Assembly (NCBI RefSeq): GCF_018308945.1
Contig: NZ_CP070501.1
Coordinates: 1,488,001-1,552,000 of the forward strand
Length of the DNA: 64,000 nucleotides
Source: Agrococcus sp. Marseille-Q4369
Lineage (GTDB): Bacteria > Actinomycetota > Actinomycetes > Actinomycetales > Microbacteriaceae
Reading direction: 5' to 3'
Within the stretch, counting starts at the first letter, position 1, and every line of letters begins with the position of its first letter. Below are positions 1 to 64,000 of this stretch, in pieces. A program made the position numbers and the translations under genes. The notes beneath the pieces were generated by a model, which was not told the origin of the DNA, did not search any database, and saw only the letters and a program-made list of their open reading frames with translations.

Positions 1-2125
1 TGCGCCGGTAGGTCAGCCGGTGGATCAGCCAGGGGTAGCCGTGGTAGGCGAAGATCACCGGCGCGCCTGTCGTGAAGAGCGCGTCGAAGTCGCGGTCCGT
101 CAGCCCGTGCGGGTTCTCAGCATCGTCCTGCAGCCGCATGAGGTCGACGACGTTGACCACTCGGATGCGCAGGTCGGGGAAGCGAGTGCGCAGGAAGTCG
201 ACGGCCGCGAGCGTCTCCATCGTCGGCACGTCGCCGGCGCAAGCCATCACGACGTCGGGCTCGGCACCCGCGTCGGAGCTCGCCCATTCCCAGATGCCGA
301 TCCCCTTGGTGCAGTGCACGACGGCGGATTCCATGTCGAGGTACTGCAGCTGCGGCTGCTTGCCCGCCACGATGACGTTGACGTACTGGCGGCTTCGCAG
401 GCAGTGATCGGCGACGGACAGCAGCGTGTTCGCGTCCGGCGGCAGGTAGACGCGGATCACCTCTGGCTTCTTGTTGATCACGTGATCGATGAAGCCCGGA
501 TCCTGGTGCGAGAAGCCGTTGTGATCCTGCCGCCACACGTGCGAGGTCAGCAGGTAGTTCAGCGATGCGATGGGTCTGCGCCATTCGATGCGGTTGGCGG
601 TGTCGAGCCACTTGGCGTGCTGGTTGAACATCGAGTCGACGATGTGCACGAACGCCTCGTAGCACGAGAAGAACCCGTGTCGGCCCGTCAGCAGATAGCC
701 CTCGAGCCAACCCTGGCAGGTGTGCTCGGACAGGATCTCCATCACTCGGCCGTCTCGGGCGAGGCGATCGTCTTCCGGCACCGTGCGCGCGTTCCATGTC
801 CGATCCGTCGCCTCGAGCACTGCGTCCAGTCGGTTGGAGTTGTTCTCGTCCGGGGCGAAGACCCGGAAGGTGTCCGAGTTCATCGCCATCACGTCTCGCA
901 GCATCTCGCCCAGCACTCGCGTGGACTCGACCGCCCCCGTGCCCGGTTCCGTCACCGCGACCGCATAGTCGCGGAACTCCGGCATGCGCAATGCGCGAAG
1001 CAGCACGCCGCCGTTCGCATGGGGGTTCGCGCTCATCCGGCGGGCGCCCGTCGGGTGCAGGGTCCGGATCGCCTCGACGGGAGCACCGCTCTCGTCGAAC
1101 AGCTCCTCGGGACGGTAGCTGCGCAGCCAGTCCTCCAGCACCTTTCGGTGGCCGTCGTCCTCACGAGCGGCGCTGAAGGGCACCTGGTGGGAGCGCCAGG
1201 AGCCTTCGACCTTCTTCCCGTCCACCTCGGCTGGCCCTGTCCAGCCCTTCGGGGACCTCAGCACGATCATCGGCCAGCGAGGACGCTCGTTCGTGCCGTC
1301 CTCGCGGGCTCGCCGCTTGATCTCCGCGATCTGGTCGAGGCAGGCGTCCAGAGCTCTGGCGAAGTCCTGGTGCATCTGCCCGGGATCATCGCCCTCGACG
1401 TAGTGCGGCGTGTGGCCGTAGCCCCGCAGCAGGCCGTGCAGCTCGTCCCGGTCGATCCGGTCCAGCACTGTCGGATTCGCGATCTTGTAGCCGTTCAGGT
1501 GGAGGATCGGCAGCACGGTGCCGTCGCGGGCCGGATCGATGAACTTGTTCGAATGCCAGCTCGCGGCAAGGGGACCGGTCTCCGCCTCGCCGTCACCCAC
1601 CACGGCGGCGACGATCAGCTCCGGATTGTCGAACGCCGCACCGTAGGCGTGCGAGAGCGCGTAGCCAAGCTCCCCGCCCTCGTGGATCGAGCCGGGAGTC
1701 TCCGGCGCGACATGGCTGGGAATCCCACCGGGGAACGAGAACTGGCGGAACAGCCGCTCCATCCCCACGGCGTCCTGCGAGATGTTCGGGTAGGTCTCGC
1801 TGTACGTGCCTTCGAGCCACGCCGCCGCCACCGGGCCCGGCCCGCCGTGCCCGGGGCCCATGACGTAGATCGTGTCGAGGTCTCGCTCGATGATCGCCCG
1901 GTTGAGGTGCGCGTAGATGAAGTTGAGCCCGGGGGTCGTCCCCCAGTGGCCGAGGAGGCGCGGCTTGACGTGCTCGGGCAGCAGCGGCTCGCGGAGGAGC
2001 GGATTGTCCATGAGGTAGATCTGTCCCACCGACAGGTAGTTGGCCGCCCGCCACCAGGCGTGGATGCGTTCCAGTTGCTGGGGGTCGAGGACGGTTGCCG
2101 GCTCGGGCTGGCCCTGCGCGTTCAC
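1..2125 (-). CDS. xfp: Phosphoketolase, 3' end outside window
   Basis: Thiamine-diphosphate enzyme that cleaves xylulose 5-phosphate and/or fructose 6-phosphate with phosphate to acetyl phosphate plus a sugar phosphate in the cytosol. 708 codons are visible; the family is about 790-820 residues, so roughly 90 C-terminal residues lie beyond base 1. The N-terminus shows the family stretch [15 protein letters not shown] (about residues 24-38), GHWGTTPG (59-66), GHGGPG (92-97) and the ThDP-binding [11 protein letters not shown]. The frame is open throughout. The start is GTG with AGGAG upstream, and GTGA overlaps the stop of the metal ATPase gene, so translation is probably coupled to it. Why a carbon-shunt enzyme should sit in a metal-resistance operon is unclear; acetyl phosphate supply is one guess. 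Confidence 0.93.
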
Positions 2126-4614
2126 GGGGTCTCCTGTCTCTCAGACGATTCGGCCTTCACCTGCTGGGACGGCTGCCGGGCACCGCTCGGCTCCGGGAGC
2201 GGCCGGTCGCGCTTCGCACCGGCTGCGGCTTCGACGGGGCTCGGCAAGCGCAAGCGCTTCAGCAGCAGGGCGTTCACGGCGACGATCACACTGGAACCGG
2301 ACATGGAGATCGCGGCGATCTCGGGGCTGAGCATGAGTCCGAACGCGGGATAGAAGACTCCGGCTGCGATCGGCAGGGCGATGACGTTGTACCCGATCGC
2401 CCACGCCAGGTTCTGACGCATCTTGCGCACGGTGCCCTTGCCGATCGTCAGGGCGATGGGGACATCGAGCGGATCGGATCGCATCAGCACGACGTCTGCG
2501 GTCTCGATGGCCACGTCGGTGCCGGCGCCGATCGCGATGCCCAGGTCTGCCTGAGCCAGCGCGGGCGCGTCGTTCACGCCGTCCCCGACCATCGCCACGC
2601 GCTTGCCGGCCTGCTGCAGCTCCCGCATCTTGACAGCCTTGTCACCGGGCAGGACCTCGGCGATGACGGTGTCGATGCCGAGCTGGGCGGCGATCCGGTT
2701 GGCGGTCGCCTCGTTGTCTCCGGAGAGCATGACGACCTCGATGCCGGCTTCGTGCAGGGCCGCGACAGCGGGTGCGGCAGTCTCGCGTGCGGCATCGGCG
2801 AGGGCGATGACGCCGACAGCCCTGCCGTCCACGGCCACGAGCACGGCGGTCCGGCCCGTCGACGCGAGGGACTCCCGCTCCTGTGCCACGAGGGCCAGGT
2901 CGATCCCTTCGCCGACCATCAGCTTGCGGTTGCCGACGAAGATCTTCCGTCCGTCGACGGTCGCGCCGGCGCCGTGCCCAGGCACGTTCCGGAAGGCGCT
3001 CGCCGTCGTCGAGCGGACGCCGCGGGCGACGGCGTAGTCCACGACGGCCCCCGCCAGCGGGTGCTCGGACTCCCGCTCGACCGCGGCGACGAGCGCCAGG
3101 AGCTCGTCCTCGTCGATGCCGTGGGCGATGAAGTCGGTGACCTCCGGCTCCCCCTTGGTCAGGGTGCCGGTCTTGTCCATCACCACGGTGTCGATGCCGG
3201 ACGCGGTCTCGAGGGCGGTCGCGTTCTTGAACAGGATGCCGCGCTTGGCTCCCAGCCCGGTGCCCACCATGATGGCCGTCGGCGTGGCGAGGCCCAGGGC
3301 ATCGGGGCAGGTGATGACGACGACGGTGATGGCGAAGAGGATGGCTTGCGGAACGCCAGCGCCCGCGAGCCACCAGGCAAGGAATGTGGCCGACCCTCCG
3401 ATCAGCGCGACGAAGACGAGCCAGAACGCTGCCCGATCCGCGAGCCGCTGACCGGGGGCCTTCGAGTTCTGCGCCTCCTGCACGAGGGCGACGATCTGCG
3501 CCAGTGCGGTATCGGCGCCGACTCGGGTCGCCCTGACCCGCAGCGTCCCGGTGGTGTTCACGGACGCGCCGATCACGTCGGCTCCGGGCGACTTGGAGAC
3601 GGGCAGGCTCTCCCCCGTCACCATGGACTCGTCGATCTCCGACTCGCCCGACTCCACCACCCCATCCGTCGGGATCTTCGATCCGGGGCGCACGAGCATC
3701 AGGTCGCCGGGCATCACCTCGGCCGTCGGAAGCTCGATGGTCTCGCCGTCGCGGATGACGAGAGCCTTCGGCGGCGCCAGCTCGAGCAACGTGCGCACCG
3801 CATCGTTCGCACCGCCCCTGGCCCGCATCTCGACCCAGTGCCCCAGCAGCACGAAGGTGGCCAGCACGGTGGCCGCTTCGTAGAACACCTCCCCGCCGCC
3901 CGTGAGGGTGACGACGAGGCTGTAGATCCATCCCGCTCCCACGCCCACGGCGACGAGGACCATCATGTCGAGCGTCCGCGCGCGCAGCGCCCGGTAGGCG
4001 CCGTCGAAGAAGATCCACGCCGCGTAGAAGATCACCGGCAGGGAGAGGATGAGCGCGAAGACGTCGTCGCGCAGGCCGAACGGCGCCGGGACGGTGAAGC
4101 CGAGGACCTCGCGCCCGATCGGCGACCACAGCGTGATCGGCACCGAGAGGATCGCCGCCACCAGGAAGCGGTTCCGCATGTCGCGGATCATCGATCCCAT
4201 CGACATGCCGTGGCCGCCGCCGTGACCCATGACGTCCTGCGCCTCGCGGGTACCGAGCCGGCTGTCGCGGGCCGGCCCGGCGTCGGCATGTGCGGCGTGG
4301 GCGATGGATCCGGCACCCTGGCTGTGGTGGGAGTCGCCGTCACCCCGAGCCGCGTGATCGCCCATCGGGTCGCAGAGGTGGTCGGGCACGGACTGGCCGG
4401 AGCAGTGATAGCCGCAGTCGCGGATCCATTCGGTCAGGTCGGCGATCGACGTCACCGTCGGGTCGAACGTGACGGTCGCGGTCTGCGAGACGGGATTGGC
4501 ATCCACGCGCGTCACGCCGGGACGACGGGACAGACTGGTCTCCGTGACGGCCTTCGAGGACGCCCAGTGCACTCCCACCATCTCCATGACGACGGTCTCT
4601 TCCGTCTCACCCAT
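2122..4614 (-). CDS. CopB-like heavy-metal P1B-type ATPase
   Basis: Membrane pump of 830 residues expected to export copper-type ions. The N-terminus (about 9-75) has the fold pattern of an HMA domain, but the usual CxxC loop reads GVHWASS, so it should not bind metal the usual way. A His/Met-rich stretch (about 85-145, including GHGGGHGM) follows, as in CopB proteins. Catalytic parts are intact: TGES, phosphorylation motif DKTGTLT with D480, HP-type motif SEHPLAG, and GDGVND. The transmembrane metal motif is C436-P-D-A-L-G rather than CPC or CPH; the following helices keep YN and MSGSS, which are copper-type ligand motifs. SD GAGAGG precedes the ATG. The downstream phosphoketolase overlaps by GTGA. 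Copper is inferred; silver or another soft metal is possible. Confidence 0.9.
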
Positions 4615-4629
4615 GGCGCATCGTTCCTC

Positions 4630-4698
4630 TCAGTAGTGCGTCGTGAGGACCAGCATCAGGGGGATCGACGCGGTGATCCCGACGATGCCAGAAGCCCG
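4630..4698 (-). pseudogene. In-frame membrane-segment remnant after DUF305 stop
   Basis: Directly after the TGA of the DUF305 gene the same frame continues for 22 codons to a second TGA. It encodes one hydrophobic segment (SGIVGITASIPLMLVL then TTHY). No start codon lies between the two stops except an internal ATG too late to be useful. It is either the tail of a small membrane protein that lost its 5' end, or a chance open stretch. Read-through would add a membrane anchor to the lipoprotein, but nothing here suggests recoding. Confidence 0.3.
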
Positions 4699-5328
4699 TC
4701 AGATTGTCGACAGCAGCTGCTGCATCTCAGCGATCTCCGCCTCCTGATCCGCGACGATCTGCTCGGAGAGCGCGAGCGCCTCGGTGTTCTGACCGTCTTC
4801 CAGCTCGGTCTGCGCCATCTCGACGGCGCCCTCGTGGTGCGCGATCATGAGCTCGAGGAATCGGCGATCGAACTCGACCCCGGAGAGGCCCGCGAGCTCC
4901 GCCATGGCCTCCTCCTGGCTCATGCCGTCCATGTCCATCCCGCCGTGGTCCATGCCGCCCATGCTCATGGTCTCCTCGCCCCACGCCTCGAGCCACGAGG
5001 TCATCTTCTCGATCTCGGGCCCCTGGGCAGCGGAGATCCCCTCCGCGAGGGATCGGACCTCTTCGCTCGCCGCCCGCTCGACGGCGAGGTCAGCCATCTC
5101 GATGGCGCCCTCGTGGTGGACGATCATCATCTGGGCGAACATGGTGTCGGCGTCGTTGTGGCTCGCGCCGGCCTCCCCGGTCGAAGACGCGGTCGGTGCA
5201 GCGCTTGGAGGTGTCGCATCGGGTGTCGTGGTGCTGCTGGCGCCGCTGCAGGCGGCGAGCGCGAGGGACACCACGATCGCGGTGCCGGCGACGGCACCGA
5301 GCTTGCGGATGCTCTTCATCAGGTTCAT
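4699..5328 (-). CDS. DUF305 lipoprotein
   Basis: Exported lipoprotein of 209 residues. A signal peptide (about 1-27) ends in lipobox LAAC, so the mature protein should be anchored outside the membrane. Two DUF305 halves follow: MMIVHHEGAIEMA (about 67-79) and LMIAHHEGAVEMA (about 163-175), separated by a Met/His-rich stretch (MSMGGMDHGGMDMDGM). Paired HHxGAxxMA motifs and Met/His clusters are typical of DUF305 proteins found with copper genes, and suggest metal binding at the cell surface. SD GAGGAGAG precedes the ATG. It is the first gene before the ATPase, on the same strand as the two-component system, so a copper-responsive operon is likely but not shown. Confidence 0.9.
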   Translation of the reverse strand: MNLMKSIRKLGAVAGTAIVVSLALAACSGASSTTTPDATPPSAAPTASSTGEAGASHNDADTMFAQMMIVHHEGAIEMADLAVERAASEEVRSLAEGISAAQGPEIEKMTSWLEAWGEETMSMGGMDHGGMDMDGMSQEEAMAELAGLSGVEFDRRFLELMIAHHEGAVEMAQTELEDGQNTEALALSEQIVADQEAEIAEMQQLLSTI

Positions 5329-5481
5329 CTCTCCTCGAGTGTTCGCAGTGCGGGGTCTCCGCCGGTCCGGGACCGCGGCCCGGATCGGTGGTGCCGGGAC
5401 TCATCTGCCCAGAGCGTCCGCACTCGGTTCACCCTCATGTCTACCGAGGATGCGGAGTCCCGGGTCCGTTCGGGTGAGCGA

Positions 5482-5497
5482 CTTCACGGAACCTTCA
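5482..5497 (-). promoter_or_regulatory. Possible OmpR-type direct repeat
   Basis: On the minus strand TGAAG occurs twice exactly 11 bp apart (TGAAGGTTCCGTGAAG), overlapping the end of the sensor gene and upstream of the DUF305 gene. A direct repeat with 11-bp spacing suits an OmpR/CopR-type regulator, and the matching regulator gene is next door. This rests on spacing and position only. Confidence 0.3.
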
Positions 5498-6661
5498 TGA
5501 CCCGGCCCCGAGACTGCACGACCCGTCCGGCGCCAAGGGCAGCTCGACCGCGATCACCGTTCCCTGTCCTGGCCCGCCGCTGGCGGCACTCACGGAGCCG
5601 CCGTGGGCCTCCGTGATCGCCCGGACGATGGCCAGCCCTACCCCCGAGCCGCCGTGAGCCCGATCGCGCGCGGTATCGACGCGGTAGAAGCGATCGAAGA
5701 TGCGGGGCACGTGCTCCTGCGGGATGCCCTCCCCGTCGTCCCGCACCGTGATCCGGAGCAGGGCGCCGACGCGAGCAGCGCCGAGGCGCACGTGACCACC
5801 GGCCGGGGTGTGCCGCAGCGCGTTGTCCAGCAGGTTCGTGAGCACTTGACCCAGCCGATCGACATCGGCGTCGAGCAGTGCAGCGGCGGCGCTCGGTGGT
5901 ACGTCCACGCTGAACGCCACGCCTGCGGCGACGGCACGGCCGATGATCTGGGCGGCAGCGTCATCGAGGACCCGCCCCGCCGGCACACGGGTGCGCCGCA
6001 TGGCGAGCCGCCCCTCCTCGGCCGTCGTGACGAGCGCGATGTCCTGGCTCAGGCGAGTGAGGCGCGCGACCTGTGCTCGCAGCATCTCGATGGTCGGTGC
6101 GTCGGCACGGGCGACGCCATCGCGAATGGCTTCGAGGTAGGCCTCGAGCACGGCGGCCGGCGTCCTCATCTCGTGAGCGAGCTCGCTCAGCATCCGGGTA
6201 CGCGCGACCTCGAGCCCCGCCAGGTCGACCGCCATGCGGTTGAACGCCCGCGCGAGCTCGTCGAACTCCGACCCCATGCCGAGCAGCGGAGCGCGAGCCG
6301 AGTAGTCGCCGACCGCGACCTGCTCCGCCGCGCTGCGGACCCCGGCGAGTCGGCGCTGGATCCGGCGCGCGAGGAAGGCGCTGATGACGATCGACGTGAC
6401 GGCGGCGGCGACGAGCGCCAGTGAGAGGCTCAACGCCGAGGCGGTGCGGAAGGCTTCTTCTGCGTGCCGATTGACGGCCGGGTCTGCGGTCCCGGATTCG
6501 AGCAGGTGCGCGTGGAAGATGGGCGGCCCCACGGCTGAGCCCACGGCCCACGCGGTCAGAGAGCCGACGCCGACCGCGATGGCGATCGCCGCCAGCAGGC
6601 GAGCGCGCAGCCCCCTCGCCTGCAGCCTCGAGCGACCGACGAGCGCCCACCGACCCTTCAC
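5495..6661 (-). CDS. Sensor histidine kinase (HAMP)
   Basis: Membrane sensor of 388 residues. Helix about 21-43, a short extracytoplasmic loop of about 35 residues with two His, second helix about 76-97, HAMP domain (about 98-150), HisKA with SELAHEMRTP (phospho-acceptor H163), then HATPase_c with NLLDNALRH, DDGEGIP and GSGVGLAIV. The ATG overlaps the stop of the response regulator gene as ATGA, so the pair is translated together. The short sensor loop resembles metal-sensing kinases, and the downstream DUF305/ATPase genes support a metal signal; the ligand itself cannot be read from the sequence. Confidence 0.92.
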   Translation of the reverse strand: MKGRWALVGRSRLQARGLRARLLAAIAIAVGVGSLTAWAVGSAVGPPIFHAHLLESGTADPAVNRHAEEAFRTASALSLSLALVAAAVTSIVISAFLARRIQRRLAGVRSAAEQVAVGDYSARAPLLGMGSEFDELARAFNRMAVDLAGLEVARTRMLSELAHEMRTPAAVLEAYLEAIRDGVARADAPTIEMLRAQVARLTRLSQDIALVTTAEEGRLAMRRTRVPAGRVLDDAAAQIIGRAVAAGVAFSVDVPPSAAAALLDADVDRLGQVLTNLLDNALRHTPAGGHVRLGAARVGALLRITVRDDGEGIPQEHVPRIFDRFYRVDTARDRAHGGSGVGLAIVRAITEAHGGSVSAASGGPGQGTVIAVELPLAPDGSCSLGAGS

Positions 6662-7368
6662 CGACCGGCGCCCATGCGATAGCCGACGCCGCGCACGGTG
6701 CGGACGAAGTCGGGGGCGGCCGGGTCATCCCCGAGCTTGCGGCGCACGTGCGCGACGTGGACGTCGACGAGGTGCTCGTCCCCGACCCAGTCCGATCCCC
6801 AGACTGCATCGATGATCTCCCTGCGGGAGAGCGCGAGCTCTGGCCGGGTCGCGAGCGCCATCAGGACGTCGAACTCCGTCCTCGTCAAGCGCACCGGCCG
6901 GCCATCGACCAGGGCCTCCCTGCCCGCTGCATCCAGCGTGAGGCTGCCGAACGTGAGTGGCGGCTCGGCCGCTCGCCGAGCACGCTCGCGCGGCCGTCGC
7001 ATCATCGTCTTCACGCGTGCGACCAGCTCGCGCGGGCTGAACGGCTTGGTGAGGTAGTCGTCCGCGCCGACCGCGAGCCCGACCAGCTTGTCGACCTCCT
7101 CCGCGCGCGCGGTGAGCATCACGACGTAGCAGTCGGAGAACGTCCGGAGCGCGCGGCACACCCGGACCCCGTCCGCGCCCGGAAGACCGAGATCGAGCAC
7201 CACGACGTCCGGATCCCATTCGCGGGCGATGGCGATCGCATCCGCGCCGTCGCCAGTCGTGCGGACCTCGAACCGTCCTCTCTCGAGGTAGGTCGCGACC
7301 AACCGGGCCAGCGGCTCCTCGTCCTCGACCACGAGCACCCGGGGTCCGACGTCGGCCGAGGTCACCAT
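6658..7368 (-). CDS. OmpR-family response regulator
   Basis: DNA-binding regulator of 236 residues. Receiver domain about 10-122 with acidic pocket VVEDEE, phospho-acceptor D59 in VVLDLGLPG and conserved Lys in LTKPFSPREL; C-terminal winged-helix domain about 140-233 ending VRTVRGVGYRMG. It is the first gene of the two-component operon; the kinase start overlaps its stop. The ATG at 7368 is favoured over the next GTG because the hexamer CAGGAT lies exactly six bases upstream, as at many leaderless starts in this window. Likely target is the adjacent DUF305/ATPase promoter. Confidence 0.93.
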   Translation of the reverse strand: MVTSADVGPRVLVVEDEEPLARLVATYLERGRFEVRTTGDGADAIAIAREWDPDVVVLDLGLPGADGVRVCRALRTFSDCYVVMLTARAEEVDKLVGLAVGADDYLTKPFSPRELVARVKTMMRRPRERARRAAEPPLTFGSLTLDAAGREALVDGRPVRLTRTEFDVLMALATRPELALSRREIIDAVWGSDWVGDEHLVDVHVAHVRRKLGDDPAAPDFVRTVRGVGYRMGAGR

Positions 7369-7374
7369 CCCCTC

Positions 7375-7380
7375 ATCCTG
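7375..7380 (-). promoter_or_regulatory. -10 hexamer CAGGAT of response regulator
   Basis: CAGGAT ends six bases before the ATG at 7368. A weaker fit (first base C) to the window-wide leaderless pattern. The six spacer bases GAGGGG could also act as a poorly spaced SD. Confidence 0.4.
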
Positions 7381-7449
7381 CCCGAACCGCGGGATGCGTG
7401 CCGGGGCGTGCGCATCGCCGTCCGATGTCGATGCGCTTCCATCAGGCTG

Positions 7450-7469
7450 CGCGAGCGGAGCTGCTCGCG
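7450..7469 (-). terminator. Hairpin downstream of lysK
   Basis: CGCGAGC and GCTCGCG pair around the six-base loop GGAGCT, ten bases after the lysK stop. There is no T-run, so termination efficiency is uncertain. Confidence 0.45.
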
Positions 7470-7479
7470 GCGCGTGGAG

Positions 7480-9237
7480 TCAGGTGAGCAGCTCGCGCAC
7501 GCGCTCGCGGCCGATCGCGAGCAGGAGCGTGGGGATGCGCGGGCCGGTCTCGCGGCCGACGAGCAGTCGGTAGAGCAGCGCGAAGAACGCGCGCTGCGCG
7601 CCCGAGAGCTCCTTGTCGCCCTTCACGATCGCGTCGGGCTCGAGCCCGCGCTGCACCTTCGCGACGCCGTACGCCTGGTTCGTGAGCCCGTCGAGCGTCC
7701 ACGCCTCCTCGATCGGCGGCAGGCCCCCGCCGCCGTCGAGCAGCAGCCGGAGCGCATCCCGCTCCCCCTCGGTGAGCGCGTCGAGCGCCTCGCGGTCGGG
7801 CTCGGCGCGCACGATCGTGTGCTCGTCGGCGGGCATGTGGGTCGCGACCCACGCCTCGACCCGGTCGAGCCGCGGGCGCAGCTCGTCGAGGTCGGTGATC
7901 GGATCGTCGGCGTCGAGGCCGCGCAGGATCCGCAGGACCTGCGCCTCGTCGCCGAAGGTGATGTCGACGACGGATGCGAGGGTGCGGTAGGCGACCCGGC
8001 GCGGCGTCTCGGGGAGCCGCTCGTGCGCGGTGGAGGTCGCGCGCTCGAGCGCGGCGAGCTCGGCGGGCTGGGCGGTGCCGGCGGCGGCCTTCCGCGCGAG
8101 CGCGTCCCACTCGTCGTAGGTGCGCTGCAGCTCGGAGCCGAAGGCGACGTCGAACGACTGGTTCATGCGGCGGCGGGCGTAGAGCCAGCGCAGCACCGGC
8201 GCCTCCATGACGGCGAGCGCGTCGGCGGGCACGGGCGCGCCGCCGCGCGAGGAGGACATCTTCGCGACACCGCCGAAGCCGACGAATGCGTACATCGGGC
8301 CGAGCGGCCGCTGCCAGCCGAACACCGGCGCGAGCTCGAGCCCGACCTGGAACGACGAGCCGGGCGACTGGTGGTCGACGCCGCTCGGCTCGAACACGAC
8401 GCGCTCGAACGCCCAGCGCATGGGCCAGTCGACCTTCCAGACGAGCTTCCCCGAGCGGAACTCGCGCAGCAGCACCGTCTCGCGGTGCCCGCACTGGCAC
8501 GCGTACGTCATCTCGCTCGAGTCGTCGTCGTACGCCTCGATCGTCGTGAGGTCCTTGTCGCAGCTCGTGCAGTAGGGCTTGTAGGGGTAGTACTCGGCAC
8601 CGCCCGAGCCGTCGCTCTCGCGCGCCGCGCCCGAGGAGGCGTCGAGGGCGCGCTGCAGCTCCTCGTCCTCGTCCCTCGCGGCGGGCAGGGTGCGGAACTG
8701 CGCGAGGATCGCGTCGATCTCGCGGCGGTGGCGCATCGCGTGCAGGATCTGCTCGGTGTAGGCGCCCGCCCGGTACTGCTCGGTCTGGCTGATGCCGCGG
8801 TAGCGGATGCCCGCCTCGGCGAACGAGGCCTCCGCGGCGCTGCGGAAGTGGGCGGCCCACGACTCGTGCTCGCTCCCGGGCGGGGCGGGCACGCTCGTGA
8901 GCGGCTTGCCGATGTGCTCGGCCCACGACTCGTCGACGCCCTCGATGCCGGCCGGCACCTTCCGGAAGCGGTCGTAGTCGTCCCAGCTGAAGATATGCTC
9001 GGCGTCGATGCCGCGGCGCTGCAGCTCGTCGACGACGAGGTGGGGGCTCATGACCTCGCGGAAGTTGCCGAGGTGGATGGGGCCGGAGGGTGAGATGCCG
9101 GATGCGGCGACGGGCTTCGTGCCGCGCGCTGCGGCCTCGGCGACCACCTCGTCGGCGAGGCGCGAGACCCAGTCGGCGCGCTCGTGCTCGGCGGATGCGC
9201 CGGCAATCTCGGCATGGGCGGTCGGCGTCTCGGTCAC
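7480..9237 (-). CDS. lysK: Class I lysyl-tRNA synthetase
   Basis: Charges tRNA-Lys with lysine. 585 residues of the class I (archaeal-type) fold, unrelated to the usual class II LysS. The HIGH-like motif PSGPIHLGN lies at 50-58 and the KMSKS-like motif KMSSSRG at 326-332. A zinc-ribbon-like insertion has cysteines at 223, 226, 247 and 249. The start is GTG: upstream codons in the same frame belong to the antisense/overlapping panC region and do not match the family. A TAGGAT hexamer lies eight bases upstream, and GGGAG is close to the GTG. It follows panC by 62 bp. No other lysyl synthetase is in the window, so this may be the only one, but that needs the genome. Confidence 0.92.
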   Translation of the reverse strand: MTETPTAHAEIAGASAEHERADWVSRLADEVVAEAAARGTKPVAASGISPSGPIHLGNFREVMSPHLVVDELQRRGIDAEHIFSWDDYDRFRKVPAGIEGVDESWAEHIGKPLTSVPAPPGSEHESWAAHFRSAAEASFAEAGIRYRGISQTEQYRAGAYTEQILHAMRHRREIDAILAQFRTLPAARDEDEELQRALDASSGAARESDGSGGAEYYPYKPYCTSCDKDLTTIEAYDDDSSEMTYACQCGHRETVLLREFRSGKLVWKVDWPMRWAFERVVFEPSGVDHQSPGSSFQVGLELAPVFGWQRPLGPMYAFVGFGGVAKMSSSRGGAPVPADALAVMEAPVLRWLYARRRMNQSFDVAFGSELQRTYDEWDALARKAAAGTAQPAELAALERATSTAHERLPETPRRVAYRTLASVVDITFGDEAQVLRILRGLDADDPITDLDELRPRLDRVEAWVATHMPADEHTIVRAEPDREALDALTEGERDALRLLLDGGGGLPPIEEAWTLDGLTNQAYGVAKVQRGLEPDAIVKGDKELSGAQRAFFALLYRLLVGRETGPRIPTLLLAIGRERVRELLT

Positions 9238-9299
9238 GACTCCCGATCCTACCGAGCGCCGTCCGCTCGGGCGCCGGAGCGCATCCGCCGCCTCGCGCG

Positions 9300-10160
9300 T
9301 CAGGAGATCTCGAACACCGTGTTGTCGATGAGGCGCACCCTGCCGACGCGAGCGGCGAGGAGCACTTGCGCGCGGCCCCGGTGGTCGTCGGGGGCGTGGA
9401 GGAACGTCGCCGGGTCGACGACGGCGAGGTAGTCGAGCTCGACGCCGGGCTCGCGCTCGAGCTCGGTGCGGGCGGCCGCGAGCATCGCCTGCACGCCTCG
9501 GTCGGCGGCAGCGCCGGCGGCCTCGAGCGCGCGGGAGAGGGCGAGCGCGTCGGTGCGCTCCGCCGGCCGCAGCAGCCGGTTGCGGCTCGAGAGGGCGAGT
9601 CCGTCGGGCTCGCGCACCGTCGGCACCCCGATGACGCGCACCGGCAGGTTGAGGTCGCGCACCATGCGGCGCACGAGGAAGAGCTGCTGCGCGTCCTTCT
9701 CGCCGAACACGGCGACGTCGGGACCGATGATCGAGAGCAGCTTCGTCACGACGGTGAGCACGCCGTCGAAGTGGCCGGGTCGGCTGCTGCCCTCGAGCAC
9801 GCCGCCGAGGTGCCCGGCGGTCACGAGCGTCTCGGAGCGGCCGCCGTCGGGGTACATCTCGTCGACCTCGGGCATGAAGAGCGCCTCGGCGCCGAGCACG
9901 ATGAGCTGCGCGGTGTCGGTCTCGGGCGTGCGCGGGTAGCGGTCGAGGTCCTCGTTCGCGCCGAACTGCATCGGATTGACGAAGACGGAGGCAACGACGG
10001 TGTCGGCGTGCTCGCGCGCGGTGCGGACGAGCTCGAGGTGGCCCTCGTGCAGCGCGCCCATCGTCGGCACGAGGGCGATGCGGCGCCCGGCCGCGCGCTC
10101 GGCGGCGACGAAGGCGCGCGCTTCGTCGACGGTCGTCAGGCTCTGGATGGGCTCGGGCAC
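9300..10160 (-). CDS. panC: Pantoate--beta-alanine ligase
   Basis: Condenses pantoate with beta-alanine using ATP in pantothenate (vitamin B5) synthesis. 286 residues, the usual length. Visible motifs are VPTMGALHEGHLELV (about 31-45, with the HIGH-like nucleotide site), SVFVNPMQFG, the dimer/pantoate region GEKDAQQLFL, and SSRNRLL. The GTG start at 10160 is set by TATCCT exactly six bases upstream. The DUF2520 gene upstream is a common partner, since its product resembles ketopantoate-reductase-type dehydrogenases. A nested inverted repeat separates the two. Confidence 0.95.
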   Translation of the reverse strand: MPEPIQSLTTVDEARAFVAAERAAGRRIALVPTMGALHEGHLELVRTAREHADTVVASVFVNPMQFGANEDLDRYPRTPETDTAQLIVLGAEALFMPEVDEMYPDGGRSETLVTAGHLGGVLEGSSRPGHFDGVLTVVTKLLSIIGPDVAVFGEKDAQQLFLVRRMVRDLNLPVRVIGVPTVREPDGLALSSRNRLLRPAERTDALALSRALEAAGAAADRGVQAMLAAARTELEREPGVELDYLAVVDPATFLHAPDDHRGRAQVLLAARVGRVRLIDNTVFEIS

Positions 10161-10166
10161 CAGCCA

Positions 10167-10172
10167 AGGATA
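10167..10172 (-). promoter_or_regulatory. -10 hexamer TATCCT of panC
   Basis: TATCCT followed by six bases and the GTG start; no SD is present. Implies panC has its own leaderless transcript. Confidence 0.6.
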
Positions 10173-10216
10173 GGCGCGGGCGGGTGCGGGGCCGGTTCGG
10201 CGCCCCGCGGCTCGGC

Positions 10217-10282
10217 GCTCGACCGGCCGGCTGCGCGGCTGAGCACCGACAGCCGGTCGGCGCCGCAGCCGACCGGTCGAGC
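10217..10282. repeat. Nested inverted repeat between DUF2520 gene and panC
   Basis: Outer arms 10217-10235 and 10264-10282 are 19 bases with one mismatch; inside lies a smaller stem CCGAC/GTCGG (10246-10250, 10256-10260). It starts five bases after the DUF2520 gene stop (10288) and precedes the panC promoter. Best read as a terminator of the upstream gene, without a T-run. Confidence 0.55.
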
Positions 10283-10287
10283 GGGGC

Positions 10288-11004
10288 TCAGGGCTCGAGC
10301 GGAGGGTCGGGATAGCGCGCGAGCGCCGTCTCGACCGCGGAGCGGACGACGCCGCCGAGCACGCGCCCGGGCCGCTCGACGCCGAGCTCGTGCAGCTGCC
10401 GCAGCGCCCCCGCGACGATGCCCTCGGCGAAGTCGCGAGCCGCGCCGATCGCCTCGGCGTACGCGGGCCGGTCGGCCTCGTCGACGACGATCGGCTCGGC
10501 GCCCATCTCGACCGCGAGCGCCTGCCCGATCGGCAGCACGGGCCCGGGCGCGGTGACCGCGATCGTCGACTCGAGCAGCCGCGAGAGGTCGAGCGACGTG
10601 CCGGTGAACGACATCGCGGGGTGCAGCGCGATCGGGATCGCGCCGCGCTCGCGAGCGGGCCGCAGCACCTCGACGCCGTGCTCGGGGGCGGTGTGCACGA
10701 CGAGCTGACCCGGCTGCCAGGCGCCCGTCGCGGCGAGGCCCGCGACGAGCGCGGGCAGCTCGGCGCTCGGCACGGCGAGCAGCACGAGCTCGCTGCGCTC
10801 GACGAGCGTCGGGGTGTGGAGCATCGGCACGCCCGGCAGCAGCGCCTCCGCGCGGTCGATCGCGTCGGCGCCCGTCGCGACGATGCCGACGATCGCGTGG
10901 CCGGCGCCCGCGAGCGCCGCGCCGAGCACCGGCCCGACGCGGCCTGCGCCGACGATGCCGACGCCGAGCCGGCCGGGCCTGCTCGTCGCGTCCGCGGCGC
11001 TCAC
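10288..11004 (-). CDS. Rossmann-fold DUF2520 protein
   Basis: 238 residues. An N-terminal dinucleotide-binding domain has GIVGAGRVGPVLG (about 16-28), and a C-terminal helical DUF2520 part contains LHPAMSFTGT and LDLSRLL. It resembles short-chain ketopantoate reductase or NADP oxidoreductase coenzyme proteins. In many Actinobacteria this family lies just before panC, which suggests a role near pantoate formation, though the reaction is not established. The GTG start at 11004 is the first in frame and is 21 bases after the PH-domain gene stop, so the two are probably co-transcribed. Confidence 0.85.
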   Translation of the reverse strand: MSAADATSRPGRLGVGIVGAGRVGPVLGAALAGAGHAIVGIVATGADAIDRAEALLPGVPMLHTPTLVERSELVLLAVPSAELPALVAGLAATGAWQPGQLVVHTAPEHGVEVLRPARERGAIPIALHPAMSFTGTSLDLSRLLESTIAVTAPGPVLPIGQALAVEMGAEPIVVDEADRPAYAEAIGAARDFAEGIVAGALRQLHELGVERPGRVLGGVVRSAVETALARYPDPPLEP

Positions 11005-11025
11005 CGGCCGCTGCCTGTCTGCTGG

Positions 11026-13179
11026 TCAGCGCCCATCGCGAGGGCGGCGCCAGCGCGCGTCGGGGTCGGTCGCGGATGCGTCGGGCGCGCTCGCGGGAGC
11101 CTCCCGCGTCGCGTCGCGGGGAGCCGGCGGCTGCGGCGCGGGCCGCCACGTCGCCGGCGGCTGGGGCGCGGAGCCCTGCGGCTGCGGCGCCGAGCCGGGT
11201 GCCAGCGGCATCGGCGCGGACGGCTGCTGGGCGCCCTGCGCGTACGGCGGTCGCCCCGGCGCGAACGGCTGCGGCTGCGCGGGCGGCCACGGCTGCTGCT
11301 GCCCCGGCGCGAACGGCTGCTGCTGCGCGGGCGGCCACGGCTGCTGCTGCCCCGGCTGCCACGGCTGCGCGGCTCCCGGCGCCTGCGCGCCCGGCCATTG
11401 GGCGCCGACCGGCGCCGCCATTTGCGGCCGCCCCGCGGGACCGCTCGGCGGCGCCATGAGCCCGTCCTGCACCGCGGGTGCCGTCTCGAGCACGGCATTG
11501 CGGGAGAGCGCGCTCGCCCACGACTCCGACGCATCCCGGTCGATCGCGACCTTGATCGAGCGCATCGCGTGCTCGAACAGCGTGCTCGCGTCGCCCTGGT
11601 CGATCGCGCCGATGCCGGGCGAGAGCACCGTGTCGGGCACGTGGAGCTGCACGCGCGCGAGGCGGGCGAGCCCGTAGATCGGGCCCTGCTGCAGCGCGAC
11701 CGACTGCACGCGCGCTTGCGGCACGAGGTGCATCGAGCGCCAGATGCGGCCGTGGCGCAGCAGGAACGCGGCGTCGTGCACGTGGAAGCCGTTGCGCTTG
11801 AGCGAGAACCACCGGAACGCGCGCGCCCGCGGCGGGCTGACGACGAACGCGTCGGGCGCCTGGCCGAGGAGGCCCGCGTCGATGAGCGGCGAGCGGGCGA
11901 GCTCGGGCAGCACGAGCCCCACGACGGTGCGCACGTCGCGCAGGTCGCCGACGGGCAGCAGATAGCTGGCCATCTGGCCGCTCCCGCCCTGTCCCGAGCC
12001 GTCGGGCTTCATCTTGCCGGCCCGCGTGAACGTCACCTGCCACCACCCGAACGGGCGCCACAGGAGCGGCTGCTTGATCTGCAGCGCGAAGATGCGGCCC
12101 GGCGGGATGATCTCGGTCGTCGTCGACGCGAGGCCGTACGCGAGCCGGATGCCGTCGGGCGTCGCGGCGATCGAGTAGCGCAGCTTCGAGCCGAGCGACT
12201 TCATGCCGGCGGCGAAGAACGCGAACGCGCCCGGCAGGAGCGCGAACACCGCCCACCACTGCTGGAAGCCGACGATCACGACGAGGGTCACGACGAGGTA
12301 GAGCACCGCCCACACGATCGTGCCGTCGAGCAGCGACGAGAGGGCGATGCGCTGCGTCGGGATGCGCACGAGCGAGTCGGGCGCGAGGTGGGCGATCTCG
12401 GCGTCCGGGCGCAGGAGGTCGTCGACGACCGTGGCGCCTCCGGCTGCGCCGCGCTCGGCGGCGAGCCGCTCGGCGTCGGCGGCCGAGCGGCCCGACGCGC
12501 GATCCATGATCTGGTACCGCAGCGCATCCGCCACCGACGAGCTCAGGTAGTTCAGGTCGACGTTCGAGTCGTTGCCGGCCTGCTGCACCTCGAACTTGCA
12601 CGCCCCGAGCAGCCGCGCGAACCATGGCTTCTGGATGTTGATCGCCTGGATGCGCGCGAGCGGCGCGCGGCGGTGCTTCTTGACGAGGATGCCCTGCTGC
12701 ACCTCGACGGCGTCGCCCGTGATGCGGAAGCGGTGCACGCGCCACGCGACCCAGAAGAGCGCGACGGCCAGCACGACGAGCGCGATGACGCCGAGCAGCA
12801 CCCACAGCAGCTGCTCGACGATGAAGTCGCCGAAGGGGTCCTCGTTGAACTCATCGAACTCGTCGGGCACGAATGCGGTGAGGAAGCGGTCGCGGAACGT
12901 CGAGATGAGGATGCCGAGCACGATGATGAGCGCGAGGCCGCCGCGCAGCAGCGGGGTCGCGGGGTGCAGCCGGTGCCACTCGCCGTCGACGAGCTCGATG
13001 GCCTTCCGGTGCGCCTGCTGCTGCGCGCTCGGGGCGGCGCCCGGGCCCGGCTGCTGCTGGATGCCGAAGGCGGGCGGATGCGTCGGCGCGCCCTGCTGCC
13101 GCCAGCCCGGCGCCGGCTGCGGCTGCGGCCACCCCGCCTGCGGGTGCGAGCCGGGGCGCGGCTGCTGCGGGTCGGTCAC
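11026..13179 (-). CDS. Double PH-domain (YdbT-type) membrane protein
   Basis: 717 residues. A Pro/Gln-rich N-terminal tail (about 1-55) is followed by a helix pair (about 75-150), a bacterial PH domain (about 160-235, starting VHRFRITGDAVEVQQGILVKK), another helix pair (about 300-350) and two more PH-like stretches. The C-terminal 140 residues are low-complexity with near-perfect repeats of QQQPWPPA and QQQPFAPG. It matches the YdbS/YdbT membrane family, whose function is poorly known. The GTG start overlaps the preceding PH gene stop as GTGA; longer in-frame extension upstream is non-homologous. Extra Pro/Gln tails at both ends are unlike the firmicute members. Confidence 0.85.
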   Translation of the reverse strand: MTDPQQPRPGSHPQAGWPQPQPAPGWRQQGAPTHPPAFGIQQQPGPGAAPSAQQQAHRKAIELVDGEWHRLHPATPLLRGGLALIIVLGILISTFRDRFLTAFVPDEFDEFNEDPFGDFIVEQLLWVLLGVIALVVLAVALFWVAWRVHRFRITGDAVEVQQGILVKKHRRAPLARIQAINIQKPWFARLLGACKFEVQQAGNDSNVDLNYLSSSVADALRYQIMDRASGRSAADAERLAAERGAAGGATVVDDLLRPDAEIAHLAPDSLVRIPTQRIALSSLLDGTIVWAVLYLVVTLVVIVGFQQWWAVFALLPGAFAFFAAGMKSLGSKLRYSIAATPDGIRLAYGLASTTTEIIPPGRIFALQIKQPLLWRPFGWWQVTFTRAGKMKPDGSGQGGSGQMASYLLPVGDLRDVRTVVGLVLPELARSPLIDAGLLGQAPDAFVVSPPRARAFRWFSLKRNGFHVHDAAFLLRHGRIWRSMHLVPQARVQSVALQQGPIYGLARLARVQLHVPDTVLSPGIGAIDQGDASTLFEHAMRSIKVAIDRDASESWASALSRNAVLETAPAVQDGLMAPPSGPAGRPQMAAPVGAQWPGAQAPGAAQPWQPGQQQPWPPAQQQPFAPGQQQPWPPAQPQPFAPGRPPYAQGAQQPSAPMPLAPGSAPQPQGSAPQPPATWRPAPQPPAPRDATREAPASAPDASATDPDARWRRPRDGR

Positions 13180-13673
13180 AGGCCCGCCCGTCGCGACTCG
13201 GAGACGTCGACGAGGTGGTCGCGCAGCTCCTCCGCCGTCGAGCCGGGCATGCCGGGGATCGTGATCGCGCTCGACGCGGCCGCGGTGACGAACTTCAGGG
13301 TCTTGAGCCCGAACATCCGCTCGATCGGTCCCTGCGTGATGTCGACGATCTGCATGCGGCCGTACGGCACCGCGACGAATCGGCGGAAGAGCATGCCGCG
13401 GCGCACGAGCAGGTCGTCGGCGCGCTGCAGGTAGCCGATCGTGCGCGTGCGCAGGAACGCCCACACGGCGCTCGCGATCGAGAGCACGACGGCGGCCGCG
13501 ATCGGGATCCAGCCCCACGGCATCGGCAGCTGCTGATCGTTCGCGAACCAGATCGGCACGGTCACGCCGATGCCGAGCACCGCCCAGCCGATCACGCTGC
13601 CGATCGAGTCGACGAGGGCGTAGCGCATGCTGACGCGCTGCCACTCGCCGGGGACGTCCAGGCGCTCGGCCAC
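13176..13673 (-). CDS. PH-domain (YdbS-type) membrane protein
   Basis: 165 residues with two helices (about 24-45 and 54-72) followed by a bacterial PH (DUF304) domain: TIGYLQRADDLLVRRGMLFRR, VPYGRMQIVDITQGPIERMFGL. This is the short partner of the double-PH gene, and the two overlap by GTGA. YdbS/YdbT pairs are thought to act in the membrane, and a link to export or surface competition exists in Bacillus; in Actinobacteria the role is unknown. The GTG start has a strong AGGAGG seven bases upstream. Confidence 0.87.
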   Translation of the reverse strand: MAERLDVPGEWQRVSMRYALVDSIGSVIGWAVLGIGVTVPIWFANDQQLPMPWGWIPIAAAVVLSIASAVWAFLRTRTIGYLQRADDLLVRRGMLFRRFVAVPYGRMQIVDITQGPIERMFGLKTLKFVTAAASSAITIPGMPGSTAEELRDHLVDVSESRRAGL

Positions 13674-13753
13674 AGTTCCTCCTCTGCCGGTTCCCCGGCG
13701 ATCGATCCAGGCGTGGCCCAGGCTAGCCGCCCCGCGCCCGTCGGTCCGTCTGG

Positions 13754-13759
13754 GATACT
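13754..13759 (+). promoter_or_regulatory. -10 hexamer GATACT of LCP gene
   Basis: GATACT ends six bases before the ATG at 13766. No SD is seen. Confidence 0.5.
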
Positions 13760-13765
13760 CGTCGG

Positions 13766-14764
13766 ATGACTGCCGATACCACGCCGCGCAAGCGCCAGAC
13801 CGGCCGATGGGTCGCCGTCGGCATCGTCGGGGTCATCGTGCTCGCGCTCCTCGCCGCGATCGGCTGGTACTTCCTGCGCGTCAACCCGTCGCTGCAGCAG
13901 GTCGAGACGATCGAGACGGCCTTCCCCGAGGAATCCCTGCGGCCGACGGTCGAGCCGGTCGAGGGCAACGCCCCCGTCAACGTGCTGCTGCTCGGCAGTG
14001 ACTCGCGCGCGACCGACGGCTCGCTGCTCACGGGCCTCGGCGACCGCGCCGACACCATCCTCGTCGCCCACATCCCGCCCGACCGCGAGACGGTGCAGAT
14101 CATGTCGATCATGCGCGACTCGTGGGTCGAGATCCCCGGCCACCCGGGCATGCGCAAGGTCAACGCGGCGCTCGCGCTCGGCGGGGTGCCGCTCATGGTG
14201 CAGACGGTCGAGGGCATCATCGACCAGCGCATCGACCACGTCGCGGTGATCGACTTCGAGGGGTTCAAGGGGCTCACGACCGCGCTCGGCGGCGTGACGC
14301 TGCAGAACGACATCGCCTTCAGCGAGGGCGCCTACTCGTTCCCCGCGGGCGAGATCACCGTCGAGGGCGACGCGGCGCTCGCCTACGTGCGCGCCCGCTA
14401 CCCCTTCAGCGACGGCGACTACCAGCGCGCCCACAACCAGCGGGCGCTGCTGCGCGGCGCGATCGAGCAGCTCATGACGCGCGAGAACCTCACGAACCCC
14501 GACCGGCTCGCCGACATCTTCGCGACCGTCTCGCCGCACATGGCGATGACCGACACGCTCTCGCTCCCCGTCGGCGTCCAGCTCGCGACGCAGATGGCGC
14601 AGCTCGACTCGTCGCGCGTGCAGACCTTCACGATGCCGACGCTCGGCACCGGCATGGAGGGATCGCAGTCGGTCGTCTACGTCAACTGGGACGGCGTCGA
14701 GCAGATCCGCGAGGCGTTCGACGCAGAGTCGATGACGAGCTTCCAGCCCGCTCCCGAACGCTAG
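13766..14764 (+). CDS. LytR-CpsA-Psr (LCP) family glycopolymer transferase
   Basis: Membrane-anchored enzyme that moves lipid-linked glycopolymers onto peptidoglycan outside the cell. 332 residues: cytoplasmic Lys/Arg-rich start, one helix (about 16-38), then the LCP domain with NVLLLGSDSRA (about 72-82), GDRADTILVAHI, SIMRDSWVEIPGH, and the C-terminal block DAALAYVRARYPFSDGDYQRAHNQRAL, containing the arginines that bind the pyrophosphate lipid. It is the only plus-strand gene inside the long minus-strand cluster, so it has been inserted or inverted there. Its TAG shares the palindrome CTAG with the stop of the convergent DUF3180 gene. Confidence 0.93.
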   Translation: MTADTTPRKRQTGRWVAVGIVGVIVLALLAAIGWYFLRVNPSLQQVETIETAFPEESLRPTVEPVEGNAPVNVLLLGSDSRATDGSLLTGLGDRADTILVAHIPPDRETVQIMSIMRDSWVEIPGHPGMRKVNAALALGGVPLMVQTVEGIIDQRIDHVAVIDFEGFKGLTTALGGVTLQNDIAFSEGAYSFPAGEITVEGDAALAYVRARYPFSDGDYQRAHNQRALLRGAIEQLMTRENLTNPDRLADIFATVSPHMAMTDTLSLPVGVQLATQMAQLDSSRVQTFTMPTLGTGMEGSQSVVYVNWDGVEQIREAFDAESMTSFQPAPER

Positions 14765-15231
14765 GCCGGCTCGGGCGCCGACGCGCTCGGCGCGGTCTCG
14801 TCGTCGTCGGGCGGCAGCACGCACCACGACTCGGCGACGATTCCCGCGACGAGCTGCAGCAGCGCCCCGACGAGCACGACCCCGAGCGCGACGAGCGCCT
14901 GCTCGGCGATGGCCGGGCGGGTCGAGAAGAAGCCGATCGCGCCGAGCGCGGCTCCCGCGAGCAGCGCTGCGAGCGTCGAGGATGCCTTGGCGAAGCCGAG
15001 CACGCCGGTCGCGTGCCGGTAGTCGATGCGTCGTGTGCCGCGCCCCGCTTGCCGCACGGGCCACGCGACGATGAGCAGCACGCCGCCCAGCACCGCGAGC
15101 GCCGGCCCGAGCGTGAGCGGCGGCACGAGCGCCGCGCGGCCGGACATCACGAGCACCGCCTCGAGCAGCCAGCCCGCGAGCGCCGCCGCCACGACGAGCA
15201 GCCCGACGACGAGCGGGCTCGTGCGAGTCAC
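14761..15231 (-). CDS. DUF3180 membrane protein
   Basis: 156 residues with four predicted helices (about 8-26, 35-54, 80-98 and 108-130) and an acidic C-terminus ending DDDETAPSASAPEPA. DUF3180 genes follow folK in most Actinobacteria; no function is established. The GTG start overlaps the folK stop as GTGA, making this the last gene of the ftsH-fol operon. The convergent LCP gene ends on the same four bases, so there is no room for a terminator between them. Confidence 0.85.
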   Translation of the reverse strand: MTRTSPLVVGLLVVAAALAGWLLEAVLVMSGRAALVPPLTLGPALAVLGGVLLIVAWPVRQAGRGTRRIDYRHATGVLGFAKASSTLAALLAGAALGAIGFFSTRPAIAEQALVALGVVLVGALLQLVAGIVAESWCVLPPDDDETAPSASAPEPA

Positions 15232-15728
15232 GGCAGCTTCCACGCGTCGCCGTGCGCGTAGTCCGCGAGCTCGGCGATCGGCCCGTGGCCGGGGATCGAC
15301 GCCCGCGGATCGACCTCGAGCCACGGCTGCAGCACGAACTGCCGCTCGTGCGCCCGCGGGTGCGGGATGACGAGCCGGTCCTCGGCGTGCTCCATCTCGC
15401 CGATCGCGACGATGTCGATGTCGATCGTGCGGCTGCCCCACCGCTGCGAGCGCTCGCGGCCGAGCGCCGTCTCGACGGCCTGCACCGCGTCGAGCAGGTC
15501 GACCGGCTCCATCGTCGTGCCGACGATGACGACGATGTTCACGTAGTCGGGCGAGAGCCCCTCGCCGTCGGGGTGCCACGAGGGCGACTCCCACGCGCTC
15601 GAGCGGAGCAGGACCCGGATGCCGTCGATCGCGTCGAGGGCGCGCACGGCCGCGTCGATGGTCGCGACCCGGTCGCCGAGGTTGGCGCCGAGCGAGAGGA
15701 CGGCGCGGCGCTCGAGCTGGAGCCTCAT
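15228..15728 (-). CDS. folK: HPPK, pterin pyrophosphokinase
   Basis: 6-Hydroxymethyl-7,8-dihydropterin pyrophosphokinase, folate pathway. 166 residues. Shows LSLGANLGDR (about 11-20), the loop around SPSWHPDGEG, YVNIVVIV, and the signature DIDIVAIGEM followed by IPHPRAHERQFVLQPW. ATG at 15728 is preferred to a GTG twelve bases upstream: GGAGG lies six bases before it and ATGA overlaps the folP/folB stop. It hands its product to the DHPS half of the preceding gene product. Confidence 0.94.
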   Translation of the reverse strand: MRLQLERRAVLSLGANLGDRVATIDAAVRALDAIDGIRVLLRSSAWESPSWHPDGEGLSPDYVNIVVIVGTTMEPVDLLDAVQAVETALGRERSQRWGSRTIDIDIVAIGEMEHAEDRLVIPHPRAHERQFVLQPWLEVDPRASIPGHGPIAELADYAHGDAWKLP

Positions 15729-16927
15729 CCGATCCTCCACCGCGCCAAGGAGACGGCCACGTCGGCGAACGGTACGGCGATGGGGGCGTTCGGCTTGTGG
15801 ACCGTCACCGACGCCCGCTGGACTCGCTCGTCGTCGAGGCAGACGCGGGCGATGCGATCCGCGAGCGTCTCGATGAGGTCGACCGGGTCGCTCGAGACCG
15901 CGGCGGCGACTCGCTCGGCGAGCTCCCCGTAGTGCACCGTTCGGCGGACGTCGTCGCTCGCCACGGCCGCCGCGAGGTCGAGCTCGAGGTCGACGTCGAC
16001 GACGAACTCCTGGCCATCGCGGCGCTCCTCCGGCAGCACGCCGTGGTGGCCGCGCGCGCGGATGCCGCGGAGAGAGATGCGGCTGGCCCGGTGCACGAGC
16101 TCGTGGGGCTCGCCGTGACGCGTGGGCTGCAACCCGGCAGCCGCATCCTGCATCGACTCGAGTGCCCGCAGCGCCGAGACCGTCGACGCGACATCGTGCA
16201 CGCGCACGGCTGCAGCGCCGCCCTGCGCCGCGAGCAGCGATGTCGCCGCCGTCGCGGCGTCGCGCTCAGCCGCGTCCGCGCCGTCGGGCAGCAGCGCGCC
16301 GAGGAAGCGCTTGCGGCTCGTGCCGACGAGCACCGGCAGCTGCAGCCTGGCGATGAAGTACAGGCCGGCCAGCAGCCGCCAGTTGTCGCGCGGCTCCTTC
16401 GAGAAGCCGAACCCGGGGTCGACGAAGATCCGGTCGCGCTCGATGCCCGCTTCGACCGCGGCATCGATCCGCGAGCTGAGGTGGTCGGCGACCTCGCCCA
16501 CCACATCGTCGTAGTGCGTGTCCCGCGTCACGTCGATGCCGCGCGAGTGCATGAGCACGATGCGTGCGCCGCCCTCGGCGACCGCGTCGAGCATCCCCTC
16601 GTCGTGCAGGCCCGCCGTGACGTCGTTGACGATCTCGGCGCCAGCGGCGACGACGGCGCGGGCGGTGGATGCGTGGATGGTGTCGACCGAGACGCGGATC
16701 CCCTCGCGCACGAGCTCCTCGACGACCGGCAGGATGCGCGCGAGCTCCTCGGCCGGATCGATCGGGTCGGCGCCGGGCCTGGTCGACTCGCCGCCGATGT
16801 CGATGACGTCGGCGCCCTGCGCGCGGAGCCGGCGCGCGTGCGCGATCGCCGCGCCGGGGTCGACGTAGCGGCCGCCGTCGCTGAACGAGTCGGGCGTGAC
16901 GTTGAGGATGCCCCACACCTCCGTCAT
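15725..16927 (-). CDS. folP: Dihydropteroate synthase / dihydroneopterin aldolase fusion
   Basis: 400 residues carrying two folate enzymes in one open frame. Residues about 1-270 are DHPS: WGILNVTPDSFSDGG (5-19), DIGGESTRPGA (43-53), FVDPGFGFSKE, GTSRKRFLG and VRVHDV. Residues about 283-400 are FolB: RISLRGIRARGHHGVLPEE, GQEFVVDVDLELDL, TVHYGELAERV, VTVHKPNAPI. A linker of about 20 residues joins them, with no stop and no convincing SD. FolP and FolB are usually separate neighbouring genes, so this is a fusion of successive cluster members; FolB works two steps before FolP, with FolK between. The ATG is two bases after the folE stop. Confidence 0.92.
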   Translation of the reverse strand: MTEVWGILNVTPDSFSDGGRYVDPGAAIAHARRLRAQGADVIDIGGESTRPGADPIDPAEELARILPVVEELVREGIRVSVDTIHASTARAVVAAGAEIVNDVTAGLHDEGMLDAVAEGGARIVLMHSRGIDVTRDTHYDDVVGEVADHLSSRIDAAVEAGIERDRIFVDPGFGFSKEPRDNWRLLAGLYFIARLQLPVLVGTSRKRFLGALLPDGADAAERDAATAATSLLAAQGGAAAVRVHDVASTVSALRALESMQDAAAGLQPTRHGEPHELVHRASRISLRGIRARGHHGVLPEERRDGQEFVVDVDLELDLAAAVASDDVRRTVHYGELAERVAAAVSSDPVDLIETLADRIARVCLDDERVQRASVTVHKPNAPIAVPFADVAVSLARWRIG

Positions 16928-16929
16928 CG

Positions 16930-17495
16930 CTACCTCCGCTCCCCGATGAGGGCCATGATCTCAGCCCGCTCGATCGGCTCGGCGAGCCGGCCGCGGCTCG
17001 CGACCGTCACCGTCGACGAGTTGACCTGCCGCGACCCCCGCGCGCCGACGCATCCGTGGACCGCGTCGACGACGACGAGCACCCCCTCGGGCTCGAGGCC
17101 CGCGACGAGCGCGTCGGCGATCTCGTCGGTGAGCCGCTCCTGGATCTGCGGCCGCGAGGCGATCGTCTCGACGACGCGCGGGATGCGGCCGAGGCCGACG
17201 ATGCGGTCGCCGGGCAGGTAGGCGACGTGCGCGATGCCCGTGAACGGCAGCAGGTGGTGCTCGCACATCGAGCGGAACTCGATGTCGCGCAGCAGCACCA
17301 TCTCGCCCCGCTCGCCCGTCAGGTCTGAGGTGTCGAGGTGCGCCGAGGCATCCTCGCCGACGCCCGCGAAGTACTCGGCGTACGCCTCGGCGACCCGGCG
17401 CGGCGTCTCGGCGAGGCCCGGCCTCGCGGGGTCGTCGCCGATCGCCGCGAGCAGCTCGCGCACGGCCGCGGCGACGCGCGCCCGGTCGATGGCCA

Positions 17496-17496
<1 letters not shown>
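16930..17496 (-). CDS. folE: GTP cyclohydrolase I
   Basis: First enzyme of folate synthesis, converting GTP to dihydroneopterin triphosphate. 188 residues. Zinc ligands appear in RSMCEHHLLPFTG and in HGCVGARG; the active-site block GRIPRVVETIASRPQIQERLT and the C-terminal SRQVNSSTVTVASRG are present. The conserved GLSK is GLGR here and MRGVRKP is ARGSRQV, mild departures from the consensus. The ATG shares its first base with the ftsH stop (TGATG), indicating coupling. It heads the fol part of the operon. Confidence 0.94.
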
Positions 17497-19475
<1,979 letters not shown>

Positions 19476-19537
19476 TCGGACAGGCTATCGCCGCAGTCGG
19501 TGCGCCCATCCCGTGTTCGCTGTGGGCGGGCTGGCCG

Positions 19538-20272
19538 CTATCCCTCGAGCAGCTCGAGCGACATGACGATCGCCCGGAGCGTCGCGTACTCGGGGTCGGC
19601 GACGTACTGCTGCGCGGCGTCGAGCGAGGCCACGGCCCACGGCGAGCCGTCGCCCGAGCCGCTCGCGACGACCTCGGAGCCGAAGGACACGATGCCCGCG
19701 GACGTCTCGATCGCGTTCACGATCGGGCACTGCGGCCGCTGCGCGGCGTCGGCCGGCAGCAGCCCCATGCTGAAGACCCACTGGTCGCCGAGCTGCAGCG
19801 CTGCGGCGCCGTACGCAGCGCCGGCGACGCCGTCGATCGCGACCTCCTGTCGGTCGAGGCCGAGCGTGCGCCACCCGACCGGCGTGCCGGAGCCGTCGAC
19901 GCACGTGCCGTCGCCCGTGTCGGGGTCCTCGGCGTAGCCGAGCTGCCGCTGCCCCGCGGGGCTGAGGACCTCGAGCCCGCCCGGCGCCTCGGCCACGGTC
20001 CACTCGGCCGGGATGCGGAAGGTCGCGCTGCCGCTCGGCACGGGGACCTGCTGCCAACCGGTCGTGTCGACCCCGGCGATCTCGGCCGGCAGCGACGACT
20101 CGACCTCTGGCGGCGCCTCGGCCGCGGGCGCCGTCGGCGGCGGCGCGGTGATGCCGGGCGGGATGGAGGGCCCGGCGTCGGGATCCGGCGACGGCGTGCC
20201 CGAGCAGCCGACGAGCACGAGCGCCACTCCGAGGAGGGCGAGGGGCGCGAGCGGACGGCGGAGCGGCTTCAC
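19538..20272 (-). CDS. Predicted lipoprotein A flanking hpt
   Basis: 244 residues of unknown function. Signal peptide about 1-24 ends in lipobox LVGC; a Pro/Ala/Thr-rich linker follows to about 65, then a globular domain: SATFRIPAEWTV, LSPAGQRQLGY, QWVFSMGL, CPIVNAIE, and a C-terminal SLDAAQQYVADPEYATLRAI. The gene at 20989-21705 shows the same order of motifs and is a paralogue. Three cysteines in the mature domain may form disulfides. The GTG start is fixed by GACGAT six bases upstream. Confidence 0.75.
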   Translation of the reverse strand: MKPLRRPLAPLALLGVALVLVGCSGTPSPDPDAGPSIPPGITAPPPTAPAAEAPPEVESSLPAEIAGVDTTGWQQVPVPSGSATFRIPAEWTVAEAPGGLEVLSPAGQRQLGYAEDPDTGDGTCVDGSGTPVGWRTLGLDRQEVAIDGVAGAAYGAAALQLGDQWVFSMGLLPADAAQRPQCPIVNAIETSAGIVSFGSEVVASGSGDGSPWAVASLDAAQQYVADPEYATLRAIVMSLELLEG

Positions 20273-20278
20273 GCGACC

Positions 20279-20284
20279 ATCGTC
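20279..20284 (-). promoter_or_regulatory. -10 hexamer GACGAT of lipoprotein A
   Basis: GACGAT, six bases, then the GTG at 20272; no SD. Confidence 0.45.
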
Positions 20285-20360
20285 CCAGACGCGCGCGCGA
20301 GCGCCGCTGTGAGCGCGCCGCCCTGCGGCGATCGCGCGAGCGCGACCCACGGCATCCGGC

Positions 20361-20918
20361 CTACTCGCCGGAGTAGACGTGCGGCGCCAGCACCCCGATG
20401 CCGCGCAGGTTGCGGTACTTCTCGGCGTAGTCGAGGCCGTAGCCGATGACGAACTCGTTGGGGATGTCGAAGCCGCAGTACTTCACGTCGACCTGCACCT
20501 TGAGCGCGTCGGGCTTGCGGAGCATCGTGCAGATCTCGACGGATGCGGCGCCGCGCGACTCGAGGTTGGCGCGCAGCCACGAGAGGGTCAGGCCCGAGTC
20601 GATGATGTCCTCGACGATGAGCACGTTGCGGCCGGTGAGGTCGCTGTCGAGGTCCTTCAGGATGCGGACGACGCCCGACGAGACAGTGCCCGAGCCGTAG
20701 GACGAGACCGCCATCCAGTCCATCTCGATGTGGCGCCGAAGCGCGCGGGCGAGATCGGCCATCACCATGACCGCGCCGCGCAGCACGCCGACGAGCAGGA
20801 GGTCCTTGCCCTCGTAGTCGGCCTCGATCTCGCGCGCGAGCTCCTGGAGCTTCGCGTGGAGCTCCTCCTCGGTGATGAGTGTCTTGGCGAGGTCGGCCTC
20901 GACGTGGCTGAAGTCCAT
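20361..20918 (-). CDS. hpt: Hypoxanthine phosphoribosyltransferase
   Basis: Purine salvage: hypoxanthine or guanine plus PRPP gives IMP or GMP. 185 residues. PRPP-binding motif VLIVEDIIDSGLTL (about 100-113), flexible loop SYGSGTVSSG, and base-binding region VKYCGFDIPNEFVIGYGLDYAEKYRNL. ATG at 20918 is chosen over a GTG 33 bases upstream because AGGAG stands six bases before it and homologues begin there. In most Actinobacteria hpt lies between tilS and ftsH, as here, but each side now holds a lipoprotein gene. Confidence 0.95.
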   Translation of the reverse strand: MDFSHVEADLAKTLITEEELHAKLQELAREIEADYEGKDLLLVGVLRGAVMVMADLARALRRHIEMDWMAVSSYGSGTVSSGVVRILKDLDSDLTGRNVLIVEDIIDSGLTLSWLRANLESRGAASVEICTMLRKPDALKVQVDVKYCGFDIPNEFVIGYGLDYAEKYRNLRGIGVLAPHVYSGE

Positions 20919-20988
20919 CTGCGCTCCTGGCGGTCGGCGTGGGTGAGACAAACCTACCGGCGCGCACCGCTCCTCCGGCCGTCGCGCG

Positions 20989-21705
20989 TCAGCTCGTCTC
21001 GAAGGAGCGCAGGATCTCGATGATGGTCGCGTACTCGTCCGTCTCCATGTAGGCGCGGGCGTCGTCGAGCGAGTCGATCATCCAGAGCGGGTCCTCGCGC
21101 GGCATCGAGAAGTGCGTCCCCATGCTGACCGGATGCGCGGACGACATGCCGACGAAGTAGAGCTGGCATCCCGCGCCCTCGGACCGCGTCGTGCTCGTGA
21201 TGCCGATGCCCATCTCCCATCGCTCGCCGATGGGCACGGCGACGGTCGCGATCACTGCGTCGTCCTCCTGCTCGAAGGGCATCGAAGCGGCAGGCTCGAC
21301 CGCGAGCACGTCGAACGCGAGCGGCGCCTCGCACGAGCCCCCGATGTCGGGGAACTGCGCCATGCGCAGCAGCTGCTGGCCGTTCGGGGCGGTCAGCGTG
21401 GCTGCCTCCCACGGCGGCTCGTCGGGATCCGGGTGCGGCTCGGCGGTCGCCTCGAGCGTCCAGGTCGGCGGGTAGCGGAACGAGACGCTGCCGTCGCTCG
21501 AGGCGTGCTCGAGCCAGTCGTCCGTCATGACGAGCGGGTCTGCGCTCGCGCCCGGCTCGGCCGACGGATCTGTCGGGGCACTCGCGGAGGGTGCAGCCGT
21601 GAAGGACGGCGCGGGCTCGCTCGGCGCGGGCGCGGCTGCGCCGGCGCAGCCGGTGAGCGCGAGCAGCGCGGCGACGGCGGCGGCGATCGTGACAGCGCGT
21701 GTCAT
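20989..21705 (-). CDS. Predicted lipoprotein B flanking hpt
   Basis: 238 residues, function unknown. Signal peptide about 1-21 with lipobox LTGC, then a Pro/Ser/Ala linker to about 55 and a domain parallel to lipoprotein A: SVSFRYPPTWTLEA, TAPNGQQLLRM, RWEMGIGI, CQLYFVGM, and SLDDARAYMETDEYATIIEI. The two genes appear to be a duplication with hpt between the copies; sequences have drifted far apart except for the C-terminal block. The ATG has GAGGA seven bases upstream. Confidence 0.75.
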   Translation of the reverse strand: MTRAVTIAAAVAALLALTGCAGAAAPAPSEPAPSFTAAPSASAPTDPSAEPGASADPLVMTDDWLEHASSDGSVSFRYPPTWTLEATAEPHPDPDEPPWEAATLTAPNGQQLLRMAQFPDIGGSCEAPLAFDVLAVEPAASMPFEQEDDAVIATVAVPIGERWEMGIGITSTTRSEGAGCQLYFVGMSSAHPVSMGTHFSMPREDPLWMIDSLDDARAYMETDEYATIIEILRSFETS

Positions 21706-21812
21706 GGGGGTCCTCACGGGGTGACGGAAGACATCCTCACCCGTCGTGTCCCACCGTTGCCGTCGGATCGCGCCGAAGAGGTCACGATTCCGCAACGACC
21801 GCCGAGGAGTCG

Positions 21813-22805
21813 TCAAGCGGCGACGAAGACGAGCCTGCGGCCCTCGCGCGAGACGCGGATGCCGGGGAGGTGGATCGGCCCCTGGCCGTGCCAGTCGGTG
21901 ACGAGGCGCGAGACCTCGAGCGTCTGCTGCCGCGTGAGCGCGGTGTGGAACTCGCTCTGCACCGCGAGCCGGATGATGCGCTGCCGCAGGGCAGGCGGGT
22001 TCGCACCGAGGCCGCCGACGTCGAGCGAGAGCCCGCCCTCGGCGTGCTCGACGAGGTCGCCGATCTGCTCCTGCGCGAAGTGCGCGAGCGCCTCGGCGTC
22101 CTCCCGCAGCGTGTCTGCCGTGCGGGTGAGGGCGAGCGCCACTCCCCCGCCGAGCACCTCGTCGAGCATCGGCAGCACCCGGTGCCGCACGCGCACGCGC
22201 AGGAAGCGCTCGTCGTCGTTGTGCGGGTCGCTCCACGGCTCGAGCCCCTGGTCGCGGCACGCCTGGTGCGTCGTCGCGCGCCGCACCTGCAGCAGCGGCC
22301 GCCGCAGGAAGCCGATGCGCGGGTGCATGCCCCACAGGCTCTCGGGACCAGAGCCGCGCGCGAGGCCGATGAGCACCGTCTCGGCCTGGTCGTCGAGCGT
22401 GTGCCCGAGGAGGACTGCGGATGCGCCGGTGTCCTTCCGCGCCTTGAGGAGCGCCGCGTAGCGGGCCTGACGGGCGGCCGCCTCAGGGCTCCCGTCGGGC
22501 GCGACCTGCACGGGCACGACGCGCACCGGGTCGAGGCCGAGCGCTCGCCCCTGCTCGGCCGCGCGCTCGGCGATCTCGGCGCTGCCCGCCTGCAGCTGGT
22601 GGTCGACGACGACGGCGCCGGCGCGCAGGCCGGCGCGCTGCGCCTCGAAGGCCGTCGCCCCGGCGAGCGCGAGCGAGTCGGCGCCGCCCGAGAGTGCGAC
22701 GAGCACGAGGGCGCCCTCAGGAAGGTCGGCGAGGGCCTCGCGCACCGCCCGACGCACGTCGGCGACGGCAGGCGTCAGCCGCGGTCGACGGTCGCTTTCG
22801 GGCAT
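21813..22805 (-). CDS. tilS: tRNA(Ile)-lysidine synthase
   Basis: Modifies C34 of the CAU tRNA-Ile to lysidine so that it reads AUA. 330 residues. PP-loop ATPase motif ALSGGADSLAL (about 38-48), VVDHQLQ, GHTLDDQAETVL (about 134-145), RPLLQVRR and the family motif DPHNDD with RVRVRHRVLP. The C-terminal anticodon-recognition part is short, as usual in Actinobacteria. The ATG is exactly six bases after TAAGGT. It is the first gene of the minus-strand core cluster and is divergent from ppa, with only 47 bp between the two starts. Confidence 0.93.
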   Translation of the reverse strand: MPESDRRPRLTPAVADVRRAVREALADLPEGALVLVALSGGADSLALAGATAFEAQRAGLRAGAVVVDHQLQAGSAEIAERAAEQGRALGLDPVRVVPVQVAPDGSPEAAARQARYAALLKARKDTGASAVLLGHTLDDQAETVLIGLARGSGPESLWGMHPRIGFLRRPLLQVRRATTHQACRDQGLEPWSDPHNDDERFLRVRVRHRVLPMLDEVLGGGVALALTRTADTLREDAEALAHFAQEQIGDLVEHAEGGLSLDVGGLGANPPALRQRIIRLAVQSEFHTALTRQQTLEVSRLVTDWHGQGPIHLPGIRVSREGRRLVFVAA

Positions 22806-22811
22806 GAAGTA

Positions 22812-22817
22812 ACCTTA
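22812..22817 (-). promoter_or_regulatory. -10 hexamer TAAGGT of tilS
   Basis: TAAGGT, six bases, ATG at 22805. Lies in the 47-bp tilS/ppa divergent region. Confidence 0.6.
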
Positions 22818-22852
22818 TGCCGATTCCTCACCCCCACGAGAAGGAGCCGCTC

Positions 22853-23398
22853 TTGGCCGCCTACGACGTCGTCATCGAGATCCCGAAGGGGAGCCGCAAC
22901 AAGTACGAGGTCGATCACGAGACGGGCCGCGTCTACCTCGACCGGGTGCTGTTCACGACCTTCGTCTACCCGACCGACTACGGCTTCTTCGAGGGCACGC
23001 TCGGCCTCGACGGCGACCCGGTCGACGCGCTCGTGCTGCTCGAGTACCCGGTGCCGCCGGGCGTCTTCGTGCGCGTGCGCCCCGTCGGCCAGCTCAACAT
23101 GGAGGACGACGGCGGCATCGACACGAAGGTCATCTGCGTGCTCGAGAAGGACCCGCGCTGGGCGCACATCCAGGACATCGCCGACGTGCCGCAGCAGATC
23201 CGCGACGAGATCGAGCACTTCTTCCTGCACTACAAGGACCTCGAGCCCGGCAAGTGGGCGAAGCTCGGCGACTGGGAGGGCGCGGAGGCCGCCGAGGCGA
23301 CCGTGCAGGCCGGCCTCGCCGCCTTCGACGCCGAGCACGGCGACCAGAGCGGCGAGGGCGTCGAGAAGCCCGAGGGCGGCCGCGACGTCACCGACTGA
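22853..23398 (+). CDS. ppa: Inorganic pyrophosphatase (family I)
   Basis: Hydrolyses pyrophosphate to phosphate, driving biosynthetic reactions. 181 residues. Family signature: [12 protein letters not shown] (about 9-20), [23 protein letters not shown] with the metal aspartates (about 41-63), and [16 protein letters not shown] Glu/Gly-rich tail of about 20 residues follows. The TTG at 22853 (encoding AAYDVV next) matches the usual actinobacterial N-terminus and has AAGGAG six bases upstream; an in-frame ATG at 22817 has no SD and would add 12 residues. Confidence 0.93.
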
Positions 23399-23410
23399 CA
23401 CCGATCGACC

Positions 23411-23444
23411 GAAGAGGGGCGCACCGCGAGGTGCGCCCCTCTTC
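23411..23444. terminator. Bidirectional hairpin between ppa and M23 gene
   Basis: A perfect 15-bp stem (23411-23425 with 23430-23444) closed by the GNRA tetraloop GCGA, between the convergent stops of ppa and the peptidase. No T-run follows on either strand. Confidence 0.75.
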
Positions 23445-23509
23445 GCGTCTGCACGCTCCGATGGCTGAGCCGCTCCGCGCCCGCAGGGCGCTGAGCGTGT
23501 CGAAGCCCG

Positions 23510-24943
23510 TCAGCGCAGGTAGACGCCCCGCGCGTTGAGGAACGGCTCCGGGTTCACGAGCCCGCCGTTCACGCGCACCTGGAAGTGCAGGTGGCATCCG
23601 GTCACGTGGCCGGTGCGGCCCTCGTAGCCGACGACCTGGCCCCGGCTCACGCGGGCGCCGTAGCCGACGCTCGCGGGCTGCGACATGTGGGCGTACTCGG
23701 TCTGGATGCCGCCGCCGTGGTTGATGTAGAGGATGTTCGCGCCGTAGATGTCACGACCGCGGAAGACGACCGTGCCTGCCGCCGCGGCGTAGATGGGTGC
23801 CCCGCAGCCCGCAGCGATGTCGATGCCGGCGTGGAGCTTGCGCCCCAGCACGCCGACCGGGTCGTTGCGCCAGCCGTAGGCGGAGGTGAACCGGCCGTAC
23901 ATCGGGGTCTGCCAACCGCTGCTCGCAGGCGGCGCCACGGGCACCGTGCCACCGCCGCCTGAGCCGCCGCTAGAACCGCCGCCGGAGCCTCCGCCCGATC
24001 CGCTGGAACCGGCAGCCGCAGCGGCTCGAGCCGCCTCCTCGGCGAGTCGTCTCGCCTCGGCCTCGGCGGCCGCCCGGGCAGCCGCCGCGCGGCGCTCCTC
24101 CTCGATGCGACGGAGTCGCTCCTGCTCTGCCAGCCACGCCCGGTGGCGCTGGCCCGCCTGGTAGTCGGCCTCGGTCGCTGCGCGGTTCTCCTCGAGCACC
24201 GCGAGCTGCGCCTCGAGCTGCGCCCGGTGCTCCTGCTCTCGGGCAACCGCCGCCTCAGCGGCGACGGCGGCGTCGGCCGCAGCGGCGAAGGCGGCGTCGG
24301 CCGCCTCCTTGAGCTCCTGCAGCGCATCGCGGGCGACGACCGCTTGCGCCTGGAGCGCCGACGCGGTGTTGGCGTCCTGCTGGGCCTGCTCGTAGAGCGA
24401 GTCGGCCGTGCCGGCGACGCGGTCCATGAGGTCGAGCCGGTAGAGCCAGGTGTCGGCGGAGCCGGGGTTGGCGAAGAGCTCGGCGCTCATGTCGCCCGTG
24501 CCGCCCGTGCGGGCGAGCTGCGCGGCGAGCTGGCCCGCGGCGAGCTCCGACTCATCAGCCCGCGCGAACGCGTCGTCGGCCTGCTGCTGCAGCCGCTCGG
24601 CGACCGCGACGGCCTCGTCGTACACGCGCTGCGCCTCGATGGCCTCGGCGGCCTTCTGGTCGGCGAAGGCGCGGGCGCTCGCGAGCTCGCTCTCGAGCTG
24701 CCCGATGAGCCCGCGGATGTCGGCGATCTGCTGGTTCTTCGCGACCTCATTGCCGCGCGCCTGCTCGACCTCGGCCCACGTCGGGAAGCCGTACTCGTCG
24801 ACCGCCTCGGCCGACGGCACGACCGGGACGACGAAGCCGACCACGAGAGCCGCGACCGCGACCGTCGTCGCGAACGCTCGGCGGTAGCCGCGCAGATGGG
24901 CGCGGCCCCGTGCGACTCGGGCCGACTGGTCGGGCTCGTGCAT
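23510..24943 (-). CDS. Secreted M23 peptidase with coiled-coil region
   Basis: 477 residues. Signal or anchor segment about 28-50 (ATTVAVAALVVGFVVP), an Ala/Glu/Gln-rich coiled coil (about 60-310, EnvC/NlpC-partner style), a Gly/Ser linker (about 315-340), and a LytM/M23 domain with metal motifs HAGIDI and HLHFQV plus AYGWRNDP. All M23 zinc ligands appear present, so it is probably an active endopeptidase for septal or wall remodelling, like RipA-partner or EnvC-type proteins. ATG at 24943 has AGGAG; an upstream ATG at 24982 in frame lacks one and only adds 13 residues. The nearby CTAG-TTG-CTAG palindrome at 25028-25038 may mark its promoter. Confidence 0.9.
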   Translation of the reverse strand: MHEPDQSARVARGRAHLRGYRRAFATTVAVAALVVGFVVPVVPSAEAVDEYGFPTWAEVEQARGNEVAKNQQIADIRGLIGQLESELASARAFADQKAAEAIEAQRVYDEAVAVAERLQQQADDAFARADESELAAGQLAAQLARTGGTGDMSAELFANPGSADTWLYRLDLMDRVAGTADSLYEQAQQDANTASALQAQAVVARDALQELKEAADAAFAAAADAAVAAEAAVAREQEHRAQLEAQLAVLEENRAATEADYQAGQRHRAWLAEQERLRRIEEERRAAAARAAAEAEARRLAEEAARAAAAAGSSGSGGGSGGGSSGGSGGGGTVPVAPPASSGWQTPMYGRFTSAYGWRNDPVGVLGRKLHAGIDIAAGCGAPIYAAAAGTVVFRGRDIYGANILYINHGGGIQTEYAHMSQPASVGYGARVSRGQVVGYEGRTGHVTGCHLHFQVRVNGGLVNPEPFLNARGVYLR

Positions 24944-25105
24944 CTCGCTCCTGCCGCAGCGCAGGGCTGCTGAAGACTCCATCGTGCACCCCGAATGCGC
25001 GTGGGCAACGACACAACGGAAGCAACCCTAGCAACTAGCATGTTCGACCTGAAGGTTGGCATTCGACGGATGCGATGAGGCGTGTCGCCCTGGAGCGGCG
25101 TCGGT

Positions 25106-25134
25106 TTGCACGCACCCCGGGTCTCATGTAACGT
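25106..25134 (+). promoter_or_regulatory. Promoter of the tRNA cluster
   Basis: TTGCAC (25106-25111) and TAACGT (25129-25134) are separated by 17 bp, about 30 bases before tRNA-Glu. This is the clearest two-box sigma-70-type promoter in the window. Confidence 0.6.
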
Positions 25135-25165
25135 TTCCCCTCGGTAGTCATGTGCTCCGGCGCAT

Positions 25166-25238
25166 GGCCCCATCGTTTAGCGGCCTAGGACACCGCCCTT
25201 TCACGGCGGCAGCACGGGTTCGAATCCCGTTGGGGTCA
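25166..25238 (+). tRNA. tRNA-Glu (TTC)
   Basis: Cloverleaf folds: acceptor GGCCCCA/TGGGGTC, anticodon stem CCGCC/GGCGG with loop CTTTCAC (anticodon TTC), T arm ACGGG-TTCGAAT-CCCGT, discriminator A. CCA is not encoded. First of three tRNAs in one transcript. Confidence 0.95.
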
Positions 25239-25279
25239 CTCACTCGCGGATTCGTCTGTACGATGGGGACTACCGGAAT

Positions 25280-25354
25280 GGCCCTGTAGCGCAGTTTGGT
25301 TAGCGCGCCGCCCTGTCACGGCGGAGGTCGCGGGTTCAAGTCCCGTCAGGGTCG
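25280..25354 (+). tRNA. tRNA-Asp (GTC)
   Basis: Acceptor GGCCCTG/CAGGGTC with discriminator G, as expected for Asp; anticodon stem CCGCC/GGCGG, loop CTGTCAC (anticodon GTC); T arm CGGG-TTCAAGT-CCCG. CCA not encoded. Followed by a GNRA hairpin. Confidence 0.95.
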
Positions 25355-25364
25355 CCATTGCCCT

Positions 25365-25386
25365 GGCCCTCTCGAGAGAGAGGGCC
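25365..25386 (+). terminator. Hairpin between tRNA-Asp and tRNA-Phe
   Basis: GGCCCTCTC and GAGAGGGCC form a perfect 9-bp stem with GNRA loop GAGA, then TTGTGC. May end the Glu-Asp transcript or separate tRNA precursors. Confidence 0.55.
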
Positions 25387-25431
25387 TTGTGCAAGGGCGG
25401 GCGAGAGCCCGCCTCGGCTCCTCGAGAGCCT

Positions 25432-25507
25432 GGCTCTGTAGCTCAGTTGGTAGAGCGTTCGACTGAAAATCGAAAGGTCACCGGATCGATGCCGGTCGGA
25501 GCCACCA
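25432..25507 (+). tRNA. tRNA-Phe (GAA), CCA encoded
   Basis: Acceptor GGCTCTG/CGGAGCC (G-T tolerated), D arm GCTC/GAGC, anticodon stem TTCGA/TCGAA with loop CTGAAAA (anticodon GAA), discriminator A and an encoded CCA. The T arm is ACCGG-ATCGATG-CCGGT: position 54 is A instead of the near-universal T, otherwise the fold is normal. Confidence 0.93.
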
Positions 25508-25512
25508 TCGAC

Positions 25513-25536
25513 AAGCCCCCGCCTCGGCGGGGGCTT
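25513..25536. terminator. Terminator after tRNA-Phe
   Basis: AAGCCCCCGCC and GGCGGGGGCTT form an 11-bp stem around a tiny loop, six bases after the CCA. It lies between convergent genes and can serve both, including the oxidoreductase ending at 25562. Confidence 0.8.
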
Positions 25537-25561
25537 CGTCGTTCGGCGGGCAGCGGAGGCG

Positions 25562-26239
25562 TCAGTCGCCGATGAGCGCCCGGAGCGTCGGCGCGTCCTC
25601 GTTCGCTCCGAATGCCGGGAAGCCCGGCTGCAGCCGCAGGCCTGCTGCGAGCGAGTCGAGCACGACCGGATCGAAGCCGAAGTCGTCGACGAGCTGCGCC
25701 ACGAGCCGCACATCCTCCGGGCTGTCGCCCGCGACGGCGATCGCGCGCCGCTGCGGGCTCCCGGCCGAGCGCGGCCAGTCGGCGAGGTCGTGGTAGCCCA
25801 TGTGGTTGAACGCCTTCACGACGCGCGACTCGGGCAGGAACTCCTGCACGATGGTGCTCGTCGGCCGCTCGGGGTCGGTGAACTCGTCGCGGAGGCCGTC
25901 GGTCTCCCACCAGTAGTTCATGGCGTCGACGACGACCTTGCCGCGCAGCGCCTCGACCGGCAGCCGGTCGTACTGGCCGAGCGGCAGCGCGAGGATCACG
26001 AGGTCGGCCTGTGCCGCGGCATCGGCGGCGAGCATGGGCTCGGCGCCCGGCGCCATGTACTCCGCGATGAGGCGGATGCGCTGGGGCGAGCCCGAGGCGG
26101 CGATGAGCGTGCGATGCCCCGCGGCGAGCGAGAGGCGCGCGAGCACCGTACCGATCTTGCCGACCCCGAGGATGCCGATGGTGAGCGTCTCGCGCGGTCG
26201 CTCGGCGTCGGCGATGCTCGATGCGACCGTGTGCGTCAT
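25562..26239 (-). CDS. NADP-binding F420-reductase-like oxidoreductase
   Basis: 225 residues. N-terminal dinucleotide fold [15 protein letters not shown] (about 22-36), then [11 protein letters not shown], a conserved VVDAMNYWW, and [13 protein letters not shown]. The pattern resembles NADPH:F420 oxidoreductase / YueD-type NADP coenzyme proteins, but whether the hydride acceptor is F420 cannot be told. ATG at 26239 has GAGGAG about nine bases upstream; an earlier in-frame ATG would run across the divergent DGPF gene. No operon partners. Confidence 0.78.
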
Positions 26240-26447
26240 GCGGGTGCTCTCCTCGTCGTGCGGATCTCGCGTCGTGTCGACCCGAGTGTGCCAACGCCCC
26301 CTGAGGGTTCCCCATTCCGCCCGGACGCGCTCGACGCCTTCCCTGAGCGGCGTCGCCGGCGGATCATGACCGCGGGTGTCGTATCCGGCGCCTCCCGTTC
26401 GTAGATCACGTGAGGCGGTCGATGGGGCCGCTCGAGAGGAGACAGTG

Positions 26448-26834
26448 ATGGCGCAGTACTTGATCGCGTTCAACGACGAGTGGGTCCCGGCGCACACCGC
26501 CGAGGAGCTGCGTGCGAAGAGCACAGCCTCCGGTGCCGTGATCGCGCAGATGCAGCAGGCAGGCGTCTACGTGTTCGGGGACGGCGGGCTCGACGCATCC
26601 ACCGTCGTCTGCAGCGTCGAGAGCCGGGACGGCGAGCCCGTCTTCACCGACGGGCCCTACGTCGAGACGAAGGAGCACCTCGGCGGCTTCGCGGTGATCG
26701 ACGTGCCGGACGACGAGACCGCGCGCTATTGGGCGGGCCGGCTCGCCGTGGCGCTCGACTGGCCGCAGGAGGTGCACCGCTTCCCCTCCGGCATGGCCGA
26801 GATCGTGGAGCGGCACGCGCAGGACCGCGACTGA
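26448..26834 (+). CDS. DGPF/YCII-domain protein 1
   Basis: 128 residues of the DGPF (YCII-related) family. Shows the hallmark [21 protein letters not shown] (about 65-85). Small cytosolic dimers of this family are linked to ECF sigma factors of the ECF42 group in Actinobacteria; their biochemical role is not known. SD GAGGAGA precedes the ATG. The second DGPF gene follows one base after its stop, then the broken sigma gene. Confidence 0.88.
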
Positions 26835-26835
26835 G

Positions 26836-27222
26836 ATGGCGCGCTACCTGCTCTCGGTCTTCGGCCCAGCGGTGCGCGAGCCGTTCGGCGAGTACGGGTC
26901 GAGGGAGGCGATGCGGGAGGCGATGGCCGAGACCGGTGCGTTCAACGCGCGGCTCGAGCAGGCGGGCCGCCTCCTCTTCGCCGACGGCCTCGCCGAGGCG
27001 ACGACCGCGACGACCGTCGACGGCCGTGGCGATCGGCCCATCGTCACCGACGGTCCCTACCTCGAGTCGAAGGAGCACCTCGGTGGCTTCTGGGTCATCG
27101 AGGCAGCCCATCTCGACGAGGCGATCGCGATCGCCGCGGAGGGGTCGAGGGCGTGTCGCAACCCCGTCGAGGTGCGCCCGTTCAACTCGGCGGAGTCCGT
27201 CCGGGCCGCGCTCGACGCGTGA
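26836..27222 (+). CDS. DGPF/YCII-domain protein 2
   Basis: 128 residues, paralogue of the preceding gene with VTDGPYLESKEHLGGFWVIEA (about 75-95). Starts with ATG one base after the previous stop and ends in GTGA that overlaps the following sigma-factor start. Such tandem DGPF copies ahead of an ECF42 sigma gene are a known arrangement. With the sigma gene damaged, any autoregulation should be lost. Confidence 0.87.
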   Translation: MARYLLSVFGPAVREPFGEYGSREAMREAMAETGAFNARLEQAGRLLFADGLAEATTATTVDGRGDRPIVTDGPYLESKEHLGGFWVIEAAHLDEAIAIAAEGSRACRNPVEVRPFNSAESVRAALDA

Positions 27223-27608
27223 TCGACCAGGCCGGCCTCGCGATCGCCCGCGCCCACCGCTCCGAGTGGTCGCGGGTGGTCGCCGGGCTCGCCCGCCGCT
27301 TCGGGGACCTCGACCTCACGGAGGCCGCCGCGGGCGAGGCCTTCCTCGCGGCGGTCGAGCGCTGGCCTCGGGAGGGCGTGCGGCCCAACCCCGGCGGCTG
27401 GCTCACGACGACCGCGACCCGGCGCGCGATCGACCGGCTGCGCCGCGATGGGCAGCGGCACGGCAAGCACGAGGCGGCGCTCATGGTCTTCGACGGCTCC
27501 CCTCCCGAGCCGACCGGCGCGGTCGCCTACGACCGGGCGCTCGAGCTCACGAGCAATGCCGGCGAGCGTGCCTACCTCGCCCGGCGGCGCGACGAGCTCG
27601 ACGAGTGA
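27219..27608 (+). pseudogene. Internally deleted ECF42-type sigma factor
   Basis: The frame opens with a clean sigma region 2 (EWSRVVAGLARRFGDLDLTEAA, then PNPGGWLTTTATRRAIDRLRR, to about residue 78) but residue about 95 onward jumps to the extreme C-terminus of the family (AVAYDRALELTSN, ERAYLARRR). Normal ECF42 proteins are about 400 residues and contain region 4 and a TPR-like extension; this one has 129. Both ends stay in frame, so the loss is an in-frame deletion of roughly 270-290 codons. The product has no region 4 and cannot recognise a -35 box. The GTG start overlaps the DGPF stop. Confidence 0.75.
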
Positions 27609-27621
27609 TCGCGCGCGCCGG

Positions 27622-28065
27622 TCAGTCGGTCGAGTCGACGAGCGGCTCCCCAGCCGGGTCGGGCTGACGCCCGCGGTGGAAGCGGCGGCCGCTCACCCGC
27701 GAGATCTCGATGCGCACGAACTCGCGCTTCACGCTCGGCACGAGCGAGCGGATCGGCAGCTGCTCGGCCTCCTCGAGCTCCTTGCCCGAGTCGAGCCTGC
27801 GCGCCCTGCCGTGCGCGACGACGCTCCACGCCTCGCGCTCGCCGATGTGGTCGATCTCGAAGACCACGTCGTCGGCGAGCAGCACCCCGGCGAGCTTCGT
27901 GCCCGGCGCCGTGCGGAACGTCACGTCGCGACCGTCTGCGTGGTAGTTGATCGGGAACACCTCGAGCATGTCGCCGACGCGGAACGCGATGCGCCCGAAC
28001 TCGAAGGCGCGGAGCAGCTTGAGGCACTCGTCCTCGCTGATCTCGATCATCCCGGCCGTGCTCAT
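27622..28065 (-). CDS. PPOX-type flavin-binding protein (NimA-like)
   Basis: 147 residues of the pyridoxamine 5'-phosphate oxidase-like split-barrel family: FGRIAFRVGDMLEVFPINY (about 23-41), VTFRTAPGTK, VVFEIDHI, WSVVAHGRARRL. Resembles the FMN/heme-binding proteins grouped with NimA nitroreductases, but the substrate is unknown. Monocistronic, convergent to the sigma remnant. The ATG at 28065 is six bases after CACGAT. Confidence 0.82.
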   Translation of the reverse strand: MSTAGMIEISEDECLKLLRAFEFGRIAFRVGDMLEVFPINYHADGRDVTFRTAPGTKLAGVLLADDVVFEIDHIGEREAWSVVAHGRARRLDSGKELEEAEQLPIRSLVPSVKREFVRIEISRVSGRRFHRGRQPDPAGEPLVDSTD

Positions 28066-28071
28066 GGCCTC

Positions 28072-28077
28072 ATCGTG
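28072..28077 (-). promoter_or_regulatory. -10 hexamer CACGAT of PPOX gene
   Basis: CACGAT, spacer GAGGCC, ATG at 28065. Confidence 0.45.
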
Positions 28078-28113
28078 CCAAAGCCTCGGCGGCCGCGCCA
28101 GAGGCGGCGGCGG

Positions 28114-28752
28114 TCAGCGCTCGCGCTGCGCTCGCTCCGCCCGCAAGCGCGCGGCGAGGCCCGCCTCGTCGGCGAGCCGCGGCTCGGTGCGCAGCTCGGG
28201 GCGGACGCCCGCCTTGTCGGCGTAGAAGGCGCGGATGCGGTCCATGTCGGCAGGGACGTCACCCGTGAGCGAGATGGTCGGGCCGAGGCCCGTCGTGCGG
28301 GTCGTCGCGTCGACGAAACCCAGCGTGACGGGCAGGCCCGCCTCGAGCGCGATGCGGTAGAAGCCGCTCCGCCACTGCGTCGAGCGGCGGGTGCCGTCGG
28401 GCGTGACGACGATCGCGGCGCGCGGGTCGTCGCGCACGAGCGCGATGACGCGGTCGACGAGCCCGGCCGGGTCGTCGCGGTCGACGGGGATGCCGCCGAG
28501 GCGGTGCATCACCCAGCCGAGCGGGCCCTGGAACAGCTCTCGCTTGCCGAGCCAGCGCACCGGCAGTCGCGCATCCCACGCGATCGCGAGCATGAGCACG
28601 AAGTCGCGGTTGGAGGTGTGGGGGGCGCCGATGAGCAGCCGCGCGCCGTCGACGGGCGGCTGCTCGCGGACGAGCCGCCAAGGGCTGAGCGCCCAGTGCA
28701 GCTGCGCGAGCGCGTGGCGGACGGGCTGCCGCTTGGGTGCCCTCCGGTTCAT
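28114..28752 (-). CDS. 1-acylglycerol-3-phosphate acyltransferase-like protein
   Basis: 212 residues, PlsC superfamily. The catalytic HxxxxD motif is seen as APHTSNRDFVLM (about 44-55); the second block is GGIPVDRDDP and the third is VVTPDGTRR (family: EGTRS). No transmembrane helix is obvious, so it may be peripheral. The ATG overlaps the desaturase stop (ATGA), so acyl transfer and desaturation are made together, in line with membrane-lipid remodelling. Acceptor unknown. Confidence 0.85.
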   Translation of the reverse strand: MNRRAPKRQPVRHALAQLHWALSPWRLVREQPPVDGARLLIGAPHTSNRDFVLMLAIAWDARLPVRWLGKRELFQGPLGWVMHRLGGIPVDRDDPAGLVDRVIALVRDDPRAAIVVTPDGTRRSTQWRSGFYRIALEAGLPVTLGFVDATTRTTGLGPTISLTGDVPADMDRIRAFYADKAGVRPELRTEPRLADEAGLAARLRAERAQRER

Positions 28753-29843
28753 CGCCTCGTCGCCAGCATCGGGCACTCGAACGGGTCGCGGGCGGCGAGG
28801 CCCACGCGGTTCAAGTAGCGGATGACGGAGGCGTAGGCGCCGACCATGCTGGTCTCGGTGTAGCTGATGCCGTGCTCGCGGCAGTGGGCGCGCACGATCT
28901 CGCTCGCCGCGCGGAGGTGCGGGCGAGCCATGTTGGGGAACAGGTGGTGCTCGACCTGGTAGTTGAGGCCGCCCATGAGCGCGCTCGTGCCCCAGCCGCG
29001 GATGTTGCGCGAGGTGCGCACCTGCTTCGTGAAGAAGTCGAGCTTCGCGTCGCGGCTGACGGTCGGCATCCCCTTGTGGTTCGGCGCGAAGGACGCGCCC
29101 ATGCCGATGCCGAAGACGGCGAGCTGCACGCCGAGGAACGCGAGGGCCATGAGCGGCGGCATGACGAGCAGCAGGAACGTGATGAGCAGGGCGAAGCGGC
29201 CGGCGATGAGGCCGAGCTCGAGCCAGCGCCCGACGACCGGACGGCGCTCGAGCAGGGTGATGATCGAGCGCACGTGCAGGTTGGCGCCCTCGAAGGTCAG
29301 CAGCGGGAAGAACAGCCAGCCCTGGCGCTGGGTCACCCAGCGCTGGATGCCGCGCGCCTTCTTGGCGTCGCTCGGCAGGAACGAGATCGTGTCGATCTCG
29401 ATGTCGGGGTCGCGGCCGATCTGATTGGGGTTCGCGTGGTGGCGCGAGTGCTTCGTCATCCACCACTGGTGGCTGATGCCGACGACGCCCGCGGCGAGGA
29501 TGCGGCCGAGCCGGTCGTTCGCGGGGCCGGACTTCAGCACCTGCCGGTGCGAGGCCTCGTGCGCGATGAACGCGATCTGCGTGAGCACGATGCCGAGGCC
29601 AGCCGCGATGAGCAGCTGGAACCACGAGTCGCCCAGCAGCACGGAGCCGACGAGCAGCCCCGCGAGCGCGATGCCGAGACCGGCCATGAGCCACGCGTAG
29701 AATCCTACCCGGCGCTCGAGCAGGCCCGCGTCTCGCACGGCCTTCGCGACGACCCGGAAGTCGGCGCGCGCTCCTCGCTCGGAGGGCGGTGTGGTGGCCC
29801 GGGGCTCGCCTTGCGAGCTCCTCACGGCGGTCATCGTGGTCAT
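28749..29843 (-). CDS. Acyl-lipid fatty acid desaturase
   Basis: 364 residues, membrane di-iron desaturase. Three histidine boxes are intact: HEASHRQ (about 91-97), HSRHHANPN (about 128-136) and QVEHHLFPNM (about 296-305). Four to six helices separate them. The QxxHH third box is typical of front-end/delta-6-type and DesA3-type acyl-lipid desaturases. Electron donor genes are not adjacent. The ATG has AGAGGGG upstream. A palindromic element lies about 85 bp upstream and is a candidate operator. Confidence 0.92.
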   Translation of the reverse strand: MTTMTAVRSSQGEPRATTPPSERGARADFRVVAKAVRDAGLLERRVGFYAWLMAGLGIALAGLLVGSVLLGDSWFQLLIAAGLGIVLTQIAFIAHEASHRQVLKSGPANDRLGRILAAGVVGISHQWWMTKHSRHHANPNQIGRDPDIEIDTISFLPSDAKKARGIQRWVTQRQGWLFFPLLTFEGANLHVRSIITLLERRPVVGRWLELGLIAGRFALLITFLLLVMPPLMALAFLGVQLAVFGIGMGASFAPNHKGMPTVSRDAKLDFFTKQVRTSRNIRGWGTSALMGGLNYQVEHHLFPNMARPHLRAASEIVRAHCREHGISYTETSMVGAYASVIRYLNRVGLAARDPFECPMLATRR

Positions 29844-29925
29844 GGTGCCCCTCTCGGGCTCGTCGGCGACTTCCCAGCCGATGCGGGCCTGGCGACCTTC
29901 ACGATCGCGACCCCGGATGCTCTAC

Positions 29926-29963
29926 AGCGTATGGCGTACGCAATTCCGTAGGCCGCATACGCT
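29926..29963 (-). promoter_or_regulatory. Palindromic operator candidate upstream of desaturase
   Basis: Outer arms AGCGTATG (29926-29933) and CATACGCT (29956-29963) enclose TACG-CAATTC-CGTA (29937-29950) and the perfect palindrome GCGTACGC (29934-29941). Nested dyads of this size suit a TetR-family lipid regulator. No regulator gene is adjacent. Confidence 0.5.
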
Positions 29964-30011
29964 CTGTGGATCGCGTCTGCATCCGCAGGCGCGCGCGGCT
30001 CGCGACGGCAT

Positions 30012-30043
30012 CGAGGGGACCCGCCCTGCGGCGGATCCCCTCG
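30012..30043 (-). terminator. Terminator of acyl-CoA oxidase gene
   Basis: 14-base arms (30012-30025 and 30030-30043) with one imperfect pair and loop CTGC, 16 bases downstream of the stop at 30059. Confidence 0.65.
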
Positions 30044-30058
30044 GTGGACGGCGGCGGC

Positions 30059-32248
30059 TCAGCGGGTCGCGAGCTCCGCGTCGTGCTCGTCGTCAGCCGC
30101 ATCCGCCGACGGCGCCGACACCGAGTCGGCCGAGGGCGCCGACATGACGTCGGCCGGCGGCACGGGCGCCGCGCCCGCCGTCGCGATCGGCTGCGCCGAC
30201 GGGTCGGACGCGCGCCCCCGCTTCTCGGGCACCGGAAGGGTGCCGGCGGCCCGGAGCTGCGCGTAGTGCGCCATCGCCTCGGCCTGGCGCTCGGCCTCGG
30301 CGCCGGTCGCGATGTGCGCGCGCAGGTGCTCGTCGCCGAGGCCGAAGGCCGCGGAGAGGTCGAGCGCGTGCGGCCGCAGCTTCTGCAGCAGCACCTCGAT
30401 CGTCGAGGTCACGGCCTTCGAGCGGGCACCCGAGAGCCGGCCGTTCTCGAGGTGCCACGCGGCATGCTCCTCGATGATCGTGAGCGCGAAGAGGTCGCGC
30501 ACGTGCGTCATGACCTCCTTGGTCGCCGCGGGCATCCGCTCGACGGCCGCGTCGAGCGCGTCGTACTGCTGCAGCTCGACCCACGCGCGCGCGGCCTCGA
30601 TGAGCTCGTGCTGCTCGTCGTTGAACGCGGCGGCGGCGCCGGCCTGGTCCTTCGGCGCGTTCCGCAGCCGCCCGGCGATGTCCGCGACCATCTGCTCGAC
30701 GCGGTCCTCGAGCAGGTCGCGCTGCACGTCGCGGTCGCGGAGCGCGAGCGACGACTTCTTGACGTTGCGGAGGTCGCGCACGTCCTGCGAGAGCGTGCGC
30801 AGGCCGACGAACGACGTCGCGCGATCGAAGAGCTGGTCGGCCGCGAAGCGGGCGATGTCGGCCTTCGAGGCGCCCTTGAACTGCTTGGAGAAGTCGCCGA
30901 GCAGGCGCTTGCCGACGAGCTGCAGCAGCACCGTGTTGTCGCCCTCGAACGTGACGTAGACGTCGAGGTCGGCGCGCAGCTGCACGATGCGGTTCTCACC
31001 GAGGAAGCCCGCGCCGCCGCACGCCTCGCGCGCCTCCTGCAGCGTGTCGAGCGCCTGCCACGTCGAGAGCGCCTTGAGCCCGGCGGCGAGCGTCTCCAGG
31101 TCCTCGCGCTCCTCGGGGGTGTCGGTGCGGCCCGAGAAGACGCCGTCGAACTTCGTCAGCAGGATCTCGTGCGCGTACGACTGCGCGTAGGCCTTCGCGA
31201 GCCGCGTGAACAGCCGGCGCTGGTGCCGGCGGTAGTCGAGCAGCACCTCCTCCTCGGCGTTGCTCGAGGCGTTGAACTGGCGCCGCTCGGTGCCGTAGCG
31301 GATCGCGATCGCAAGCGCAGCCTTCTGCGCGACGACGGCGGCGCCGTCGAGCGAGACGCGGCCCTGCACGAGCGTGCCGAGCATCGTGAAGAAGCGCCGG
31401 CCGGGGCTGGCGATCGGGCTCGAGTAGGTGCCGTCGGGCGCGACGTCGCCGTAGCGGTTGAGCAGGTTCGTGCGCGGCACGCGCACGTGCGTGAAGTGGA
31501 GGCGGCCGTTGTCGATGCCGTTGAGCCCGCCCTTGTAGCCGTCGTCCTCGCCCCCGACGCCCGGCAGGAATGCACCGTCGTCGTCGCGGAGCGGCACGTA
31601 GAACGCGTGCACGCCGTGGTCGACGCCCTTCGTGATGAGCTTCGCGAAGACGACCGCGTGCTTGCCGTGGAGCGCGGCGTTGCCCAGGTAGTCCTTCCAC
31701 GCACCGCGGAACGGCGTGTGGATGACGAACTCCTCGGAGGCCTCGTCGTAGGTCGCGGTCGTGCCGATCGAGGCGACGTCCGAGCCGTGGCCCGTCTCGG
31801 TCATCGCGAAGGCGCCCGGCACGTCGAGGCTGATGATGGCCGGCAGCAGCTCATCGTGGTGGCGCCGCGTGCCGAGGTGCAGCACCGCCGCACCGAACAG
31901 CCCGTACTGCACGCCTGACTTGATCTGCAGGCTCGGGTCGGCGAGCACGAGCTCCTCGAACCCGGCGATGTTGCCGCCGTGGTCGTCGGCGCCGCCGAAG
32001 CGCTCCGGGAAGGCGGCGTGGACGGCGCCGTCGGCGACCAGCATGTGCATCTGCTCGAGCACGCGCTCGCGGTGGTCGGCCATCGTCAGGTCGTCGACGC
32101 GCTGGTAGCGGGGGTCGGCGACCTTGGCTCGCGCGGCGAGGCGGCGCTCGACCCACGTGCCGAGCAGGTCGCGGCCGAGCCAGTCGACGTCGACCCGGCC
32201 CTGCGGGCGCGGGCTCGTCGAGCGCTGGCGGTCGGTGCGGTCGGCCAT
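30059..32248 (-). CDS. Acyl-CoA oxidase/dehydrogenase family protein
   Basis: 729 residues, flavoenzyme that introduces the first double bond in fatty acyl-CoA oxidation. AFAMTETGHGSDVASIGTTA (about 144-163) is the acyl-CoA oxidase version of the FAD site; further marks are LQEAREACGGAGFLGEN and an ACOX-like C-terminal region. Length and C-terminal half favour oxidase over dehydrogenase, but oxygen use is not proven. The last 45 residues are a low-complexity Ala/Pro/Ser/Asp tail with repeats of SAPSAD. SD AAGGAGG precedes the ATG. An inverted repeat lies about 115 bp upstream. Confidence 0.87.
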   Translation of the reverse strand: MADRTDRQRSTSPRPQGRVDVDWLGRDLLGTWVERRLAARAKVADPRYQRVDDLTMADHRERVLEQMHMLVADGAVHAAFPERFGGADDHGGNIAGFEELVLADPSLQIKSGVQYGLFGAAVLHLGTRRHHDELLPAIISLDVPGAFAMTETGHGSDVASIGTTATYDEASEEFVIHTPFRGAWKDYLGNAALHGKHAVVFAKLITKGVDHGVHAFYVPLRDDDGAFLPGVGGEDDGYKGGLNGIDNGRLHFTHVRVPRTNLLNRYGDVAPDGTYSSPIASPGRRFFTMLGTLVQGRVSLDGAAVVAQKAALAIAIRYGTERRQFNASSNAEEEVLLDYRRHQRRLFTRLAKAYAQSYAHEILLTKFDGVFSGRTDTPEEREDLETLAAGLKALSTWQALDTLQEAREACGGAGFLGENRIVQLRADLDVYVTFEGDNTVLLQLVGKRLLGDFSKQFKGASKADIARFAADQLFDRATSFVGLRTLSQDVRDLRNVKKSSLALRDRDVQRDLLEDRVEQMVADIAGRLRNAPKDQAGAAAAFNDEQHELIEAARAWVELQQYDALDAAVERMPAATKEVMTHVRDLFALTIIEEHAAWHLENGRLSGARSKAVTSTIEVLLQKLRPHALDLSAAFGLGDEHLRAHIATGAEAERQAEAMAHYAQLRAAGTLPVPEKRGRASDPSAQPIATAGAAPVPPADVMSAPSADSVSAPSADAADDEHDAELATR

Positions 32249-32359
32249 GGTTCCTCCTTCAGGACAGGACGGATGCGTCCTCACGGTAGGCACGACCCTC
32301 GAGTCCGCGCGAGGCCGTTGGTCGCGACCGCAATCGCAGCCAGGGACGCCTCACGGCCT

Positions 32360-32378
32360 GTTGTGCCGGATCCACAAC
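32360..32378 (-). promoter_or_regulatory. Inverted repeat upstream of acyl-CoA oxidase gene
   Basis: GTTGTG and CACAAC are separated by seven bases (CCGGATC on the plus strand). It lies between the oxidase gene and the amidohydrolase stop, so it can only control the oxidase. Possible repressor site; the cognate protein is unknown. Confidence 0.35.
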
Positions 32379-32418
32379 GGTCCAACACATCCGCTGTCTG
32401 GGTCCGCAGGGTCCCGAG

Positions 32419-33885
32419 TCAGCCCATCCCGTCGAAGATCGGCTCGCCCGCGACGAGCGTGAGCGCGACCGGCATGGCGCGCAGCGCCGCGGCGGCCTCG
32501 TGCGGGTCGCCGGTCGCGGGGAGCGGCGCACCGAGCACGACGAGGTCGGCGAGCTCGCCCACGGCGATGCGCGTGCGGCTCGATGCGGCGATCGCCTGCT
32601 CGAGCGAGAGCGCCTCCTCAGGCTGCCACGGGGCCTCGTCACCGCGCGTGCGGGTGACGGCGGTCGCGATGCCGAGCCAGGGGTCGAGCGGCGTGACGGG
32701 AGCGTCGGAGCCGAGCACGACGCGCACGCCCGCGTCGACGAGGGAGCGCAAGCGATAGGCATCGCGCGAGCGGTCCGACCACAGCGAGGCCATGAGCTCG
32801 CGGTCGTCGAGCGCGTGCTCCGGCTGCACCGAGGCGACGATGCCGAGCCTCGCCATCCGCGGGATGTCGACGCCCGCGACGAGCTGCGCGTGCTCGATGC
32901 GCCCGCCGACGCCCGCGCGCTCGAAGGCGTCGATCGCCGCGGTGACGGCCGCATCGCCGATCGCGTGGACCATGGCATCGAGCCCGAGCTCGGCGGCCCG
33001 AGCGAGCAGCCGATCGAGCGCCTCGTCGTCGACGTTGCGCACGCCCCGGCCGAAGTCGCCGCCGTCGACCTTGGCGCTCGAGGTGCCGTACGGATGCGCG
33101 GTCCACGCCGTGCGCGTGCCGAGCGAGCCGTCGGAGATCACCTTGAGCCCGCCCACGCGGGCGCGGCCCGCGATGACGTCGCCCGAGCGCAGCCCGCGCT
33201 CGGCGGCGAGCTCGAGCTCGCCGGCGTAGATGCCGACGTCGACGCGCGTCGGCGTCGCCCGGCCGGGGCGCAGCCACTGCCCGACGGCGTCGCCGAACTC
33301 GAGGTCGACGACCCCGACGACGCCGCGCGCCGCAGCGGCGGCCAGGGCGTCGACGACGTGGCGGTCGAGCGCGTCGGGGTCGAGCATCGCCTGGACGTCG
33401 CCGAGCGCGGCGAATGCGGCGTCCTCGCGCAGCAGCGCACCGTCGAGCTCGAGCCCGAGGCGCGCGAGCATCGCGGTGTTCGGCCACGAGCAGTGGACGT
33501 CGCTCGAGACGACGAGCGTCGGCACCGAGCCGGTCGCCTCGTCGAGCAGCGCACGGGTCGGGGCGGCGGGCCAGAGGCCGTCGCGCATGCCGACGAGCAC
33601 GAGCGGGTCGGGGCCCGAGTGGCGCACGACTGCCGCCGTCGCGATCGCGGCGGCCTCCTCGGCCGACTCCGCGGCGAGCACGCTCTGGCGCGTGCGATGC
33701 CGCGCCCACTGGCTCATGTGCGTGTGCTCGTCCCACAGCCCGGGGATGACGACCGCGCCCTCGAGGTCTCGGCGCTCCCCCGTCGACGGCGTCGATCCCG
33801 CCGGGCTGACGCGCTCGATCTCACCGTCGACGATGTCGATGTCGGTCAGGGAGCCGTCGAGGAGCCGGGCGTTCGCGAGTCGCAT
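32419..33885 (-). CDS. YtcJ-like amidohydrolase
   Basis: 488 residues of the metal-dependent amidohydrolase superfamily (amidohydrolase_3). Metal site motif GLWDEHTHMSQWA (about 49-61), KVISDGSLGTRTAW, HAIGDAAVTAAID with metal His, IEHAQLV, and LGSDAPVTPLDPW near the C-terminus. The YtcJ group acts on imides and N-substituted amides, but substrates vary. It is single and the gene after it in the same direction is the oxidase. The ATG at 33885 has CACAAT six bases upstream and GGAGCC between. Confidence 0.85.
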   Translation of the reverse strand: MRLANARLLDGSLTDIDIVDGEIERVSPAGSTPSTGERRDLEGAVVIPGLWDEHTHMSQWARHRTRQSVLAAESAEEAAAIATAAVVRHSGPDPLVLVGMRDGLWPAAPTRALLDEATGSVPTLVVSSDVHCSWPNTAMLARLGLELDGALLREDAAFAALGDVQAMLDPDALDRHVVDALAAAAARGVVGVVDLEFGDAVGQWLRPGRATPTRVDVGIYAGELELAAERGLRSGDVIAGRARVGGLKVISDGSLGTRTAWTAHPYGTSSAKVDGGDFGRGVRNVDDEALDRLLARAAELGLDAMVHAIGDAAVTAAIDAFERAGVGGRIEHAQLVAGVDIPRMARLGIVASVQPEHALDDRELMASLWSDRSRDAYRLRSLVDAGVRVVLGSDAPVTPLDPWLGIATAVTRTRGDEAPWQPEEALSLEQAIAASSRTRIAVGELADLVVLGAPLPATGDPHEAAAALRAMPVALTLVAGEPIFDGMG

Positions 33886-33891
33886 GGCTCC

Positions 33892-33897
33892 ATTGTG
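33892..33897 (-). promoter_or_regulatory. -10 hexamer CACAAT of amidohydrolase
   Basis: CACAAT, spacer GGAGCC, ATG at 33885. Confidence 0.45.
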
Positions 33898-33929
33898 GGG
33901 CCGCGGCCGAGCCCGCCGTGCGCGCCGCG

Positions 33930-34082
33930 TCAGTGCGCGGGTCGCGGCTCGCGGCGGCGCGCGATGCGCTCGAGATCGGGCTTCCGGCGCGGCGCCTGCT
34001 GGCACAGGAGCACGACGACGGTCGCGAGGGATCCGACGGCGCCGATCGCGGCGATGATGGCGAGCCACGTGGGGTCCGTGGC
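33930..34082 (-). pseudogene. C-terminal stub of a small membrane protein
   Basis: About 50 codons with no start codon at the 5' side: DPTWLAIIAAIGAVGSLATV begins one hydrophobic helix, followed by an Arg/Lys-rich tail ending RREPRPAH and a stop. The upstream side runs straight into the truncated GlxA-type gene on the other strand. Both genes lack their 5' ends at the same point, suggesting a deletion between divergent genes. Could also be a short genuine peptide with an unusual start. Confidence 0.35.
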
Positions 34083-34959
34083 GACGCTGCTGGCCCAGGT
34101 CGCCGGCGGGCTCGACCTGCCGATGATGGTCGAGTACGGGCTCGGCTTCGCCGACGAGGCCGACGTGCTCATCCTCACGCGGTACGCGCAGTGCGAGCAC
34201 GACGGCGAGTGCTCGCTCGAGGTCTCGCGGGTGCTGCAGCGCGCCGTCGAGCGCGGCGGCCGCGTGCTCGCGCTGTGCTCGGGGGCGTTCGTCGCCGCGA
34301 AGGCCGGCATCCTCGACGGCCGGCGAGCGACGACGCACTGGCGGCACATCGACGGCCTCGCCGCGCAGTTCCCGCACATCGCGCTCGAGCGCGACGCGCT
34401 GTGGGTCGACGACGGACCCGTCACGACGAGCGCCGGCACGGCCGCGGCGATCGTCGCGTCGCTGCACGTCGTGCGCCAGCTGCACGGCGCGCAGGCCGCC
34501 GCGGTCATCGCCCGCTCGATGGTCGTGCCGCCGCTGCGCGACGGCGGCCAGTCGCAGTTCGCGGTCGGGCCGGTCGCCGAGCAGCGCGCCGAGACGCTCG
34601 CGCAGCTCATCGACTGGATGGTCGCGCACCTCGACGAGGAGCACACCGTCGCCTCACTCGCGCGGCGGGCGAACCTCTCGGAGCGAACGTTCGCGCGCCG
34701 GTTCCGCGAGGAGCTCGGCACAACGCCGGCCGCGTGGCTCACGTCGCAGCGCGTGCAGCGCGCGCAAGCGCTGCTCGAGGCGACCGACCTCGGCCTCGAC
34801 GTCGTCGCGCAGCAGGCGGGGTTCGGCACGGCTGCGCTGCTGCGGCACCACTTCACGCGGCAGCTGCGCGTCTCGCCCTCGGCCTACCGGCGCCGCTTCG
34901 CGGTGCCGAAGACGGCCGCCGCGGCTCAGCCGAGCGCGCTCCAGCCCGGCGGCATGTAG
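34054..34959 (+). CDS. GlxA-type AraC regulator, N-terminally truncated
   Basis: About 301 residues from the first in-frame ATG. The family has an N-terminal DJ-1/PfpI-like domain of about 190 residues and a C-terminal double helix-turn-helix. Here the DJ-1 part starts late: AEGL-type helices at about 25-45, then the elbow ALCSGAFVAAKAGILDGRRATTHW is present, but the first 60-70 residues (first strands and helix) are missing. The AraC domain is complete (TVASLARRANLSERTFARRFREE and FGTAALLRHHFTRQL). Start uncertain among ATGs at 34054, 34057, 34123 and 34126, none with an SD. Probably a decayed regulator, though the DNA-binding half could still be made. Confidence 0.65.
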   Translation: MMASHVGSVATLLAQVAGGLDLPMMVEYGLGFADEADVLILTRYAQCEHDGECSLEVSRVLQRAVERGGRVLALCSGAFVAAKAGILDGRRATTHWRHIDGLAAQFPHIALERDALWVDDGPVTTSAGTAAAIVASLHVVRQLHGAQAAAVIARSMVVPPLRDGGQSQFAVGPVAEQRAETLAQLIDWMVAHLDEEHTVASLARRANLSERTFARRFREELGTTPAAWLTSQRVQRAQALLEATDLGLDVVAQQAGFGTAALLRHHFTRQLRVSPSAYRRRFAVPKTAAAAQPSALQPGGM

Positions 34960-35942
34960 CCCTCCGCCTCGAGCACGAACCGGCCGAGCGGCGTCGGCGG
35001 GCGCTTCTGGATCTTCGGCACCGACGAGCGCAGCTCCTTGAACGGCTTGCCGTACACCGTCACCTCGCGGCGATCCTCGAACTCGATGCCGGGCCTCGGC
35101 ATCGGGATCGTCAGCACGCGACCGGTCGCCCACTCCGGCTCCACCGGCATGACGGGCTGCAGCTCGATGACGCGATCCCCGGGGAACATGAAGCCGCCGA
35201 AGGCGACGGGGTTGCCGCCGTCCACGGGAGTGAGCCACCGCATCCAGACCCCCGGGTCGAAGTCGGGGAGCGGCTGCGTCGCCGACCGCTCGATCGCTCG
35301 CCGCGCACCGAGCTGCCACAGCTCGTACACCCGCTCGGTCGACCCGTCGAAGTCGTAGAGCTGCACCTCGACGAGCGCGTCGACATCGTCGAGCGCGGTC
35401 TCGTCGATCGCGAGCCCGTCCGGCATCGCTGCTCGGTACGTCCAGGGATGGAGCGACTTGCCGAAGCGGGTCGCGGGCTCGATCACCAACCCACCGGCGT
35501 CGTCGAGCTCGGCGTCGACGAGGAATGCCTCGCCCTGCGGGTCGAGCGCCCAGAGTCCATAGGGATTGACCGGCTGCTCGCCCTCCCGCTCGAGGGGCGG
35601 CTCCTGCGGGAGGAAGTCCTGCATGCTGCTCGACACGTAGAGGCCACGCTCCTCGGAGCGCCATTCGTCGTCGCGCGTCGCGTCCGTGCGCACCGTGCCG
35701 TCGGGCCGCTCGCGCTCGAGCTCGATCTCGGCGAACCAGCCGTCCTCGTCGACCCCGTCGATGCGCTTGACCGCCGTGCTGTAGACGCCCGCGGGGATCT
35801 CGCCCGCGCCCTCGGGCACGCGGAGGTAGGTGCGGCGCTGGCCGATGGGGTGGTGCGAGAGGCGGATCTCGACGATCGGGCCGCGACGCGACTCGAGGTA
35901 GCCGACGTGCGGGAAGGAGAGGTCGCCGACGAGCTGGGTCAC
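34926..35942 (-). CDS. Hypothetical protein, 338 aa
   Basis: I do not recognise a family. The protein is soluble, rich in acidic residues and in short beta-like blocks: IVEIRLSHHPIGQRRTYLRV, GVYSTAVKRIDGVDEDGWFA, VNPYGLWALDPQGEAFLVDA, WMRWLTPVDGG. Tyr, Trp and Pro are frequent; no signal peptide or helix is seen. The coding quality is good (third-position G/C). The GTG at 35942 is exactly six bases after TACCGT, which argues for an expressed gene. Its 3' end overlaps the convergent regulator by 34 bp. Confidence 0.7.
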   Translation of the reverse strand: MTQLVGDLSFPHVGYLESRRGPIVEIRLSHHPIGQRRTYLRVPEGAGEIPAGVYSTAVKRIDGVDEDGWFAEIELERERPDGTVRTDATRDDEWRSEERGLYVSSSMQDFLPQEPPLEREGEQPVNPYGLWALDPQGEAFLVDAELDDAGGLVIEPATRFGKSLHPWTYRAAMPDGLAIDETALDDVDALVEVQLYDFDGSTERVYELWQLGARRAIERSATQPLPDFDPGVWMRWLTPVDGGNPVAFGGFMFPGDRVIELQPVMPVEPEWATGRVLTIPMPRPGIEFEDRREVTVYGKPFKELRSSVPKIQKRPPTPLGRFVLEAEGYMPPGWSALG

Positions 35943-35948
35943 GCGTCA

Positions 35949-35954
35949 ACGGTA
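35949..35954 (-). promoter_or_regulatory. -10 hexamer TACCGT of 338-aa protein
   Basis: TACCGT, spacer TGACGC, GTG at 35942; no SD. Confidence 0.6.
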
Positions 35955-36089
35955 GCCGTCGCGGCCCGCGTCTTGCCCTTCCCTCCGTGCCGATACCGCT
36001 GGTCGCAGCTATAGGGCGAGTCGCTCGACTGGACCGCCCATTCGCACGACACGCCCTCTACCTGTCGTGGCGTGCACTTCGACGCGGGG

Positions 36090-37814
36090 TCAAGCGAGCA
36101 GGGCGCCGGAGCCGGGCGGGAGCGTCAGCTCGCCGTCGAGCGCGACGTCGGGGTGGGTCGCGAAGCACAGCTCGGCGCGCTCGACCGCGACCGTCTGCGG
36201 CTCGCGACCGACGTTGATGACGATCTCCACAGCATCCGCCATGCCCGCCCGACGCACGAGCCGCAGCACGCGCCGCTCCTCGTCGACCTCGACGCGATTG
36301 CGCGCGTAGTGCGGGTCGGTGAGCGCCTCGAGCTCGCGCCGCAGCTGCGCGAGCTGCCGGTAGCCCTCGAGCACGCGGGCGTGGCGCCCGCCCTCGGCCT
36401 CCGTCCAGTCGAGCTTCGAGCGCTCGAACGTCGCGGGGTCCTGCGGGTCGGGCACGACGGCCGGGTCCCAGCCCATCTGCTCGAACTCCTCGAGCCGCCC
36501 CTCGGCGGTCGCCTTGCCGAGCTCGGGCTCGGGGTGCGACGTGAAGAACTGGAACGGCGTCGACGCCGCCCACTCCTCGCCCATGAAGAGCATCGGCGTG
36601 AACGGGCCCGCGTAGAGCAGCAGCGCCGCGCACAGCAGCTGCGACTCGTCGAGCACCTCGGTGATGCGATCGCCGCGAGCGCGGTTGCCGATCTGGTCGT
36701 GGTTCTGCGCCGCGACGACGAGCCGCCACGACATCGAGCGCTCGACGTCGATCGGATGCCCGTGGTCACGGCCGCGGAACGACGAGTAGGTGCCGTCGTG
36801 GAAGAAGCCGCGCTCGAGCGCCTTGCCGAGCGCCGCGAGCGGCTCGAAGTCGGCGTAGTAGCCCGCCGTCTCGCCCGTGAGGGCGACGTGCACGCCGTGG
36901 TGGAAGTCATCCGACCACTGCCCGTCGAGCCCGTAGCCGCCGCCCTCGCGCGGCGTGATGAGCTTCGGGTCGTTCAGGTCGCTCTCGGCGATGAGCTCGA
37001 GCGGCCGACCGAGGTGCGCGGCCAGCGCCGCCGTCTCGATCGCCATCTCCTCGAGGATGTGCGTCTCGGCCTCGTCGTGGAGCGCGTGCACCGCGTCGAG
37101 CCGCAGCGCATCCACGTGCATGTCCTCGAACCAGAAGCGCACGTTGTCGAGGATGTAACGGCGCACCGCCGGCTCGGCGAGGTTGACGTGCTCGCCCCAC
37201 GTCGAGCGGCCCGCGCTCGAGAGGTAGGGCCCGTAGAGCGGCAGGTAGTTGCCCGACGGCCCGAGGTGGTTGTAGACGACGTCCTGCACGACCGCGAGCC
37301 CCGCGCCGTGCGCGGCGTCGACGAAGCGCTGGTAGGCGTCGGGGCCGCCGTAGCCCTCGTGCACCGCGAACCAGGCGACGCCGTCGTAGCCCCAGTTGTG
37401 CGTGCCGTTGAACGCGTTCATCGGCAGCAGCTCGACGTGCGTGACGCCGATCTCGCGCAAGTGGTCGAGCCGGCCCGCGGCCGCCTCGAGCGTGCCCTCG
37501 GGCGTGAACGTGCCGACGTGCAGCTCGTAGATCACACCGCCGGCGATCGGCTTGCCCGTCCATCCCGCGTCCTGCCAGGCGTGGGCGGATGCGTCCCACA
37601 CGCGGGAGCGCTCGTGGACGCCGCCGGGCTGGCGCATGCTGCGCGGGTCGGGCCGCACGGCGTCGTCGTCGTCGATCTGGAAGCCGTAGTCGCCCGCCGG
37701 GGCGAGCGCGTGCCACCAGCCGCCCTCGGCGCTCGTCATCTCGACGGACTCGTCGGCGGCGACGACGCGCATCCGCTCGGCGTTCGGCGCCCAGACCCGG
37801 TACTCGTGCAGCAT
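36090..37814 (-). CDS. treZ: Malto-oligosyltrehalose trehalohydrolase
   Basis: Releases trehalose from maltooligosyl trehalose. 574 residues: an N-terminal CBM48-like domain ([14 protein letters not shown], about 5-18), then the GH13 barrel with [24 protein letters not shown], the nucleophile in LRLDAVHAL, the acid/base in LIAESDLND and the third acid in [15 protein letters not shown]. The C-terminus is a beta domain. The ATG is six bases after TAGCCT, so the gene has its own promoter instead of relying on treY, from which it is separated by a membrane-protein gene and a repeat region. Confidence 0.95.
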
Positions 37815-37820
37815 GATCCG

Positions 37821-37826
37821 AGGCTA
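37821..37826 (-). promoter_or_regulatory. -10 hexamer TAGCCT of treZ
   Basis: TAGCCT, six bases, ATG at 37814. Confidence 0.6.
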
Positions 37827-37882
37827 GGACGGCCGCGCCGCGCGAGCCTGCCCGTTGCCTGGGAGCCGGCCGGGGCGCCTCG

Positions 37883-38458
37883 CTACCGCTGCGCGGATCG
37901 CGGGCGATACCACTCGTTGGCCGCGGGCAGGAAGAGCAGCACGACGCTGAGGATCGAGATGAGCGAGCCGAAGTTGAGGCCCTGGCCAGAGGAGAGCGAC
38001 GTGACGATGCCGAGCGCGGCGAGCACCGCGAGCACGATGCGCGCCCAGTTCCGGCCCTTCGTGGCGAACAGCAGCACGATGACCTGCGCGACGACGAGCA
38101 CGGCCGCCACGGCGATCAGCATCCCGACCGCGCCGAGCATCCCCGCGTCGCCCGCGCCCGCGAACGCGAGCAGGCCGAGCCCGGCGATCCCGATGCCGAT
38201 GACCCCGAGCGCGACGCCGGCCCACTGGATGCCGAGGCCCCACTTGACGACTGCAGGCATCGGCACGGCCGCGCCGTAGGCGGGCTGGCCGTGCTGCGCA
38301 CCGTGGCCGTACTCGGCGCCCTGGCCGTACGGCGCGTAGCTCACCGGCTGATCGCCGTAGGGCTGGCTGGACGGCTGACCGCCGTAGGACTGGCCCTGCT
38401 GCGGCTGGCCGTAGCGCGGCTGCTGGTGGTCGTCGGGCGCCTGCGCGTCGTGCTGCAT
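37883..38458 (-). CDS. Four-helix membrane protein with Gln/Gly/Tyr-rich N-terminus
   Basis: 191 residues, unknown function. The first 65 residues are low complexity (GQPQQGQSYGGQPSSQPYG and similar), followed by four helices (about 71-92, 100-125, 135-155 and 160-178). Actinobacterial membrane proteins of the DUF4064/Yip-like type often have such Pro/Gln/Tyr tails. It lies between treY and treZ on the same strand, but its own leaderless promoter TAGCCT makes a shared operon doubtful. ATG at 38458. Confidence 0.72.
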   Translation of the reverse strand: MQHDAQAPDDHQQPRYGQPQQGQSYGGQPSSQPYGDQPVSYAPYGQGAEYGHGAQHGQPAYGAAVPMPAVVKWGLGIQWAGVALGVIGIGIAGLGLLAFAGAGDAGMLGAVGMLIAVAAVLVVAQVIVLLFATKGRNWARIVLAVLAALGIVTSLSSGQGLNFGSLISILSVVLLFLPAANEWYRPRSAQR

Positions 38459-38464
38459 GAGGGC

Positions 38465-38470
38465 AGGCTA
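38465..38470 (-). promoter_or_regulatory. -10 hexamer TAGCCT of membrane protein gene
   Basis: TAGCCT, spacer GCCCTC, ATG at 38458. Same hexamer as treZ. Confidence 0.6.
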
Positions 38471-38493
38471 TGCCTCCCCTGTGCCCGAGCGCA

Positions 38494-38694
38494 TCAGACG
38501 CGCGCGCGGCGCGCCGCGGCGGAGGGGCCGAGCACACCCACCAGCAGCCCGACCCCTCCGGCGGCGGCGCGACCGGCTCGGCGTCGCAGTCGATGCGACG
38601 CGAACCGAGTCGCGAGCTCCAGCACGCGAGACCCGCCCATCGTAGTAACAGCGTCTGCGAACGCGCCGAGAGCATCTTCATCCTGAGCGGTCAC
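38494..38694 (-). CDS. Possible small basic protein, 66 aa
   Basis: Open frame with a GTG start that falls inside the left repeat array. The product (ALGAFADAVTTMGGSRVLEL, then an Arg-rich stretch and GGVGLLVGVLG) has one weak hydrophobic segment. Codon use is less G/C-biased at third positions than neighbouring genes, and there is no SD or -10 hexamer at the standard distance. It may be a decayed gene or not coding at all. Confidence 0.25.
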   Translation of the reverse strand: MTAQDEDALGAFADAVTTMGGSRVLELATRFASHRLRRRAGRAAAGGVGLLVGVLGPSAAARRARV

Positions 38695-38803
38695 TTCCGC
38701 CCGTGACCGGTCACTTCCGCCCGTGAGCGGTCACTTCCGCCCGTGACCGGTCACTTCCGCCCGTGAGCGGTCAGTTCGGTCCGTGCGCGGTCGATGCCGC
38801 GCG
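38684..38803 (-). repeat. Left array of 20-bp tandem repeats
   Basis: Six units of exactly 20 bp, first at 38684. The plus-strand unit is TGASCGGTCACTTCCGCCCG, with S alternating G, C, G, C, G. The first four carry the exact core CGGTCACTTCCG (38688, 38708, 38728, 38748); the last two, nearer the centre of the structure, are degenerate. The C-type units contain the perfect palindrome TGACCGGTCA. It is the inverted partner of the array at 38867-38986. Confidence 0.9.
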
Positions 38804-38866
38804 TCCGAGCCGCCGATCGAGCGTTGCGGCGGACGCTGCGTCGGCACGGCGGCGGGCGGGCGCAAC

Positions 38867-38986
38867 TGACCGCTCGAAGACGGAAGCGACCTCTCGAAGA
38901 CGGAAGTGACCGCTCGAAGACGGAAGTGACCGCTCGAAGACGGAAGTGACCGCTCGACGACGGAAGTGACCGCTCGAGCGCGCGGA
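38867..38986 (+). repeat. Right array of 20-bp tandem repeats, inverted
   Basis: Six 20-bp units starting at 38867 with consensus TGACCGCTCGAAGACGGAAG. The core CGGAAGTGACCG, the reverse complement of the left-array core, is exact at 38901, 38921, 38941 and 38961; units at both ends are degenerate. CGGAAGTGACCGCTC (15 bases) is shared exactly with the inverted left array. It ends ten bases before the treY stop codon (38996), so a treY transcript would read it first and could pair it with the left array into a long hairpin with regular bulges. Confidence 0.9.
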
Positions 38987-38995
38987 CGTGAGCGG

Positions 38996-41320
38996 TCAGG
39001 CGTCGGCGCGCGTGAGGAGCGCGACCGGCAGCGTCGAGAGGAGGTCGGCGAGCCTCGTCTCCCCGCCGCGCAGCTCCTTCGTCGTCAGCAGCTCGCGCCA
39101 GCGGCCCTCGGGCAGCTGGATGGTCGTGTCGCCCCAGCCGCCGCGCTCGGCGAGCCCGATCGGCATGCGCGTCGCGACTGCGATCGCCCCGCCGCGGTCG
39201 AACGCGATCGCGTGCGCCGCCGCCTCGCCGTGCGGCAGGATCGGCGCGTAGTCCGCGAAGCGCTCGGGGTGATCGCGGCGCAAGCGCAGCGCCTCGCGCA
39301 CGAGCCGCGTCTTGGCGACCTCGAGGTCCCACCTGCCCGACAGGGGCGAGCGCGCGGACTCGCGCAGCGCATCCATCCGCTCCCAATCGATCGGGCGGCG
39401 GTTGTCGGGGTCGACGAGCGACTGCTCGAGCGCCTCGGAGCCCTGGTAGACGTCGGGAAAGCCGGGGATCGTGAGGCTCAGCAGCTTCGCGCTCAGCACG
39501 TTCGCGCGGAAGCCCGCGTCGGTCGCCTCGAGGAACGCCTCGACGTCGCGGCTCGCGGGCTCCTGCAGCACCTGCCGCACGAGCTCGGTGAGGTTGGCCT
39601 CGAACTCCGCGTCGGGGGCCGTCCAGTGCGTGATGTCGTCGGCCTCGCGCGACGCCTTCTCCATGTAGGCGAGGAGCCGCTCCTCGCTCGCCGGCCACGC
39701 GCCGACGATCGCCTGCAGCAGCAGGTTGACGAAGGGCCGGCCCTGCTTGGGCGCGAAGACGAGCAGCTTGTCGAGCAGCGCCTCCCACTCGCCCGGCACC
39801 TCGGAGATGGTCGTGATGCGCGCACGCACGTCCTCGCCGCGCTTCGTGTCGTGGGTCGAGAGGGCGTTCATCGCGAGCGGCCACTCCTGCTGGCGCTGCG
39901 CCATCGAGGTGTGGAACTCCCCGACATCGACGGAGAAGACCTCGGGAGCGCCGCCCACCTCATTGAGGCTCGTGAGCCTCGAGTAGCGGTAGAACGCGGT
40001 GTCCTCGACGCCCTTCGCCATCACCATGCCGCTCGTCTGCTGGAAGCGCAGCGCGGCGGGCTGCTCGGGGTTGCCGAGCACCGGGAGCAGCGCGTCGATC
40101 GTGTCGGCGAGGTCGGGCCGGTGCTGCTTGGCGAGCTCGGCCGCGCGGCCGAGGTGGTCGCGCCCCTCGGGCAGGTAGGAGCGGTAGACGGGGAAGCACG
40201 CGAGCAGCTCGGCGATCGCGTCGGCGGCGTCGACCGGCGCGCCCCGCTCGCCCCACGCATCCGCCGCGCGCACCTCGCGTTCGAGCCGCAGCACCTCGGC
40301 GCGCAGGATGCCGTCGGCGATGCCGCGCTTCGTGCCGTGGATCATCTCGGCCCAGTCGACGCGCTCGCCGCCGCGCAGCCGCGCGTCGAGCGCGTCGAGC
40401 GGCTCGGCCGCGGCGGGGTCGGTGAGCACGCGGTCGATGAGCCCGAGCGTGTCGTAGCCGGTCGTGCCGGCGGTCGCCCAGCGCGGCAGCTCCTCCCCCG
40501 GCTCGAGGATCTTCTCGACGAGCACGAACGCGCCGCCGGTGAGCCGGTCGAGGTCGTCGAGGTAGCCCGCGGGGTCGCGCAAGCCGTCCGGGTGGTCGAC
40601 GCGCAGGCCCTGCACGAGCCGCTCGTCGAACCAGCGCGCGATCTCGGCGTGCGTCGCCTCGAAGACCTCGGGCAGCTCGACCCGCACGGCGGCGAGCGTC
40701 GAGACGGCGAAGAAGCGACGGTAGTTCAGCTGGTCGTCGCCCTGCTTCCAGTGCCCGAGCCGGTAGTGCTGCCGCTCGAGCACCTCGTGCGGCGTGCCCT
40801 CGCCGGTGCCGGGTGCGATCGGCAGCCGCGTGTCCCAGTACCGGAGCGCCTCGCCGCCGTCCTCGATGGCGAGGTGGCCGACGGTGCCGTCCTCCGACCA
40901 GTCGTCGTCGCCGACGATCGGCAGCAGCAGCTTGCCGCCGCCCGCGTCCCAGTCGACGTCGAAGTACGGTGCTATCGCGCTCTCGCGCCCCTCTCGCAGC
41001 AGCTGCCACCACCACGCGTTGTGCTCGGGCACCGCGACGCCCATGTGGTTCGGCACGATGTCGACGAGCACGCCCATGCCGAGCCTGCGCGCCTCCTGCG
41101 CCACCGCATCCAGCCCCTCGGAGCCGCCGCGCGACGCGTCGATCCGCGCGTGCGAGACGACGTCGTAGCCGTGGTTCGAGCCGGGCTCGGCGTCGAGGAT
41201 CGGCGAGAGGTACACCCAGTCGACCCCGAGGTCGGCGAGCGCCTCGAGCCGGGCGGCCGCGTCGAGGAGCGTGAACTCCTCGCTGATCTGCAGTCGGTAC
41301 GTGCTCTGCGGCGCGCGCAC
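38996..41320 (-). CDS. treY: Malto-oligosyltrehalose synthase
   Basis: Turns the reducing end of glucans into an alpha,alpha-1,1 linkage. 774 residues. STYRLQISEEFTLLDAAA at the N-terminus, LSPILDAEPGSNHGYDVV (about 41-58), DIVPNHMGV, catalytic groups in LRVDHPDGLRDP, LVEKIL, and ALSTHDTKRGEDVRAR, all as in TreY. The GTG at 41320 is used with SD GAGGAG overlapping the glgX stop; the gap is eight bases, so glgX and treY form one operon. The stop is directly followed by the inverted repeat arrays. Confidence 0.95.
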   Translation of the reverse strand: MRAPQSTYRLQISEEFTLLDAAARLEALADLGVDWVYLSPILDAEPGSNHGYDVVSHARIDASRGGSEGLDAVAQEARRLGMGVLVDIVPNHMGVAVPEHNAWWWQLLREGRESAIAPYFDVDWDAGGGKLLLPIVGDDDWSEDGTVGHLAIEDGGEALRYWDTRLPIAPGTGEGTPHEVLERQHYRLGHWKQGDDQLNYRRFFAVSTLAAVRVELPEVFEATHAEIARWFDERLVQGLRVDHPDGLRDPAGYLDDLDRLTGGAFVLVEKILEPGEELPRWATAGTTGYDTLGLIDRVLTDPAAAEPLDALDARLRGGERVDWAEMIHGTKRGIADGILRAEVLRLEREVRAADAWGERGAPVDAADAIAELLACFPVYRSYLPEGRDHLGRAAELAKQHRPDLADTIDALLPVLGNPEQPAALRFQQTSGMVMAKGVEDTAFYRYSRLTSLNEVGGAPEVFSVDVGEFHTSMAQRQQEWPLAMNALSTHDTKRGEDVRARITTISEVPGEWEALLDKLLVFAPKQGRPFVNLLLQAIVGAWPASEERLLAYMEKASREADDITHWTAPDAEFEANLTELVRQVLQEPASRDVEAFLEATDAGFRANVLSAKLLSLTIPGFPDVYQGSEALEQSLVDPDNRRPIDWERMDALRESARSPLSGRWDLEVAKTRLVREALRLRRDHPERFADYAPILPHGEAAAHAIAFDRGGAIAVATRMPIGLAERGGWGDTTIQLPEGRWRELLTTKELRGGETRLADLLSTLPVALLTRADA

Positions 41321-41328
41321 GGGTCTCC

Positions 41329-43572
41329 TCAGTCCTGGGGTTCGGATGCGTCGGCGGCGACCGTGGGGATCGCACCGGTCGCGAGACCGTTCGTCGCCGC
41401 GATCGAGGCCGCCACCGAGAAGTCCTGCTCGACCGGCGGCCGGTGCTCGCGGAGCACGAGCAGCGCGCGCGGCGCGATGCGGAGCGCGGTGCCGGCATCG
41501 ACGCGGCCGTCGTGCGGCTCGTGCGCGCCGGTGTCGATGAGCACGTCCCACGCCTCCGAGTACTCGCTCGGCGGCAGCGTGAGCTCGCGCTCCTCGTCGG
41601 AGGCGCTGCAGTAGATGAGGAAGTGGTCGTCGACGATCCGCTCGCCGCGCTCGCCGCGGCCGGCGATGCCGTGGCCGTTCAGGTACATGCCGACGGTCTT
41701 CTCGCTCGCCGCGGCATCCCAGTCGCCGTCCTCCATCGGGGTGCCGTCGCCGCGCAGCCACACGATGTCGTTGAGCCGCTCGCCGTTGCCCGTGCGCACC
41801 GTCGTGCCGGTGAAGAAGCGCTTCCGGCGGAAGGTCGGGTGGTCGTGGCGCAGCTGCGCGATCGCGGCCGTGAACTCGATGAGCGGCTGGTCGATCGCCG
41901 ACCAGTCGATCCAGCTGAGCTCGGAGTCCTGCGCGTAGGTGTTGTTGTTGCCCTGCTGCGTGCGGCCGAGCTCGTCGCCGTGCAGGATCATCGGCACGCC
42001 CTGGCTCAGCAGCAGCGTCGCGAGGAAGTTGCGCTGCTGGCGGGCGCGGATCGCGAGGATCTCGGGGTCGTCGGTCGGCCCCTCGACGCCGTAGTTGTAG
42101 GAGCGGTTGTGGCTCTCGCCGTCGTTGCCGTCCTCGCCGTTGGCCTCGTTGTGCTTCTCGTTGTAGCTGACCAGGTCGCGGAGCGTGAAGCCGTCGTGCG
42201 CGGTGACGAAGTTGATGGATGCGACGGGCCGGCGACCGGAGTGCTCGTACAGGTCGGCGGAGCCGGCCAGGCGGCTCGCGAACTCCCCGAGCGCGGTCGG
42301 CTCCCCGCGCCAGAAGTCGCGCACCTGGTCGCGGTACTTGCCGTTCCACTCCGTCCACTGCGGCGGGAAGTTGCCCACCTGGTAGCCGCCCGGGCCGATG
42401 TCCCACGGCTCGGCGATGAGCTTGACCTGGCTGATCACCGGGTCCTGCTGCACGAGCTCGAAGAAGGTCGACAGCCGGTCGACGTCGTAGAACTCGCGCG
42501 CGAGCGTGGAGGCGAGGTCGAAGCGGAAGCCGTCGACGTGCATCTCGGTCACCCAGTAGCGCAGGCTGTCCATGATCATCTGCAGCGCGTGCGGGTGGGC
42601 GACGTTGAGGCTGTTGCCCGTGCCGGTGTAGTCCATGTAGAACTGCTCGTCGCCCTCGACGAGCCGGTAGTAGGCCTGGTTGTCGATGCCGCGCCACGAG
42701 AGCGTCGGGCCCATGTGGTTGCCCTCGGCGGTGTGGTTGTAGACGACGTCGAGGATGACCTCGATGCCGGCGGCGTGCAGCGCCTTCACCATCGCCTTGA
42801 ACTCCTGCACCTGCTGGCCGCGCTCGCCCGTTCCCGCGTACTCCGCGTGCGGGGCGAAGAAGCTCAGGGTGTTGTAGCCCCAGTAGTTGCGCAGGCCCTT
42901 CTCGAGCAGCACCGCGTCGTGCACGAACTGGTGCACGGGCATGAGCTCGATCGCCGTCACGCCGATCTTCTGCAGGTGGGCGATGATCGACGGATGCGCG
43001 AGGCCCGCGTAGGTGCCCCGGAGCGCCTCGGGCAGGTCGGGGTGGGTCTGCGTGAGCCCCTTGACGTGCGCCTCGTAGATGACCGTCTCGTTGTAGGGCG
43101 TGCGCGGGTAGCGGTCGCCCGTCCAGTCGAAGAACGGGTTGATGACGACGCCCTTGACCATGTGCGGCGCGGAGTCGTCGTCGTTGCGGCTCAGCGGATC
43201 GCCGAAGTTGTAGCTGTGGAGCGGCTGGCCCCACTCGATCGTGCCGCTCGTCGCCTTCGCGTAGGGGTCGAGGAGGAGCTTCGCGGGATTGTGCCGCAGC
43301 CCCTGCTCGGGCTCGTAGGGGCCGTGCACGCGGTAGCCGTAGCGCTGCCCGGGCTGCACGCTCGGGAGGTAGGCGTGCCAGACGAAGGCGTCGACCTCGG
43401 TCAGCTCGACACGGGTCTCGACGTCGTCGTCATCGAAGAGGCACAGCTCGACGCGCTCGGCCGACTCGGTGAAGATGGCGAAGTTCGTGCCGGTGCCGTC
43501 GAAGGTCGCACCCAGCGGGTACGGCTCGCCGGGCCAGACCTGGAGCTCAGGGGCGGAAGCGGTGTCAGTCAT
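41329..43572 (-). CDS. glgX: Glycogen debranching enzyme GlgX/TreX
   Basis: Removes alpha-1,6 branches to feed linear glucans to TreY. 747 residues. N-terminal CBM48 (PLGATFDGTGTNFAIFTESA, about 20-39), GH13 barrel with LDVVYNHTAEG, nucleophile in VDGFRFDLAST, acid/base in LIAEPWDIGPGGYQVGNFPP, and FVTAHDGFTLRDLVSYNEKH followed by the family-specific ANGEDGNDGESHNRS. A C-terminal tail of about 35 residues is extra. First gene of the glgX-treY operon; TACACT lies seven bases before the ATG. Confidence 0.95.
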   Translation of the reverse strand: MTDTASAPELQVWPGEPYPLGATFDGTGTNFAIFTESAERVELCLFDDDDVETRVELTEVDAFVWHAYLPSVQPGQRYGYRVHGPYEPEQGLRHNPAKLLLDPYAKATSGTIEWGQPLHSYNFGDPLSRNDDDSAPHMVKGVVINPFFDWTGDRYPRTPYNETVIYEAHVKGLTQTHPDLPEALRGTYAGLAHPSIIAHLQKIGVTAIELMPVHQFVHDAVLLEKGLRNYWGYNTLSFFAPHAEYAGTGERGQQVQEFKAMVKALHAAGIEVILDVVYNHTAEGNHMGPTLSWRGIDNQAYYRLVEGDEQFYMDYTGTGNSLNVAHPHALQMIMDSLRYWVTEMHVDGFRFDLASTLAREFYDVDRLSTFFELVQQDPVISQVKLIAEPWDIGPGGYQVGNFPPQWTEWNGKYRDQVRDFWRGEPTALGEFASRLAGSADLYEHSGRRPVASINFVTAHDGFTLRDLVSYNEKHNEANGEDGNDGESHNRSYNYGVEGPTDDPEILAIRARQQRNFLATLLLSQGVPMILHGDELGRTQQGNNNTYAQDSELSWIDWSAIDQPLIEFTAAIAQLRHDHPTFRRKRFFTGTTVRTGNGERLNDIVWLRGDGTPMEDGDWDAAASEKTVGMYLNGHGIAGRGERGERIVDDHFLIYCSASDEERELTLPPSEYSEAWDVLIDTGAHEPHDGRVDAGTALRIAPRALLVLREHRPPVEQDFSVAASIAATNGLATGAIPTVAADASEPQD

Positions 43573-43579
43573 CGGGCTG

Positions 43580-43585
43580 AGTGTA
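43580..43585 (-). promoter_or_regulatory. -10 hexamer TACACT of glgX
   Basis: TACACT, seven bases, ATG at 43572. One base longer than the usual spacing in this window. Confidence 0.5.
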
Positions 43586-43638
43586 TGGCGGGCCTCCTGT
43601 GGTGGGGCTGGAGGTCCGGCACCGCTGCTCCCACCGCA

Positions 43639-44112
43639 CTAGTCGCCGACGACGCGCTCCTCGCCGCCCGTGATGCGCAGCAGCTCCTCGTAGCTCAGCA
43701 TGAAGACGGTGTCGGCGGTGCCGGCCGCCGCCGAGAGCTGCTCGTAGTCGGCGAGCGCGACGTCGACGATCGTGCGGATGGGCTCGGGATGCCCGAGCGG
43801 GGCGACGCCGCCGATCACCTGCCCGGTCGCGGCCCGCACCTGCTCCGGCGTCGCGCGCTCGATCGGGCCGGCGCCGAGCTGCTCGGCGAGCGCTGCCGTG
43901 TCGACGCGGTGGCGACCCGACGTCATGACGAGCAGGGGCGCATCCGCCATCCAGAAGATGAGCGAGTTGGCGATGGCGCCGACGTCGATGCCGAGCGCCG
44001 CCGCCGCGGCCTTCGCCGTGTGCGTGCCCTCGGGGAAGCGGATGATCTCGCGGTCGATGCCGAGCGCGGCGAGCTCTCGCCGGATCGCCTCGGCTCTGGG
44101 AGGCAGCGTCAT
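43639..44112 (-). CDS. ybaK: YbaK/EbsC-type aminoacyl-tRNA deacylase
   Basis: 157 residues. Editing protein that hydrolyses mischarged tRNA, most often Cys-tRNA(Pro). Family marks are HTAKAAAAALGIDVGAIANSLIF (about 31-53), a conserved core VDTAALAEQLG, and GQVIGGVAPLGHPEPIRTIVD with the GxxPxG loop (about 96-116). Specificity between Cys-tRNA(Pro) and Ala-tRNA(Pro) cannot be decided. Monocistronic; GATGAT stands six bases before the ATG. Confidence 0.88.
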   Translation of the reverse strand: MTLPPRAEAIRRELAALGIDREIIRFPEGTHTAKAAAAALGIDVGAIANSLIFWMADAPLLVMTSGRHRVDTAALAEQLGAGPIERATPEQVRAATGQVIGGVAPLGHPEPIRTIVDVALADYEQLSAAAGTADTVFMLSYEELLRITGGEERVVGD

Positions 44113-44118
44113 GCCCTC

Positions 44119-44124
44119 ATCATC
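44119..44124 (-). promoter_or_regulatory. -10 hexamer GATGAT of ybaK
   Basis: GATGAT, spacer GAGGGC, ATG at 44112. Confidence 0.4.
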
Positions 44125-44131
44125 GCGGAGA

Positions 44132-45238
44132 TCAGGCGATGCGGCTGCCGGGTGCGAGCGTGCCGGCCGGTGCCCGCACCGCGGCGATCGCGCCCCACAC
44201 CGCGAGCGCCGCGAGCGCGAGGTGGATCGCGAGGCCGACGAACCAGCTGGGCACCGTGCGCTCGTAGACCTCCTCGGCCGTCTCGCCCTCCCACGTGCCG
44301 TCCGGCAGGATCTCCGGGCACTCCTCCATGACCGGCGGCAGCTGCGCGTAGCGCACGCCGAGCGCGAGATGGCCGAGCAGGTCGTCGGGGTAGCCGCTCG
44401 CGTCGAAGTACGGCGGCACAGCGTCGGCGAGGATCACGTAGGGATTCGCGGCGAGCAGCGGCCACACCCGGTCGGGACGCGGCACGGTCGTCTCGAACGT
44501 GCGATCGGTGACGCGGCACGTCGTCGCATCGGTCGTCTCGTCCCAGTCCCACTCGACCTCGTGGTAGGTCTCCTGGCTCTGGAAGGCGATCGTCGCGACG
44601 CCGAAGCCGATGAGCGTGCCGACGCTGAAGAACGCGACCACGAGGTAGGTGACGACGGTCGAGAGCACGGGGCGGCGGATGAGCCCGGAGAGTCCGACGC
44701 CGATCGCCGAGACGACGCCGATCTCGACCACGACGACCGGGATCGCGATCGCGACCGCCTCGATGCGCAGTCCGCCGAGCAGCGCGGAGCCGAGCATGAA
44801 CGGCGTGCAGACGGCGAGGAAGCCGAGCGACGCGACCCACGCGCCGAGCACCTTGCCGAGCACGAGCTGCGCGGCCGTCACCTGCGTCACCTGCGTCGCG
44901 GCGAGCGTGCCGCCGTCGCGGTCGCCGTTGATGGCGTTGCCGCTCAGCGCGGGCGTCACGAGCGAGGTGACGAGCATGACGAGGAAGATCGTGGTCGAGA
45001 AGATCGCGCCGCCGAGGTCGCGCTGGTAGCCGGCGAGCGACAGGAACAGCACGACGATGACGCCGCCGACGACGAGTCCGACGACGACGAGCAGCATGTA
45101 CCATGCGACGCTCCGCACGCGCTGCGCGAGCTCGAGCCGCACGACCACGCCGAGCATGCGCATCCATGCCCCGACCCCCCGGACGGGAGGGGGCGCAGGC
45201 GTCGGCGCCTCGGGCGAGGCGGTCGCTGTCTGGCTCAT
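44132..45238 (-). CDS. ABC-2 type transporter permease
   Basis: 368 residues with six helices (about 42-64, 78-98, 123-150, 155-180, 190-215 and 330-355) and a large loop after the fifth helix holding several acidic residues and cysteines (CRVTD, EECPEIL), so probably outside the membrane. The cytoplasmic N-terminus is Ala/Pro-rich. GNAINGDRDGGTLAATQVT is characteristic of ABC-2 permeases. The ATG overlaps the ATPase stop as ATGA, so the pair makes one exporter; substrate unknown. Confidence 0.87.
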   Translation of the reverse strand: MSQTATASPEAPTPAPPPVRGVGAWMRMLGVVVRLELAQRVRSVAWYMLLVVVGLVVGGVIVVLFLSLAGYQRDLGGAIFSTTIFLVMLVTSLVTPALSGNAINGDRDGGTLAATQVTQVTAAQLVLGKVLGAWVASLGFLAVCTPFMLGSALLGGLRIEAVAIAIPVVVVEIGVVSAIGVGLSGLIRRPVLSTVVTYLVVAFFSVGTLIGFGVATIAFQSQETYHEVEWDWDETTDATTCRVTDRTFETTVPRPDRVWPLLAANPYVILADAVPPYFDASGYPDDLLGHLALGVRYAQLPPVMEECPEILPDGTWEGETAEEVYERTVPSWFVGLAIHLALAALAVWGAIAAVRAPAGTLAPGSRIA

Positions 45239-46248
45239 CGGCGGCCTCCCGCGAGTCCGAGGTAGGTGCGCTCGATGTCGCCGACGGCGGGCGCGAAGTG
45301 GACGATCGGCACGCCGGCGGCGACGAGGCGCTGCAGCAGGTCGGCGGCGTGCTCCTCCCGGTCGAGCGCGATGAGGGCGACGTCGCCCTCGAGCCGCACG
45401 CGGTCGAAGGCGACGCCGATGCTCGCGAGCTGATAGCTGAGCGCGCGCGGGTCGAGCGCGCGCACGCGCCACTCGCGCGCCGCTTGCCGGGCGAGCACGA
45501 GCCGCTCGCCGCCGACGACCTCGCCGCGGTCGACGAAGACGGCGTCCTGCGCGATCTCGTCGAGCTCGGAGAGGTCGTGGCTCGAGATGAGCACGGTGCC
45601 GCCCGCGGCCGCGAAGCCGCGCAGCAGCTCGCGCAGCTCGAGCCGCGACGTCGGGTCGAGCCCGGCCGCCGGCTCGTCGAGGAGCAGCACGCGCGGATCG
45701 TGCACGAGCGCGCGGGCGAGGCCGAGCCGCTGCTGCTGGCCGCGCGAGAGCACGCGGCTCGGCCGGTTCGCGAGCTCCTCGAGCCGCGCTTGCACGATGA
45801 GCTCGTCGGCGCGATCCCGCGCGGCGCCCTCCGGCAGCCCGTGCAGGCGCCCGACGGTGACGAGGATCTGCCGCGGCGAGAGCGTGCGCCAGGTGCCGAG
45901 CACGTCGGGCATCCATCCCATCACGCGCCGCACGGCGCGCGGGTCGCGCACCGGGTCGGCACCGGCGACGCGGATCGCGCCCGCGTCGGGGGCGAGCAGC
46001 GACGCGAGCATGAGCATGAGCGTCGTCTTGCCGGCGCCGTTCGGACCGATGAGCCCCGTGACGCGCCCCGGCTTCGCGTGGAAGGTCATCTCGCGCACCG
46101 CGTGCACGCCGCCGAAGCTGCGGCGCAGCCCGTCGACGACGATGCCGTCGGCGGCGAGGTCGACGCCGTCGTCCGGGCGGACCGGGTCGACGAAGACGGG
46201 GGTTGCGGGCAGCGGCTCGGGCGCGCCGGGGCTCGCGGGCGCGCTCAA
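45235..46248 (-). CDS. ABC exporter ATP-binding protein
   Basis: 337 residues. Walker A GLIGPNGAGKTTLML, signature LSRGQQQRLGLARAL, Walker B RVLLLDEPAAGLDP and switch His in LISSHDLSEL, as in the NatA/CcmA-like group that serves ABC-2 permeases. A C-terminal accessory domain of about 100 residues follows. The start is uncertain: TTG at 46248 gives MSAPASPGAPEPL, a plausible tail, while an in-frame ATG at 46335 would add 29 residues of poor quality. Couples to the permease by ATGA. Confidence 0.85.
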   Translation of the reverse strand: MSAPASPGAPEPLPATPVFVDPVRPDDGVDLAADGIVVDGLRRSFGGVHAVREMTFHAKPGRVTGLIGPNGAGKTTLMLMLASLLAPDAGAIRVAGADPVRDPRAVRRVMGWMPDVLGTWRTLSPRQILVTVGRLHGLPEGAARDRADELIVQARLEELANRPSRVLSRGQQQRLGLARALVHDPRVLLLDEPAAGLDPTSRLELRELLRGFAAAGGTVLISSHDLSELDEIAQDAVFVDRGEVVGGERLVLARQAAREWRVRALDPRALSYQLASIGVAFDRVRLEGDVALIALDREEHAADLLQRLVAAGVPIVHFAPAVGDIERTYLGLAGGRR

Positions 46249-46382
46249 GACAGCCGCCGGCGGCAGGAGGGACGATCCATAGCCACATCCTGGGGCTCGC
46301 GCCCGAGCAGCGGAACAGGCTCGCCCGAAGATCATCCTCTGGCGTGACCCGTGCGCGGCCGCTCGGGGCCGCCGCGCCGTCC

Positions 46383-46388
46383 TACGCT
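46383..46388 (+). promoter_or_regulatory. -10 hexamer TACGCT of EamA gene
   Basis: TACGCT, spacer GGAGGG, GTG at 46395. The spacer looks like an SD but is too close to act as one. Confidence 0.55.
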
Positions 46389-46394
46389 GGAGGG

Positions 46395-47336
46395 GTGCCT
46401 GCCTCCGCCCGCTCCTTCCTGCGCGGCATCCCGACCGGCGGGCTGCTCGTGGGCGTGCTGCTCGTGCTCGGCTCGATCGCGTCGGTGCAGCTCGGCGCGT
46501 CGATCGCGAAGACGGTCTTCGACCGCATCGACCCCGCCGCGCTCACGCTGCTGCGGCTCGTCTTCGCGGCGCTCGTCGTCCTCGCCATCGCGCGCCCGCG
46601 CATCCGCTCGTGGAACGCCGCGGCGTGGCGATCGATCGTCTTCCTCGGCCTGACGCTCGCGGGCATGAACCTGCTGTTCTACCTCGCGCTGCCGCGCATC
46701 CCGATCGCGGTCGCGGTCACGGTCGAGCTGCTCGGCCCGCTCGTGCTCGCGCTCGTGCAGTCGCGGCGAGCGGTCGACTTCGCGTGGGTCGGCGTCGCGG
46801 CGCTCGGCGTCGGCGTCATCGGCGTGCAGTCGCTCGGCGGCGACCTCGACCCGGTCGGCGTGCTGCTCGCGCTCGCGGCCGGCGGCTGCTGGGCCGCCTA
46901 CATCCTCGCCTCGGCGCAGGTCGGGCAGCGCGTGCCGGGCGTCGGCGGGCTCGCGGGCGCGCTCGTCATCGCGGCGGTCGCGGTGCTGCCGTTCGGCCTC
47001 CTCGGCGCGATCGACGCGGTCGCCGCCGACCCGAGCGTGCTGATCCCGGCGTTCGGGATCGCGATGCTCTCGAGCGCGATCGCCTACGGGCTCGAGCTGC
47101 TCGCGCTGCGCCGCGTGCCGACGCGCGTGTTCGGCATCCTCATGGCGCTCGAGCCCGCGTCGGCCGCGCTGTTCGGCTTCCTCGTCATCGGCGAGCTGCT
47201 GACGGGCTGGGACCTGCTCGCGATCGCGCTCGTCATCGTCGCCTCGGCGGGCGTCGCGCTCACCGCCGCGCGCGCGAGGCGCGAGCCGCCGCCGCTCACC
47301 GGCCCGAGCGGGATGCAGCTGCCGCCGCTCCCCTGA
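46395..47336 (+). CDS. EamA/RhtA-type transporter
   Basis: 313 residues with ten helices in two EamA repeats (about 12-145 and 155-300). SIASVQLGASIAKTVFD, ALTLLRLVFAALVV, FYLALPRIPIAVAVTVELLGPL and ALEPASAALFGFLVIGELLTG are close to RhtA, the threonine/homoserine exporter of Enterobacteria. Amino-acid or metabolite export is likely, substrate not fixed. The GTG start is set by the TACGCT hexamer; no upstream ATG exists in frame near it. Confidence 0.85.
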   Translation: MPASARSFLRGIPTGGLLVGVLLVLGSIASVQLGASIAKTVFDRIDPAALTLLRLVFAALVVLAIARPRIRSWNAAAWRSIVFLGLTLAGMNLLFYLALPRIPIAVAVTVELLGPLVLALVQSRRAVDFAWVGVAALGVGVIGVQSLGGDLDPVGVLLALAAGGCWAAYILASAQVGQRVPGVGGLAGALVIAAVAVLPFGLLGAIDAVAADPSVLIPAFGIAMLSSAIAYGLELLALRRVPTRVFGILMALEPASAALFGFLVIGELLTGWDLLAIALVIVASAGVALTAARARREPPPLTGPSGMQLPPLP

Positions 47337-47367
47337 CCCGGTCGGCGACGACGACGGCGCGGCCTGC

Positions 47368-47373
47368 CACGAT
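47368..47373 (+). promoter_or_regulatory. -10 hexamer CACGAT of 169-aa membrane protein
   Basis: CACGAT, spacer GGATGC, GTG at 47380. Confidence 0.45.
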
Positions 47374-47379
47374 GGATGC

Positions 47380-47889
47380 GTGGACGGGCACGACGACGAC
47401 GTGGCGCGCTGGGCGCCGCCCGAGCGCCGCGCCGCAGCGGGCGGCGGCCGCGACGGTCGCGCCGAGCCGGCCGCCCCGTCGGCGGCGGCGCCGTGGACGC
47501 GCGGAGCCCGCCAGCCTCGGGAGCGCGCCGACGCAACGGGCGCGCCGGGCACGGGACCTGTGCCGCTGCCGGAGCTGCCGTGGGAGCCGCCGCCTGAAGC
47601 CCGGCTGCCGCAAGCGCGTGAGCCGCGCATGTGGCCGATCGCGGTGGGCGTCGCGGCGCTCGCCGTGCTCGCGTGCATCCCCCACTGGGTCGCGCCGACG
47701 GTCGCCGTCATGGTGGCGCTCGTCGGCATCCCGATCGCGTGGGGCTTCCGCCGCATCTCGCACGGGCGGCGGCGCGTGCAGTACGTCGTGGTCGTGCTGA
47801 CGCTGCTGCTCACGGTCGCGCTCTCGGTCGTCGCGCCGCTCGCGTGGCTGCGGCTGGGCGTGCTGCAGCCGCTGCAGCTGCCGAGCTGA
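47380..47889 (+). CDS. Membrane protein, 169 aa
   Basis: Unknown function. The first 85 residues are a Pro/Ala/Arg-rich, probably disordered cytoplasmic tail; three helices follow (about 86-102, 104-122 and 135-160). No family was recognised. The GTG is six bases after CACGAT. A terminator hairpin follows 21 bases after its stop, and tRNA-Gly is convergent beyond that. Confidence 0.68.
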   Translation: MDGHDDDVARWAPPERRAAAGGGRDGRAEPAAPSAAAPWTRGARQPRERADATGAPGTGPVPLPELPWEPPPEARLPQAREPRMWPIAVGVAALAVLACIPHWVAPTVAVMVALVGIPIAWGFRRISHGRRRVQYVVVVLTLLLTVALSVVAPLAWLRLGVLQPLQLPS

Positions 47890-47910
47890 CGCGAGCCCCG
47901 ACACGACGAA

Positions 47911-47931
47911 GGCCCGGTCATCGACCGGGCC
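47911..47931. terminator. Hairpin between membrane gene and tRNA-Gly
   Basis: GGCCCGGTC and GACCGGGCC form a perfect 9-bp stem with loop ATC. It can end both the plus-strand gene and the minus-strand tRNA transcript. Confidence 0.7.
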
Positions 47932-47934
47932 TCG

Positions 47935-48008
47935 TGGAGCGGATGACGGGAATCGAACCCGCGCTATCAGCTTGGGAAGCTGAAGTTCTGCCATTGAACT
48001 ACATCCGC
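47935..48008 (-). tRNA. tRNA-Gly (CCC), CCA encoded
   Basis: Minus strand: acceptor GCGGATG/CATCCGC, D arm GTTC/GAAC, anticodon stem TCAGC/GCTGA with loop TTCCCAA (anticodon CCC), T arm CGGG-TTCGATT-CCCG, discriminator T as in bacterial tRNA-Gly, encoded CCA. TACGAT at 48033-48038 is a plausible -10 box about 25 bases upstream, preceded by no clear -35. Confidence 0.95.
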
Positions 48009-48174
48009 AGCGCCGCTCTCGCGGCGTCTCCCATCGTACGGCACCTCGACCGGTCGCGCATCGGTGGCCGCTCGCATCCCCGACCGGGTGGGTGGTCGAG
48101 CGAGGGCGGCAGGGGCTCCCGGCAGCGCCGAACCGGTCGGGCGGGCCTCAGGTCGGCGCGACGGCGCGCACCGG

Positions 48175-49659
48175 TCAGTCGCAGTGCTCGAGCGTGGCGA
48201 CTCGCGCGCCGAGCGTCCCCTCGGTGCCGAGCAGCAACACCTCGCTCGGCCGGTAGGTGCTCTCGAGCATCGCGAGCGTGCCGGCCGGCACGCACGTGGG
48301 GGTCGAGAGCAGCAGCGGTCCCACCCGGTTCGCGACCGCGACGGCCGCGAGCGCGTCGGCGAAGTCGTAGCCCGAGGCGAGCAGCACCGTCTCCTGCTCG
48401 GCGACCGAGCCGCGCCGCGCCGCGAGCGCATTGGTCGCGAAGCGGTCGATGCCCGAGAGCCGCGAGGCTCGGACGCCGGTGACGTCGGCGATCGAGCGCT
48501 CGGCGGCGACCGACACCGACGGCGTGCCGCCAACGACGGTGACCGAGACGAGGCTGCGCTCGTCGAGGTAGTCGTGCAGCGCCGGCGCGAGCTCGCCGGG
48601 CGGCGTGAGCAGCACCGGCGCGCCGCGCAGGGCAGCGATCGGCGCGGCGCTCAGCGCATCGGCGAAGCGGAGCCCCGAGGCGATGAATGCCTCGGCCGAG
48701 CCGGGGAACGCGTCGCGGGCGATCGCCGCGCTCGTCGCGTACCGGTCGGCGCCCGCGACGCGATCGACCTGCGCGAGCGGCATCAGCTCGCGGACGGCTG
48801 CCTCGACGCCCGCGGAGATCGCCCCGTAGCCGCCGACGACGACGACCCTCGCGGGAGCGAGCCGGGCGAGCTCCTCGCCGACCGACGGCGGCAGCTGCTC
48901 GCGTCGGGTCAGCAGCAGGGCACCACCGGGCTGAGCCGCGGCCGGGGCCGCGCTCAGCGCGTCGGCGAATGCCTCGCCCGAGACGAGGTAGGCGGTCTGC
49001 GTGACCGCTGGGTCGTTGCAGCGGCGCGAGAGCAGCACCGCAGACTCGAAGCGGTCGGCGCCCGCGACCCGCGACACCGTCGGTCCGGTCGGGGCGGGCG
49101 GCGCGGCCGGCTCGAGGCTCGCCGCACCCTCGGCGCCGATCGCGTCGAGCCACGAGCGCACGTCGACGAACGCGTCGATCGCATCCGCATCCCGGTAGCG
49201 CCCGAAGTGCACGGTGCCGTACATCTTCCCGTCGTCGCCGATCGCGATGCCGACGCCCATGACGGTGAAGTCGCGCGTCAGCGCGGCCTCGTGCGGCGGC
49301 GACGCGATCCACTGGTCGACGAGGCCGAGGGCGTCGCGATCCCAGCGCGGCGCGATGATCTCGCCCTCGCGAGACGAGCCGCGAGGGAGGTGCGACCCCG
49401 GGTCGGGACTGTGGGCGAAGACGCCCGTCTCGGCCATCTCGAGGCTCCACTCGAGCGACCCGTCCGAGATCTCGGGCGAGAACAGCAGCGGCTCGAGGTC
49501 CTTCGCCGCGCGGCAGGCGTTGATGCCGTCGAAGACGGCGGCGACGCGCTCGACCTGCGCGGGCACCTCGGGCGGCACGGGCGCCGGCGTCGGGGCGGCG
49601 GCGATGACGCCGATGCCTACCATCGCGGCGGTCACGACCGCCAGCAGCTGCTGCTTCAT
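48175..49659 (-). CDS. Secreted CAP-domain protein with cell-wall-binding repeats
   Basis: 494 residues. Signal peptide about 1-22 (MKQQLLAVVTAAMVGIGVIA), a CAP/SCP-like domain (about 40-160) with FDGINACRAAKDLEPL, FAHSPDPGSHL and MGVGIAIGDDG, then three CWBR2 wall-binding repeats beginning VSRVAGADRFESAVLL, VDRVAGADRYATSAAIA and ASRLSGIDRFATNALAA (about 200, 300 and 395). The CWBR2 repeats are those of clostridial Cwp and actinobacterial wall-anchored proteins. Likely non-covalently attached to wall polymers; the CAP activity is unknown. ATG at 49659; no SD or hexamer stands out. Confidence 0.87.
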   Translation of the reverse strand: MKQQLLAVVTAAMVGIGVIAAAPTPAPVPPEVPAQVERVAAVFDGINACRAAKDLEPLLFSPEISDGSLEWSLEMAETGVFAHSPDPGSHLPRGSSREGEIIAPRWDRDALGLVDQWIASPPHEAALTRDFTVMGVGIAIGDDGKMYGTVHFGRYRDADAIDAFVDVRSWLDAIGAEGAASLEPAAPPAPTGPTVSRVAGADRFESAVLLSRRCNDPAVTQTAYLVSGEAFADALSAAPAAAQPGGALLLTRREQLPPSVGEELARLAPARVVVVGGYGAISAGVEAAVRELMPLAQVDRVAGADRYATSAAIARDAFPGSAEAFIASGLRFADALSAAPIAALRGAPVLLTPPGELAPALHDYLDERSLVSVTVVGGTPSVSVAAERSIADVTGVRASRLSGIDRFATNALAARRGSVAEQETVLLASGYDFADALAAVAVANRVGPLLLSTPTCVPAGTLAMLESTYRPSEVLLLGTEGTLGARVATLEHCD

Positions 49660-49837
49660 TGGGAGCCCGCGGCCCGTTCGGCCGTCCCCGTCGACGGCGC
49701 GCAGGGGCAACGTAACACCGTCCGCACTGTCCCCCAGCGCTCTCGGCGACTCTTGAGCCAAGCCTGCACGAAGACGGCGACGCCCCGCATCGGCTCATCG
49801 CGCGATCAATCGCCCGCGCCTCCCGCGCGGCACGCGA

Positions 49838-50170
49838 CTACGGCGCGGAGGGCTTGGAGCGGTGCGCGATCACGTCGGCCTGATCGGGGTGCTTCTCGAG
49901 CCAGCGCTGCACGAACGTGCACTGCGGCACGATCCGTCGACCTGCCTCCCGCGCCTCCCCGATCGCGAACGCGGCGAGCGCGCTGCCGACGCCGTGGCCG
50001 CCGAACGCCTCCCCGACGACGGTGTGCTGGAGCGTGCGCTCCCCCGTCTCCTCGTCATCGGCGTACGAGAGCACCCCGGCGAGCTGGCTGCCGATGTGCG
50101 CCTCGAAGCGCGAGCGGTCGGAGTCGTCGCCGACGACCACGTGGGTGCCTGACGCTGCGGGATCGGTCAT
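49838..50170 (-). CDS. Small GNAT acetyltransferase (YjdJ type)
   Basis: 110 residues. Compact GNAT fold with LAGVLSYADDEETGERTLQHTVV, acetyl-CoA loop GEAFGGHGVGSALAAFAI (about 56-73) and the family-typical end IVPQCTFVQRWLEKHPDQADVI. Members of this small group (YidJ/YjdJ) have unknown acceptors. ATG at 50170 matches homologues; two upstream in-frame ATGs (50206, 50179) are possible but add non-conserved residues. Confidence 0.8.
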   Translation of the reverse strand: MTDPAASGTHVVVGDDSDRSRFEAHIGSQLAGVLSYADDEETGERTLQHTVVGEAFGGHGVGSALAAFAIGEAREAGRRIVPQCTFVQRWLEKHPDQADVIAHRSKPSAP

Positions 50171-50209
50171 GCCGCCCATCCAACCCCGAAGGCGGATGGG
50201 CGGCAAGGC

Positions 50210-51052
<843 letters not shown>

Positions 51053-51107
51053 GTCGAGTGGATCGTAGGGCGCGGATCCTGCGAATCCCTCCTCGGGCCC
51101 GCCCCGC

Positions 51108-52157
51108 TCACGGCACCCGGTGGAGCCACTCCTCGGTCGCGAACTTCGAGCGGATGCGCTCCTCGGCCTCGGCGAGCTCGGCCCCGGTGAGCGAGCCCTC
51201 GGTGCCGCCGTGGAGCCTCCGGAACGTGCCCTTGAGCGCCTCCTGCACCTCGGCCTTCGCCATGCCGGTCTGCGACTTGAGCGGGTCGACGCGCTTCTTC
51301 GCGCTCGTGGTGCCCTTGTCGCTCAGCTTCTCGCGGCCGATGCGCAGCACCTGCGTCATCTTGTCGGCGTCGATGTCGTAGGACATCGTCGCGTGGTGCA
51401 GCACCGCGCCGGAGGCGAGCCGCTTCTGGGCTGCGCCGCCGATCTTGCCCTGCGACGAGGTGATGTCGTTGAGCGGCGCGTAGAACGCGTCGATGCCGAG
51501 CCCCTTGAGCGCCCCGATGACCCACGCATCCAGGAACGCGTACGAGTCCTGGAAGCTCATGCCCTGCACGAGGTCGCCCGGCACGTAGAGGGAGTAGGTG
51601 ATTGCGTTGTCGGGCTCGGAGAACATCGCGCCGCCGCCGGTGATGCGGCGGATGACGGGGATGCCGTAGCGCTGCGCGTTCTCGGGGTCGACCTCGTTGC
51701 GGTACGACTGGAACGAGCCGAGGTAGACGGCGGGCCCCGCGAGGTTCCAGAAGCGCAGGGTCGGTCCGCGCGAGCCGGCGCCGACGGCCTCGGTGAGCAC
51801 CTCGTCGAGCGCGACGTGCACGATCGGCAATCGCGGCTCGTCGTCGATGATCGTCCACTCGTAGTCGCTGAACGAGCTCGCGTGCTGCAGCGCGCGCCGG
51901 GTCGCGACGCCGACCGACTCGGGCGTGAAGCCGAGCAGCACCGCCTCCTGCGGCAGTGCGCGCTTGATCGCCTCTCCGATCTCGGCGGCGGTCGCGGTGA
52001 CGGGGAGGCCGTTGACGGCCGCGTCGATCGTGCCGAGCGCGTCGTCGGGCTCGAGGAAGAAGTCGCCCGCGAGGCGGAAGCCGGCGATGCGGCCGTCCTG
52101 CTCCTCGAGGTCGACCACCACGAGCTTGCCGCCGGGGACCTTGTACTCGCCGTGCAT
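51108..52157 (-). CDS. lplA: Lipoate-protein ligase A, accessory domain at N-terminus
   Basis: 349 residues. Attaches lipoate to E2 and H proteins via lipoyl-AMP. The catalytic domain occupies about 95-320: VIRRITGGGAMFSEPDNAITY matches the RRxxGGG loop, and SQGKIGGAAQKR holds the lipoyl-binding lysine. The segment 1-85 (EYKVPGGKLVVVDLEEQDG, FRLAGDFFLEP) resembles the accessory domain that is C-terminal in E. coli LplA, so domain order is swapped. TAGGCT lies six bases before the ATG. Both hydrolase genes upstream are on the same strand with ten-base gaps, but each has its own hexamer. Confidence 0.88.
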   Translation of the reverse strand: MHGEYKVPGGKLVVVDLEEQDGRIAGFRLAGDFFLEPDDALGTIDAAVNGLPVTATAAEIGEAIKRALPQEAVLLGFTPESVGVATRRALQHASSFSDYEWTIIDDEPRLPIVHVALDEVLTEAVGAGSRGPTLRFWNLAGPAVYLGSFQSYRNEVDPENAQRYGIPVIRRITGGGAMFSEPDNAITYSLYVPGDLVQGMSFQDSYAFLDAWVIGALKGLGIDAFYAPLNDITSSQGKIGGAAQKRLASGAVLHHATMSYDIDADKMTQVLRIGREKLSDKGTTSAKKRVDPLKSQTGMAKAEVQEALKGTFRRLHGGTEGSLTGAELAEAEERIRSKFATEEWLHRVP

Positions 52158-52163
52158 GGCCCC

Positions 52164-52169
52164 AGCCTA
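52164..52169 (-). promoter_or_regulatory. -10 hexamer TAGGCT of lplA
   Basis: TAGGCT, spacer GGGGCC, ATG at 52157; it overlaps the end of the upstream hydrolase gene. Confidence 0.6.
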
Positions 52170-53192
52170 AGAGGCGGTGGCAGCGACCGCGCGCGGGCGG
52201 GCGAGCCGCGGACCGCGCAGCGTCGCGGTCGACCACGCGCGCATGACGCGATGCGCGTCGGCCCGCGGCTGCGGCCACGAGAGGAAGACGTCGTGGATGG
52301 CGTCCTCGATCCGCGCGATCGTGACGAGCGATCCGATCCTCGTCGCCGCGCGGGCGATGTCGTCGACCGTGAGCACCGAGTCGGATCTCGTCAGCCCGTC
52401 GACCCACCGGAACGGCGGCATCGAGCGCGCCGAGAGCAGCACGAGCGCGGGACAGCCGACGTCGACGCCGGCCCCGATCTGCTGGTGACCGGCGAGGACG
52501 GCGTTGAGCCAGCCGGGGTGGATCGCGAACGCCTCGGAGGGACGCCAGCGCTCTCGCCCCTCGGCGGCGGGGAGCGAGCCGATCTCGCGCTGCGCCCGCG
52601 CGTAGGTGCTCAGCTCGATCGCGGGCGGAGCGCTGAGCGGCGCGACCCGCGCGTGGGCCCGCAGCAGCGGCGCGATCGCCTGCCGCGCGACCGCACCCGT
52701 CTGCAGCTCGAGCCACGGGCTGTTGAGGATGAGCGCAGCGGCGACGCCCGGGTGCCGCGCGGCCCAGAGCGTGAGCGTGAGGCCGCCGGTCGAGTGGCCG
52801 AGCAGCACGAGCCGCCGCGAGCGCTCCGCACCGGCATGGCCCATCGCCTCGAGGGCCGCGGCGATGTCGTCGTCGTAGGCGTCGAGCGAGTCGACGTAGC
52901 CGGGCGTCTGCCCGTCGCGCAGCGAGCGGCCGTACTTGCGCAGGTCGAGCGCGTAGAAGCGGGCGCCGAGATCGTTCCACGCCCGCGCGAGCCCTGCTTG
53001 GAAGAAGTAGTCCGACCAGCCGTGCACGTACAGGACATCGACGTCGGCGAGCGGCGCGAGCATCCGCTGCCCCAGGCTCGGCAGGCTGCGCACTAGCGTC
53101 GCGACGACCTCCCCCTCGGCGTCGTCGCCGAGCGGGAGCGTGCGCTGCTCGAACGGGGCGCCGAGCACGTCGGGGATCCACGGCTCGGCCAT
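52167..53192 (-). CDS. Alpha/beta hydrolase (serine aminopeptidase S33-like)
   Basis: 341 residues. Nucleophile elbow GHSTGG (about 140-145), strand VLYVHGWSDYFFQ, acid in VLLSARSMPPF region and a C-terminal catalytic His in AIHDVFLSW. Matches the Hydrolase_4 / lysophospholipase-like group; substrate unknown. Starts with ATG six bases after TAGGCT. Adjacent to a second hydrolase of the same superfamily nine bases upstream, which looks like an old duplication. Confidence 0.83.
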   Translation of the reverse strand: MAEPWIPDVLGAPFEQRTLPLGDDAEGEVVATLVRSLPSLGQRMLAPLADVDVLYVHGWSDYFFQAGLARAWNDLGARFYALDLRKYGRSLRDGQTPGYVDSLDAYDDDIAAALEAMGHAGAERSRRLVLLGHSTGGLTLTLWAARHPGVAAALILNSPWLELQTGAVARQAIAPLLRAHARVAPLSAPPAIELSTYARAQREIGSLPAAEGRERWRPSEAFAIHPGWLNAVLAGHQQIGAGVDVGCPALVLLSARSMPPFRWVDGLTRSDSVLTVDDIARAATRIGSLVTIARIEDAIHDVFLSWPQPRADAHRVMRAWSTATLRGPRLARPRAVAATAS

Positions 53193-53198
53193 CGAGCC

Positions 53199-53204
53199 AG
53201 CCTA
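53199..53204 (-). promoter_or_regulatory. -10 hexamer TAGGCT of S33-like hydrolase
   Basis: TAGGCT, spacer GGCTCG, ATG at 53192; identical hexamer to lplA, and overlaps the stop of the upstream hydrolase. Confidence 0.6.
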
Positions 53205-54089
53205 AGCGCCGGGCGTCTCGACCCGGGGCTCGAACAGGCGCTCGTCGAGCCACGCGGCCAGGTCGTCGAGCACCTTGGCGCGATTGATCTCGTTGAAGAT
53301 CTCGTGCCGCGCGCCGGGGTAGATCGTCAGCGTCACGTCGTCGAGGCCGCCGCGACGGCGGTAGGCCTCCGCGAGCCGTCGCAGCGACTTCGCGCCGCCG
53401 AGCGAGTCGTCGGAGCCGCCCGCGATGAGCAGCGGGATGGGCGGCTGGATGCGCTTCGGCACGCCGTACAGGCGACGCCCGTCGACGACGCCCAAGGATC
53501 GGCGCGCGTCGGCGGGGAAGGTGAGCGGGTCGTCGACGAACGCGGTGATGACGGCAGGATCTCGGGAGAGCCACTCGAAGCCGGTCGTGCCGAGGTGGGC
53601 GTGGCGCGCGTTGAGGTCGCCGGCATTCATCCAGCCCGGCACGCGATAGGCGGTACCGCTCAGGACCGCCGCATCGACGAGATCGCTGTGGCTGTTGAGC
53701 AGGATCTGGGTGGAGAGCGAGCCCCACGAGTGACCCAGGATCGCGATCGGGATCGCGGGGTGCTCTGCCCGCATCCGCTTGAGCGCGTTCACGAGGTCGC
53801 CCACGACGGCGCGCACGCCCCCGGGACCGACCCGGCCGAGCTTCGTGAGGTCGCCGCCATGCTGCTCGACGCCCGTCGCGCCGTGCCCGCGCTGGTCGAT
53901 CGCCCAGACGGCGTAGCCGGCCTGCACGAGGCGTTGTGCGACGTGCTCGTAGCGCAGCGCGTGCTCGCCGAGACCGTGCGCGATGAGCACCGCTCCCTTG
54001 GGCTTCCCCGGCTGCCACTTGTAGAGGTGGATCGTGACCCCCTGGAGGTCGACGAACGTCGACTCGTCGCGGAGGGCGGTGATCTGCAT
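53202..54089 (-). CDS. Monoacylglycerol-lipase-like alpha/beta hydrolase
   Basis: 295 residues. LIAHGLGEHALRYEHVAQRL (about 36-55), nucleophile in ILGHSWGSLSTQ (about 116-127), AGGSDDSLGG with the acid, and GARHEIFNEINR with the catalytic His are the monoglyceride lipase/lysophospholipase pattern. No signal peptide, so intracellular. TAGACT lies seven bases before the ATG. The 450 bp upstream hold no intact gene. Confidence 0.88.
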   Translation of the reverse strand: MQITALRDESTFVDLQGVTIHLYKWQPGKPKGAVLIAHGLGEHALRYEHVAQRLVQAGYAVWAIDQRGHGATGVEQHGGDLTKLGRVGPGGVRAVVGDLVNALKRMRAEHPAIPIAILGHSWGSLSTQILLNSHSDLVDAAVLSGTAYRVPGWMNAGDLNARHAHLGTTGFEWLSRDPAVITAFVDDPLTFPADARRSLGVVDGRRLYGVPKRIQPPIPLLIAGGSDDSLGGAKSLRRLAEAYRRRGGLDDVTLTIYPGARHEIFNEINRAKVLDDLAAWLDERLFEPRVETPGA

Positions 54090-54096
54090 GTCGCGG

Positions 54097-54102
54097 AGTC
54101 TA
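54097..54102 (-). promoter_or_regulatory. -10 hexamer TAGACT of lipase-like gene
   Basis: TAGACT, seven bases, ATG at 54089. Overlaps the stop of the TetR-like remnant. Confidence 0.5.
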
Positions 54103-54420
54103 CGTCGACTGCTCGGGAGCCGCCGTCAGCGCGGCCGGGTGAGTGTCGGGAGCCGCGAGCGCGCCGCGCACGACGGCCTCGAGCAGCGGCCGCGGGTCGC
54201 GCTCGTCGTGATGTGCGATGCGGTGCAGGACGATGCCCTCGCTCGCGGAGCGCAGGCGCTCGTCGCGAGACGCTTCGAGGAAGAGCGCGAGCCGCGCTGC
54301 GGGCCGGGAAGCAGCGCTCGTCTTGGCACGGAGCGAAGATGCGGCGATCTTTCGCGCGTTGCGCCCGATCGCGTCGGCCACCGCGGCGCATAGCCTCGGG
54401 AGCGGTTCGGCACCTTCGAT
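54100..54420 (-). pseudogene. Possible 5'-truncated TetR-like remnant
   Basis: The 54090-54538 gap holds no intact gene. On the minus strand one frame ends at 54100 and carries LALFLEASRDERLRSASEGI, which resembles the ligand-domain helix of TetR regulators (FLEASRDPRLR), followed by HHDERDPRPLLEAVVRGAL. No helix-turn-helix and no plausible start are found upstream; codon bias weakens beyond about 54420. If right, it is what remains of a local repressor of the lipase-like gene. Extent approximate. Confidence 0.35.
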
Positions 54421-54538
54421 CCCTCGGCCACGCTCGCCACCCGCGAGCAGCACGGCCCCGTGAGCGCCCGCTCGGCGACCCGTCCGACGCGATGGCGACG
54501 CATCCCTCGCACCACTCCTGCCGAAACTTGGAGCACTC

Positions 54539-56227
54539 TTGACCCAGCTCATGCCCGCGCCGACGCGCCAGGCCGACCCGACGCATCCCCACCCCACGAC
54601 CGAGACGGCAGGGCACGCGATCGTGCGCGTGCTCGAGGAGCACGGCATCCGGCGCGCATTCGTCGTGCCGGGCGAGAGCTACCTCGAGGTGCTCGACGGC
54701 CTGCACGACTCCAGCATCGAGACGGTCGTGTGCCGCCACGAGGGCGGCGCGGCGTACATGGCGGAGGCGGAGGGCAAGCTCGGGCCGCTGCCCGGCATCG
54801 CGATGGTGACGCGCGGACCGGGAGCGGCGAACGCGCTCGTCGGCGTGCACACCGCGTGGCAGGACTCGACGCCGATGGTGCTCTTCATCGGCCTGATCCC
54901 GCTCGCGCACCGCCACAAGGAGGCGTTCCAGGAGTTCGACGTCGACGGCTGGTTCGCCGCCGGCGCGAAGAGCGTCGTCACGCTCGACGTCGCCGAGCGC
55001 GCACAGGAGGTCGTCGCCGACGCGCTGTTCCTCGCGCGCGCGGGGCGCCCCGGGCCGGTCGTGGTCGGGCTGCCGGAGGACGTCATCCGCGAGTCGATCG
55101 AGCGCCACCCGCAGCCGCAGCTGCCGGTCGCCGACGGCGGCATGACCGCGCACGACCTCGACGCCTTGCGGGAAGCGCTCGCGAGCGCCGAGAAGCCGCT
55201 GTTCGTCACCGGCGGCAGCGATTGGGACGCCGACGCATCCGACCGCCTCACGCGCTGGCTCGAGCGGCACCGCCTGCCCGCGGTCGCCGAGTGGCGCACC
55301 GAGGGGATCGTGCCGTTCGGCTCCCCCTCCTACGCCGGCCCGATCGGCTACGGCCGGCCGAAGCCGACGCTCGACGTGCTCGAGGAGTGCGACCTGCTCG
55401 TCTTCGTCGGCACGCTCCCCGGCGACGTCGTCACGAACGGCTTCCTCGTGCGGCAGGGCTGGCAGCGGCGGAACTTCCTCGTCTCGATCGACCCGACGCT
55501 GCGCGGCCGCTCGGGCGCCGTGAGCCACCACATCCTCGCTCGCCCGAGCGCCTTCGCCCGCGACCTCGAGCGCATCGAGCTCGCTCCCGACGAGCGCCGC
55601 GCCGAGTGGACCGCGAGGCTCCGCGACCAGCAGGTCGCCTTCAGCGCGCTCCCGGGCCTCGAGCCCGGCGCGGGCCGCGCCTCGATGGCGACCGTCATGG
55701 CGCACCTCGTGCCGCAGCTCGAGCACGACGCGCTCGTCACCTTCGGCGCCGGCGAGCACACGAACTGGGCGCACCGCTACTTCCCCACGCGCGCCTACCC
55801 CTCGATGGTGAGCTGCGGCAACGGGTCGATGGGCTACTCGATCCCCTCGGCGGTCGCCGCCTCGCTGCACTTCCCCGAGCGGCAGGTCGTCTCGATCGCG
55901 GGCGACGGGGAGTTCCTCATGAACGGGCAGGAGCTCGCGACCGCCGCGCAGGTCGGCGCGACGCCGCTCGTCGTGCTCGTCGACAACCGGGAGTACGGCA
56001 CCATCCGCACGCACCAGGAGCGCCGCCACCCCGGCCGCGTCTCGGGCACGCAGCTCGAGAACCCCGACTTCGCGATGCTCGCGCGCGCCTACGGCGGGCA
56101 CGGCATCGCGGTCGAGCGCGACGCCGACGTGCCGGCCGCGGTCGCGGAGGCGGTGCGGCTCTGGCGCGAGGGCGAGCGGTTCGTGCTGCTCCACGTCGTC
56201 ACGGAGCAGCGCGAGCAGGCCTACTGA
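54539..56227 (+). CDS. Thiamine-diphosphate enzyme, acetolactate-synthase-like
   Basis: 562 residues with the three ThDP domains. PYR domain with GIRRAFVVPGESYLEVLDGL and the catalytic Glu in CRHEGGAAYMAEAEGK (about 63-78), central domain with LFVTGGSDWD, PP domain with GDGEFLMNGQELATAAQVG ending VLVDNREYG (about 456-485). It is in the IlvB-like group but no small subunit is adjacent and the neighbours do not reveal a pathway, so acetolactate synthase is not assured; oxalyl-CoA- or sulfo-type decarboxylases are alternatives. TTG at 54539 has GGAG five bases upstream; ATG at 54551 is the alternative. Confidence 0.82.
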   Translation: MTQLMPAPTRQADPTHPHPTTETAGHAIVRVLEEHGIRRAFVVPGESYLEVLDGLHDSSIETVVCRHEGGAAYMAEAEGKLGPLPGIAMVTRGPGAANALVGVHTAWQDSTPMVLFIGLIPLAHRHKEAFQEFDVDGWFAAGAKSVVTLDVAERAQEVVADALFLARAGRPGPVVVGLPEDVIRESIERHPQPQLPVADGGMTAHDLDALREALASAEKPLFVTGGSDWDADASDRLTRWLERHRLPAVAEWRTEGIVPFGSPSYAGPIGYGRPKPTLDVLEECDLLVFVGTLPGDVVTNGFLVRQGWQRRNFLVSIDPTLRGRSGAVSHHILARPSAFARDLERIELAPDERRAEWTARLRDQQVAFSALPGLEPGAGRASMATVMAHLVPQLEHDALVTFGAGEHTNWAHRYFPTRAYPSMVSCGNGSMGYSIPSAVAASLHFPERQVVSIAGDGEFLMNGQELATAAQVGATPLVVLVDNREYGTIRTHQERRHPGRVSGTQLENPDFAMLARAYGGHGIAVERDADVPAAVAEAVRLWREGERFVLLHVVTEQREQAY

Positions 56228-56739
56228 GCGGTGCGGATGCGCGGTGTGGCCGGGCGGCCGGCCGCCGGCCGCGCTCGGCGCGCGATCGCGAGGGCCGCGA
56301 GCGCGAGCAGGGCGCCGAGCACGCCGCCGACGCCGTTCGCGAGCGCATCGTCGGCCGCGCACGAGCGGCCGAGCGCCGGCGCGAGCGCCTGCACCGCCTC
56401 GATCGCGACGGCGAGCGCGACCACGACCGCGGCGCCGAGCGCCGGCTTGCGCGTCGCGACGCCGACGAGCAGCGCGAGCGGCACCGTGAGCACGACGTTC
56501 GCGAGCGGCTCCGGCGCCGTGAGCCGAGCCTCGAGCTCGAGCACGCAGCCGGCCTCGAGCTCGCGACCGGTCGGGCTCAGGGTCAGGACGAGGACCGCGA
56601 GCGCCGCGAGAGCGGCGAGGATCCACGCCGCGCGCGGTCGGCCCACGAGCAGCGCGCCGATGAGCGGGCACACGAGCACGAGCGCGGCAAGGGCCGCGGG
56701 CGCGAGCCACGGGTAGGCGGCGAGGATCGTCGAGAGCAC
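56221..56739 (-). CDS. VanZ-like membrane protein
   Basis: 172 residues, four to five helices (about 10-32, 38-53, 78-96, 100-120 and 135-155). TLSPTGRELEAGC and NVVLTVPLALLVGVATR with a conserved late Asn-Gly (ADDALANGVGGVLGALL) fit the VanZ family. Role unknown outside teicoplanin resistance. GTG at 56739 is six bases after TACCGT. The last 7 bp overlap the convergent ThDP gene. Confidence 0.8.
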   Translation of the reverse strand: MLSTILAAYPWLAPAALAALVLVCPLIGALLVGRPRAAWILAALAALAVLVLTLSPTGRELEAGCVLELEARLTAPEPLANVVLTVPLALLVGVATRKPALGAAVVVALAVAIEAVQALAPALGRSCAADDALANGVGGVLGALLALAALAIARRARPAAGRPATPRIRTAQ

Positions 56740-56745
56740 CTCGAG

Positions 56746-56751
56746 ACGGTA
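56746..56751 (-). promoter_or_regulatory. -10 hexamer TACCGT of VanZ-like gene
   Basis: TACCGT, spacer CTCGAG, GTG at 56739; no SD. Confidence 0.6.
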
Positions 56752-56846
56752 GCCGGGATCGCCGCTCGCGCGCGTCGCCCGAGCGGATGACGGCGGACTA
56801 CGATCCGAGAGGCGGTCGCCGCCGCCCGGACCACCGAAGGAACCGC

Positions 56847-58163
56847 ATGTTCACCTGGCGCCTCCGCGACGCGTCGCGACTCACCGCATCCGACCTCGTG
56901 CTCCCCGAGGAGCGGCTCGCCTGGCCACGCACGATCGGCCTCGGCATGCAGCACGTCGTGGCGATGTTCGGCGCGACCTTCCTCGTGCCGATCATCACCG
57001 GCTTCCCACCGTCGACGACGCTGCTGTTCTCAGGGCTCGGCACGATGCTGTTCCTCCTCATCACGAAGAACCGGCTCCCGAGCTACCTCGGCTCGTCGTT
57101 CGCCTTCCTCGCGCCGATCGGCGCGGCGACCGAGATCGGCGGCCCCGGCTTCGCCCTCTCGGGCGTCATCCTCGTCGGGCTGCTGCTCGCGCTCGTCGGC
57201 GTCGTCGTGCACTTCTCGGGCACCCGCTGGATCGGCGCGGTCATGCCGCCGGTCGTCTCGGGCACGATCGTCGCGCTCATCGGCTTCAACCTCGCCCCGG
57301 CCGCGCGCGACAACTTCGTGAAGGACCCGCTGCTCGCGGCCATCACGCTGCTCGCGATCGTCGTGACGTCGGTGCTCTTCCGCGGCATGGTCGCGCGCCT
57401 CGCCATCCTGCTGGGCGTCGTCCTCGGCTACGTCATCGCGCTGCTGACGGGCCGCGTCGACCCCGACAAGCTCGAGGCGATCGAGGATGCCGCGTGGATC
57501 GGGCTCCCGACCTTCACGTCGCCGACCTTCGATCCCGCGCTGCTGCCGGCGATCCTCATGTTCGTGCCGGTCGTGCTGCCGCTCGTGGCCGAGAACCTCG
57601 GGCACGTCAAGGGCGTCGGCCAGCTGCTCGACCGCGACCTCGACCCGCTCGCGGGCCGCGCGCTCTTCGCCGATGGCATCGCCACCACCATCGCGGGCAC
57701 GTTCGGCGGCTCGCCGACGACCACGTACGGCGAGAACATCGGCGTCATGAGCGCGACGCGCGTGTTCTCGACGGCCGCCTACTGGATCGCCGCGATCACC
57801 GCGGTGCTGCTGGGCCTGAGCCCCAAGGTGGGCGCCGTCATCTTCGCGACCCCCGACGGCGTGCTCGGCGGTGTCACGACGGCGCTCTACGGCCTCATCG
57901 GCATCATCGGCGTGCGCATCTGGGTCGAGAACAAGGTCGACTTCTCGATCCCGCGCAACCAGTTCGCCGCCGGTGTCGGCCTCATCGTGGCGATCGCCGA
58001 CTTCACGCTCGCCTCGGGGCAGATCTCGTTCGGCGGCATCGTGCTCGGCACGGTCGCGACCCTCGTGATCTACCACCTCATGGCCGCGCTCGAGCGGCTC
58101 CGCGGCCGCCCCGAGGCGGCGCGCGACGACCACGCGCCGCCCGCGACGACGACGACCGACTGA
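56847..58163 (+). CDS. Uracil/xanthine permease (NCS2)
   Basis: 438 residues, about 14 helices. Nucleobase:cation symporter 2 marks: GLGMQHVVAMFGATFLVP (about 32-49), GGSPTTTYGENIGVMSATRV with the NCS2 signature ENxGxxxxT (about 290-309), and a conserved FxPxx helix end. Closest in pattern to UraA-type uracil permeases (the ENIGV version); xanthine is less likely. SD AAGGA precedes the ATG. A short acidic/Thr C-terminus. Confidence 0.9.
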   Translation: MFTWRLRDASRLTASDLVLPEERLAWPRTIGLGMQHVVAMFGATFLVPIITGFPPSTTLLFSGLGTMLFLLITKNRLPSYLGSSFAFLAPIGAATEIGGPGFALSGVILVGLLLALVGVVVHFSGTRWIGAVMPPVVSGTIVALIGFNLAPAARDNFVKDPLLAAITLLAIVVTSVLFRGMVARLAILLGVVLGYVIALLTGRVDPDKLEAIEDAAWIGLPTFTSPTFDPALLPAILMFVPVVLPLVAENLGHVKGVGQLLDRDLDPLAGRALFADGIATTIAGTFGGSPTTTYGENIGVMSATRVFSTAAYWIAAITAVLLGLSPKVGAVIFATPDGVLGGVTTALYGLIGIIGVRIWVENKVDFSIPRNQFAAGVGLIVAIADFTLASGQISFGGIVLGTVATLVIYHLMAALERLRGRPEAARDDHAPPATTTTD

Positions 58164-58176
58164 GGCCCCGCGCCGC

Positions 58177-59346
58177 TCAGCCGGCGAGGGCGAAGCGGCG
58201 CGGGTCGAGGAAGCCGATGTCGGCGAAGGGTTCCTCGCCGACCGCGAGCTGCGCCGCGAGCTCGCCGAGCGCGGCGGCGTGCTTGAACGAGTGCCCCGAG
58301 CAGCCGCCCGCGACGACGACCCGGCCCGTCGCATCCGTCGGCCCGACGAGGAACTGCCCGTCGGGCGTGTGCGCCATGGTGCACGTCGTCGACTCGGCCG
58401 GCTCGGGCTCGAGGTCGGGGAAGGTCGCCGCGACGAGCGCCGCGATGCCGTCGGTCTCGCCAGCGTGCACCTCGCGGTCGATCGCGTCGGGATCGTCGGG
58501 CGCGAACGGTCCGTCGAACTCGGGCCCGACCTTCGCGAGATCGCCCTCGAGCGCCCCGTGGCCCCAGATCCACTGCCCGGTGCCCGGCGCGGTGCGGATG
58601 AAGACCGGCAGTCGGTCGATGGATGCGTCGTGGCCGTCGCTCGCGCGGAACCACGTCATGACCACGCGGTGCGGGACGAGCGGCACCTCGGCCAGCTGCC
58701 CGAGCCACGGGCCTGCGGCCACGACGACCCGGCGGGCGCGCACGTCGCCGCCGGCGAGCCGGACCGTCACGCCACCGTCATCCGACTCGATGGCGAGCAC
58801 CCGCTCGCCCGTGCGGATGCGCGCACCGGCGGCGCGAGCGGCGTCGACGGCCGCGACGATCGCAGCCTCGGGCCGCAGGATCCCCGCCTCCGGGTCCCAC
58901 AGCCCGATGTCGCCGGGCTCGAGCCGCGCGTGCCCTGGGAGCCTCCGCACGATCTCGTCGGCGGTGAGCCGCTCGACCGGCAGGTCGTGCTCCCGTGCCG
59001 CGGCGAGCGTGCCCTCGATGATGCGCGATCCCGGCCGACCGATCATGACCGCGCCGGTCTCGAGCAGCAGCTCCTCCCCGCTCGAGGCCTCGAGCTCGCG
59101 CCACAGCTCGCGCGCGCGGCGCGCGATGGGCGTGAGCCCCGGGTGCTCGAGGCACGCGACGCGGAACAGCCGCGAGCGGCCGTGCGAGCCGCCCCACGCG
59201 TGGCCCGGCTTGTGCTGGTCGATCCCGACGACGTCGAGGCCGCGAGCGGCGAGCCGCCACGCGGCGCTCGAGCCGATCGCGCCGAGCCCGACGACCGCGA
59301 CGTCCGCGACCTCCCCGCTGTCCGTGACGTCCCTCTGCGCACCCAT
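58177..59346 (-). CDS. Sarcosine/N-methyltryptophan oxidase-like flavoenzyme
   Basis: 389 residues, monomeric sarcosine oxidase family. FAD fold VAVVGLGAIGSSAAWRLA (about 15-32), substrate-side HGRSRLFR, and the covalent-flavin region TTCTMAHTPDGQFLVG with Cys at about 322. GGCSGHSFKHAAALGE near the C-terminus is typical. Oxidises secondary amine substrates to give formaldehyde and H2O2; the actual amine is unknown. ATG at 59346 is six bases after TACCGT; another in-frame ATG 48 bases upstream is not needed. Confidence 0.87.
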   Translation of the reverse strand: MGAQRDVTDSGEVADVAVVGLGAIGSSAAWRLAARGLDVVGIDQHKPGHAWGGSHGRSRLFRVACLEHPGLTPIARRARELWRELEASSGEELLLETGAVMIGRPGSRIIEGTLAAAREHDLPVERLTADEIVRRLPGHARLEPGDIGLWDPEAGILRPEAAIVAAVDAARAAGARIRTGERVLAIESDDGGVTVRLAGGDVRARRVVVAAGPWLGQLAEVPLVPHRVVMTWFRASDGHDASIDRLPVFIRTAPGTGQWIWGHGALEGDLAKVGPEFDGPFAPDDPDAIDREVHAGETDGIAALVAATFPDLEPEPAESTTCTMAHTPDGQFLVGPTDATGRVVVAGGCSGHSFKHAAALGELAAQLAVGEEPFADIGFLDPRRFALAG

Positions 59347-59352
59347 GCTCGA

Positions 59353-59358
59353 ACGGTA
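59353..59358 (-). promoter_or_regulatory. -10 hexamer TACCGT of flavin oxidase
   Basis: TACCGT, spacer TCGAGC, ATG at 59346. Confidence 0.6.
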
Positions 59359-59424
59359 CCGACGCGCCTGGCTGCCCGACGCATCCGCCCGCAACAGGAG
59401 GACACGCTCGCGATATCCGACGGA

Positions 59425-59455
59425 TTTGAACGATCGGGGCCGCGGAGGAATACCC
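59425..59455 (+). promoter_or_regulatory. Possible promoter of monooxygenase operon
   Basis: TTGAAC (59425-59430) and TACCCT (59450-59455) lie 68 bp before the ATG, with a rather long 19-bp spacing. Unlike most genes here the operon has a real leader and an SD. A MarR site is expected nearby, but no clear dyad is visible. Confidence 0.4.
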
Positions 59456-59522
59456 TGTCGGCACGACCCGTTGCACTGACTGTTCGATTTTGAAAGACGT
59501 GCTCGCGACGGAAGGACACCCC

Positions 59523-60713
59523 ATGAGCAGCATGCAGTTCGGCATCTTCTCGGTGAGCGACATCACCGAGGACCCGACGACCGGTCGCACGCCGACCGAG
59601 CACGAACGCATCCGCGCGTGGGTCGCGATGGCGAAGAAGGCCGAGGACGTCGGCCTCGACGTCTTCGCCGCCGGCGAGCACCACAACCCGCCGTTCTTCT
59701 CCTCGTCGCCCACGACGATCCTCGGCTACATCGCCGCCCAGACCGAGCGGCTCATCCTCTCGACCGCGACCACGCTCATCACGACGAACGACCCGGTAAA
59801 GATCGCCGAGGACTTCGCGATGCTGCAGCACCTCGCCGACGGCCGCGTCGACCTCACCCTCGGCCGCGGCAACACCGGCCCGGTCTACCCCTGGTTCGGC
59901 AAGGACATCCGCGACGGCATCGAGCTCGCGATCGAGAACTACGCGCTGCTGCACAAGCTGTGGCGCGAGCCGGTCGTCAACTGGCAGGGCAAGCACCGCA
60001 CGCCGCTCACCGGCTACACCTCGACGCCCGCGCCGCTCGACGGCGTCGCGCCCTTCGTGTGGCACGGCTCGATCCGCTCGCCGCAGATCGCCGAGCAGGC
60101 CGCGTACTACGGCGACGGCTTCTTCCACAACAACATCTTCTGGAACAAGGAGCACACCGAGCGGATGGTGCAGCTCTACCGCTCGCGCTTCGCGCACTAC
60201 GGCCACGGCGAGCCCGAGCAGGCGATCGTCGGCCTCGGCGGCCAGATCTTCATGAAGCCGACTGAGCGCGAGGCGAAGGAGCGGTTCCGCCCGTTCTTCG
60301 ACGTCGCGCCGGTCTACGGCCACGGCCCGTCGCTCGAGGAGTTCACCGAGGCGACGCCCCTGACCGTCGGCACGCCCGAGCAGGTCATCGAGAAGACCCT
60401 CTCGTTCCGCGACTTCGCGGGCGACTACCAGCGCCAGCTCTTCCTCATCGACCACGCCGGACTCCCCCTCGAGGAGGTGCTCGAGCAGATCGAGATCCTC
60501 GGCACCGAGGTCGTGCCGGTGCTGCGGCAGGAGTTCGACCGCGTGCGCCAGCCCGGCGTGCCGGATGCGCCCACGCACGCCGCGCGCGTCGCCGCGGCGC
60601 GCGAGGCGGGCACGCAGCTCGGCGAGCAGGGCCGCGCGTGGCAGGAGCAGGGCGCGCGCAGCGACCTCGACACCGGCGCGGCGATCGCGCAGCAGTCGGC
60701 GGACGCGCGATGA
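59523..60713 (+). CDS. Luciferase-like FMN monooxygenase (CE1758 family)
   Basis: 396 residues, TIM-barrel LLM-type flavin enzyme: FGIFSVSDITEDPTTGRTPT (about 5-24), AGEHHNPPFFSSSPTTIL (about 56-73), LGRGNTGPVYPWFGK, and the C-terminal GTPEQVIEKTLSF. Uses FMNH2 supplied by the next gene product to oxidise an unknown substrate, perhaps a xenobiotic or quinone since a MarR is in the operon. SD GGAAGG about seven bases before the ATG. Its stop overlaps the flavin reductase start as ATGA. Confidence 0.9.
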   Translation: MSSMQFGIFSVSDITEDPTTGRTPTEHERIRAWVAMAKKAEDVGLDVFAAGEHHNPPFFSSSPTTILGYIAAQTERLILSTATTLITTNDPVKIAEDFAMLQHLADGRVDLTLGRGNTGPVYPWFGKDIRDGIELAIENYALLHKLWREPVVNWQGKHRTPLTGYTSTPAPLDGVAPFVWHGSIRSPQIAEQAAYYGDGFFHNNIFWNKEHTERMVQLYRSRFAHYGHGEPEQAIVGLGGQIFMKPTEREAKERFRPFFDVAPVYGHGPSLEEFTEATPLTVGTPEQVIEKTLSFRDFAGDYQRQLFLIDHAGLPLEEVLEQIEILGTEVVPVLRQEFDRVRQPGVPDAPTHAARVAAAREAGTQLGEQGRAWQEQGARSDLDTGAAIAQQSADAR

Positions 60714-61327
60714 GCTCGCCCCGGATCGCGGTCGTCTCGGCCGGCCTCGGCGAGCCCTCGAGCACGAAGCTGCTCGCCGACCGGCTGCGCGACGCGACGC
60801 TCTCGGCGCTCACCGCGCACGGCCAGACCGCCGAGGCGGTCGACGTCGTGCTGCGGCCGCTCGCGCAGGACATCGCCTCGCACATGCTCACGCACAACCC
60901 GTCCGAGGCGCTGAGCGCCGCCATCGAGGAGGTCGTCGACGCGGAGGCGATCATCGCGGTGACGCCGACGTTCAACATGTCCTACTCGGGGCTGTTCAAG
61001 TCGTTCTTCGACGTCATCGAGGAGGGGCAGCTCGCCTCGATCCCGACGGCGCTCGGCGCGACGGGCGGCTCGGCCCGCCACTCGATGGTGATGGACACCG
61101 CGATGCGGCCGATGTTCGCCTACCTCAAGGCGCAGGTCGTGCCCACCGGCGTCTTCGCGGCGAGCGAGGACTGGGGCACCGCCTCCGGGCTCGACCGCCG
61201 CATCGCCCGCGAGGGGCAGGAGCTCGCCGACCTCATGGTGGCGCTCCCGCGCCGCCGCGGCGCCGACCCCTTCGACGTCGAGAGCGAGGCGTTCGTCTCG
61301 TTCGAGCAGATGCTGGGGCACGCGTGA
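60710..61327 (+). CDS. NAD(P)H-dependent FMN reductase (CE1759 family)
   Basis: 205 residues, flavodoxin-like fold: IAVVSAGLGEPSSTKLLADRL (about 5-25) with the flavin phosphate loop, AIIAVTPTFNMSYSGLFKSFFD (about 82-103), and ALGATGGSARHSMVMDT. It reduces FMN for the monooxygenase encoded just upstream, an arrangement conserved in Corynebacterium and relatives. ATGA overlap before, GTGA overlap after with marR, so the three proteins should be made in fixed proportions. Confidence 0.9.
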   Translation: MSSPRIAVVSAGLGEPSSTKLLADRLRDATLSALTAHGQTAEAVDVVLRPLAQDIASHMLTHNPSEALSAAIEEVVDAEAIIAVTPTFNMSYSGLFKSFFDVIEEGQLASIPTALGATGGSARHSMVMDTAMRPMFAYLKAQVVPTGVFAASEDWGTASGLDRRIAREGQELADLMVALPRRRGADPFDVESEAFVSFEQMLGHA

Positions 61328-61809
61328 GCGCGGCTCGCGGCCGCCCGTCGGCCTCGCAGGCGTGGCGCGAGTACTTCGAGGGCTCGAGCCTGCTCGAGAA
61401 CGAGCTCGAGCGGCGCCTCAAGGACGCCGCCGACATGGACCTCGGCGAGTTCAACATCCTGCTCGTGCTGCACGAGGCCGAGGGCTCGCGGATGCGCATG
61501 GGCGACCTCGCGCGCGCGATCGCGTTCGCGCCCGGCCGGCTGACGTACCGCGTCGCCGCGCTCGAGCGCTCGGGGCTCGTGCGGCGCGAGCAGAGCCCGA
61601 CCGACCGCCGCGGCACCGAGGCGGTGCTGACGGATGCGGGGCGGCAGCGCCTGCGGAAGGCGCGTCCCCTGCACGCCCGGCACGTCGAGGAGCTCTTCCT
61701 CGGCGGCCTCGACGACGAGGCGATCGCGGTGCTGCACCGCGTGTTCGGCCCCTTGCGCTCCAGCCTGCTCGGTCGCGGCGCGGCGGACGCGAGCGACGCG
61801 GCCGAGTAG
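61324..61809 (+). CDS. MarR-family regulator
   Basis: 161 residues. Winged helix with MRMGDLARAIAFAPGRLTYRV (about 58-78) and LERSGLVRREQSPTDRRGTE (about 80-99), the wing motif DRR being the MarR hallmark. Starts with GTG inside the reductase stop (GTGA). As last gene of the operon it probably represses its own promoter and releases in the presence of a phenolic or oxidised ligand; neither site nor ligand can be read. A short Asp/Ala tail ends the protein. Confidence 0.88.
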   Translation: MSAARGRPSASQAWREYFEGSSLLENELERRLKDAADMDLGEFNILLVLHEAEGSRMRMGDLARAIAFAPGRLTYRVAALERSGLVRREQSPTDRRGTEAVLTDAGRQRLRKARPLHARHVEELFLGGLDDEAIAVLHRVFGPLRSSLLGRGAADASDAAE

Positions 61810-61884
61810 CCGCCGCGAGCGCGCGCCGCGCTTCCCGCCCGGCGCTCGCAGCGCATCCGTACTCCGATCGTCGCGTGCGCCTGC

Positions 61885-61890
61885 GACGAT
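61885..61890 (+). promoter_or_regulatory. -10 hexamer GACGAT of kinase 1
   Basis: GACGAT, spacer GGGTGC, ATG at 61897. Confidence 0.45.
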
Positions 61891-61896
61891 GGGTGC

Positions 61897-63015
61897 ATGC
61901 GTGAGCAGGCGCTGCTGGAGAAGGCGATCGGTCGCACCGGTCGCCTGATCGCCGTCGAGCCCTTCGGGCACGGCAGCATCGCGCGCTTCACGATCGACGA
62001 CGGCGAGTGGGCCGGCGAGTGGTTCGTCGACACCTCGAGGCTGCCGGTGGCCGCCGAGACGGGCTTCGTCGTCCGCACGGGCGACGGCGCCCCGGTCGCG
62101 CGCATCTGGAAGCATCCGCTCGACCCGCGCCTGCCGGCGCTCCGCACGGCCGTCGACCCCGAGCGGCTCGCGCGCATCTCGGCCGCTGCCGGCAGCAGCG
62201 GCGCGATCGAGGCGCGCGTGCTCGCCTACCGGCCCGGCCGCCGCGCCGTCGTGCGCATCACGCAGCACGGCGTGCACCTGTTCGTGAAGGTCGTGCGGCC
62301 CGCCGAGGCGGAGGACCTCGTGGCGATCCACGAGGCGTGCCGCGCGGTGGGCGTGCCCGCGCCCGAAGTCGTGCACTGGTCGCCGTCGGGGGTCGTCGTC
62401 GTGCGCGACGCGATCGGCACGCCCGGCCCCGTCACGGCCGCGACGATGCCGGCCGACGCCGTCGTCGACGCGGTCGACGCGCTGCGCGAGCGGCTGCTGA
62501 CCGTGCGCACGCGCCGCATCGCGCGCGCCTCGGTCGCGACGCGCATCGACTGGCACATCGCCCGCCTCGGCGACGCGCTCCCCGACCGCGTCGCCGACGT
62601 GCGCTCGCTCGCGCCGCTCATCACCGCGAACGCGCGCCGCGTCGGGCCGCCGCAGGTCATCCACGGCGACCTGCACATCGGCCAGCTCTTCTTCCACGGC
62701 AGCGCGGTCTCGTCGATCATCGACGTCGACACCGCGGGGCTCGGCGACCCGGCCGACGACTGCGCGGCCTTCGTCGGGCACGCGACCGCGAGCGCCGTGC
62801 GCAACGACGTGGCGGGCCGCGCGGCCGACGCGGAGCTGCTGCAGGATCTCGCCGACGCCGCGGAGGAGCGCTGGCTCCACTCCGCCCACACCAGGGCCCT
62901 CACCGCGCTGCACCTGCTCGGCCACGGCATCCGCGCCGCCGAGCGCTCGCCCGAGGCGGCGGGCCTGCTGCTCGACCGCGCGCTCGAGGTCACGGGGCTG
63001 CGGCCCCGCCGCTGA
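61897..63015 (+). CDS. Aminoglycoside-phosphotransferase-like kinase 1
   Basis: 372 residues. The C-terminal two thirds are APH/ChoK-like: VFLKV-type strand as LFVKVVRPAEAEDL (about 129-142), catalytic loop IHGDLHIGQLFFHG (about 255-268) and IIDVDTAGLGDPADDCAAFV (about 274-293), so it should phosphorylate a small molecule. The first about 110 residues are a separate module with GEWFVDTSRLPVAAETGF, ARIWKHPLDPRLPAL and EARVLAYRPGRRAVVRI, also present in the next gene. Substrate unknown; not a proven resistance enzyme. Confidence 0.83.
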   Translation: MREQALLEKAIGRTGRLIAVEPFGHGSIARFTIDDGEWAGEWFVDTSRLPVAAETGFVVRTGDGAPVARIWKHPLDPRLPALRTAVDPERLARISAAAGSSGAIEARVLAYRPGRRAVVRITQHGVHLFVKVVRPAEAEDLVAIHEACRAVGVPAPEVVHWSPSGVVVVRDAIGTPGPVTAATMPADAVVDAVDALRERLLTVRTRRIARASVATRIDWHIARLGDALPDRVADVRSLAPLITANARRVGPPQVIHGDLHIGQLFFHGSAVSSIIDVDTAGLGDPADDCAAFVGHATASAVRNDVAGRAADAELLQDLADAAEERWLHSAHTRALTALHLLGHGIRAAERSPEAAGLLLDRALEVTGLRPRR

Positions 63016-63039
63016 GCCCGCGCGGCCGCGACTCCCAGC

Positions 63040-63099
63040 GGGTGCGCTCCCGCCGCCGGGGTGCGGGCATGCCGCCACCCCGGCGGCGGGAGCGCACCC
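63040..63099. terminator. 24-bp perfect inverted repeat between kinase genes
   Basis: Arms 63040-63063 and 63076-63099 are perfect 24-base complements. The 12-base loop contains the palindrome GGCATGCC (63066-63073). It starts 25 bases after the stop of kinase 1. The stem is almost pure G/C and has no T-run. Best explained as a strong terminator separating the paralogues. Confidence 0.75.
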
Positions 63100-63149
63100 G
63101 TCGCCGCGGACTCGGCTCACCGAGCGCGGCGATCTGGTCGAATGGCCGT

Positions 63150-64000
63150 GTGGACGCAGCGATCGACGGGCCCGCGATGAGCGCCGAGGAGCGCATGCTG
63201 CGCGACGCCCTCGGCGAGCAGCTGGAGGGCGAGCTGCGCATCATCAGCCGCGAGCCGTTCGGCGGCGGCGCGCTCACGGGCTTCGAGGAGCGCTCGCCCC
63301 AGTCCCGCTACTGGTACGTCGACACCTCCGGGAAGCGCGTCGAGGCCGAGACGGGCTTCGTGCTCGGCGAGCCCGAGCGCCCCGACGCGCGCATCTGGCT
63401 CCACCCCGCCGACCCCCGCCTGCCCGCGCTCGCGCCCGCATCCTTCCCCGGCGCCGCCGCGACGCTCATGGGCCGGCTCGGCGTCTCGATCGACCGCCCG
63501 CCCGAGCTGCTCGTCTACCGGCCCGGCAAGCGCGCGATGTTCCGGATGCGCGCGGGCGCGCGGGAGACGTACCTCAAGATCGTGCGGCCCACCGCCTCGG
63601 GCTCGATCGTCGAGCTGCAGGAGTCGCTGCGCGCCGGCGGCGTGCCCGTGCCGCACATCACCGGCTGGTCGGAGCTCGGCATCGTGCTCACCGAGACCGC
63701 GGAGGGACTGCCGCTCACCTCGCGGCTCGCCGAGCTCGAGCCGGAGCGGCTGCTCGACTCGATCGACGCGCTGCGCGAGCGGATCGCCGCGGTCGACGCC
63801 GGCCGCGACGCGCGCGCCTCGCTCGGCCTGCGGCACGACTGGTACCTCGGGCGCATCGCCGCCGCGCTGGCGCGGGCGGAGGACGGCCCGGCGGGCGGCC
63901 CGTCGGCGGCGCTCCGCGACCACCTCGCCGCCGTGACGGAGGTCGTGACGGGCGCCGACGCATCCGCCCTCGTGGTCGACGAGACCGAGCGGCGCACGAT
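63150..64000 (+). CDS. Aminoglycoside-phosphotransferase-like kinase 2, partial
   Basis: 283 codons visible, running off the window before the catalytic loop. Paralogue of kinase 1: the N-terminal module has WYVDTSGKRVEAETGFVLG, ARIWLHPADPRLPAL and PELLVYRPGKRAMFRM, then ETYLKIVRPTASGS with the ATP lysine. The GTG at 63150 gives MDAAIDGPAMSAEE; an internal ATG at 63177 is the alternative start. No standard hexamer is seen six bases upstream (TCGAAT). Function unknown as for its neighbour. Confidence 0.78.
   Translation, partial: MDAAIDGPAMSAEERMLRDALGEQLEGELRIISREPFGGGALTGFEERSPQSRYWYVDTSGKRVEAETGFVLGEPERPDARIWLHPADPRLPALAPASFPGAAATLMGRLGVSIDRPPELLVYRPGKRAMFRMRAGARETYLKIVRPTASGSIVELQESLRAGGVPVPHITGWSELGIVLTETAEGLPLTSRLAELEPERLLDSIDALRERIAAVDAGRDARASLGLRHDWYLGRIAAALARAEDGPAGGPSAALRDHLAAVTEVVTGADASALVVDETERRT

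Follow-up and report, generated by a model that had tools for sequence, protein, structure and literature searches.

The facing 20-bp repeat array behind treY in Agrococcus as a likely solo site of a Vsr-fold nuclease

Among the described systems that join an enzyme gene to short repeats, REPIN/RAYT stands closest to the locus reported here. The accessible parts of two sources describe one distinct enzyme gene per flavour, adjoining its repeats, together with dispersed extragenic inverted doublets whose centres are less conserved than their arms, and occasional tandem arrays (PMC3116915, PMC8266576). From the enzyme side, the EDxHD homing endonuclease I-Bth0305I is reported, in the part of the source available, to dimerise on its target, which spans nearly 60 bp (PMC3943268). 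The DUF559 domain and a Vsr-like fold are found in Caulobacter VsrA, which is discussed as acting in mismatch repair and as linked with a methyltransferase, and the portion of that report at hand makes no mention of repeats (PMC12907096). The MTES_1575 REase domain is described, in the accessible part of its source, within a very large multi-domain protein (PMC3710099).

We analysed a double repeat array behind treY in an Agrococcus genome (G000, a single 2.74-Mb contig), within a stretch of 64,000 nucleotides referred to as the window (G000:C1:1488001-1552000). With a probability of roughly 60%, we read it from sequence comparison as a solo copy, in the form of a facing array, of the repeat owned by a Vsr-fold (DUF559, EDxHD-like) nuclease, in a REPIN/RAYT-like partnership. 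The tie between the repeats and the nuclease gene is invisible from the window alone. In our literature searches, which left subscription papers mostly outside and so do not establish absence from print, DUF559 was nowhere joined with inverted repeats or with repeats in actinobacteria. Likewise, within a search of the same reach, none of the papers linking REPIN, Vsr, DUF559, AbiEi, REP elements and EDxHD describes this partnership. The 12-base core of the repeat gave one match, in the available part of a paper about screening proteins in mammalian cells.

The double array behind treY

The element consists of two facing arrays of exactly 20-bp units, 57 bp apart. The left arm (38684-38803, minus strand) has six in-register units: the outer four (starting at 38684, 38704, 38724 and 38744) carry the 12-mer CGGAAGTGACCG exactly, and the two inner units (38764 and 38784) are degenerate. 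The right arm (38861-38980, plus strand) also has six in-register units (38861, 38881, 38901, 38921, 38941 and 38961), with the exact 12-mer in the four outer units and two altered inner units. Thus, all units lie exactly 20 bp apart in both arms, and eight of the twelve carry the exact 12-mer, four per arm. The sequence-only reading had described two facing arrays of six strictly 20-bp units, with four exact cores per side and degenerate inner units on both sides, all of which the unit alignment bears out; the end it had placed at 38986 moves inwards, as the last clear unit ends near 38980. The left arm does alternate two unit types, TGAGCGGTCA and TGACCGGTCA, as proposed there, but the perfect palindrome TGACCGGTCA is limited to two units of this one arm (38704 and 38744, within 38704-38753). 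The centre between the arms (38804-38860) contains neither a nuclease gene nor a clear unit, which defines the solo form. With TRF scores of 176 and 201, the arrays rank third and second among the 31 rows of the window. A coding repeat could be ruled out because a 20-bp period does not preserve the reading frame.

The gene treY (malto-oligosyltrehalose synthase; 38996-41320, minus strand; NCBIfam TIGR02401, E 2.7e-240; start from the codon-usage gene caller) has its stop codon at 38996-38998, and its 3' end abuts the right arm. It shows 97% identity to treY of Agrococcus pavilionensis and A. lahaulensis. Downstream of the array and outside the element lies a gene of 191 amino acids in the same direction as treY (37883-38458, minus strand), for which Pfam and NCBIfam searches gave no family. 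Elsewhere in the window, an exact search found its longest facing pair at 63039-63100, whose perfectly matched inverted arms of 25 bp enclose a 12-bp loop, and a perfect 16-bp hairpin with a 4-base loop is located at 23410-23445.

The treY-strand RNA of the element (38680-38998) folds at -218 kcal/mol with a z-score of -10.1, and none of 100 shuffled sequences was as stable, confirming the previously noted capacity for a very long hairpin. Such a fold is what one would expect if the facing arms were two-way transcription terminators or protectors of mRNA 3' ends, the long hairpins being kept by selection on RNA. However, we detected no intrinsic terminator (a GC-rich stem followed by a T run) in 38400-39100, where no T run follows the stem.

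Copies across the genome and the genus

In the G000 genome, the 12-mer occurs in 54 copies at 10 sites, with none for the reversed control. A genome-wide search thus finds many unrelated sites, yet the spacing is not random: copies within an arm are separated by multiples of 20 bp, and nine of the ten sites have two facing arms, the remaining one (L063) having a single arm. The mobile repeat family put forward by the sequence-only reading therefore stands as a repeat family, with these 10 sites and more in congeners, but not as mobile in the sense of a transposon. The spacers have a similarity of 0.728 within an arm, 0.428 between the arms of one locus and 0.426 between loci. Since spacers are alike within an arm and no more similar between the arms of a locus than between loci, each arm appears to renew itself locally. 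The arms of one locus often differ in core, and there is no sign of exchange between them, as they do not share spacers. Slippage would give the same spacer pattern if the arrays arose by neutral, functionless tandem duplication, but a single core at 10 sites, the facing geometry, the tie to a nuclease and the copies in trans all speak against that explanation; already disfavoured by the G002 and G129 genomes (see below), it is scarcely credible.

A 20-bp array behind treY was found in only two of the 20 treY-bearing genomes, G000 and G015; among the 20, G020 is cut short by its contig end after 496 bp. A treY fragment 95% identical to ours in G022 has no array behind it. The absence from 18 of the 20 treY-bearing congeners led us to reject the operator or iteron for treY that the sequence-only reading had considered. 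Against it, too, a gene 3' end lies on at least one side of 29 of 30 array loci according to the gene caller. These 30 loci come from six genomes, with orthologs counted separately and genes taken from the codon-usage gene caller, leaving aside L077 (another order) and L102 (contig end). Of these, 19 lie between convergent genes, 10 between tandem genes and one between divergent genes, compared with 56 convergent among 319 background pairs.

Together with the stable fold, this preference for convergent genes (and, for the G002 pairs described below, nine convergent and five tandem of 14) supports terminators or 3'-end protectors. Yet the missing T run, the absence of an array at treY in most congeners, the different cores and unrelated spacers often found within one locus, and the recurrence of one exact motif at unrelated sites, differing by nuclease lineage and flanking the nuclease gene, make this explanation unlikely. 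Hairpins in transcripts may have an additional role.

All six G015 loci tested pair with G000 loci, giving six shared positions. Two of these carry another motif class in each species: L068 is GTGACC in G000, whereas its counterpart L093 in G015 is GGCGCC, and L064 is GTGACC in G000, whereas L101 in G015 is GGCGCC except for one outer unit. The comparison thus reveals solo arrays gained, lost or changed in class at the same place between species. Outside the genus, G091, from another family of the same order, was the sole genome of 75 with the exact pair pattern; its locus L077 (6026-6085) contains three CGGAAGTGACCG units in 20-bp tandem.

Within the arrays, outer units are nearer to the consensus than inner units in 34 of 47 cleaned arms, with the reverse in 11. 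This test was repeated on the cleaned arms because the list of all 59 arms with five or more units, where the closeness is 0.843 for outer and 0.763 for inner units, contains cross-strand artefacts. Three species share an orthologous site (L062, L074 and L313) at which GGCGCC units clearly lie outside GTGACC units in both arms. Among 32 loci, we counted eight mixed in-register arms, six with GGCGCC outside, all from that orthologous site in three species, and two with GTGACC outside (L101 and L314, one unit each). In L066 and L069, GGCGCC units lie outside but out of register. We dropped a general rule of "tree rings" after this count of 32 loci. Because the in-register GGCGCC-outside layering is confined to one site and L101 and L314 show the opposite, outward growth of the arrays is a mere hint.

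A nuclease gene between facing repeats

In four congeners (G006, G012, G019 and G022), a gene of about 293 amino acids resides between two facing arrays about 1 kb apart. The copy in G000 is an open frame at C1:449004-449882. The copy in G006 (L070, 6313-7193) is broken into two frames, and that genome retains many arrays (49 pairs). The C-terminal part of the protein matches DUF559 (Pfam PF04480) above the curated cut-off; the MTES_1575 REase domain (PF18741) has the best Pfam E-value, yet its 27-29 bits remain below the cut-off of 38.2. An NCBIfam search of the nuclease returned nothing. A profile search matched the solved nuclease 3hrl (E 2.9e-4); a weaker match (E 0.03) was to 3r3p, a mobile intron protein that we take to be I-Bth0305I. 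Residues E189, D221, H238 and D247, of the EDxHD type, are conserved at 0.99, 1.0, 0.95 and 1.0 among 96 sequences. The N-terminal part bears a weak similarity to AbiEi, presumably a wHTH protein, in two of three proteins (E 0.004 and 0.0097); the gene calls at L089-L091 revealed no AbiEii partner gene between the arrays.

This N-terminal similarity bears on a broader operator model, in which the nuclease's N-terminal part or another regulator would bind the repeats and control the neighbouring genes and the nuclease gene. The palindromic 10-bp cores, spaced two helical turns apart, agree with such binding. On the other hand, repeats also lie past the stop codon of the nuclease, and a divergent arrangement, with the repeats at two promoters, occurs in only one of the 30 array loci. 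We regard this model as quite improbable.

In 18 of 24 Agrococcus genomes, the nuclease gene lies between two neighbours pointing at it, presumably a response regulator and a thioesterase-like gene. No copy was found at that locus in five genomes (G002, G003, G010, G013 and G016), and in G015 the contig ends inside an array at this locus. Just past the response-regulator stop at the usual nuclease locus, G010 has a facing pair around GCCGAGCTTCCCCGA (L222, G010:C111), resembling the flank repeat TCGAACTTCCCCGAA of another G000 nuclease, L139. All 24 Agrococcus genomes contain at least two matches to the nuclease. No relative was found in viral contigs, and we rejected a phage or plasmid origin, as the plasmid (five records) and phage (one record) relatives are all less than 60% identical.

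The repeats track the nuclease within Agrococcus. By TRF, 20-bp arrays flank the close ortholog on both sides in 13 of 14 genomes, one arm per side, the fourteenth being G015, cut by the contig end. Pairs of GTGACC- or GGCGCC-type units, counted including the arrays beside the nuclease gene, are present in 13 of the 14 close-ortholog genomes and in none of the 10 others; G011, the remaining close-ortholog genome, has the GTGGCC type. Placed on the nuclease tree, in which several forks are weak, the array class requires two changes for three classes in 13 rows, the minimum, and none of 200 shuffles was as low. The class is not strictly set by the present nuclease, as this rule fails in two genomes. 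G000 has its nuclease flanked by the GGCGCC class, whereas the array at treY belongs to the GTGACC class, and GTGACC-class pairs outnumber those of its own nuclease class by 70 to 20, under unequal mismatch limits. G020 shows the reverse mismatch, with a GTGACC nuclease and 13 versus 37 pairs. Other flank motifs also occur in the genus: the repeats on either side of the nuclease paralogs L142 (G010) and L146 (G006) have a period of about 32 bp and a GTCACGACACGCCG core in place of the 20-bp units, and several distant Agrococcus copies (L149-L152) share a CCGGTACC core, a further motif class.

We then compared the flanks of more distant nuclease loci. The sample, a subset of all matches, comprised the best matches of each search and 20 hand-chosen ones; from 105 loci, four duplicates and two with short flanks were dropped. 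Gene-specific inverted flanks at a score of at least 16 occur in 57 of the 99 loci, but in none of the 171 mismatched pairings and at a single one of the 400 random positions; the other 42 loci have no inverted flank at this threshold. By group, the counts are 25/31 for Agrococcus copies of at least 44%, 7/16 for other Agrococcus copies, 14/26 for other Microbacteriaceae and 11/26 for other orders and classes. Exact flank matches of at least 15 bp were found in 43 of the 99 loci, versus 5/786 mismatched pairings and 6/540 random positions. After removing the Agrococcus copies of at least 44%, 23 loci with an exact repeat of at least 15 bp remained, and 17 of them have a complete facing pair of equal spacing in each flank, a count made without a control. 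The spacing is 36-44 bp, start to start, in 10 of the 17 and ranges over 17-53 bp in the others.

Copies in trans were sought in two genomes, G002 and G129. The G002 motif GCGTGTCAGSTTGTTG has 32 matches, compared with four in the control, and 30 of these are arranged as 15 pairs with a spacing of exactly 38 bp; the G002 nuclease gene has a motif pair on each side. Across 14 of the 15 pairs, identity is 0.93 in the arms, 0.47 in the 22-bp centres (0.28 after shuffling) and 0.43 in the left flanks. No target-site duplication was seen by eye in the printed pairs. In G129, which belongs to another genus, the nuclease's own repeat has 29 matches versus none in the control, and 28 of the 29 copies have a facing partner at exactly 36 bp, compared with 3 of 29 for the outward control. 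Both genomes therefore contain scattered inverted doublets of the same repeat that adjoins their nuclease gene, and Agrococcus has arrays.

One of the G002 solo pairs lies where other Agrococcus species carry the nuclease, as would be expected of selfish homing, with solo pairs as cleavage sites and the nuclease gene entering by recombination that uses the repeats as homology. The EDxHD-type residues and the 3r3p profile match (E 0.03) fit this scheme, and the dimerisation of I-Bth0305I on a target of nearly 60 bp, as given in the available part of its report (PMC3943268), close to the 54-61 bp pairs here, leaves a homing-type reading open. However, distant members show no single split site but an entire pair on either side of the gene. 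The close ortholog is also found at one and the same place in at least 18 of the 24 genomes, from which we infer that spread of the nuclease gene is rare. Homing is accordingly very doubtful.

Proposed partnership and comparison with known systems

At the level of sequence, the comparison shows that the repeats flank the gene, are specific to each gene, recur in trans with fixed geometry in two genomes, and agree in class with the nuclease tree. We favour a partnership in which the nuclease gene, elsewhere in the genome, lies between its own facing repeats, and repeats of the same kind also occur solo, mostly at gene 3' ends. The nuclease would recognise the facing repeats as a dimer, and its C-terminal part might nick or cut at them. 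Repair synthesis or recombination could then duplicate units, so that arrays would be lengthened, maintained and occasionally spread. At treY, the array probably represents an older motif class that was left over and is still near the consensus, because it is GTGACC while the G000 nuclease is now flanked by GGCGCC.

More broadly, and at somewhat less than even odds, these loci may represent an actinobacterial class of elements built on a solitary Vsr-fold nuclease that evolves together with facing repeats of its own, a partnership of enzyme and sites without enzymatic kinship to REPIN-RAYT. Such an enzyme would sustain and lengthen its own sites in trans, with one motif per gene, and arrays of an old motif, such as the left-over at treY, would be kept after a change of specificity. 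Many of the genomes searched contain several solitary nucleases of this kind, and we found no description of their role in this form. If they do own dispersed repeat sites, the arrays would allow motif classes to be compared between species one site at a time, and Agrococcus would offer a convenient model for recognition, array growth and motif switching.

With regard to a classical transposon or MITE, which has terminal inverted repeats, a target-site duplication and a copied interior, the centres of the G002 pairs reach an identity of 0.47 and the arms 0.93. The conserved E, D, H, D pattern of the nuclease and its match to the 3r3p profile suggest a likeness to EDxHD homing endonucleases such as I-Bth0305I, but it stands outside any intron or intein, has a conserved position in at least 18 of the 24 genomes and has dispersed repeats in trans. 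With Caulobacter VsrA, as far as the available part of its description goes, it has the DUF559 domain and probably the Vsr-like fold in common, whereas VsrA is discussed as an enzyme of mismatch repair (PMC12907096). Unlike the very large protein described in the accessible part of the MTES_1575 report, it is a 293-aa gene between repeats (PMC3710099).

REPIN/RAYT (REP-TnpA, "REPtron"), as portrayed in the source parts available, shares the anatomy found here, including one enzyme per motif and doublets in trans, whereas the Agrococcus clade differs in its 20-bp facing arrays. The enzymes differ, a DUF559/Vsr-like nuclease here and a Y1 (HUH) tyrosine transposase there: Pfam gives only DUF559/MTES_1575 for the repeat-flanked gene, with no Y1 tyrosine transposase match. 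No GTAG or similar tag was seen by eye on the printed units and pairs. Given the other enzyme family and the absence of such a tag, the element is not a member of REPIN/RAYT. If these nucleases own dispersed repeat sites, they would constitute a second, enzymatically unrelated case of the kind known from REPINs and their transposases.
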